Part shown: positions 1 to 32,306 of the stretch, in pieces
Layout of the letters: each line of letters begins with the position of its first letter
Numbering within the stretch: position 1 is the stretch's first letter
From: an uncultured Clostridium sp.
GTDB lineage: Bacteria > Bacillota > Clostridia > TANB77 > CAG-508
Direction of reading: 5' to 3'
Assembly (NCBI GenBank): GCA_930991035.1
Contig: CAKNRV010000017.1
Span: 1 to 32,306 of the forward strand
Length of the DNA: 32,306 bases
The notes under the pieces: generated by a model
The model's database searches: none
Told to the model about the DNA's origin: nothing
Seen by the model: the letters and a program-made list of their open reading frames with translations, nothing else
Position numbers and translations under genes: made by a program

Positions 1-17
1 TACTTGGTACATTTAAT

Positions 18-46
18 ATAATACCACGATTGATTTTCAAAGTCAA
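18..46 (-). promoter_or_regulatory. SigA-type promoter reading out of the left edge
   Basis: On the minus strand TTGACT (41-46) is followed by exactly 17 bases and TATTAT (18-23), a near-consensus vegetative promoter. It lies just downstream of the YmxH-like gene and points left, so it should drive a gene outside the window. Confidence 0.6.
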
Positions 47-97
47 TACTTTTTTGTAGTTTTTTGTCGTTTTTTTGCTGGTAATTTTTTACAGTCT

Positions 98-331
98 TTA
101 AATATCAACTAAAATCACGTCTTCACCTATACATTTTATATTTTGCCATTGTATAACTTTTTCATTTCCACTTGAAAATACATTCATTATTTTATTATTT
201 CCTGGAACAATTATACTTGTTATTGTACCCGTTTCTAAATCAGCACAGACATCCTGCACAAAACCCAATTTTTTTCCATCATTTATATTTATTACTTCCT
301 TATGTTTAAAATCCATCCCTTTCTGTCCCAT
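98..331 (-). CDS. ymxH: YlmC/YmxH-family PRC-barrel sporulation-associated protein
   Basis: A 77-residue protein matching the short YlmC/YmxH family, a single PRC-barrel-like beta domain. Visible family features are an N-terminal K-E-V-I-N-I strand, a G-x-x-x-D turn and a central T-S-I-I-V-P-G strand. Genes of this family commonly follow sigG in Clostridia, as here. Its biochemical role is unknown; it is usually listed as sporulation-associated. I chose the ATG at 331 because GGAGG lies five bases upstream; an in-frame TTG four codons earlier would place that ribosome site inside the gene. About 340 bases separate it from sigG, with two hairpins between, so it may be transcribed separately. 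Confidence 0.75.
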   Translation of the reverse strand: MGQKGMDFKHKEVININDGKKLGFVQDVCADLETGTITSIIVPGNNKIMNVFSSGNEKVIQWQNIKCIGEDVILVDI

Positions 332-513
332 TTTTGCCTCCAATCTCTAACAAGAATTTATTTTTTATAAAGCCTCTCTGAAAATACGCAATACAAATAT
401 ATGTCTAATTTAAACTTTTGAAGCAACTAGCTATTGTATCTTCTATATGTATATGCTAGTAAAGTCCAAATGTTTCTAATTTATATAATTATGTTTTACA
501 GTTTCTTTAAAAG

Positions 514-541
514 ATGATTACTTTTTATTAAAAGTAATCAT
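514..541 (-). terminator. Hairpin downstream of sigG, possible terminator
   Basis: A perfect 12-bp stem (ATGATTACTTTT and its complement) with a TATT loop. On the minus strand it is followed by CTTTTAAAG, a short T-run, so it could end sigG transcription weakly. It is the second hairpin met after the sigG stop codon. Confidence 0.45.
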
Positions 542-551
542 TTATATGGAA

Positions 552-626
552 GAGTAACAGTATATATCATTTTATATTTCCGTCCCAATTTAAAGCTACA
601 ATATAAAATAATATATACTGCTACTC
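552..626 (-). ncRNA. Long stem-loop, possible structured RNA (reduced member of a family)
   Basis: Two 27-base arms (552-578 and 600-626) are complementary except at two positions, and both of these are G.U wobbles when read as minus-strand RNA, so the fold is complete only on that strand. The loop reads GTAGCTTTAAATTGGGACGG, which resembles the shared core of the two larger elements at 19430 and 30326 (GCTTAAGKTGG..ACCGA). It could be a small RNA, a 3' processing hairpin of the sigG transcript, or a chance match. Confidence 0.35.
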
Positions 627-671
627 CTTAATAAAACAATCTATAACTAGCTCCCTTATATTTATAGCTTC

Positions 672-1445
672 CTATTTATACAACCTCTTTATATGGTTTA
701 TTGCATTTTTTTCAAGCCTAGACACCTGTGCTTGAGATATTCCAATTTCGTCAGCAACCTCTATCTGTGTCCTTCCTTCAAAGAATCTTTTATTTATTAT
801 AGTTTTTTCTTTTTCATTTAGTTTTTTCATTGCTTCTGCTATTGTTATTGTCTCTGCCCAGTACACATCACTATTTTTCTTATCACTTATTTGATCTTCT
901 ACATTTATATTATCAACATTACTTCCATTTACTGGTTCTTGAAGTGATATTGGAGTTTGAATTGCATCAAGGCTCATTATTATATCTTCTTTTGAAACAT
1001 TAAGTGCTTCTGCTAATTCTCCAACAGTCGGCTCTTTGTTATTATCTTTCATATATTTTTCTTTTTCTACAATTATTTTATATGCCAGTTCTCTAATTGA
1101 CCTGCTTACTCTAATTGAACTGTTATCTCGTAAATATCTTTTTACTTCTCCTATAATCATTGGAACTGCATAAGTTGAGAATTGTACATTCTGTTCTATC
1201 TCAAAATTGTCAATTGCTTTAATCAACCCAACACATCCTATTTGAAATAAATCGTCTGCATTTTCCCCTTTACTAAAAAATCGCCTTATCACACTTAGTA
1301 CTAATCTTAAGTTACCATTGATAAACTTAGTTCTTGCTTCTTTATCGCCATTTTTTATTTTCAGCAATAATTCGTTTTTTTCTTCGGTAGATATTAATGG
1401 GAGTTTGGATGTATCCACTCCACATAAGTCTACTTTATTTACCAT
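672..1445 (-). CDS. sigG: RNA polymerase sporulation sigma factor SigG
   Basis: A 257-residue sigma-70 family factor of the usual SigG length. The start reads MVNKVDLCGVDTSKLP, the typical SigG N-terminus. Region 2 carries D-D-L-F-Q-I-G-C-V-G-L-I-K-A-I-D-N-F, and region 4 ends in an HTH with E-V-A-D-E-I-G-I-S-Q-A-Q-V-S-R-L-E-K. SigG directs late gene expression in the forespore after engulfment. It follows sigE on the same strand with an 88-base gap, the classic spoIIGA-sigE-sigG order. AAAGGAG precedes the ATG. Upstream, TGAATA (1505-1510) and AATAATT (1481-1487), 17 bases apart, could be a weak forespore-type promoter, but this match is loose. Confidence 0.95.
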   Translation of the reverse strand: MVNKVDLCGVDTSKLPLISTEEKNELLLKIKNGDKEARTKFINGNLRLVLSVIRRFFSKGENADDLFQIGCVGLIKAIDNFEIEQNVQFSTYAVPMIIGEVKRYLRDNSSIRVSRSIRELAYKIIVEKEKYMKDNNKEPTVGELAEALNVSKEDIIMSLDAIQTPISLQEPVNGSNVDNINVEDQISDKKNSDVYWAETITIAEAMKKLNEKEKTIINKRFFEGRTQIEVADEIGISQAQVSRLEKNAINHIKRLYK

Positions 1446-1533
1446 AAATAAAAACTCCTTTTGAAAATAACCTTTATTTTAATTATTTCCAAAAGGACAA
1501 CTCATATTCATTTTTTCGTCGACATTTTTTTCA

Positions 1534-2265
1534 CTATCCTGTTTTGCTCATTATTTCTTTTTTCATTTTACCAATTATTTTCTTTTCTAATCTAGATATG
1601 TAGCTTTGTGAAATTCCTAACATATCAGCAACTTCTTTTTGCGTTTTTTCGTTTCCACTTAAAAAGCCAAATCGTAATTCCATAATATTTCTTTCTCTGT
1701 TATTTAATTTATTTATAGAAGCTCTTAAAAGACTTCTATCTACTTCGTCTTCTATTTTTCTGGATGTTATATCAGGGTCAGTTCCTAATATATCTGAAAG
1801 TAGTAGTTCGTTTCCATCTCCATCTTGGTTAAGTGGTTCATCTATTGAAACCTCTCCTTTTATTCTATTACTTCTTCTTAAATACATTAATATTTCATTT
1901 TCTATGCATCGGGATGCATATGTCGCAAGTTTTATGTTTTTGTCTGTATTAAATGTATTTATTGCTTTCATAAGCCCAATTGTTCCAATTGAAATTAAAT
2001 CTTCTATTCCAACTCCTGTATTTTCAAACTTTTTTGCTATATACACAACTAGCCTTAAATTTCTTTCTACTAGAGTTTTTCTTACACTTTCATCTCCATC
2101 TGATAATTTTTTTAATATTTCCTCTTCCTCTTCAGGTTCTAATGGAGGAGGTAGTGTTTGACTTCCTCCAATATAATATATTGGTAACTCCGTAACCTCA
2201 TCGTTTCCAATATACTTTACATATAAAGTACTAATACTATCTTTAAGCATTTTTAAAAAGTTCAT
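1534..2265 (-). CDS. sigE: RNA polymerase sporulation sigma factor SigE (pro-form)
   Basis: A 243-residue sigma-70 factor, the mother-cell regulator made as an inactive precursor. The first part (about residues 1-30, amphipathic and ending near [13 protein letters not shown]) is the pro-sequence removed by SpoIIGA. Region 2 has [13 protein letters not shown] and [17 protein letters not shown]-type core motifs; region 4 ends with an HTH reading [24 protein letters not shown] lies about 11 bases before the ATG. It is 82 bases downstream of spoIIGA, its processing protease, as in other spore formers. Confidence 0.95.
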
Positions 2266-2347
2266 TCTATTATGTTCCTCCTATTAATATATTTAGGTTT
2301 TAAAAAGATATTACCTATAAACTTTTTATTTAATTCGTTTTTAATAT

Positions 2348-3262
2348 TTAATTAATTTTTTGTGCTACAATATTATTATTTTGTTCTAATATATCTAATC
2401 CTATTAATCCAAAATACTTACCTGTTTTGCTAAATTTCTTATCATAAATACAAATAATTGCATTGTTATTTATAACCTCGTCAACATCAGTTATTATTTT
2501 TACTTCATCCACTTTTATTCCTAGCATCATTCCATTTTGTTTTCCTACTGAATTAAACGGAATAATTCTTAATCTTTTTTTATATTCTAAGTTTAAGTCG
2601 TTTTTTAACTCACCTCCCCACATTCCTTGTACATTTTCTAATAATTCTTCTGGTAATATTTCTTTCATTTTTTCCTTTTCTATTAAAATAATCGGAGCAC
2701 CACTTATTGGGTCTTTTGCCATAAGTCCAGTGTCCAAAAGCACATTTGATTCAACAGTTTTTTCTTCTAACTTTATTATCACTTTATATATAATTTCATT
2801 TTTACTTACTCGACTTTTTACAATTTTAAATGATATATATGTAATAACAAATCCCAAAAGCCCACCTAAAATAGCAATCTTAAGAGGATATGTTCCTATG
2901 TACACACCATTTTTCATAAAAATTTCTTGTGGTTTAACTATATATAGTAGCGCAAACGCACAACCGCCTAAAGCAAAAGAAATCAGATAAAAAACGATCA
3001 ATTCCTTTAGCATTGCTTTAAAATGTTTAGGATAAAAGGCTACATAAATCATACTTACAGATAAAATTATCTTAACAACTATATTTGTATATATTGGTAT
3101 AATCTCAGCATACGCTAGTATTGCATATATAGCACCAATTAAACTAGACGCAATAAGCCTTAAATGTTTTCTTTTTAATTTAAGCACGTATGCTGTACTA
3201 AAAAGAATTATATAATTCATACATAAATTTTCCAGAAGCACTATGTCTACATAGATTGTCAT
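2348..3262 (-). CDS. spoIIGA: Sporulation sigma-E factor-processing peptidase SpoIIGA
   Basis: A 304-residue membrane-bound aspartic peptidase that cleaves pro-SigE at the sporulation septum. The N-terminal half (about residues 5-160) has five or so hydrophobic helices starting with MTIYVDIVLLENLCMNY, the family N-terminus. The cytoplasmic half contains the catalytic L-L-D-T-G motif (about residues 176-180) followed by the family-typical D-P-I-S-G-x-P-I-I-L-I-E. A later G-L-I-G-L-D-I-L strand supports the pepsin-like fold. The ATG follows GGAGG. It is the first gene of the spoIIGA-sigE pair. The 410 bases upstream hold no gene; a TGTCGAT at about 3430 (minus strand) resembles a Spo0A box in six of seven bases. 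Confidence 0.93.
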   Translation of the reverse strand: MTIYVDIVLLENLCMNYIILFSTAYVLKLKRKHLRLIASSLIGAIYAILAYAEIIPIYTNIVVKIILSVSMIYVAFYPKHFKAMLKELIVFYLISFALGGCAFALLYIVKPQEIFMKNGVYIGTYPLKIAILGGLLGFVITYISFKIVKSRVSKNEIIYKVIIKLEEKTVESNVLLDTGLMAKDPISGAPIILIEKEKMKEILPEELLENVQGMWGGELKNDLNLEYKKRLRIIPFNSVGKQNGMMLGIKVDEVKIITDVDEVINNNAIICIYDKKFSKTGKYFGLIGLDILEQNNNIVAQKIN

Positions 3263-3311
3263 TGTTTCCTCCAGTTAAATCTATTTTGGCTACTATTCAC
3301 TGCTGTATATA

Positions 3312-3508
3312 TTTTTGCGAAGCAATGTATATTTTAATATACTTTAAGCTTTAACAATTCTTTTATATTCTACAACTTGTTTTATAAAAAAGCTGTCATT
3401 TTCTATACGCGAAAAAAAGAAATAATCGACAAAACCAGCTAGAGACAAACCTTTTAAACTCATTTTCTTTAAAATCTGTGTATTTTTTTGCGAAGCAATG
3501 TATATTTT
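3312..3508. repeat. Pair of 24-bp direct repeats 173 bp apart
   Basis: Identical copies at 3312-3335 and 3485-3508 contain the hyphenated palindrome TTGCGAAGCAA. They lie upstream of spoIIGA and bracket a noncoding segment, so they could be paired regulator sites or traces of a duplication or excision. Confidence 0.6.
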
Positions 3509-3534
3509 TGTATTAGCTGTAAACTGTAACAAAA

Positions 3535-3579
3535 AACAGATATAACAAGTGGAAAAAAATCCACTTAATTATATCTGTT
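3535..3579 (-). terminator. Rho-independent terminator after ftsZ
   Basis: Arms AACAGATATAA-C-AAGTGGA and TCCACTT-AA-TTATATCTGTT pair around an A-run loop with a small internal bulge. On the minus strand the stem is followed by a run of T (TGTTTTTTG). It should end the ftsA-ftsZ transcript. Confidence 0.75.
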
Positions 3580-3675
3580 CTCTAATTAAATTTTTTATAT
3601 AGTCAATATGCCTTTGACAACATTTGTGTAGTTCTTTTTGTTTCTCTAACTTTACTAAAATTTATATAAAGTCAC

Positions 3676-4797
3676 TTATTTGTTTAATCCTCTCTTATTT
3701 CTTAAGAAAGATGGTATGTCTAAATTATCCGCTGAATTTGAATTATCTGCTGGGTTTGGAATAGAATTTATTTTTTTATCCCAAGCTTTGTCAACTATTT
3801 CTCCAACTGGTATTCCAGAATTCATTCCTGCTTCTTTTTCAAATCCTGTTGCTATAACAGTTATTATAATATCTTCGTCTAAGCTTTCGTCTATAACTGC
3901 ACCAAAGATTATGTTAGCTTCTGGGTCTACACTGCGTTGGATAAGTTCTGCTGCTGTGTTAACTTCATGTAATCCTAAGTTTGTTCCACCTGTAATGTTT
4001 ATTATTACTCCTCTTGCTCCTTCGATTGATGTTTCTAGCAATGGACTTTGTACAGCTTGTTTAGCTGCATCTTCTGCTCTATTTTCTCCTGATGCTCTAC
4101 CAACACCCATATGTGCCATACCTGTATTTAACATTATTGTTTTAACATCTGCAAAGTCTAAGTTTACTAATCCTGGAACTGCTATTAAGTCTGATATACC
4201 TTGTACACCTTGTCTTAATACATCGTCTGCCATTTTGAATGCTTCTACTATTGAAGTTTTTCTATCAATTATTTGTAGTAATTTGTCATTTGGAATTACT
4301 ACTAATGTATCTACTTTTCCTTTTAAGCTTTCTACACCACGTTCTGCTTGTGATAAACGTTTTTTACCTTCAAATGTAAATGGTTTTGTAACAACTCCTA
4401 TTGTTAAAATCCCCATTTCTTTAGCTGTTGCTGCTACTATTGGAGCTGCTCCTGTTCCAGTTCCTCCGCCCATTCCGGCAGTAACAAATACCATATCTGC
4501 TCCGCGTAAAGCTTCTGCAATTTCTGCCTTGCTTTCTTCTGCTGCTTGAGCACCAATGTCTGGATTAGCACCTGCTCCTAATCCTCTAGTTATCTTTTCC
4601 CCTATTTGTATTTTTGATGGTGCTTTTGATAAAAGTAAAGCTTGTCTATCTGTATTTACAGTAATAAATTCAACTCCTTTTATTCCTGAATCTACCATTC
4701 TATTTACGGCATTGTTTCCAGCTCCACCTACACCTATTACCTTTATTGTGGCTGTACCATCTAACATCATACTTTCATCTGTGTTATCTACGAACAT
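3676..4797 (-). CDS. ftsZ: Cell division protein FtsZ
   Basis: A 373-residue tubulin-like GTPase that polymerises into the Z ring at midcell and recruits the divisome. Visible motifs: [11 protein letters not shown] near residues 22-32, the tubulin signature [10 protein letters not shown] (residues 110-119), and the T7 synergy loop N-L-D-F-A-D-V (212-218). After an Asn/Asp/Ser-rich linker the C-terminus ends [11 protein letters not shown], the conserved tail that binds FtsA. The length is normal. GAGGAGG lies nine bases before the ATG. It follows ftsA by 41 bases and is followed by a strong terminator. Confidence 0.98.
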
Positions 4798-4838
4798 AAT
4801 GCTTATCCTCCTCTAATTTTATTACTTACTTAATTTTA

Positions 4839-6065
4839 TTAAGAATAAAAGAACTCTTTTATTCTACCCAAAATACTTTGGAATATATTTTCTTTAGACT
4901 TTGAGTCTATACTACTAGACAAATTTTTTGCAAATGGCCTTGATGCAATATATCTAACTAAAGCATAAGCTGTTCTATATTCCGGTCTTACTGTGCTTAT
5001 TAGTCTTCCAGTTGATATTTTTACTGGTATGTTTAAAATTATTTTTCCTGCCACATCGCTTTTATTTATTGTAGTAATCCCCTGTCCTGTTAAAATAACA
5101 TTGTTTATTCTTGGTTTTACTCCTTGTGCTGTTATATCTTTATTTACAAGTGAAAACATTTCTTCCACTCTTGCTTCTATTATTTCTATTAATTCTGAGC
5201 TTTTTATTACTCTTTTATTTTCATCTCTGCAAGTATTAAGTAAAATTTCGTTATCATTATCTATAAATGATTTTAAAGCTAGTCCATATTGACGTTTTAA
5301 TTTGTCTGCCTCTTCTTCAGAAATATCTAGTACTAATGCTATATCATTAGTTATTGTATTTCCACCCAAAGGTATTGTGTTTGTATATGAAAAAGATAAT
5401 CCTTCAAATACACCTATTTCGGTATTTCCTGCACCAATATCTAATAGCATTACATTATCATTAAGCTCATTTCCATCTAGCACTAATGTTCTTTCTGCAA
5501 GTGCTATTGGAACTAAGCCATCAATATCCATATCTGCCTTTCTAAAAATATTAGCTAATTGCTTCATATAGTCTTTATCTGCTAATACAACTTGAGCTTT
5601 AACAGTAAAGCTTGAACTTAAACTTCCTACTGGGTCTTGTACTACTTTTCCATTGTCTAGTATAAATTCGTCTGTAACTATATCTATAATATGCATTCCT
5701 TCTGGTATATCTATATCTTTTACTTGAGATATTGCTGTTGAAACATCTCTTGCTGATATTCCTGCATATTTGTCTTTTGCTTCTTTTGTAATGCTATTTT
5801 GCACTATTGTAACATATTTTCCTGGTATTGTAACGTATGTAGAATTTATTTCCATTTCTATTTCTGATTCTGCATCTTTTACTAATTTAGAAATAGCTTC
5901 AACTATTTCATTTTCGTCTACTATTTTACCTTTTTTTATACCATTACACTTGCAACTTGTTGTACATAGGACTTCAATTTGGTTAAAATTATTCACTTCT
6001 CCAATAACCAAGCTTACTTTCGAAGTTCCAATGTCCATTCCTACGATTATATCTCCTATTGCCAA
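4839..6065 (-). CDS. ftsA: Cell division protein FtsA
   Basis: A 408-residue actin-like ATPase that anchors FtsZ filaments to the membrane. The N-terminus has the phosphate-1 motif G-M-D-I-G-T-S-K (residues 9-16); the phosphate-2 motif reads L-L-D-I-G-A-G-N-T-E-I-G. The region between contains the FtsA-specific 1C domain in place of actin subdomain 1B. The last residues (I-L-G-R-I-K-E-F-F-Y) form the short amphipathic membrane-targeting helix. The start is TTG at 6065, eight bases after GGAGG. A near-perfect SigA promoter sits about 45-70 bases upstream, so ftsA-ftsZ can be transcribed apart from murA-ftsQ. Confidence 0.97.
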   Translation of the reverse strand: MAIGDIIVGMDIGTSKVSLVIGEVNNFNQIEVLCTTSCKCNGIKKGKIVDENEIVEAISKLVKDAESEIEMEINSTYVTIPGKYVTIVQNSITKEAKDKYAGISARDVSTAISQVKDIDIPEGMHIIDIVTDEFILDNGKVVQDPVGSLSSSFTVKAQVVLADKDYMKQLANIFRKADMDIDGLVPIALAERTLVLDGNELNDNVMLLDIGAGNTEIGVFEGLSFSYTNTIPLGGNTITNDIALVLDISEEEADKLKRQYGLALKSFIDNDNEILLNTCRDENKRVIKSSELIEIIEARVEEMFSLVNKDITAQGVKPRINNVILTGQGITTINKSDVAGKIILNIPVKISTGRLISTVRPEYRTAYALVRYIASRPFAKNLSSSIDSKSKENIFQSILGRIKEFFYS

Positions 6066-6106
6066 GGCTCATTCCTCCATTTTTTTACTGCTACTATTTG
6101 TTCATT

Positions 6107-6135
6107 AGAATATTACATTTTGAAAAAAATGTCAA
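6107..6135 (-). promoter_or_regulatory. SigA promoter for ftsA-ftsZ with upstream repeats
   Basis: TTGACA (6130-6135), a 17-base spacer and TATTCT (6107-6112) on the minus strand. Directly upstream (6136-6180) the sequence ATTACAAA occurs three times in A/T-rich context, either an UP-element-like region or repeated regulator sites. Confidence 0.7.
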
Positions 6136-6200
6136 TAGTATTTGTAATATTTTTGTAATAAATTTGTAATATTTTTGAAACATTCGTCTGGTTTTAGCGC

Positions 6201-6593
6201 TTATTCTTTTGCAACTTCAACCTTTTCTGTTTTTTCAGTTTTTTTAGTCCTTTTTTGACTAAATTTGTCTATATAATATCTTCTTATTATTGCTAGGTTA
6301 TTAAACATTCTTCCGACAAAAACTACTATTGCGGCCAAATAGATATCTACATTTAGTTTTTGTCCAAGATAAGTTAATAATATTGATAGTATGGCATTCC
6401 CGAAAAAACCGGAAACAAATATTTTTAAGTCAAAGTTCTTTTTTAATGTAGATGCTATTCCACCAAAAACGGAATCTAGTGCTGCTATAATTGCTATTGC
6501 TAAATAACCTGAATATGTATACGAAATCATTGGCATATTTATACCAATTAATGCACCTATTACACATCCTAATATTATTGCTATTAAAATCAT
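6201..6593 (-). CDS. sbp: Small basic protein Sbp (DUF1290), membrane
   Basis: A 130-residue membrane protein of the small basic family found between ftsQ and ftsA in many Firmicutes. It has three or four hydrophobic segments (about residues 1-20, 28-46, 58-76, 82-100), the family block G-Y-L-A-I-A-I-I-A-A-L-D-S-V-F-G-G, and a lysine-rich cytoplasmic tail. The molecular role is unknown; the position suggests division or envelope assembly. GGAGG lies six bases before the ATG. It lies 65 bases after the second DUF881 gene and just before the ftsA promoter, so it is probably the last gene of the murA transcript. Confidence 0.9.
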   Translation of the reverse strand: MILIAIILGCVIGALIGINMPMISYTYSGYLAIAIIAALDSVFGGIASTLKKNFDLKIFVSGFFGNAILSILLTYLGQKLNVDIYLAAIVVFVGRMFNNLAIIRRYYIDKFSQKRTKKTEKTEKVEVAKE

Positions 6594-6658
6594 ATTTAAC
6601 CTCCTATTTAATATATCTTCTATTGCTTATTCTTTAGTCAATTTTTATATTTCTGTCT

Positions 6659-7378
6659 TTATTCTGCTGTAACTTCTTGCATATATTTAATTTCATAGTC
6701 ACCACTATATTTTGGTATTTCTACTCTGTTTTCAATTTCATAGCTTGCATTTATTCCTATTGATGTCATTCTATCTATAAATCCGCTTCCTCTCATACTT
6801 AATGTAGTAGATAACATTTCTTTATTTCCTATTGCTTTAATTACATAAGGTCCTTGTATTCTTTGAGAATCTATCATGATATAAGTATAATCTCCCATAT
6901 CAATTATATCTGTACTTGAGATTACTCTATTTTCATTTATAGAAATAGCTTCAGCACCTGCATATCTTAATTCATTTACTAAATCTATCAAATATTCTGC
7001 TACAATTTGGTAATCCCCATCACTTAAAGATACGACAACTCCTTCTCCATACACATCAGTTTTTCCCACTAATAGATCAGATTCAGTTAATTCTTCGTCT
7101 ATTAGTTCTGCTGCCTTTTCATTATCTTCTATCGTTTGATTATACTCTTCTATTCTATTATTTACATCTTCTACCTGAGCTTCTACTTCCTCAGCTTTTG
7201 CTCTCCACTCTGATAATTCCGTTCTAAGTTCAGATTCTCTCATTGTTTCAATTTCTGTTATGTCGGTTTGCTCTACTGTTCTAAACTGCATAAGCATAAC
7301 ACTTACAAGAACTATACAAACTACAAATACTACTACCGTTACCGCCGTAATATCTGCTCTAAATTTAAGTTTTTTCAC
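6659..7378 (-). CDS. DUF881 membrane-anchored protein, second copy
   Basis: A 239-residue DUF881 protein. A single N-terminal membrane helix (about residues 10-30) is followed by a coiled coil (about 40-95, rich in E-A-x-V-E-D-V-N-N-R heptads) and an extracellular domain with the family blocks V-Y-G-E-G-V-V-V-S-L-S-D, N-E-L-R-Y-A-G-A-E-A-I-S-I-N and G-P-Y-V-I-K-A-I-G. The start is GTG, preceded by GGAG. It is 13 bases downstream of a paralogue, the common tandem arrangement near division genes. The architecture recalls FtsL/DivIC-type bitopic proteins, but no direct role is established and I infer only an envelope function. Confidence 0.88.
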   Translation of the reverse strand: MKKLKFRADITAVTVVVFVVCIVLVSVMLMQFRTVEQTDITEIETMRESELRTELSEWRAKAEEVEAQVEDVNNRIEEYNQTIEDNEKAAELIDEELTESDLLVGKTDVYGEGVVVSLSDGDYQIVAEYLIDLVNELRYAGAEAISINENRVISSTDIIDMGDYTYIMIDSQRIQGPYVIKAIGNKEMLSTTLSMRGSGFIDRMTSIGINASYEIENRVEIPKYSGDYEIKYMQEVTAE

Positions 7379-7391
7379 TTGCCTTCTCTCC

Positions 7392-8105
7392 TTATTTATC
7401 TTCTTTTATGTATTCATAAGGTAAAACTCCTGAGTATCTAGAAATAGTTATATTATCTGACCTATTTACAACAGCTGTATTCCCATAACTTCTAATATAG
7501 TCAAGATATGAACCTGACCTTTCTAACGCACCATATAACCAGCTTTGAGAACCTATTGCTTTTATGATAAATGGATTTCCTACTCTTTCTCCATTTATCA
7601 TTATAACATTTCCTTCGCAAGTAATTGCTGTTGTATTTACTATTCTTTGCCCGTTTACCTCAATTGCTTCTGCTCCAGCATTAAATAACTCATTTACTAC
7701 CATTTGTATATCTACATAATGTATTATTTGCATTGATGGGTCTATAAGATTGTTTGTTGATGTAGCATCTTCCAAAGTAACCTCTACACCTTCACCAGAA
7801 ACATTTGTATATCCTAAAGTCATATTATTTTCTTTTAACTCTTGCTCTTTTGCCTCTGCTTCGCTATCATTTTGAGTAGCTGCTTGTCTTACTTCTTCCA
7901 ATCTTTTCTGTGCAGATTGCAATTCTCTGGTTGCATTATCATATCTTTCTTTCATTCTTAAAACTTGGTCTCTTAGGTCATTGTCAGCTAATGTTTGCGA
8001 AACCGTCGAGCCTGCTGAATTCATTGTTCTTATTTGCACACATAAAGCAATAGTTAAAAGTAAACACATTATTCCTAATGTTATTGCTATTTGCTTTTTC
8101 TTCAA
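7392..8105 (-). CDS. DUF881 membrane-anchored protein, first copy
   Basis: A 237-residue paralogue of the gene just downstream, with the same layout: one membrane helix (about residues 6-25), a coiled coil (about 45-95) and a DUF881 domain with Y-T-N-V-S-G-E-G-V-E-V-T-L, N-E-L-F-N-A-G-A-E-A-I-E-V-N-G-Q-R and N-P-F-I-I-K-A-I-G. The start is probably the TTG at 8105; AAGGA lies about 12 bases upstream and no better start is visible. The 110-base gap after ftsQ contains a hairpin-forming repeat also seen before sigE, which may affect readthrough from murA-ftsQ. Confidence 0.88.
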   Translation of the reverse strand: MKKKQIAITLGIMCLLLTIALCVQIRTMNSAGSTVSQTLADNDLRDQVLRMKERYDNATRELQSAQKRLEEVRQAATQNDSEAEAKEQELKENNMTLGYTNVSGEGVEVTLEDATSTNNLIDPSMQIIHYVDIQMVVNELFNAGAEAIEVNGQRIVNTTAITCEGNVIMINGERVGNPFIIKAIGSQSWLYGALERSGSYLDYIRSYGNTAVVNRSDNITISRYSGVLPYEYIKEDK

Positions 8106-8214
8106 ATTTAATCACATTCCTTGTATAATATTTTAGGTTTTTAAAAGGTTCCCTATAAACCTTGTATGCGGTTTGACATATACCAAATTGTAATTCTTTT
8201 TCTTCTTTTTTCTT

Positions 8215-9513
8215 TTAAACTGTTTCTCTAAAATATGGCGATTCCGTATTTAGATTTACATTCAAGTATATAGTTCCCTCATTATCTTTTTCTTCTTTTA
8301 AGATTTGGTTTATCAATAAAACTTTTGTACTTAAATTTGATGTATCACCTAAGTAAATTGTTTTTTTCTCTTTTTCTAATGTAAGGATATAATTAGTTTT
8401 ATCTGCAATATTAATTTGAGTAATTAATTCACTAATGTTATTATCTCCAATTGATACAGCTTCCATTATTCTAAGCACATCATTTAATTTTTCTAGATCG
8501 TCTGTTACTAGCCTGCTACCTTCTTTTATTTGCTCCACTGGAGTTTCATAACCAGAAATTATTGGATAACTGCCATTATTGCTTGTTATCTCCAATATAT
8601 AACCTTGGTTATTTATATATGCGTACGCATTACCAATTGTTAGTGCATAAGTAGCAACTCTTTCTTCCACAGTAATTTCTACTTTATCTGGTAAGCTTCT
8701 ACTTATTTCAACCGATTCTATATATGCATTCTGCTTTATATTATTTCTTACTTGGCTTGTACTAAAATTAAATATATTTTGGTTTATTGTTAATCCTGAT
8801 AAACTTAATATTGTTTCAGAAGAAATTTTGCTATTGCCACTAACTTCTATTGAAGTAATATTAAAAATAGGAGATAGCATAGCATAAATTATTCCACCTA
8901 TTATTATACAAAATAAAGTTAGCCATTTGCAAATTTTTATCACAAATTTTCTTCTTTTTTTTGCTAATTTTTGTCTTTCCGTTAGCTGTGTATTTTTGTT
9001 TTTCGGTTTTACATTTTTCCTTTTTTCCAAATTTTCTCTATTTTTTGTATTTCTAGAATTTGCACTTATATTTGTATTAGAATATCTTTCTTCATATAAA
9101 TCTTCGTCATCTTGCAAATACTTATTTTTAATAACATCATCCGTGTAATCATTATAATCATTTTGCATATTATTTTTTTGCGTTTTACTATTTTGTGCTC
9201 CTTTATATGCAACTCTATCATTTCTCTTTTGTTTTATATTTTTTCTACTATATGCATCATAATAAGTATCATTCTGTCTTTTCTTCTGTTTTGCTTTAAT
9301 TCTTTTTTCCTGCTTTAATCTCTTCTTTTCCTTTTTGCTTAATTTTTTCTTCTTATTTACAGGTTTTGGCTCGTCAAGTCGTTTTAGTCCAATTACAATC
9401 TCCTGGTCAAAACTAAATTTATCTTCTTTAGTTTCTTCTACTACATCAGCTACTTTTTTTTGTTTTTTATTTAATTTTTTATTCTTTTTATTTTCTTTAG
9501 TCTTAGTCGGCAT
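8215..9513 (-). CDS. ftsQ: Cell division protein FtsQ/DivIB with a long basic cytoplasmic tail
   Basis: A 432-residue bitopic divisome protein. The first 195 or so residues are an unusually long, very lysine-rich cytoplasmic region (K-K-N-K-K-L-N-K-K-Q-K-K runs, low complexity). One membrane helix follows (about residues 200-220), then a POTRA domain with S-I-E-V-S-G-N-S-K-I-S and D-K-V-E-I-T-V-E-E-R, then a beta domain. FtsQ/DivIB links the early division ring to septal peptidoglycan synthases. I chose the ATG at 9513 because AAGGTGAG lies just upstream; the frame extends nine codons further without a ribosome site. The basic tail may contact nucleic acid or phospholipid (inference). Confidence 0.88.
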   Translation of the reverse strand: MPTKTKENKKNKKLNKKQKKVADVVEETKEDKFSFDQEIVIGLKRLDEPKPVNKKKKLSKKEKKRLKQEKRIKAKQKKRQNDTYYDAYSRKNIKQKRNDRVAYKGAQNSKTQKNNMQNDYNDYTDDVIKNKYLQDDEDLYEERYSNTNISANSRNTKNRENLEKRKNVKPKNKNTQLTERQKLAKKRRKFVIKICKWLTLFCIIIGGIIYAMLSPIFNITSIEVSGNSKISSETILSLSGLTINQNIFNFSTSQVRNNIKQNAYIESVEISRSLPDKVEITVEERVATYALTIGNAYAYINNQGYILEITSNNGSYPIISGYETPVEQIKEGSRLVTDDLEKLNDVLRIMEAVSIGDNNISELITQINIADKTNYILTLEKEKKTIYLGDTSNLSTKVLLINQILKEEKDNEGTIYLNVNLNTESPYFRETV

Positions 9514-9555
9514 TTGCTCACCTTCTTCTATGTATAACATTATAATACTGTAATA

Positions 9556-10809
9556 TTACTTTTCTACAATAGTAATATTTGCTCCTAGTTTTCTTAATTT
9601 AACATCTAGATTTTCATATCCTCTTAAAATATATTCTATATTAGTAATTTGAGTAGTTCCTTTTGCAGCAAGTGCTGCTGTTACCAAAGCTGCTCCTCCT
9701 CTTAAATCTGTACTTGCAACTTTTGCCCCAGAAATTCTCCTTACTCCTTTAATTACCGCTGTTTTGCCTTCGACTGTTATTTTTGCTCCCATCTTTTTTA
9801 GCTCTGACATATATCTATATCTATTTTCAAAGATATTTTCCACTATTACAGACGTGCCTTTAGCAACAGTTAGTATACTTGCAAAAACCGATTGCATATC
9901 CGTTGGAAAACCTGGGTATGGCATTGTTTTTATATCTACTGACTTTAATTTTTTTGGTGCCTTTAAAATCACACTATTTTTTTGTTTTTCAATCTCGCAT
10001 CCACATTCTTCTAACTTATTTATTACAGGAATAATATTATCTATAATTACATTATTTAGCTTTATTTTTCCTCCTGTAATTGCTGTCATACATAACAAAC
10101 TTCCAGCTTCAATTCTATCTGGCATAACATTGTAACTAATGCTCTTAAGTTTTTTTACACCAGTTATTTTTATATTACTTGTTCCAGCCCCTTCAATCTT
10201 TGCTCCCATAGTATTTAAACATTTTGCTAAATCAATTATCTCTGGCTCCATTGCTGCATTTGTTATATTGGTTTCGCCTTCTGCAAAGACAGATGCAAGA
10301 ATTATATTTTCTGTTGCTCCTACGCTTGGAAAATCCAAATCGATATTTGCCCCCACTATTTTATCACATTTGCATATAATAAATCCAGCATTTTCTGTAA
10401 TATTTATACCTAATTTTTCAAAACTTTTTAAATGAAGGTCAATTGGCCTTGCTCCAATATCGCATCCACCTGGATACGAAAACGTTACTTCCTTGAATCT
10501 AGCTAGGATTGCACCTGCTAAAATAACTGTTGAACGCATCTGATGCATTAGATGTTCTGGTATTTCTCTTTTGGTTATATTGCTTGAGTCTATCTCTATT
10601 TTGTTCTTACTTTTTTTGACCTTGCATCCTAAAAATTTTAATATCTCTTGAGTAATTTTTGTATCTCTTATGTCTGGTACATTATATAACTTTGTTGTTC
10701 CTGCGTTTAGGATTGTAGATGCTAGTATTGGTAATGATGCATTTTTTGAACCTGATACTGACACTTCTCCTTCTAGCCTTCTTCCACCTTCTATTATGTA
10801 ACTTAGCAT
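9556..10809 (-). CDS. murA: UDP-N-acetylglucosamine 1-carboxyvinyltransferase MurA
   Basis: A 417-residue enolpyruvyl transferase that adds phosphoenolpyruvate to UDP-GlcNAc, the first committed step of peptidoglycan synthesis. Motifs: G-S-K-N-A-S-L-P-I-L near the start, H-Q-M-R-S-T-V-I-L-A-G-A-I-L-A-R, and G-G-C-D-I-G-A-R-P-I-D-L-H. The cysteine in P-G-G-C-D-I-G-A-R-P is in the usual position of the PEP- and fosfomycin-binding residue. The ATG at 10809 is preferred over one four codons upstream because GGAGG sits five bases before it. It heads the run murA-ftsQ-DUF881-DUF881-sbp. A leader of roughly 200 bases lies upstream. Confidence 0.96.
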   Translation of the reverse strand: MLSYIIEGGRRLEGEVSVSGSKNASLPILASTILNAGTTKLYNVPDIRDTKITQEILKFLGCKVKKSKNKIEIDSSNITKREIPEHLMHQMRSTVILAGAILARFKEVTFSYPGGCDIGARPIDLHLKSFEKLGINITENAGFIICKCDKIVGANIDLDFPSVGATENIILASVFAEGETNITNAAMEPEIIDLAKCLNTMGAKIEGAGTSNIKITGVKKLKSISYNVMPDRIEAGSLLCMTAITGGKIKLNNVIIDNIIPVINKLEECGCEIEKQKNSVILKAPKKLKSVDIKTMPYPGFPTDMQSVFASILTVAKGTSVIVENIFENRYRYMSELKKMGAKITVEGKTAVIKGVRRISGAKVASTDLRGGAALVTAALAAKGTTQITNIEYILRGYENLDVKLRKLGANITIVEK

Positions 10810-11048
10810 TTTTACCTCCATTCGAACAATTATAGCTTTGCTAAAAATTTTTTAGATACTCTCTATTATTTAGTATTTTCTTTGCTAGTGCTGTATTGCT
10901 CTTTTTCATTTTTATTTTTGCTATATTTTATGTTTTCTTAACATAAACGGTGAATGTGCTTTTCTATATAACAAGGTTAAGTTTCCTTGGACTGTGCATA
11001 TTCGCAAAGTCAATTTTCTTATAATTATTTGCAATAAGCTATATATAT

Positions 11049-11092
11049 AAAGTTCTAAAACTTCAAGTTGTTTCTTGAAATTTTAGAACTTT
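11049..11092. terminator. Strong stem-loop, probable terminator
   Basis: Arms of 19 bases (AAAGTTCTAAAACTTCAAG and its complement, one wobble) enclose a TTGTTT loop. The longer T-run (CTTTTTT) follows on the plus strand, while on the minus strand the tail is only TTTATATA. Its place after the minus-strand BRO gene suggests a bidirectional terminator. Confidence 0.5.
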
Positions 11093-11122
11093 TTTAAAAT
11101 AATAAGTATTTCTTATTAGTTC

Positions 11123-11153
11123 AACTTGCAAAAATTTATTGCAAGTTCTTTTT
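11123..11153 (+). terminator. Second stem-loop with T-tail on the plus strand
   Basis: AACTTGCAA and TTGCAAGTT pair perfectly around a 7-base loop, followed on the plus strand by CTTTTT. No plus-strand gene ends here, so any transcript it terminates would be antisense or noncoding. Confidence 0.4.
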
Positions 11154-11221
11154 ATATTAATCAACAGTTAATAAGAAAATATCAACTTGAACTCACAAGA
11201 AATTTTTGTGAATTTTCCAAA

Positions 11222-12061
11222 CTACTCTTTACCAGAATTTAACTTTCTTATTTCTTTAGCATTTTTATCAGATATAACTTTTTTACCTGTTTCCTTCTCT
11301 AGTTGCTCTTTTGCAATTTTAGCAATATTTCCTCCTTTTTTAACTGAATCTTCTGCCTCTTTAAATCCTTTACGATTTTTACTTTTGGATATTTCAGTAG
11401 AAGATGTTTCTGCAAGCATATTTAAAACAAGTTCCATGTTAGTCATATTGTCTCGTAAATTTTCTTTTTTTAAACCTTTTAAATTTTTATATTCTTTAAC
11501 AGAATAACCACTCCAAGCTTGTGTTAAAATATTTGTTAATATTGCAAAATCCTTACTTGCACTTATTCCTTTTTCTTTTAATTCGTCTGTAAATTCTTTT
11601 CTTATATCAATAGTTTTTAATCTTTGATTTATCCATTCTTCTGAATATCCTTTTTTTCTATATATATCTAATGCTCTATTTATTGCTATTTCTGGATCAT
11701 ATGCTTCATCTATTCTTTCTTTTCCAACTTGTGCTAACCATAATTTAAACGGCTCTGCTTTTTTAGATGGTATTGATTGAATTAATCTTAAAACCTGCTC
11801 TGTATTCATTACATCGGTATCTCTTAATTTTCCATCATATGCTCTCATTTTCAACTGGTTAGTAATACTAACCAGTTCACTACCTTCTTCATTTAGCTTA
11901 TTTTTAAGCCATTTCCAATAGTTTCTTGATTTTTGATAATCATTATCTGTTAATACTGCTATCACATCTACAACAGAAAAATACCATTTTTCTTGTTCAT
12001 CATCCCATTTTGCTCTAATTTTTTTATCTTCAAATAATTTTAATTCATTATTTTGTTCCAT
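11222..12061 (-). CDS. BRO-family (phage antirepressor-like / DinD-like) protein
   Basis: A 279-residue protein with a Bro-N domain at about residues 5-110: L-K-L-F-E-D-K-K-I-R, then W-Y-F-S-V-V-D-V-I-A-V-L-T, R-N-Y-W-K-W-L-K-N-K-L, and Q-V-L-R-L-I-Q-S-I-P-S-K-K-A-E-P-F-K-L-W-L-A. Bro-N proteins bind DNA and often act as phage antirepressors or stress-induced factors such as DinD. The C-terminal half is helical with the conserved D-E-L-K-E-K-G-I and A-W-S-G-Y-S-V-K-E-Y blocks. GAGG precedes the ATG. It has its own SigA promoter and a 31-bp palindrome in the leader, so regulation by a dimeric repressor or by the protein itself is plausible. It belongs to the accessory island between murA and topB. 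Confidence 0.82.
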   Translation of the reverse strand: MEQNNELKLFEDKKIRAKWDDEQEKWYFSVVDVIAVLTDNDYQKSRNYWKWLKNKLNEEGSELVSITNQLKMRAYDGKLRDTDVMNTEQVLRLIQSIPSKKAEPFKLWLAQVGKERIDEAYDPEIAINRALDIYRKKGYSEEWINQRLKTIDIRKEFTDELKEKGISASKDFAILTNILTQAWSGYSVKEYKNLKGLKKENLRDNMTNMELVLNMLAETSSTEISKSKNRKGFKEAEDSVKKGGNIAKIAKEQLEKETGKKVISDKNAKEIRKLNSGKE

Positions 12062-12076
12062 TGCTACCTCTTTTCC

Positions 12077-12107
12077 TTAAGTTGTTCGGAAATTCCGAAC
12101 AACTTAA
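12077..12107. promoter_or_regulatory. 31-bp perfect palindrome in the BRO gene leader
   Basis: TTAAGTTGTTCGGAA, a single central base, and the exact complement. It lies between the -10 box and the ribosome site of the BRO gene, so it can act as a DNA operator or as a 15-bp RNA hairpin close to the start codon. Confidence 0.7.
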
Positions 12108-12127
12108 AATCTCTTTTATTTCTTCTA

Positions 12128-12156
12128 TTTATATCATAATTCTAATAATTTTTCAA
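12128..12156 (-). promoter_or_regulatory. SigA promoter of the BRO gene
   Basis: TTGAAA (12151-12156), a 17-base spacer and TATAAA (12128-12133) on the minus strand. The expected start of transcription lies just before the 31-bp palindrome. Confidence 0.65.
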
Positions 12157-12183
12157 TATATTTGCGAAAATTTGTTCTTATTT

Positions 12184-12400
12184 TTATTTATATTTTTCTT
12201 GTATTCTATCAGATATAATATCGGTGAATACCTGTTTATAATCTTGAACATCACCAATATTTGATTTTGGACATATAAAAACTGCAATGGTAGTTTGTCT
12301 TTTTGCTTCTTATCCTTATCATTCTTTTTTGTCATTTTCAGAGTATTCACCTACCTTTCTATCAATTGTATTCGTTTCTTGTTTGTCCTTATTACTAAAA
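12184..12400 (-). pseudogene. Decayed coding remnant (unidentified)
   Basis: One minus-strand frame reads as plausible protein in two pieces separated by closely spaced stops at about 12300-12315. The upstream piece contains T-T-C-S-F-S-N-K-D-K, lipobox-like, and continues through R-K-V-G-E-Y-S-E-N-D. The downstream piece reads T-T-I-A-V-F-I-C-P-K-S-N-I-G-D-V-Q and ends E-K-Y-K at 12184. The even amino-acid composition contrasts with the lysine-rich alternative frame. I do not recognise the family; no start or ribosome site is visible, so it is probably a relic. Confidence 0.3.
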
Positions 12401-12562
12401 CTACAAGTGGTAAATCAAATACCCATTAGGTTTGAATTATTTAAAATAATCCAAAATAATTTTACAATTAATAATTGAAGTATTTAAAATTGAATTACAA
12501 AAATTAAATCAATTATATTTTTAAATTTACTAATATCAAAAATAGAAAGCCATCTCTAGCTT

Positions 12563-12608
12563 AAAAATCAAGAGAGAATTTCATTTTGGAAGTTCTCTCT
12601 TGATTTTT
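12563..12608 (-). terminator. Rho-independent terminator of the helicase operon
   Basis: AAAAATCAAGAGAGAA and TTCTCTCTTGATTTTT pair perfectly over 16 bases with a 14-base loop. It begins 13 bases after the stop of the 118-residue gene. The stem's own A/T ends supply a T-run on either strand. Confidence 0.75.
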
Positions 12609-12621
12609 ATTCTTATAATTG

Positions 12622-12978
12622 TTATTCTGTTGCTTTTAACTTTTTTATTTTTTTCTCATTTTCTGCAATAACACTATCATAATATTTTTCAAGTTTCTTT
12701 AATCTATCTATTGATAACATATTTAATAATTCTTCATTTCCTTTTATTTTTTCTAGAAAGTTCTTCTTGTCAATTACAGAATTTACGGCTTTTGTATCAA
12801 CTTTTATATTATCAGTAAAATCACTTTGCTTTTCATTTTTTTCTTCTGCTATTTCATTTACAAGCTCTTGTTGAACATAGTTATATTGTTCTTCTTTTTT
12901 TCCAAACAATCTTTTAAAGAATTTTTTTATTTTTATTATAAAACTTTCTTTATACTCTATCATTCCATTATTATTCAT
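12622..12978 (-). CDS. Hypothetical protein downstream of the helicase
   Basis: 118 residues, family not recognised. Residues 10-27 form a strongly basic amphipathic stretch (I-I-K-I-K-K-F-F-K-R-L-F-G-K-K), which could bind membrane or nucleic acid. The middle is acidic and probably disordered, and the C-terminus (about 90-118) looks helical or coiled coil (L-K-K-L-E-K-Y-Y-D-S-V-I-A-E-N-E-K-K). AAGGAG precedes the ATG by seven bases. Its start overlaps the stop of a short broken frame (ATGA overlap), and both follow the helicase closely, so it is very likely the last gene of that operon. A role with the helicase is inferred from position alone. Confidence 0.65.
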   Translation of the reverse strand: MNNNGMIEYKESFIIKIKKFFKRLFGKKEEQYNYVQQELVNEIAEEKNEKQSDFTDNIKVDTKAVNSVIDKKNFLEKIKGNEELLNMLSIDRLKKLEKYYDSVIAENEKKIKKLKATE

Positions 12979-13103
12979 TCTAAAACTCCTTTTTGACTAC
13001 TTAATTTATCTATTTCTGCCTGTTGTCATTCAATTATCTTTTGTTGTTCTACTGTCAATGGATATCCACTAACATTATATGTTTTTTCTGTTTCTTGTTC
13101 CAT
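12975..13103 (-). pseudogene. Small 42-codon frame interrupted by an in-frame TGA
   Basis: It starts at an ATG eight bases after GAGG and reads M-E-Q-E-T-E-K-T-Y-N-V-S-G-Y-P-L-T-V-E-Q. After residue 25 there is an in-frame TGA (13026-13028). The frame then continues as Q-Q-A-E-I-D-K-L-S-S-Q-K-G-V-L-E and stops exactly at the ATGA overlap with the next gene. The intact ribosome site and the translational-coupling junction suggest an original 42-residue protein broken by a nonsense change. The 25-residue product could still be made. Other genes here end in TGA, so general recoding is unlikely. Confidence 0.5.
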
Positions 13104-13119
13104 TTTATTATCCTCATTT

Positions 13120-16100
13120 TTATTTCTGTGGTGTCTCTAGAAGTTTTCTTAACCTATTTATTTCTTCTTGTTGTGCATCAATAGTTTGCTGTTGTTCTAA
13201 TAATCTTTGTATTAGTTTACTTTTCTCTATATCTTCTTTTATTTGTTTTTCATTATTTTCAATAATTCTTTGATTTTCATCAATCATCCTTTGTAATTGT
13301 TCTGGTGCCATATCTTCAAAATTAATTTCTTTTTTCTTTTGTTCATCATTTACAGCTACTTGTTTTTCTGTTTCATCTTTGTTTTCAGATGTAATATCTG
13401 TTTCATCTTTTTCTGTTTCTTCTTGTAGTTCATCATCTTCTCCAAATAATTCTCTAAATTTTTTCTCTCTTTCTTCACTTAATTCTTGTTGTCTTTTTTC
13501 TTGTTTTTCAATTATCTCTTTCTCTAATTGTTCTTTTGTTTTAAAAGATATTCCAAATTCTTGCATTTTAGCGACAATTTCTTCAAAATTTCTTTTTCCT
13601 AAATTTCTAACTTTCCTTAATTGTTCTTCTGTCATATTTGCCAAATCTTCTAAATAGTTTATTCCCCCTCTTTTTAAACAATTATATGGTCTTATAGAAA
13701 GTCCAACATCTCCAATATCTAATCTTTCTTCCTCTTCGTTTCTCTTTTTTCCCATAATAGTTCTCTCTTCTTCTTTTTTCTTGTTCCCTTTTCTTGTTCT
13801 TGCTTTTTCTTGAATTTCCTTTAACTTGCCCAAGTTTTCAGATAAATCACCATTTTGTAATTGAATATTTTTTTTAATTTTCTCAATTATCTGTCTTTCT
13901 TTATCTGTCAAGTATTTATCACCTTCTAGTTTAAGAGTGATCTTATTTTCTCTATCTGGATATCTTAATCTTCTAAGTGCTTTAAGCTTTATAGGAGAAA
14001 CTCCTCCTCCTGTTATTCCTAATTCTCTGCCTACGTTTTCTAATGTTGTAGGTGTTTTTCCTTCCTTTAATCCATATATACTTTCTATCACATATTTTTC
14101 TCTTTTGCCTATTTCTTCAAGTGCTTTTTGCAATCCTTTAGATGAATAGAAAAACACGCCTTTTTCACTTGTTTTTATTCCCAATATATCTCTATATAAA
14201 TTATCATATCCAATATTAGAATTATCATCAATATCAACTACATTTCTTATTATTCTCCCTTCTAACTTTCTATCCTTTTTATCTTCAATTTTCCCTGTAT
14301 TATGCATTTCATAAAAATTATCTAGTGTACCAAATTTTGTTAATAAGTAATCTATGTCTTTTTCTATTATTCCATATCTTTTTGCTAATTCTTCTATTCT
14401 TGTTGAATATCCAAAAACTCCTCCAATTTCTCCTTCTTTGCCTCTTTGCACTTGTTTTTCATTTAATTTTCCTTGATGTTTTCTATATCTTACATAATCA
14501 TAATATCTTTGCGTTTTTTCATATTCTTCTTGAATTTTCCTAAATTCTTCATCTGTTCTGGCATATTCCCTTAATTCTTCATCTGTTGCAGTAGGTGTTA
14601 TTTTTATTTTTGGATATTTTCTTCTCCACTCAACTAAACTATCAATTTTTTCATCTATTGTTGAATCAATTTTCCTTTCTAAAATGCCCATACTTTCCAA
14701 TTTTTCTAATTGTTCTTTTGTTAGATTAATTTTTACTTTGTCACCTTCTCCATCATTCATTCTATTTAAACTATTTCTTATTTGTATAGCCCATTGTCCT
14801 ATTGGATATCCCTTAAAAGTTGTATTTCCAACTAATTCTTCTCCTGTTTTCATAAATTCTTCAAATATTTCTATTTTCTGTTCCAATTTTACTTTACTTC
14901 TTTTTGACAATTCAGTTATTTTTTCTGCTATCTCTCTAAATTCTTTTGTTGTATCAAAAATTGAAAGTTTGCTTTTTCTGTAATTTTCTGTTCTTTCTGT
15001 TCCCTCATTTTCTTTATATTTTCTCATTTTTTCTGCAAAATCTTCTATTATTTTGCAAGAATCAAAATTATTTACTAAATCAAGTACAACAGGACTTTTA
15101 TCTCCTCCAACTGTCAATGCTCTACCTAATTGTTGTGTATAAATTGTTGGAGAAAATGTTGGGCGCATCATAACAACACCATCTAAATCTTTTATATGGT
15201 ATCCCTCATTAAGCATATCAACTGCATATAATAACTTTAATGTTCCTTCTTCACTATCTTGTTCAAATTCAGTTAAAATTTTATCTGATTCTTTTATTTT
15301 TGATGAAATACCTCTAATTGTTATATTAGAATTAACTTCTCCAAACATTTTTTGTGCTTGTTTCATTTTTTCGTTCATATCTTCAATGTTTCTGCAAAAT
15401 ATCAAATACTTTCCACTCTTATTTTGCATATGTTCAGAAAACAATTCTGGTAAATTTTGTGTATTTTCATCTAATTTATCTTTTAAAATATTTAATAATT
15501 TTTGTGCTTCTTTTCTTCTATCTTCATCTTTTATTTGGTCTATATTTGTTTGCATACTTTCAAGTTCTTCATCATAACCATACAATGCACTTACATAAGA
15601 TGCTTTTGGGAGTATTTCTCTTTCTATTGCTTCCTCTAATGTCATTTCAGATGCAACATTATTTTCAAATAATTCATCTGCCATATCTCTTAATCCATCA
15701 GTATATCTTACTGGTGTTGCAGATAATCCTAATACACTTGCTCCTTCGTTTCTTTGAAGTAATCTTTCAACGCCTTTTCCCCATTCTGGTGCTCCACAAT
15801 GGTGAAATTCATCTAAAACAATAATATCAGCATCAAGTTCTTGTATTTCCCCATCTGTCAATCCCGCTAATTTTTGATAGGTTATTCTTTTAAGTTGAGG
15901 AAAATCTTCCATTGTCATTCCCTCTGCAAAAATGTTCTTCTTTACATCATGCAATATAGGATTTGATGGTGCTACATATATTGCTTTCTTTCCTTTATTT
16001 TCTTCTAACAATTTTAAAGCAATATACATTTTTCCTGTTCCAGTTGGGTGTATTACAGCAACCTTATTTGATTCCTTTAATTTATCAGTAACTTTTTGAT

Positions 16101-16137
16101 ATGTTTCCACATTATGTGGCTTTAACCTTATAGACAT
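13120..16137 (-). CDS. SF2 DEAD/DEAH helicase with HA, sigma region 4-like and alpha-CTD-like domains
   Basis: A 1005-residue protein of unusual make-up. Residues 1-400 form a superfamily 2 helicase core: Walker A H-P-T-G-T-G-K (30-36), D-E-F-H (109-112), S-A-T-P (139-142) and motif VI Q-Q-L-G-R-A (335-340). Residues 420-485 match a helicase-associated domain (G-Y-P-I-G-Q-W-A-I-Q-I-R-N). Residues 675-726 resemble sigma-70 region 4 (I-Y-G-L-K-E-G-K-T-P-T-T-L-E-N-V-G-R-E-L, then K-A-L-R-R-L-R). Residues 806-866 resemble the RNA polymerase alpha C-terminal domain (L-S-I-R-P-Y-N-C-L-K-R-G-G-I). The tail (868-1005) is charged coiled coil. AAGGAG precedes the ATG. I infer a DNA translocase that engages promoters or RNA polymerase; defence or transcription control is possible. 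Two small genes follow in the operon. Confidence 0.88.
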   Translation of the reverse strand: MSIRLKPHNVETYQKVTDKLKESNKVAVIHPTGTGKMYIALKLLEENKGKKAIYVAPSNPILHDVKKNIFAEGMTMEDFPQLKRITYQKLAGLTDGEIQELDADIIVLDEFHHCGAPEWGKGVERLLQRNEGASVLGLSATPVRYTDGLRDMADELFENNVASEMTLEEAIEREILPKASYVSALYGYDEELESMQTNIDQIKDEDRRKEAQKLLNILKDKLDENTQNLPELFSEHMQNKSGKYLIFCRNIEDMNEKMKQAQKMFGEVNSNITIRGISSKIKESDKILTEFEQDSEEGTLKLLYAVDMLNEGYHIKDLDGVVMMRPTFSPTIYTQQLGRALTVGGDKSPVVLDLVNNFDSCKIIEDFAEKMRKYKENEGTERTENYRKSKLSIFDTTKEFREIAEKITELSKRSKVKLEQKIEIFEEFMKTGEELVGNTTFKGYPIGQWAIQIRNSLNRMNDGEGDKVKINLTKEQLEKLESMGILERKIDSTIDEKIDSLVEWRRKYPKIKITPTATDEELREYARTDEEFRKIQEEYEKTQRYYDYVRYRKHQGKLNEKQVQRGKEGEIGGVFGYSTRIEELAKRYGIIEKDIDYLLTKFGTLDNFYEMHNTGKIEDKKDRKLEGRIIRNVVDIDDNSNIGYDNLYRDILGIKTSEKGVFFYSSKGLQKALEEIGKREKYVIESIYGLKEGKTPTTLENVGRELGITGGGVSPIKLKALRRLRYPDRENKITLKLEGDKYLTDKERQIIEKIKKNIQLQNGDLSENLGKLKEIQEKARTRKGNKKKEEERTIMGKKRNEEEERLDIGDVGLSIRPYNCLKRGGINYLEDLANMTEEQLRKVRNLGKRNFEEIVAKMQEFGISFKTKEQLEKEIIEKQEKRQQELSEEREKKFRELFGEDDELQEETEKDETDITSENKDETEKQVAVNDEQKKKEINFEDMAPEQLQRMIDENQRIIENNEKQIKEDIEKSKLIQRLLEQQQTIDAQQEEINRLRKLLETPQK

Positions 16138-16177
16138 TTATAATTTCTCCTTTTATTAAATATAAATCCTCTTTTCA

Positions 16178-16186
16178 ATTATAACA
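16178..16186 (-). promoter_or_regulatory. Extended -10 promoter element of the helicase gene
   Basis: TGTTATAAT on the minus strand is a full extended -10 box (TGnTATAAT), about 40 bases before the helicase ATG. No good -35 is seen at the proper distance. The element overlaps the stop codon of the 49-codon frame upstream. Confidence 0.5.
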
Positions 16187-16328
16187 TATTTATTACAAAA
16201 TTTGTTAGCAGAATCCTATTTTCTTGGTATAACTCATTAATCAATCTATCTTTTGGTTTAATAATCTCTATATGACAATTTGTTCCAGCTTTTTTTATCA
16301 TTTTGCCGACGTCGGCAAAATGGTGCAA
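16179..16328 (-). CDS. Possible small protein between topB and the helicase gene
   Basis: A 49-codon frame beginning H-H-F-A-D-V-G-K-M-I-K-K-A-G and ending N-F-V-I-N-M-L. GAAGGAG directly follows the topB stop but lies 14 bases from the TTG used here, which is long; an internal ATG at codon 10 has no ribosome site. Its F-A-D-V-G-K codons are exactly the 24-bp GC-rich palindrome at 16299-16322. The H-F-A-D-V-G-K-M string recalls a motif in DinD-like proteins, so this may be a relic of a larger gene. It may also be a chance frame over a regulatory palindrome. Confidence 0.35.
   Translation of the reverse strand: MHHFADVGKMIKKAGTNCHIEIIKPKDRLINELYQENRILLTNFVINML
16299..16322. promoter_or_regulatory. 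24-bp perfect palindrome (GC-rich centre)
   Basis: CATTTTGCCGAC followed by its exact complement with no spacer. It has no loop and no T-run, so it fits a protein-binding operator or recombination site better than a terminator. It lies between the topB stop and the helicase promoter. Confidence 0.6.
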
Positions 16329-16348
16329 TGTATTGATATTACTCCTTC

Positions 16349-18454
16349 CTACCACTTAACCACCAACTTATTTACTTTGCTATTAATATAATTCTCAAGT
16401 TTTCCCATAAACACATCTGGCACTATTTCTTTTTTTGCTACCATATCTAGGCCTTTTTCCCAACTTGCTGTAAGCTTTGGATTAAGCATATCAGGCATTG
16501 AATTATTTACTACATCATAAATTGCTTCTCCTTTTTTAGTTGGAGTAATTATTTGTGTTTTTGTGTTAATGGCAATATAGCCAATCCTTTCTAGTTTTTT
16601 CATTATTTCTGCTCTTGTAGCACTTGTTCCAATTCCAGCTCCCTTTATTTGTTCTCTTAATTCTTCGTCTTCTATTAGCTTTCCGGCGTTTTCCATTGCT
16701 AAAATTATTGAGCCGGAATTATATCTTGAAGGTGGGGTTGTTTCTGAAGTTTTTATTTCAAAATTAATAACACCTATTTCTTGTCCTTTCTTTAGTGAGT
16801 TTAAAATGGCTAAGTCCGCTTCTTCATTATTCACATTGTTTCCTGCACTGTTTTCTTTCTGTAAATTCTGTACATTATGTATATTTTTATCTGCATTTTC
16901 AGTTTCTTTTTTTGCTATATTTTCCACATTTTCTACATTTAGGTGCAATTCAACTGAATCTGTTTTGGACATTCCATTATTACTTTTTAATTCAATTTCT
17001 TTCTCATTTGCCTGGCTTGTTTTTCCTTCCCCTCCTTTTCTTTCTCTTAGCACTTCCAAATAGCCTTGTTTTACACAAACCTTGCCACTAGCATTAAACT
17101 CTTCATTTTCTATATTAATTTTTACAGATATTTTATTAAATTCTGCTGGTGGATAAAAAATACTTAAAAATCTTTTTGTAATTACTTTATATACTTGTTT
17201 TTGTAAATCTGGCAATTTGTCAAAGTTCTCGTACCCCTGACCTGTTGGTATTATTGCATAGTGGTCTGTTATTTTACTATCATTTACATATTTTGTTTTT
17301 GTTAAATCTGTTTTGTATTTTTCTTCTGCCATCTTTTTTATATATCCCTGCACTTCTGCATCTTTGTAACCTTTTGCAATTCCATTTAGGTTTTTTGAAA
17401 TAACTTTAGCAATTGCAGTTGAAAGTACTCTTGCATCAGTTCTAGGATATGTAACCAACTTTTTCTCATACAAATTTTGTATAATCTCCAATGTTTCATC
17501 CGGCTTTATTTTAAATCTTTTTGTACATTCATTTTGTATCTCTGCCAAATTAAATAGTAGTGGTGCATTTTCCTTTGTTTTACTCTTTTTCACTTCTGTT
17601 ATTATCGCCTTTTTCCCTTGTAAAGAAAGAATAAAGTCTTTTACATCCTTTTCATTTTTAAAGCCAGACTCATTATATAGTTTTGGAGATTCCCACATTT
17701 TTGATTTTTCACTTACTTTCCATTCGGCTTTTAAAGAAGAACCTTCTTTTCCAAATTCTCCAATTACTTTATAATATGGTACCTTAACAAAGTTTCTGAT
17801 TTCTCTTTCTCTTGATACAATCATTCCAAGTACACAGGTCATAACTCTTCCAACTGAAATAGATATTTTGTCCTCGTTTAAATCTTTTGCTACTCTTTTA
17901 CCATATATTATTGAAAGAAGTCTAGAAAAATTTATACCTATCAAATAGTCTTCTTTTGCTCGTAGATATGCCGAATCTGATAAACTATCATATTCAGATA
18001 AGTCTTTTGCTTGTTCAATTCCTCTTTTTATTTCTTCTTCTGTTTGAGAATCTATCCATACCCTTTTTCTGTTTTGCTTTTTTATTCCAATTTGATTTTC
18101 TACTAATCTAAAAATATATTCTCCTTCACGTCCAGAGTCGGTTGCAACATAAACAGAATCTACATCTTCTCTTGATAGTAGACCCTTTATTACATTATAT
18201 TGTTTTTGCACATTTGGAATAACTTCATACTTATATTCCTTAGGCATAAAAGGAAGAGTATCTAATCTCCAAAATTTTAGCTTTTCGTCATAAGCCTCTG
18301 GATATGACATAGTAACCAAGTGTCCTACACACCAGGTTACTATCCAACTTTCGGATTCTAAATACCCATCTTTTCTTGTTCCGTTTATTTTTAGTACCTT
18401 TGCAAACTCCATTGCAACTGAAGGTTTTTCTGTAATCAATATCTTCTTTGCCAT
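16349..18454 (-). CDS. topB: DNA topoisomerase III (type IA)
   Basis: A 701-residue type IA topoisomerase that passes single strands to unlink DNA. The N-terminal Toprim domain begins K-I-L-I-T-E-K-P-S-V-A, with the metal site A-T-D-S-G-R-E-G-E (104-112). The catalytic tyrosine lies in L-V-T-Y-P-R-T-D-A-R (Y336). Between about residues 470 and 560 there is an Asn/Glu/Lys-rich, low-complexity insert before the conserved P-P-S-R-Y and G-I-G-T-S-A-T-R-A blocks, probably a flexible linker. No C-terminal zinc finger is present, as usual for TopB. GAGG precedes the ATG by five bases. It is 32 bases downstream of the DUF3298-like gene and probably shares its promoter. Confidence 0.94.
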   Translation of the reverse strand: MAKKILITEKPSVAMEFAKVLKINGTRKDGYLESESWIVTWCVGHLVTMSYPEAYDEKLKFWRLDTLPFMPKEYKYEVIPNVQKQYNVIKGLLSREDVDSVYVATDSGREGEYIFRLVENQIGIKKQNRKRVWIDSQTEEEIKRGIEQAKDLSEYDSLSDSAYLRAKEDYLIGINFSRLLSIIYGKRVAKDLNEDKISISVGRVMTCVLGMIVSREREIRNFVKVPYYKVIGEFGKEGSSLKAEWKVSEKSKMWESPKLYNESGFKNEKDVKDFILSLQGKKAIITEVKKSKTKENAPLLFNLAEIQNECTKRFKIKPDETLEIIQNLYEKKLVTYPRTDARVLSTAIAKVISKNLNGIAKGYKDAEVQGYIKKMAEEKYKTDLTKTKYVNDSKITDHYAIIPTGQGYENFDKLPDLQKQVYKVITKRFLSIFYPPAEFNKISVKINIENEEFNASGKVCVKQGYLEVLRERKGGEGKTSQANEKEIELKSNNGMSKTDSVELHLNVENVENIAKKETENADKNIHNVQNLQKENSAGNNVNNEEADLAILNSLKKGQEIGVINFEIKTSETTPPSRYNSGSIILAMENAGKLIEDEELREQIKGAGIGTSATRAEIMKKLERIGYIAINTKTQIITPTKKGEAIYDVVNNSMPDMLNPKLTASWEKGLDMVAKKEIVPDVFMGKLENYINSKVNKLVVKW

Positions 18455-18486
18455 TTCCGCCTCTATATTCTTTTGATTTATGTTTT

Positions 18487-19323
18487 TTACTCAAAAAGCA
18501 CTATGTCCATTTTTGAAGTAAATTCTCCATTGCCATAAGCATACACTATGTATAGCTCTTGGTTAGGTCCTAAAAAGTAGCCTGTGGCATAATCTACTGT
18601 ATATATTAAGCTATTTAAATCTCTTATATATACTTGGTCATACCCCATACTTTGTAATGCTTCATCTTCTTGGTTTGCTATTGTAACAACTTCTTTAATT
18701 TTTGCATTTACTTCATCTCTGTTTAGTTGTTTTAGTGTTATTATATCATTTAAAGATACCTGTTCATTTGTCCTTAAATTATAATTATATGTTTGAACTA
18801 TAATTCTTTGTGAAGAATTACCTTCCTTTAAAGTAGACCTAATTACCAAAGATAGTATGTCACTATTTACATAAGCAGTAAAATCAATACTATAAATCGT
18901 TTTTGTAGAGTAATCTTCCTTTTGTAAAATTTCATTAGCCTTATTTATAAACGTAGCCTGTGTAGTTTCGTTTAAAGTAGTGGCTAACTCGCTATTTATA
19001 TTTATTGCTGGAATATGTATATTAATATCATAACCATCCGTACTTTCTTGCCTATCATAAGCAGAAAAAACTATTTCTTGGTCGGGATTTAATTTTTGTA
19101 TTCCTGTGGTATCATAGCCATTAAGATTTAGTGTATTAGTAAACAAATCATTAAAATCATTTATTATCTCTGTTTGAGTAAGCTCTTGAATTTGGTTAGT
19201 ATGTTGCACATTTGCAAAATCAGTTTCCTCCGAATCAGCTATTACTTGCGCATAAATTCCTGCAATTATTGCAAATACACAAAATACACTAATTAATATA
19301 TATAATATTTTTGGATTTTTCAT
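18487..19323 (-). CDS. Membrane-anchored protein with DUF3298/PdaC-RsiV-like domain
   Basis: 278 residues. The N-terminus (K-N-P-K-I-L-Y-I-L-I-S-V-F-C-V-F-A-I-I-A-G-I-Y-A) is an uncleaved signal anchor, so the rest is extracellular. From about residue 95 the pattern I-N-I-H-I-P-A-I-N-I followed by alternating beta strands and a late V-S-L-N-D-I-I resembles the DUF4163/DUF3298 module of PdaC deacetylases and RsiV-type anti-sigma factors. No catalytic deacetylase domain follows. Its role is unknown; lysozyme or cell-wall sensing would be a guess. AAGGTG precedes the ATG, and a good SigA promoter lies about 40 bases upstream. Confidence 0.6.
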   Translation of the reverse strand: MKNPKILYILISVFCVFAIIAGIYAQVIADSEETDFANVQHTNQIQELTQTEIINDFNDLFTNTLNLNGYDTTGIQKLNPDQEIVFSAYDRQESTDGYDINIHIPAININSELATTLNETTQATFINKANEILQKEDYSTKTIYSIDFTAYVNSDILSLVIRSTLKEGNSSQRIIVQTYNYNLRTNEQVSLNDIITLKQLNRDEVNAKIKEVVTIANQEDEALQSMGYDQVYIRDLNSLIYTVDYATGYFLGPNQELYIVYAYGNGEFTSKMDIVLFE

Positions 19324-19358
19324 TATTTCACCTTTTTCTACATTATTTCTACAATTAT

Positions 19359-19387
19359 AGTATACAACATTAGCTTTTAAAATTCAA
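19359..19387 (-). promoter_or_regulatory. SigA promoter for the DUF3298-like gene and topB
   Basis: TTGAAT (19382-19387), a 17-base spacer and TATACT (19359-19364) on the minus strand, about 35 bases before the start codon. Confidence 0.65.
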
Positions 19388-19429
19388 TTATTCTTTTAAT
19401 TTTATGTTATAATTCACGACTTATTTTTA

Positions 19430-19579
19430 GAGAAGAAGTATATATTTTTTTCTTTTTATTGGAGTGCTTAAGGTGGGGACCGACAAGTTTACAAACTGTT
19501 ATGTGAATGAAATGAACATTTACAGTTTGTACGCAGTTGGGGGCCGGAAATAAAAATAAAAAAATATATACTTCTTCTC
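19430..19579 (+). ncRNA. Long self-complementary element with conserved core (copy 1)
   Basis: The outer arms (19430-19451 and 19558-19579) pair perfectly over 22 bases, and pairing continues inward over A/T bases. The core contains AGTGCTTAAGGTGGGGACCG, then ACAAACTGT pairing with ACAGTTTGT, then GTACGCAGT and GGCCGGAAATAAAA. The core and the 3' flank CGGTATTAATAG recur at 30326-30432, but there the arms have a different sequence that is again self-complementary. This points to a structured RNA or a cruciform element rather than a transposon with fixed ends. It lies upstream of, and separate from, the clpE promoter. Confidence 0.55.
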
Positions 19580-19627
19580 GGTATTAATAGGAGCAACTTT
19601 ATTCACATAAAATTCACCTAATATTTA

Positions 19628-19656
19628 TTGACTTTAACGCCATTTTAAGGTATTAT
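19628..19656 (+). promoter_or_regulatory. clpE: SigA promoter of clpE
   Basis: TTGACT (19628-19633), a 17-base spacer and TATTAT (19651-19656), about 40 bases before the ATG. I found no CtsR-type heptad repeat around it. Confidence 0.7.
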
Positions 19657-19695
19657 ATAATATGTATTAAAATGTATATAAAGGAGAAATCATAA

Positions 19696-22023
19696 ATGTT
19701 ATGTTCAGACTGTAAAAAGAATAATGCAGTTGTATTTATTAATAAAAAAGATGATAATGGAAAAAACACTTTAGAAGGATACTGCTATGATTGCGCCAAA
19801 AAAAGAGGTATTAATCCTATTGACGCTCTAATGAAACAGGCAAATCTTTCTGAAGAAGATTTAAATAATATGACACAGCAATTTGAAGCAATGTTCAATG
19901 ATATGTCAGAAAATATGAGCTTTTCTGATTTAGAAGAAAGTGTAGATAATTCTTATGACCCTGAGGAACCAAATAAGAGCTTTCAGTTTGGAGCAATACC
20001 TCTAGGCTCTATTTTTTCTAATATGGCTGGTGGAAATTCTGGAGATACAAATTCTTCACAAGAAAGTAGTTCAACTAGCAAGAAAAAAGTTAAAGTAGAT
20101 AAAAAAGCTACTAAAAAGAAAAAAACTCTAGAAACTTTTGGTACAAATTTAACTTTAAAAGCTAGAAACAATCAATTAGATGCTGTTATTGGTAGAGATA
20201 AAGAAATTCAAAGAATTATACAAATTCTAAATAGACGTTCTAAGAATAACCCTTGCTTAATTGGTGAACCTGGTGTTGGTAAAACTGCAATTGCTCAAGG
20301 TTTGGCAATTAGAATTGCAAATGGTAAAGTTCCTGCAAAGCTATTGAATAAAGAAGTTTATCAATTAGATATGACTGCAATAATTGCTGGTACTCAATTT
20401 AGAGGGCAATTTGAAGCTAGAATGAAATCCATTATTGATGAGTGTAAATCTTTAGGTAATATTATATTAGTAATTGACGAAATACATAATATAATTGGTG
20501 CTGGAGATGCCGAACATTCTATGAATGCTGCAAATATTTTAAAACCATCTTTAGCAAATGGAGAAATACAATTACTTGGAACAACTACACTTAAAGAATA
20601 TAGAAAATATATAGAAAAGGATTCTGCATTAGAAAGAAGATTCCAACCAGTTATGGTTGCTGAGCCATCTGTATCTGATACAATTAATATATTGGATGGA
20701 ATAAAAAAATATTACGAAGATTATCACAAAGTAAAAATTTCTACTGATGTAATTAGACAGGCTGTAATAATGTCTGAAAAATATATACACGACAGATTTT
20801 TACCAGATAAGGCAATTGATATTTTAGACGAGGCTTGTTCAAGAATAAATCTTGAAAACAAGGAATTGTATGATTTAGAATTACTAAAAAACGAACTAGC
20901 TAAAGTTCAAGAAGAAAAAGAAGAAGCAGCTCTTGCTGATTCAACAGAGGACTACCAAAAAGCTGCCGAATTAAAGACTAGAGAATGTGCTTTAACAGAA
21001 AAAATAGAAGATTTATCTAAAAAAATGGAGCTTAAAAATTTAACGGTTCAAGATATTGCAGAAGTAATAGAAAGCTGGACAAAAATTCCAGTTAAAAAAA
21101 TCACAGAAGCAGAAACACAAAAATTGCTTAACTTGGAAAATAATTTGCATAAGAGAATAATTGGTCAAAATGAAGCTGTTGCAGCGGTTTCTCGTGCAAT
21201 TAGAAGAAATCGTGCAGGATTAAAAAGTACTAAAAAACCACCTTCTTTTATATTTGTTGGACCAACTGGTGTTGGTAAAACAGAGCTTGCTAAATCATTA
21301 GCTTACGAAATGTTTGGTAATGAAAACTCAATAATTAGAATAGATATGTCAGAATATATGGAAAGTCATTCAACTTCTAAACTTATTGGTTCACCTCCAG
21401 GATATGTTGGATATGACGATGCAGGTCAGCTTACAGAAAAAGTTAAAAGAAATCCATATTCAATTATTTTACTTGACGAAATTGAAAAAGCACATCCAGA
21501 TGTGTTTAATATACTACTTCAAGTATTAGACGATGGAAGGTTAACCGATGCTCAAGGTAATACAGTAAGTTTTGAAAACACTATTATAATTATGACATCT
21601 AATGCTGGTTCAAACTTAAATACCAATTCTATTGGTTTTGGTGGCGGACAAGTAAATAACAACAATATTTTAAATGCACTAAAAGATACATTTAGACCAG
21701 AATTTTTAAACAGAGTTGACGAAATAGTTGTATTTAATCAATTATCACCTGAAGAATTACTTCAAATAGTAGATTTAATGCTTAACGACACACAAAAATC
21801 TTTACAAGAAAAAGATATATTTATGGAAGTATCTTTAGATGCTAAAAAGTTCTTATTAGAAAAAGGAACGGACATAAAATACGGTGCTCGTCCTTTAAGA
21901 AGAGCTATTCAAAGATATTTAGAGGATGAATTGTCTGATATGATATTAAGATCTGAGCTATCTAATGGTAATACTGTAACAGTAGATTTAGGAGATAATA
22001 AATTAAACTTTACAATAATTTAG
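19696..22023 (+). CDS. clpE: ATP-dependent Clp protease ATP-binding subunit ClpE
   Basis: A 775-residue double-AAA+ unfoldase of the Clp/Hsp100 family, which feeds proteins to ClpP. The N-terminus has a zinc finger with cysteines 3, 6, 30 and 33, the ClpE hallmark, in place of the ClpC repeat domain. An acidic then Ser/Lys-rich linker follows (about 50-145). The first AAA+ has G-E-P-G-V-G-K-T (190-197) and V-I-D-E-I-H (259-264); a UVR-type helical region lies at about 400-445; the second AAA+ has G-P-T-G-V-G-K-T (522-529). The linker and total length exceed B. subtilis ClpE. AAGGAG precedes the ATG. It is the first plus-strand gene, followed 51 bases later by pgsA. Confidence 0.92.
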   Translation: MLCSDCKKNNAVVFINKKDDNGKNTLEGYCYDCAKKRGINPIDALMKQANLSEEDLNNMTQQFEAMFNDMSENMSFSDLEESVDNSYDPEEPNKSFQFGAIPLGSIFSNMAGGNSGDTNSSQESSSTSKKKVKVDKKATKKKKTLETFGTNLTLKARNNQLDAVIGRDKEIQRIIQILNRRSKNNPCLIGEPGVGKTAIAQGLAIRIANGKVPAKLLNKEVYQLDMTAIIAGTQFRGQFEARMKSIIDECKSLGNIILVIDEIHNIIGAGDAEHSMNAANILKPSLANGEIQLLGTTTLKEYRKYIEKDSALERRFQPVMVAEPSVSDTINILDGIKKYYEDYHKVKISTDVIRQAVIMSEKYIHDRFLPDKAIDILDEACSRINLENKELYDLELLKNELAKVQEEKEEAALADSTEDYQKAAELKTRECALTEKIEDLSKKMELKNLTVQDIAEVIESWTKIPVKKITEAETQKLLNLENNLHKRIIGQNEAVAAVSRAIRRNRAGLKSTKKPPSFIFVGPTGVGKTELAKSLAYEMFGNENSIIRIDMSEYMESHSTSKLIGSPPGYVGYDDAGQLTEKVKRNPYSIILLDEIEKAHPDVFNILLQVLDDGRLTDAQGNTVSFENTIIIMTSNAGSNLNTNSIGFGGGQVNNNNILNALKDTFRPEFLNRVDEIVVFNQLSPEELLQIVDLMLNDTQKSLQEKDIFMEVSLDAKKFLLEKGTDIKYGARPLRRAIQRYLEDELSDMILRSELSNGNTVTVDLGDNKLNFTII

Positions 22024-22032
22024 TTTATAAGA

Positions 22033-22066
22033 AAGGAGTATATACTATTTTATTAAATATAGTATA
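22033..22066 (+). promoter_or_regulatory. Shine-Dalgarno site and hairpin in the pgsA leader
   Basis: AAGGAG (22033-22038) lies 36 bases before the pgsA ATG, too far for normal use. Between them TATACTAT (22041-22048) pairs with ATAGTATA (22059-22066). If the hairpin forms, the effective spacing becomes about ten bases. The only other purine run is AGAAG abutting the ATG. Confidence 0.5.
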
Positions 22067-22074
22067 AAAAGAAG

Positions 22075-22686
22075 ATGTTAAAAAATATTCCAAACGCACT
22101 AACAATAGTAAGATTTATATTAGTACCATTTATAGTTTATTATATTTTAACTGGTCAATACATAACTGGATTTATAGTATTAACTATTTCTGGTTTAACA
22201 GATATACTAGATGGATGTATTGCAAGAAAGTTTAATTTTATAACTAACTTTGGAAAATTAGTTGACCCACTTGCAGATAAAACCACTCAAATAGCAGTAC
22301 TTGCATCTTTGACATTTAAAAATATAGTTCCTTTATGGATTTTAATTATAGTATTTATAAAAGAAATTCTTATGGTAGCAGGAGCATCATTTTTATATGG
22401 AAAAAAATTGGTTGTATCTAGCAGATGGTACGGAAAACTTGCAACAGTCCTATTTTATGTAGCAATAGTTTGTTCTTTGCTTATAGAATATTGTAATGTA
22501 AATCCTAATATTACAAAACCATTATTTGGTTTTAGTAATTATATTTATATAGACGATTGCATATATTACCTAGCAGTTTTAACAACAATCTTTTCTTTAG
22601 TAATGTATTTTAGACAATTTTATCAACAAGGTTACTTAAAAAAGGAAAACTTAAAAATAGATAATTCTGAGAATTCAAAAAGTTGA
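22075..22686 (+). CDS. pgsA: CDP-diacylglycerol-glycerol-3-phosphate 3-phosphatidyltransferase
   Basis: A 203-residue integral membrane enzyme that makes phosphatidylglycerol phosphate from CDP-diacylglycerol. The start L-K-N-I-P-N-A-L-T-I-V-R-F is typical of PgsA. The CDP-alcohol phosphotransferase signature is complete: D-G-C-I-A-R, eight residues, G-K-L-V-D-P-L-A-D (about 46-68). Five or six membrane helices fit the family length, and the tail is polar. It is plausibly co-transcribed with clpE. The distance from its Shine-Dalgarno site suggests control by the leader hairpin. It ends in TGA, followed by interleaved inverted repeats. Confidence 0.93.
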   Translation: MLKNIPNALTIVRFILVPFIVYYILTGQYITGFIVLTISGLTDILDGCIARKFNFITNFGKLVDPLADKTTQIAVLASLTFKNIVPLWILIIVFIKEILMVAGASFLYGKKLVVSSRWYGKLATVLFYVAIVCSLLIEYCNVNPNITKPLFGFSNYIYIDDCIYYLAVLTTIFSLVMYFRQFYQQGYLKKENLKIDNSENSKS

Positions 22687-22820
22687 ACGTTTTGGACACT
22701 CCTTTTCGTTCAAGTTTTTAAACAAGTGGGACACTCCTAAAAGTTCAAGTTCTTAAACATTTAGGAGTGTCCCAAACGTTCAAATACTTAAACTTTTAGG
22801 AGTGTCCCACTTGTTCAACT
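22682..22820. terminator. Interleaved inverted repeats between convergent genes, bidirectional terminator
   Basis: GGACACTCC occurs twice (22694, 22729) and its complement twice (22764, 22799), both pairs 35 bases apart. The inner left unit pairs perfectly over 25 bases with the outer right unit (22721-22745 with 22791-22815). It can instead pair locally over 14 bases with the nearer right unit. The first left unit pairs with the first right unit over about 18 bases. The region separates pgsA from a convergent gene. Confidence 0.65.
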
Positions 22821-23426
22821 TTACTCGTAGTCTTCCAAAAATTCTACTAATTTTGTATGTCCTATAATTTCTATTCCTGCTTGTAAGTTTTTTATATCTT
22901 CTTCTGGTAAGTACTGTGTAGATATTTCTGTGTCTTCCTTTAGAGTTTTTACTCCATATTCGTCCATAACATATATTCCAATCACTCCATTATGTTCTTG
23001 TACCCAATAATGCTCTCCACAATTTCCGTTTTCAGTTTTATATAGTGTAATTTGCGTTGGAGAAAATTCTTCTATTTTCCATTCAGGATATGCTTTTTCT
23101 ACATCTTCCCTACTTTTATTTATCAATTCTTCTGATATATCTTCCGATTTTCTTATAAGATGGTCACAACTTTTATAATATATTTTTGTAATTAATATTG
23201 CATTTGGTGATATATTTGTATTTGTTGAAGATGTTTCGATTATGTTTGAATTATCTATTTGGTTATTTGAATTCTCAATTGTATTGTCATTTGCTAATTG
23301 TTTTTCACTTGTAATATCTGTTCCATCTGTTTTGTTTTGATTTACACTATATATAGCAAATCCCACTCCTAAAATAATTCCAATGACAATAGCAATAATT
23401 ATAAGAATAATCCAACTTTTTTTCAT
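22821..23426 (-). CDS. Membrane-anchored protein with BofC C-terminal-like domain
   Basis: 201 residues. An N-terminal signal anchor (W-I-I-L-I-I-I-A-I-V-I-G-I-I-L-G-V-G-F-A) is followed by an Asn/Ser/Thr-rich linker to about residue 80. The folded part resembles the BofC C-terminal domain: C-D-H near the start, E-W-K-I-E-E-F-S-P-T-Q-I-T-L-Y, C-G-E-H-Y-W-V, G-V-I-G-I-Y, T-E-I-S-T-Q-Y-L-P-E-E-D and a closing V-E-F-L-E-D-Y. BofC in Bacillus is an intercompartmental regulator of pro-SigK processing, but many Clostridial proteins share only this domain. The paired C/H residues could hold a metal. It lies 110 bases after comEC on the same strand. Confidence 0.6.
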   Translation of the reverse strand: MKKSWIILIIIAIVIGIILGVGFAIYSVNQNKTDGTDITSEKQLANDNTIENSNNQIDNSNIIETSSTNTNISPNAILITKIYYKSCDHLIRKSEDISEELINKSREDVEKAYPEWKIEEFSPTQITLYKTENGNCGEHYWVQEHNGVIGIYVMDEYGVKTLKEDTEISTQYLPEEDIKNLQAGIEIIGHTKLVEFLEDYE

Positions 23427-23536
23427 ATATCTTCACATTCCTCTCTGCATTCTAAAATTTAGTATTATTATGGCAATTTTTTCAAAATTTATTCACTTTA
23501 TGCTATAATTACAAAAATGCTCATATATATTCACAT

Positions 23537-26107
23537 TTATAAGCCGTTAAATGTTTTTACATTAATTTTTCTCCTATTATAACTTATCTGTATTTCTCCA
23601 TATAAGTCTGTTCTATAAATATAATCTGTATATTTTTGGATTTTATCTAAAGTTATTTGATGAGGATGACCAAATTTATTATCTACACCTGCTCCTATTA
23701 ATGCCATTTTAGGTTGTACAAGCTCTAGGAACTGTTCTGTACTAGATGTCTTTGATCCGTGATGTGCTACTTTTAGAATCTCAGATTTTAATTTGTCAGT
23801 ATTCTTATACATTTCGCATAATCTATTTTCAGCTACTTCTTCAATATCACCTGTAAATAATATTCTAAGTCCTAAAGAATTAAATTTTGCAACTATTGAG
23901 TTATTATTCAAAATATTTTCTTTAATCAAATTATCTTCTGGGAATAAAATTTCAAAATATGAATATTTATCTATTTTTACCACATCACCTTTTTCTACTA
24001 GTATTATATTGGTTTTCTTTGATTGTGTTATTTCTACAAGTTTTTTTAGATTTTCTGAGTTTTCTCCCTGCTTAGATATAATTATATTTTTTACTTTTAA
24101 GTTTTCCATTATATAAAATAATCCACCAATATGGTCACTATCCAAATGTGAAATTAATATATAATCTATATTATTTATCCTACGGTCTAAAAGATATGGC
24201 AAAAGTATCCTTTCTCCTACATCAAAACTTCCAAATTCACTTCCTCCACCATCTATTAAAATAGTTTTATTAGTTGGTGTTTTTATTAAAGTGCAATCCC
24301 CTTGTCCCACGTCAACAAAGTATATTTCTAATCTTTTTTGTAAAAACATAAAGAATATGCTCGATAAAAAGATAAAAACTAAGACTGTACTAATTATTTT
24401 TTTCAAATTATTGGTTATTTTGATTTTTTTGTTTCTTTTGTTTCTATTCTTTTTCATTTCTTCTCTTGATCCATTATATTGTCTTTTCTCCACTCCATCT
24501 TTCTGTTCGTTTCTTTTTTCTTCTTTTGTATGCTTTATATCATTTATTTTCGAAGTTTCATTTTTCCATTTAAGACTTTCTTTGCTAATATCTTTCCAAG
24601 TAAATTTTTTTTGAATAACATTTGTCCATAGACTTTTTAACTCTCTAACTTTGCTCCAATTAAAAATCGCGCACAAAGCCACATAATACGCTACACATTC
24701 TAATAAATATGGTGTTTTTATATACACTAAAGAAAATGGTAGTTTAGCAGAAAAATTTGCTATTCCAAGTAAAATGCTCAAACATACATTTAAGAATATT
24801 CCAATAAATTTAGCAAGTGGGAAAAATGTTAAAGACACAAAATATACTACAAATCCTAGTATTGTTGCAGCTTCCATAACTGGTCCCGCTAGTATATTTG
24901 ATATCCAGAATGTAAACGATATAGTGCTAAAAGAATACGCCATTACAGGGATTATAATCAAATTTGCAGAAAGTGTAATGCTAAAAGATTCAATGATGTA
25001 TTTTATAATTTTGTTTGACTTTTTATTTAATTTTCCATTCAAGAAATTTGAGATTTTATCATTTAATATAACTATTCCAATAGTCCCAGCAAATGATAGT
25101 AAAAATCCTAAATCAGCAACGTAGTATGGATTGTAAATTAAAATTAACAATGAAGAAATGCCCAAGTTATTTATTGTATCCGATTTTCTATGTAACAAGC
25201 TTGCTAGTAGTACTAAAATTCCCATTATACTCGCTCTTAAAACTGATGGCGTAAAACCTGTTATTGCTGTAAAAAATAATAGAAATATAATTGTTATTAT
25301 TTTAGTGCTTTTTTTATTCCTTTTTCCCAAAGTAGACGAAAAAGCTGTAATTATATAAGTTATATGCGAACCGGAAACAGCAAGCAAATGCGTTAAATTA
25401 CTTTTTTTAAAGTTATCCTCTGTTTCTTCAGATATTCCAATAGTATTCCCTATTAAAATTCCTATGCACAGTGCAGACTCTTCTTGTCCTAGCAATTTAG
25501 TTATGTTTTCTTTAACATTATTTTGTATCTGATTTATCGCTGTACTAAAAAAATCAATCTTGTTTTTCCCCAATATTTCTACACTGCTAGCTTCTATTAT
25601 TCTATGAATATTTTTACTTTTTAAATATTCACTATAATCAAATCCCTTAAAGTTTCTTGCTTCATTTGCTTTTTCTATACTACCTACAATTAACACTTCA
25701 TCCCCAAACTGTGGAATTTGTTCCAATTTTGAAGGATTTTTTAAATCAACTAATAACTTTGTATTATTATAACTTTCTTCTCCATCTACTTCTTTTACTA
25801 TTATTGTATATGTATATTTATATTCCTTATCTTCTGGCTCAGATGCAATTACAGCTCTAACTTTAATATCAGTATACTCGCCAGTATATTTATTTTCAAA
25901 TTTTACATCAATATATCTTACATATATTGCTCCCAATAAAACAATGCATAGATATATAATCCACTTTTTATTTCTAGTAAAAAGGCAAATAATTATACAT
26001 AGGACTATAATTGCAAAGCACAAAAAGACTATACTTATCTGTAAGTATAGTCCAATTAATATTGCTATTATATATGCTAAAGTGGCAATACAAATTGGTC
26101 TATTTAT
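23537..26107 (-). CDS. comEC: DNA internalization-related competence protein ComEC/Rec2
   Basis: An 856-residue membrane protein that forms the channel for DNA uptake. Order: N-terminal helices and an OB-like soluble segment, the Competence domain with many membrane helices (L-L-A-V-S-G-S-H-I-T-Y), a lysine-rich insert, and a C-terminal metallo-beta-lactamase domain (V-D-V-G-Q-G-D-C, S-H-L-D-S-D-H-I-G-G, A-H-H-G-S-K). No ATG, GTG or TTG fits the start well. The frame runs upstream of the first TTG (26023) through N-R-P-I-C-I-A-T-L-A-Y-I-I-A-I-L-I-G, a typical ComEC N-terminus, to an ATA at 26107 that lies about nine bases after AGGAAG. I infer an AUA start. Uptake machinery genes are not seen nearby. 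Confidence 0.88.
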   Translation of the reverse strand: MNRPICIATLAYIIAILIGLYLQISIVFLCFAIIVLCIIICLFTRNKKWIIYLCIVLLGAIYVRYIDVKFENKYTGEYTDIKVRAVIASEPEDKEYKYTYTIIVKEVDGEESYNNTKLLVDLKNPSKLEQIPQFGDEVLIVGSIEKANEARNFKGFDYSEYLKSKNIHRIIEASSVEILGKNKIDFFSTAINQIQNNVKENITKLLGQEESALCIGILIGNTIGISEETEDNFKKSNLTHLLAVSGSHITYIITAFSSTLGKRNKKSTKIITIIFLLFFTAITGFTPSVLRASIMGILVLLASLLHRKSDTINNLGISSLLILIYNPYYVADLGFLLSFAGTIGIVILNDKISNFLNGKLNKKSNKIIKYIIESFSITLSANLIIIPVMAYSFSTISFTFWISNILAGPVMEAATILGFVVYFVSLTFFPLAKFIGIFLNVCLSILLGIANFSAKLPFSLVYIKTPYLLECVAYYVALCAIFNWSKVRELKSLWTNVIQKKFTWKDISKESLKWKNETSKINDIKHTKEEKRNEQKDGVEKRQYNGSREEMKKNRNKRNKKIKITNNLKKIISTVLVFIFLSSIFFMFLQKRLEIYFVDVGQGDCTLIKTPTNKTILIDGGGSEFGSFDVGERILLPYLLDRRINNIDYILISHLDSDHIGGLFYIMENLKVKNIIISKQGENSENLKKLVEITQSKKTNIILVEKGDVVKIDKYSYFEILFPEDNLIKENILNNNSIVAKFNSLGLRILFTGDIEEVAENRLCEMYKNTDKLKSEILKVAHHGSKTSSTEQFLELVQPKMALIGAGVDNKFGHPHQITLDKIQKYTDYIYRTDLYGEIQISYNRRKINVKTFNGL
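26027..26052. repeat. Perfect 11-bp inverted repeat inside the comEC 5' coding region
   Basis: GACTATACTTA and TAAGTATAGTC around a TCTG loop. On the minus strand it is followed by TTTTT, which makes it look like an intrinsic terminator about 55 bases into the comEC reading frame. Confidence 0.55.
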
Positions 26108-26291
26108 ATTATTTCTTCCTTTCTATTGCCCCCGAATTTGATTTTTTTTACATAACACATAATAGAATTATATAAGCAAGTGTAATAAAAGTCAACTATT
26201 ATTTAAAATATTATTGATTCATTAGTTACAGGATAATGGTTTTACATTTTTATAGCTGAAAACCTTGTGCTTTTATTATAGTATTAAGCCA

Positions 26292-26621
26292 TTAACTACT
26301 TAAAGCATTGTTTATTGCTATATTAACGAGCCTGCATACTGATATTCCATATTTTTCTCTTAACTTTTCTAATTTTGCATAAGAGCTTTCACGTATAAGA
26401 AAACTATGTGGCTCAGAAATTTCATTTTCTTTCTTTTTGTAGACATTTATATCTTCCGTTTCAATCAATTCTAATATTGCTATATTCACAATCTTATTAA
26501 TAGAAGCATCATATTTTATGTTAGCAATTTCTTCTAATTTTTCATATAAACTATTATCTATATTTATTTTCTTAGATATTGTTTTTTCTTTTTTTAATAA
26601 ATATTTATCTAAAATCTTCAA
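26292..26621 (-). CDS. Tandem ribbon-helix-helix protein 1
   Basis: About 109 residues with two similar units. Each has a short beta strand followed by two helices: roughly residues 13-50 (I-S-K-K-I-N-I-D-N-S-L-Y-E-K-L) and 70-108 (H-S-F-L-I-R-E-S-S-Y-A-K-L, then V-N-I-A-I-N-N-A-L). This fits a fused pair of ribbon-helix-helix DNA-binding motifs, usual in repressors and antitoxins. A paralogue lies immediately upstream. I chose the TTG at 26621 because GAGG lies eight bases before it; a GTG three codons upstream would overlap that site. No toxin-like partner is visible. Its closeness to the DGR suggests locus regulation (inference). Confidence 0.55.
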   Translation of the reverse strand: MKILDKYLLKKEKTISKKINIDNSLYEKLEEIANIKYDASINKIVNIAILELIETEDINVYKKKENEISEPHSFLIRESSYAKLEKLREKYGISVCRLVNIAINNALSS

Positions 26622-26659
26622 TAGTAACACCTCACAGTAAAACGCTATATTTTGATAAA

Positions 26660-26995
26660 TTAAACATCCATACCTTCCTCTATTAATGCATTTCTAATTG
26701 CAATATTAACTAACATATAAATTGGTACTCCGTATTTTTTCTTTAATTCATATAATCCATTTAGTAAGCTTTCCCTTAAAAGAAAAGTTCTAGTTAAAGT
26801 AATACTGTTTTTTTCATAAGTTTTTATATTTTCGCTTTTTATTAATGTTTCTATTGCTGCATTTACCAATTTATTAATTGATGCATCATATGTTTCTTTT
26901 GAAAGTTTTTCTAACATCATATAAAAGTTCTCATCAATTTCGATAGTTCTAGAAATTATTTTTTCTTTTTTATCAAATTTATCAAAACTAGACAT
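26660..26995 (-). CDS. Tandem ribbon-helix-helix protein 2
   Basis: 111 residues, clearly paralogous to the gene just downstream: the same two-unit layout with shared D-A-S-I-N-K-(L/I)-V-N and L-V-N-I-A-I-x-N-A-L blocks. The first unit begins I-S-R-T-I-E-I-D, the second T-R-T-F-L-L-R-E-S. AAGGTGG lies five bases before the ATG at 26995. A minus-strand promoter just upstream overlaps the palindrome ACAATATTGT (27017-27026), a possible operator for these proteins. The divergent neighbour is a DGR-type accessory gene, so one regulatory region could serve both directions. Confidence 0.58.
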   Translation of the reverse strand: MSSFDKFDKKEKIISRTIEIDENFYMMLEKLSKETYDASINKLVNAAIETLIKSENIKTYEKNSITLTRTFLLRESLLNGLYELKKKYGVPIYMLVNIAIRNALIEEGMDV

Positions 26996-27011
26996 TCTTA
27001 CCACCTTTTTT

Positions 27012-27040
27012 ATTATACAATATTGTGATATTTTTATTAA
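27012..27040 (-). promoter_or_regulatory. Promoter of the ribbon-helix-helix pair, with palindrome
   Basis: On the minus strand TATAAT (27012-27017) lies 17 bases from a weak TTAATA (27035-27040). ACAATATTGT (27017-27026) is a perfect 10-bp palindrome touching the -10 box. Confidence 0.5.
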
Positions 27041-27076
27041 TCATTGCAGAATATTCCATTTTCCAATCGTATACAG

Positions 27077-27105
27077 TTGATTTTTTGTTTTTTATTATGT
27101 ATAAT
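27077..27105 (+). promoter_or_regulatory. SigA promoter of the plus-strand MutS-like/Avd pair
   Basis: TTGATT (27077-27082), a 17-base spacer and perfect TATAAT (27100-27105). The leader from about 27104 to 27133 matches a block in the murA leader in nearly every base. Confidence 0.75.
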
Positions 27106-27161
27106 ATAAGAAAAGTGACTTCGCGAATATGCACAACTTAAAAATAAAAGGAGGATTTTTG

Positions 27162-27806
27162 TTGAAATTGCGAAAAAATAAATCTAATATAAATATTTTA
27201 TATAAAACTCATATCGATAATATTATAAGCAGGAACATCAAAGATTATTTAAAACTTTTTGAACATTTTAATGATTTACTATCAAATGTATCTAATGATA
27301 ATTTAAGAAAAAATATATTATTTTCTTACTTTGAAATAGAAAAATTATTAAGAAAGGAACGATATTTTATGAGTAAGTTATATGAATGTTATCTTGATTT
27401 AAAAGCTAATGAAGCAAATTCAGATAATACATTATACATTTTTAAATCCGGTATATTTTTTATATTTTTAGATAATGATGCACAAATAGCATCAAAGCTA
27501 TTAAATTTAAAAATCACTTTTTTAACCGAAGATGTAATAAAATGTGGCTTTCCAATTAATGCTTTAAAAAAATATACTAATATTTTAAAAAGAACATCTT
27601 ATAGTTTTAAAATTGTAGATAATATTAAAAACTTAAGTTATTCTATTAAAGATTATGAGCTAGATCAAGATACCAAAGAATTATTATCTAAAATTGCTAG
27701 TATTGAAACAAACTCTCTATCAGTTAAAGAAGCATACGACTTTATAGACATTATAAAGAATTCCGCTAATTTAATAATAGGAAAGGATAACAGTAATGCA
27801 AAGTAA
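27162..27806 (+). CDS. MutS domain I-like DGR accessory protein (copy 1)
   Basis: 214 residues from the TTG at 27162, seven bases after AAGGAGG; an ATG 33 bases earlier has no ribosome site. The centre (about residues 70-155) follows the pattern of MutS domain I: a Y-I-F-K-S-G-I-F-F-I-F-L-D-N-D-A-Q-I-A strand-helix comparable to the MutS F-R-x-G-D-F-Y-E-x-F-x-x-D-A block, then I-K-C-G-F-P-I-N-A-L-K-K-Y comparable to C-G-V-P-x-H. No MutS ATPase or clamp is present. Stand-alone MutS-like proteins occur beside some DGRs. It overlaps the next gene by 11 bases and has its own SigA promoter. Function in retrohoming is inferred. Confidence 0.6.
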   Translation: MKLRKNKSNINILYKTHIDNIISRNIKDYLKLFEHFNDLLSNVSNDNLRKNILFSYFEIEKLLRKERYFMSKLYECYLDLKANEANSDNTLYIFKSGIFFIFLDNDAQIASKLLNLKITFLTEDVIKCGFPINALKKYTNILKRTSYSFKIVDNIKNLSYSIKDYELDQDTKELLSKIASIETNSLSVKEAYDFIDIIKNSANLIIGKDNSNAK

Positions 27807-28149
27807 TAATACAAATGCCAAAAGCAAATCAAATTTATTAATATATCAAAAATATCTTGAACTTATTTATTATACAAATGATATTTTAAAAAAATATCCT
27901 AAATCAGAAAGATTTTCTTTAGTAAAAGAAATTAAAAACACTTTATATGGCGGGCTAAGACTTTTGATGTATGCCATTAAAGTATACAATAAACAAGAAA
28001 AAATAAAATATTTGAATGAATTTTATATAACTATCAACTTATTAAAAGTACATATTAGATTGTCCTATAAGCATAAATATATAACAATGCAAAATTATGA
28101 ATTATGGAATAATTTAATAACTAATATTTGTAATCTGTACAAATATTGA
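27796..28149 (+). CDS. avd: Avd-like four-helix accessory protein (copy 1)
   Basis: 117 residues, almost all helical, in the pattern of the accessory variability determinant and 23S-intervening-sequence bundle family: Y-Q-K-Y-L-E-L-I-Y-Y-T-N-D-I-L-K-K-Y-P-K-S-E-R opens helix 1, followed by three more amphipathic helices with conserved basic faces (V-H-I-R-L-S-Y-K-H-K-Y). Avd forms a basic pentamer that binds template RNA and the reverse transcriptase in characterised DGRs. AAAGGA lies eight bases before the ATG. Its gene overlaps the MutS-like gene by 11 bases, and the terminator overlaps its stop codon. It is convergent with the RT gene. Confidence 0.7.
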   Translation: MQSNNTNAKSKSNLLIYQKYLELIYYTNDILKKYPKSERFSLVKEIKNTLYGGLRLLMYAIKVYNKQEKIKYLNEFYITINLLKVHIRLSYKHKYITMQNYELWNNLITNICNLYKY

Positions 28150-28171
28150 GTAGGGATTTCCGTCCCTACTC
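28148..28171 (+). terminator. Terminator between Avd copy 1 and the RT gene
   Basis: GAGTAGGGA and TCCCTACTC around TTTCCG, followed by TTTT. The stem begins inside the TGA stop codon. It separates two convergent genes only 59 bases apart. Confidence 0.8.
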
Positions 28172-28208
28172 TTTTAAATACTCTATCAATCTAACTTATA
28201 TCTATATA

Positions 28209-29153
28209 TTAGACTTCCCGCATCAATTTCTTATAGCATATCTTTGAGGCGATATAACTATTAAGGCTAATTTTCCCTTCTTTTAGTAAATACAATCTTC
28301 TTTTCATTTTTCTTTTTACAGTTCTCCTTTTAGCATATTGTCCATAGAGATTTCTTCCTAAAAAGCATATATTTTCATTACTAGTATAAATACGTGTTTT
28401 AGCATTTAACACCAATTTTTCTTTTGCTAAAAATTCTCTTATCTTTTCTAAGCAAAACTCCAAATATTCTTTAGACTCTGAAAATAATAAAAAATCGTCT
28501 TGGTAACGTACATATCCTTTTATTTTTAATTCTTCTTTAATAAAATGATCCATATCATTTAAATAAAAAATAGCTAATACTTGACTCGTCATACTGCCAA
28601 TACCAATACCAGAATTATGACTGTCAATAACATCAAATACAATCTTTAGAGCTTTGGGATCTTTAATCTTTTTTCTTAGTTTCTTTTTTAAAATTTTGTG
28701 ATTAATACTTAAGAAAAAGCCACTAATATCACATTTTAAAATATAATATTTTTTTGCCCTAGCTGAGAACTCTTTTCTATATCTATCCATATACTCCAAT
28801 GCCTTTCTTGTACCCATACCCGGTCTACTAGCAACATTATATGGTACTAAGCACGGAAGAAGTGCAGGATACAAAATCTCTCTGGCAATTAAATGATTAA
28901 CAATCTTATCCTTCATTCCCTGACTAACAATCGTTCTTTGTTTTGGTTCATATATAACAAATATGTTGTATTTTCCAACAACATATTTTTCATTTTTTAA
29001 TTCTTCGTAAATATTATGAATCACTGTATTAGCATTTTTTTGCAACTGATGTACCTGCCTTTTATTTTTTGTATTACGAACTACTTCATAATAACAAGCT
29101 TTTATATTTTCTGGCTTATATATGTTTTTATATAAATTACTAAATCTCTTCAA
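28209..29153 (-). CDS. DGR reverse transcriptase
   Basis: A 314-residue reverse transcriptase of the diversity-generating retroelement type. The catalytic residues are present: D142 in K-C-D-I-S-G-F-F and the Y-Q-D-D box (217-220) in Y-V-R-Y-Q-D-D-F. The DGR-type motif 4 reads G-I-G-S-M-T-S-Q-V-L-A-I-F-Y-L (184-198); most DGR enzymes have I-G-N there, so this one has S-M. The compact size, with no maturase or endonuclease domain, also fits DGRs rather than group II introns. The start is a TTG shortly after AGAGG. The gene lies downstream of Avd copy 2 and copies the TR located 1.7 kb away on the same strand. Confidence 0.93.
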   Translation of the reverse strand: MKRFSNLYKNIYKPENIKACYYEVVRNTKNKRQVHQLQKNANTVIHNIYEELKNEKYVVGKYNIFVIYEPKQRTIVSQGMKDKIVNHLIAREILYPALLPCLVPYNVASRPGMGTRKALEYMDRYRKEFSARAKKYYILKCDISGFFLSINHKILKKKLRKKIKDPKALKIVFDVIDSHNSGIGIGSMTSQVLAIFYLNDMDHFIKEELKIKGYVRYQDDFLLFSESKEYLEFCLEKIREFLAKEKLVLNAKTRIYTSNENICFLGRNLYGQYAKRRTVKRKMKRRLYLLKEGKISLNSYIASKICYKKLMREV

Positions 29154-29252
29154 AACCTGCCTCTTTTATTTTAAAATATAATACTAAATTTTGTTACTAA
29201 ACAATGTCTATGCTTTCATTTGCTTTGAAATTCTAAAATATATTAGATTTTA

Positions 29253-29699
29253 TCAAATTGCTTTTCTCCAACCTACCAAGCATTTTGAAATATTATCTAA
29301 CTGTAGTCTTAATTTATGAATCATTTTTGTAGAAATCATTTTATTCTTTTCAATGATATGTAACAAAAAATATAACGTTTTCACTTTAGCAACAGCTTCA
29401 TCAGCCATCTGTTTTTTATATTTTTTGTTATGACTAAAATTTCCCGCACTAATCCTTTCTAATAGCTCAAATGATGTTTTCACTAATTGTTTTTTTATCA
29501 TTTCATGTTTTTTAGGAAAATTTGCAACATCGTCATATACTTTATCTATATATGTATAAGTATAATTTAAAAGTTTAAATTTTTCTTCCATAACAAATCC
29601 AAAGACATTGTTATCGAAATCATATTCTACACTTACATTATTCCATTCTTTGCTATTTTCTAATACTTGATTCTTTTCTATTCTTTCTTCTGGTTTCAT
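29253..29699 (-). CDS. avd: Avd-like four-helix accessory protein (copy 2)
   Basis: 148 residues. After a charged, probably disordered N-terminus of about 40 residues, the rest is a helical bundle of Avd type: K-L-L-N-Y-T-Y-T-Y-I-D-K-V-Y in helix 1, F-P-K-K-H-E-M-I-K-K-Q-L after it, and a C-terminal L-R-L-Q-L-D-N-I-S-K-C-L-V-G-W-R-K, close to the family's usual ending. I used the ATG at 29699; an in-frame TTG at 29714 is possible and neither has a strong ribosome site. The start lies inside the end of the MutS-like gene upstream, so translational coupling is likely. It is followed 99 bases later by the RT. Confidence 0.72.
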   Translation of the reverse strand: MKPEERIEKNQVLENSKEWNNVSVEYDFDNNVFGFVMEEKFKLLNYTYTYIDKVYDDVANFPKKHEMIKKQLVKTSFELLERISAGNFSHNKKYKKQMADEAVAKVKTLYFLLHIIEKNKMISTKMIHKLRLQLDNISKCLVGWRKAI

Positions 29700-30276
29700 T
29701 TTCTTTTTTTCCAATTTTCTTCTTATTTTTTAAGTTTTTGTACTTTTTTCGATAGTCGTCTATGCATCTTTCAATATCATAGATAAGATATAAGATTTCT
29801 CCACTATCAGAATTGGCTCTTAAAAACCTATTTATATTTTTCAGCTTGTATAGAATCCTTTTATAGTATAATCCATTTTGATAATAAATTTCATAACTAT
29901 TATCTTTAAATTGCCTCATATATGTAATTTGATAATTTTGCATTTTATCAACAATAATGTAATTGATATGATAATAATCTAGCACACTAATTATTTCTTG
30001 TAGTTTATAGGATGGTACCCCACTGTATGCCGTAAAAACATTTTGGCTTTTCTGCCCTTTTCCTGCATTCTTATCAAAATAGTGTAATTTCTTAAACGTT
30101 TTTGCGATACGAAAATTGCGATATCTTATTTTTGATTTCATAACATATCCAAAAACAATGGCATCCTTTCCATAAGCATCATAAAAGCATTTTTCCCTGT
30201 CATTTGACATTGTCTTAACAATGACAAGATAATTTTCAAACTGTTTTTTGATTTCAAATTCAACAGTTTTCGACAT
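29653..30276 (-). CDS. MutS domain I-like DGR accessory protein (copy 2)
   Basis: 207 residues. The first 100 match the MutS domain I pattern: Y-L-V-I-V-K-T, then C-F-Y-D-A-Y-G-K-D-A-I-V-F-G-Y (compare D-F-Y-E-x-F-G-x-D-A), and Y-S-G-V-P-S-Y-K-L-Q-E-I-I-S-V-L (compare the G-V-P-x-H turn). The middle is beta-rich with many tyrosines and the C-terminus is strongly basic (K-N-L-K-N-K-K-K-I-G-K-K), suited to nucleic-acid binding. AGGAG precedes the ATG by six bases. Its last 47 bases overlap the Avd gene, as also happens in the plus-strand pair. No ATPase domain is present, so it cannot be a repair enzyme on its own. Confidence 0.62.
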   Translation of the reverse strand: MSKTVEFEIKKQFENYLVIVKTMSNDREKCFYDAYGKDAIVFGYVMKSKIRYRNFRIAKTFKKLHYFDKNAGKGQKSQNVFTAYSGVPSYKLQEIISVLDYYHINYIIVDKMQNYQITYMRQFKDNSYEIYYQNGLYYKRILYKLKNINRFLRANSDSGEILYLIYDIERCIDDYRKKYKNLKNKKKIGKKENETRRKNRKESSIRK

Positions 30277-30325
30277 TTTTCACTCCTACATTAAAAGTTT
30301 TTTATCGTTCGCAATTACTTTTTGT

Positions 30326-30432
30326 CGGAAGACTATATGTTTTAATTTTATGTTAGAGTGCTTAAGTTGGAACCGACAAGTTTGTACGTAGTAGAGGAAA
30401 GGAAAAATAAAATTAAAACATATAGTCTTCCG
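30326..30432 (+). ncRNA. Long self-complementary element with conserved core (copy 2)
   Basis: The outer arms (30326-30350 and 30408-30432) pair perfectly over 25 bases but share no sequence with the arms of the copy at 19430. The core AGTGCTTAAGTTGGAACCGA, then GTACGTAGT and GGAAAAATAAAA, and the flank CCGGCATTAATTG, match copy 1; the internal hairpin of copy 1 is absent. It lies between the TR and the MutS-like copy 2 gene, with the core on the strand opposite to the DGR genes. Confidence 0.55.
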
Positions 30433-30847
30433 GCATTAATTGTAACACAATTTTAGAACCACTCACATTCTTAAGTGGCGAGACAGTAACAGAGATTTAT
30501 CCCTTTCGACATTACAATATAAAATTGAATTACTACTAACAAAAAATCTCATCTATCTTTTCTTTAGGGTGTTTACAAAAGTCTATTAAGAGATTGCCAT
30601 TTATTATAATTTCTCCTTAAATTTGAGTTACTTCTTCCCAGAATTATATTCTGGTGCACTCAGAAAATAATAAAATAACAGCTTTTCTTTTTTGTGCTTT
30701 ACTATTTTGTCAGACTTTCTTTTTATAGTAAACACTTACAAGGACATTGGTTTGTTTCTATAGCTTCGGATATGTAACTTTTGAGCTGCAAACAACTAAA
30801 AAATATAGCCGAGCAACTAGGTTGGCATATCAAAAGTTTTATAGAAT
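30433..30847. other. Gene-free stretch downstream of the TR
   Basis: About 415 bases with no convincing gene. On the minus strand it is the region between the TR and the accessory genes, where DGR template RNAs usually carry structured flanking sequence needed for priming. A small hairpin CCAGAAT-TAT-ATTCTGG lies at about 30644-30660. AAGGAG followed by ATG near 30610 on the minus strand opens a frame of only four codons. Confidence 0.4.
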
Positions 30848-31004
30848 CTGCAAGACTGGGCGCAAGCCATAGCAATTAGAGTTCGTTCCAGTGTTTGAGT
30901 TAAACACGTTGCTTGTGCTTAATGCTCCACTGCCAGACATATAGCGGAAGTTGAAGTTAGCGTTGTTCCAGTTCGCGTTCACGCAGCGCGACGAAAGCCA
31001 GAAT
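30848..31004 (-). repeat. DGR template repeat (TR)
   Basis: 157 bases matching the VR at 31760-31916 without gaps, offset 912. Read on the minus strand it is in frame with the target gene and is rich in AAC codons (N-A-N-W-N-N-A-N-F-N-F), the usual design because mutating AAC adenines reaches many amino acids but no stop codon. Of its 40 coding-strand adenines nine differ in the VR; none of the other 117 bases differs. It is GC-rich relative to its surroundings and lies in a noncoding interval between two accessory genes. Confidence 0.95.
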
Positions 31005-31034
31005 CAAAGAGTCCTTCAGGCAAAAAAATCTTTA

Positions 31035-31502
31035 TCAACCATGCCCTATATATTTTTGTATATAATTTAGTACATTTGAAAAATCTTTTTTTCCACATAA
31101 TGCATCACATTGCTCCATAATTTCATTTAATTTTAGCTTGTCCATACAATATTTTTCTGAAGCAATATATCTTCTTTGATAAGTATTTAATTTTTTAAAA
31201 TCTTTAACAATATCACTTTTATCTTTTATTTTTATTACATAATTTATTTTTTTATCTTCTAAATCTAACAAAACTTTATCCAGAGAATTTCTAGGAAATC
31301 CAGTTTTAGGAACATATACTTCTTTTTCTTCTTCTGTCTTATATAATTTATTAATAAATTTAAATCTAAACAGATAACATAGAAGATATGCATCTTTACC
31401 ATAAACATTATAGAAATTCCCGCTTAGTACTAGTAATATGGAATTAGGATATTTCTGGTGATATTCTGTTTCCATATCTCTTATATACTCATATTTTATC
31501 AT
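31035..31502 (-). CDS. MutS domain I-like DGR accessory protein (copy 3)
   Basis: 155 residues, the shortest of the three. The pattern is Y-I-R-D-M-E-T-E-Y, then N-S-I-L-L-V-L-S-G-N-F-Y-N-V-Y-G-K-D-A-Y (compare the MutS F-x-x-G-D-F-Y-E-x-F-G-x-D-A block), then K-T-G-F-P-R-N-S-L-D-K-V-L (compare C-G-V-P-x-H). The C-terminal 50 residues are helical. It shares Y-G-K-D-A with copy 2. GAGG precedes the ATG by six bases. It lies between the VR gene and the TR, and its transcript probably runs into the TR, so it may be encoded on the template RNA precursor. No Avd partner directly follows. Confidence 0.6.
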   Translation of the reverse strand: MIKYEYIRDMETEYHQKYPNSILLVLSGNFYNVYGKDAYLLCYLFRFKFINKLYKTEEEKEVYVPKTGFPRNSLDKVLLDLEDKKINYVIKIKDKSDIVKDFKKLNTYQRRYIASEKYCMDKLKLNEIMEQCDALCGKKDFSNVLNYIQKYIGHG

Positions 31503-31540
31503 TTGTTACCTCATTTATCACAAATTTATTATCTTTATAA

Positions 31541-31571
31541 CCTATATAAATAATATATAGGAAATTGACAA
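31541..31571 (-). promoter_or_regulatory. Promoter with overlapping palindrome ahead of copy 3 and the TR
   Basis: On the minus strand TTGTCA (31566-31571), a 17-base spacer and TATATA (31543-31548). CCTATATA-AATAA-TATATAGG (31541-31561) is a perfect 8-bp inverted repeat covering the -10 box, a likely operator position. The ATG of the MutS-like gene follows about 40 bases on. Confidence 0.5.
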
Positions 31572-31659
31572 AGAAAAATGTCGGTTTTCCTACATATTTT
31601 TTGTCCAAAAACTATTGACATTTACACATAAGTCACTCATAACCGATAAAACAGGGTCA

Positions 31660-31688
31660 CTCCCAAACGCCCAAGGTCGTTTAGGGAG
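31660..31688 (-). terminator. Hairpin after the DGR target gene
   Basis: CTCCC-AAACG pairs with CGTTTAGGGAG with one bulged base. No T-run follows on the minus strand, so it is a weak terminator or a stabilising 3' structure about 60 bases after the target stop codon. Confidence 0.35.
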
Positions 31689-31747
31689 CAAACTCTACTG
31701 TTCCTAATGTTTTGCCATATTTCTAATTTTCCGTTTCGGATATTTGA

Positions 31748-32306
31748 CTATTTAGAAACCTGCAAGACTGGGCGCAAGCCATAGCAATTAGAGTTCGCCC
31801 CAGCGTTTGAGTAAAACACGTTGCTTGTGCTTAATGCCCCACTGCCAGACATATAGCGGAAGTAGAAGTAAGCGTTGTACCAGTACGCGTTCACGCAGCG
31901 CGACGAAAGCCAGAATGGTGTTCCTGTATTAGCCTGTGCAGTATTTCTATTTGGGCTAGTCCAAATAGCATTGTATACAACTTTTAATCCAGGATCTGCG
32001 TTATATCTCTCATAAGAATATGAATTTCTTTGCTCGTTTGTTAATTGTGTTGTCGTTCCTGTTGTACTTAAGTTATATGTTGTTATTTTTGCATTTGAAT
32101 ATCCATCACTTATTCCATTACTTGTATTTATGTCTTCATAGGCAAATAATGTTGGAGCATATCTATTTCCTGTTGACGTTATTTTATTTGGTGCTGTACT
32201 ATCTGATGCATTTGTTGACCATACTCCCCCATATGAAGAACTACTTGTTTTAGTCTCGTCATAAAAGTCTTCAAATTTTGCATTTCTTGCTAACACTACA
32301 TTTACT
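31748..32306 (-). CDS. DGR target protein, C-type-lectin-like variable domain (partial)
   Basis: The last 186 or so residues of a larger protein; the frame is open to the window edge, so the start lies outside, and a GTG at 32296 is probably internal. The C-terminus F-W-L-S-S-R-C-V-N-A-Y-W-Y-N-A and the closing C-Y-G-L-R-P-V-L-Q-V-S-K are typical of lectin-fold or formylglycine-enzyme-like display domains used by DGRs. The VR covers the last 50 residues. Changes from the TR are five Asn to Tyr, two Thr to Ala and two silent. The Ser/Thr/Asn-rich visible part suggests an extracellular ligand-binding protein; anchoring cannot be judged here. Confidence 0.88.
   Translation of the reverse strand, partial: VNVVLARNAKFEDFYDETKTSSSSYGGVWSTNASDSTAPNKITSTGNRYAPTLFAYEDINTSNGISDGYSNAKITTYNLSTTGTTTQLTNEQRNSYSYERYNADPGLKVVYNAIWTSPNRNTAQANTGTPFWLSSRCVNAYWYNAYFYFRYMSGSGALSTSNVFYSNAGANSNCYGLRPVLQVSK
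31760..31916 (-). repeat. DGR variable repeat (VR)
   Basis: 157 bases, gap-free match to the TR at 30848-31004. The nine differences lie at 31798, 31799, 31804, 31813, 31838, 31864, 31870, 31879 and 31885, all where the TR coding strand has A. It ends nine bases before the target stop codon. Its 3' end (GGCTTGCGCCCAGTCTTGCA) is unaltered and GC-rich, as expected for the homing-initiation segment. Confidence 0.95.

Follow-up and report, generated by a model that had tools for sequence, protein, structure and literature searches.

What kind of element occupies the right-hand end of the window, that is, the whole stretch of 32,306 nucleotides of uncultured Clostridium DNA that we analysed, and what do the small MutS-like proteins encoded there contribute to it? 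We find that it is a diversity-generating retroelement (DGR) of an established kind, located on the chromosome of a gut bacterium, and that its unusual part is a set of small MutS-like helper proteins (MutS-domain-I-like, hereafter MSLs). DGRs are natural devices that alter one end of selected surface-type proteins at positions given by adenines of a template. A chromosomal DGR serving targets both in cis and in trans is the best explanation of the locus, and one that we hold with high confidence. The main survey of DGRs is reportedly that of Wu et al. 2018. The features of the locus are as follows.

26292-26630 and 26660-27004, minus: two weak ribbon-helix-helix genes, possible regulators (weak RHH/Arc-like matches)
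27129-27806, plus: MSL_c, class I by tree (MutS_I, E=5e-7)
27796-28149, plus: Avd_b (bAvd, E=5e-15)
28148-28171, no strand: hairpin resembling a bidirectional terminator, located between Avd_b and RT, which converge
28209-29162, minus: DGR reverse transcriptase, RT (RVT_1, E=2e-18)
29253-29714, minus: Avd_a, overlapping MSL_b (bAvd, E=1.5e-10)
29653-30276, minus: MSL_b, class II by tree, 207 aa (MSL profile match)
30315-30440, plus: MITE-like inverted-repeat insertion, outside the DGR proper (both sister species lack it here)
30441-30844, minus: non-coding spacer 3' of TR, conserved in three species
30845-31004, minus: TR, the template repeat, non-coding (alignment with VR)
31035-31502, minus: MSL_a, class II, 155 aa (MutS_I, E=1e-6)
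31660-31688, minus: hairpin 3' of VR, CTCCCTAAACG...CGTTTGGGAG (z=-2.7; none after TR)
31748-32306, minus: DGR target gene, represented by its 3' 185 codons, frame open to the contig end
31757-31780, minus: IMH-like 3' end of VR (constant A>G relative to TR)
31757-31916, minus: VR, at the 3' end of the target ORF (150/160 identical to TR)

A DGR Embedded in the Chromosome

As an earlier note on this DNA had proposed, RT, TR, VR and target all lie on the minus strand within 28209-32306, a block that also holds one Avd and two MSLs, and the two Avd-like and three MutS-like accessory genes that it placed nearby are all real. Its description of the DGR as complete is wrong for the target, the 5' part of which lies beyond the contig end; the window stops where contig C17 is cut off. 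By motif and profile, the RT is of the DGR type. DGR-type RTs are characterized by the signatures YxDD and [IVL]GxxxSQ, and the protein displays YQDD and IGSMTSQ. It matches the PHROG family 'Reverse transcriptase' (2.5e-80), and a search of its profile against the PDB returns the BPP-1 DGR RT (8ub7) at the top with E=1e-34, far ahead of the next matches, chains of group II and 'retron-type' RTs (9e-14 to 1e-11); on these PDB sequence matches we reject a group II or retron enzyme. Both bAvd matches exceed the Pfam cut-off, and Avd_a also matches the PHROG family 'Avd protein of DGR' (4e-12). RT, Avd and MSL genes are under purifying selection, with dN/dS of 0.06-0.18 at high and often saturated dS: about 0.07 for the RT, about 0.12 for MSL_a, 0.06-0.16 for MSL_b, and 0.14 over the shared part of MSL_c, where dS is saturated.

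Division, sporulation and competence genes surround the DGR: the same contig (C17) carries sigma factors, SpoIIGA, FtsZ/FtsA, a ClpC-like AAA+ protein, a topoisomerase and ComEC. In the sister species G003 a syntenic element adjoins comEC and a clpC-like gene, and the pair of ribbon-helix-helix genes keeps its position and order in a sister species. The window holds no phage structural genes, its annotated neighbours being housekeeping genes, and no phage structural or integration genes are linked to the DGR among the annotated neighbours up to the right contig end. A scan of IMG/VR for a close relative of the element found none, the best match reaching 24% identity. Housekeeping neighbours, synteny and the IMG/VR result thus bear out the chromosomal placement made before.

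Adenine-Specific Differences between TR and VR

TR and VR align without gaps, with 150 of 160 bases equal, and the ten mismatches all fall at TR adenines, which make up 41 of the 160 TR bases (hypergeometric p=5e-7). At repeat position 158 (31759) the change is A>G in every aligned VR, namely the cis and C12 copies of this genome and those of the sister species L070 and G003; since it is identical across VRs aligned from three species, we read it as the constant IMH*/IMH difference. This leaves nine mutagenic sites, the number counted in the earlier note. VR ends two codons before the stop codon of the target. In L070, 14 of 14 TR/VR mismatches are likewise at TR adenines (p=2e-10), and the trans VRs of the three species show an adenine excess, with 16/23, 12/19 and 16/18 differences at TR adenines. 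Across further related loci the adenine bias of TR/VR pairs is no independent test, because those pairs were picked for it. VR differences, which were compared between species only, form different patterns among sister species; as far as sequence comparison goes, these patterns and the adenine-only differences give good support to the earlier proposal that the DGR would diversify a host protein.

The partial target in the window has no Pfam match, and its AlphaFold2 model (pLDDT 43.8) is too poor for a fold search, while its C terminus can be aligned with those of targets at related DGR loci. A remote paralogue on contig C12, 720 aa long and with its 5' part present, shares 90% nucleotide identity with it over the common part; the hairpin after its VR is weak only, and it shows several non-adenine differences from TR. 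In either sister species, too, one VR lies in cis and another in trans. A single TR apparently serves both a local and a remote target in all three species, which are uncultured gut Clostridia. The N terminus of the C12 paralogue matches N_methyl weakly, with 17.5 bits against a cut-off of 21.2 (that of the window target lies beyond the contig). Given this prepilin-like leader on the remote paralogue, display of the varied part is probable, and it would take place at the cell surface.

Conserved Non-Coding Elements

The hairpin that lies about 68 nt beyond VR is identical in three species, although its flanks have diverged. Among 51 related loci, most have hairpin-forming sequence after VR, and it is stronger there than on the TR side (p=8e-10), in a comparison that drew on TR/VR pairs selected for adenine bias. 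Efficient homing of BPP-1 requires a hairpin after VR, and in phage DGRs this structure lies 4-34 bp after VR (PMC3240598), closer than in the window. The conserved spacer 3' of TR contains a predicted long stem at 30758-30844, with a z of only -1.7, and is a candidate TR-RNA recognition or priming region. The MITE-like insertion next to it has partial copies at about ten further sites in the genome.

MSLs Resemble a Lone MutS Domain I

The MSLs of the window are 155-225 aa long and contain no clamp or ATPase domain detectable with Pfam. MSL_b has no Pfam match, but a profile made from MSLs outside its own family finds it (E=4e-10 at Z=5000, with strong composition bias). The AlphaFold2 model of MSL_a (pLDDT 94.7) superposes on MutS domain I over 93 residues at 2.0 Å (VIA-align Z 12.4). 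MSLs share with MutS domain I this fold and a GxF(Y/F) wedge motif, the Phe of which is present in 103 of 105 MSLs. Unlike MutS, they have no connector, clamp or ATPase and are linked to DGRs, and the glutamate of the MutS Phe-X-Glu motif is kept in 12 of 105 and replaced in 92 of 105 by our count (by N, D and I in MSL_a, MSL_b and MSL_c, respectively). Judged from the model, MSLs are stand-alone MutS mismatch-binding domains, with the wedge Phe kept, the ATPase gone and the Glu mostly gone.

Their association with DGRs is strong. At an MSL threshold of 1e-15, set to leave out true MutS, 105 genomes have both an MSL and a DGR RT, 20 an MSL only, 24 an RT only and 138 neither (odds ratio 30, p=8e-34). 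MSLs often adjoin or overlap Avd or RT, class I MSLs adjoin the RT at many related DGRs, and in one genome (L130) an MSL is fused to the RT. Of the 15 loci with two MSLs, 14 combine class I with class II, with classes taken from the MSL tree and a shuffle that ignores relatedness. MSL (PF01624) is already on record as a DGR accessory (PMC10053308).

Comparison with Known DGRs

Like the DGR of Bordetella phage BPP-1 (brt, avd, TR, mtd VR1), the window DGR has RT, Avd, TR and VR on one strand, a VR at the 3' end of the target gene, an IMH-like end, a hairpin after VR and adenine-specific differences. Unlike it, the window DGR is chromosomal, has three MSL and two Avd genes and a trans target, and includes a target paralogue with a (weakly matching) prepilin-like leader. 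It belongs with DGRs of gut Clostridia and Bacilli MAGs that carry MSL (PF01624), which have the same RT, Avd and MSL families and share with it the order VR-MSL-Avd-TR-RT or an inverted-RT form. Most of these, however, carry one MSL and one Avd; apart from this genome, only the syntenic sister G003 shows the set of three MSLs and two Avds, L070 having a decayed version. The genome has a second DGR on contig C6, whose RT is split over two frames, and also contains an orphan DGR target. This second DGR, the C12 target and the VR hairpin were missed in the earlier note.

Alternative Readings of the Locus

Might the repeats be an ordinary duplication? Two near-identical 160-bp stretches are indeed present, but their adenine-only differences, improbable by chance in this species (p=5e-7) and again in L070 (p=2e-10), and the linked DGR RT and Avd refute this on the sequence and leave it practically no chance. 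Residence in a prophage or other mobile element is very improbable: gut phages do carry DGRs, with 30-37% RT identity, but the chromosomal neighbours, the same syntenic site in a sister species and the lack of a close relative in the IMG/VR scans all speak against it, the last ruling against a phage origin. That the DGR has kept its anatomy and stopped homing appears improbable to us. Signs of decay exist in the G003 cis target, truncated inside VR, in MSL_c, which is split in G003 and reduced to a fragment in L070, in the split RT of the C6 DGR, and in the MITE inserted in the TR-MSL_b spacer; on the other hand, every part in the window is open, the purifying selection described above (dN/dS 0.06-0.18; dS high) covers RT, Avd and MSL, and TR and VR differ at adenines only, with no other decay. 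The chance is slightly below even that Avd_b and MSL_c are remnants of another DGR, now without its RT, and not working parts of the resident one. The trees place both with the genus's other DGR lineage (for Avd_b, clade support 100/100 in the Avd tree), and both are partly lost in sister species; against this, both are open, with dN/dS of 0.14-0.17 to G003 (dS saturated), and in many related DGRs a class I MSL neighbours the RT.

Proposed Mechanism and Role of the MSLs

For the chromosomal DGR acting in cis and trans, we infer the retrohoming steps by analogy with BPP-1. TR would be transcribed together with its conserved 3' spacer, and RT and Avd would copy the RNA into cDNA with errors opposite adenines. 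The IMH-like end, joined at the cis target by the hairpin after VR, would guide this cDNA to the 3' end of each target gene, where it would replace VR. Going by their modelled fold, MSLs probably bind either a cDNA-VR intermediate that contains mismatches or kinks, or else the hairpin after VR. In one version, their binding would not call mismatch repair, and mutations would be kept. Such shielding, in which MSLs would bind the cDNA/VR heteroduplex and not license its repair, is a tentative proposal, with the odds somewhat against it, and it is rather unlikely that a paired class I and II complex keeps the mutated heteroduplex from the host MutS-MutL, both of which the genome encodes. If true, paired MSLs would equip a hypermutation device with its own module against mismatch repair.

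What is known of MutS bears on these proposals. The F36A mutant loses specific binding, Glu38 contacts the mismatch and is needed for signalling to the ATPase domain, and the E38Q mutant does not tell mismatched from matched DNA (PMC3848065); since the latter fails to discriminate, MSLs without the Glu may bind DNA without mismatch specificity. A competing view, to which we give a real but less than even chance, is that MSLs are core homing factors that bind kinked DNA or RNA (the VR hairpin, the IMH nick or TR RNA) and help RT and Avd to engage the target. Their frequent contact with Avd or RT genes, including the L130 fusion, the mostly missing Glu, the hairpin after VR at most loci and the class I and II pairing, suggestive of parts of one complex, all favour it; yet BPP-1 works without an MSL, and the wedge Phe, which stacks on the mismatched base in MutS, is the sole invariant column of the MSL alignment.

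Returning to shielding, a BPP-1 reporter in E. coli that relies on an 18-nt repair performed no differently after mutS was deleted, though its authors state that this insertion is not a MutS substrate (PMC12875486). A clear MSL is missing from 24 of 129 RT-bearing genomes; 18 of the 20 checked have a MutS-sized frame (869-926 aa) and one a 586-aa frame. Since most of them have such a frame, genomes with mismatch repair do not strictly require an MSL, and the idea that a shield is required wherever repair exists is unsupported. MSLs are a widespread accessory that keeps a mismatch-sensing fold and wedge and has shed the repair-signalling parts, which makes one step of retrohoming directly testable, namely the way in which mutated DGR cDNA evades or exploits the mismatch repair of its host. 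One genome with an RT and no MSL, G251, has a broken mutS frame, a single suggestive case for the shield.

A chromosomal DGR with an unusual accessory set

The right end of contig C17 (1-32306), part of a 1.6-Mb draft genome, carries a genuine DGR, chromosomal and of a known type, with an unusual set of accessory genes.

Features of the DGR locus on C17
Right end of C17, minus strand: target gene, 3' part, ending in VR
31757-31916, minus strand: VR
31660-31688, minus strand: hairpin after VR
31035-31502, minus strand: MSL_a
30845-31004, minus strand: TR
Between TR and MSL_b, minus-strand reading: conserved non-coding spacer
29653-30276, minus strand: MSL_b
29253-29714, minus strand: Avd_a
28209-29162, minus strand: RT
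27796-28149, plus strand, convergent with the RT side: Avd_b
27129-27806, plus strand, convergent with the RT side: MSL_c

The earlier note described a complete DGR with two Avd-like and three MutS-like genes. All five accessory genes are present, as are RT, TR and VR, but the target gene continues past the sequence end, so the element as assembled is incomplete. A two-way terminator-like hairpin separates the Avd_b/MSL_c side from the RT gene. The RT displays YQDD and IGSMTSQ motifs, and its profile best matches the RT of the BPP-1 DGR among PDB chains (1e-34), followed by group II and "retron-type" RTs (9e-14 to 1e-11).

The chromosomal setting proposed from the sequence holds: C17 encodes housekeeping proteins (sigma factors, SpoIIGA, FtsZ, FtsA, an FtsQ-type POTRA protein, a topoisomerase, a ClpC-like AAA+ protein and ComEC), the same element adjoins comEC and a clpC-like gene in sister species G003, and IMG/VR scans yielded no close relative. 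The best phage DGR-type RTs share 30-37% identity with the window RT, and among named records, MAGs of gut Clostridia come closest. Beside the DGR lie two tandem, weak ribbon-helix-helix genes (26292-27004; dN/dS 0.06-0.16), possibly regulators, whose order is kept in G003. Elsewhere, a 1005-aa protein (13120-16137) shows an unusual mix of matches, to a ResIII/DEAD helicase, sigma-70 region 4 and the RNA polymerase alpha C-terminal domain.

Adenine-directed differences and a hairpin after VR

TR and VR are identical at 150 of 160 positions in an ungapped alignment, and all 10 differences (five A>T, five A>G) fall at adenines of TR (p=5e-7). The VRs aligned from this genome, G003 and L070 (the locus of sister genome G037) share the A>G at repeat position 158, which is therefore a fixed IMH difference between TR and VR. 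This leaves nine mutagenic sites, the number given in the earlier note. L070 carries a TR/VR pair of its own that differs at adenines only (14/14; p=2e-10), in a pattern unlike that of the window VR. In G003 (contig C29, L043:1353-1504), frame-breaking changes cut the cis target short within VR, whereas TR keeps its full length.

We infer the retrohoming steps by analogy with BPP-1, in which a hairpin after VR is needed for efficient homing (PMC3240598). Here, this hairpin is identical in three species. Over 51 related loci, a few of which lack one, the best local hairpin averages -17.8 kcal/mol after VR, versus -8.6 after TR and -9.1 in shuffles (p=8e-10). The spacer 3' of TR is also kept in three species, with a predicted stem that gains only modestly over shuffles (z=-1.7). 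Between TR and MSL_b, the window has a MITE-like inverted-repeat insertion (30315-30440), missing from both sister species; partial copies of it occur at some ten further sites of the genome.

MSL proteins keep the MutS wedge Phe

MSL was already a listed DGR accessory (PMC10053308); its co-occurrence, fold, wedge-residue counts, two classes and fusion to RT are added here. Among 287 genomes of the order, 105 have both MSL and DGR RT, 20 MSL alone, 24 RT alone and 138 neither (odds ratio 30, p=8e-34). The MSL_a model (pLDDT 94.7) aligns to MutS domain I over 93 residues (Z 12.4, 2.0 Å). A 62-row MSL alignment has a single invariant column, that of the wedge Phe; when compared with the MutS of the host itself, 103 of 105 MSLs have the Phe and 12 of 105 the Glu. 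One 429-aa frame (L130:2140-3429) encodes a fusion in which the MSL domain is C-terminal to the DGR RT.

These features fit, by analogy, a protein that would insert Phe into mismatched or kinked DNA without being able to signal repair. This reading draws on E. coli MutS, in which F36A abolishes specific binding, Glu38 being one of several residues that couple DNA binding to the ATPase (PMC3848065). A repair shield would have an opponent, because the host encodes its own MutS and MutL. Against it, MutS with E38Q does not discriminate between mismatched and matched DNA (PMC3848065), and many genomes with RT but no MSL have MutS. MSL is roughly as likely to bind TR RNA or the VR hairpin as to act as this shield. 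The MSL hypothesis is the part of our findings that deserves a bench test.

Two MSL classes and two DGR lineages

The MSL tree has two classes, I with 34 members and II with 71, at 99/88 support. Counting MSL ORFs of 95-240 aa, 18 loci have at least two and 15 exactly two, of which 14 pair one class I with one class II. The fifteenth, L070, was scored as two class II; its 77-aa MSL ORF, excluded by the length filter and unplaced in the tree, occupies the position of class I MSL_c in the window and G003. The window, G003 and L072 loci each combine a single class I MSL with two of class II. No shuffle in 100,000 had all pairs mixed, but this figure tests 15/15, stricter than the observed 14/15, and ignores relatedness, so the pairing counts as a strong pattern, not as a measured probability.

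In trees, MSL_c and Avd_b cluster with the genus's other DGR lineage, so the window locus is a mixture of two lineages. Both genes are open in the window (dN/dS 0.14-0.17 versus G003, with dS saturated). MSL_c is split in G003 and reduced to the 77-aa piece in L070, where a second Avd was not found.

Trans targets and further DGR parts

A second TR match, in trans (C12:20662-20821, 86% identity), forms the 3' end of a 720-aa gene; in its C-terminal part, this gene shares 90% DNA identity with the window target. This VR differs from TR at adenines in 16 of 23 cases, and part of the remainder agrees with the L070 TR, which suggests later change in TR itself. In G003 and G037, too, a cis VR is accompanied by a single trans VR, whose differences fall at adenines in 16/18 and 12/19 cases, respectively. 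The N-terminus of the C12 protein resembles a prepilin leader (17.5 bits, under the Pfam cut-off of 21.2 bits).

The genome has a second DGR (C6:13786-18311; L014:3787-8312), composed of TR, Avd, an MSL, an RT broken across two frames and a 500-aa target that has a prepilin-like leader and matches FGE-sulfatase weakly. Its TR and VR, when aligned, differ by a gap of 9 bases. On contig C5, where no RT was found, an orphan class I MSL gene and a prepilin-leader, FGE-sulfatase-type protein that looks like a DGR target lie side by side (C5:43437-45489; L068:7438-9490).
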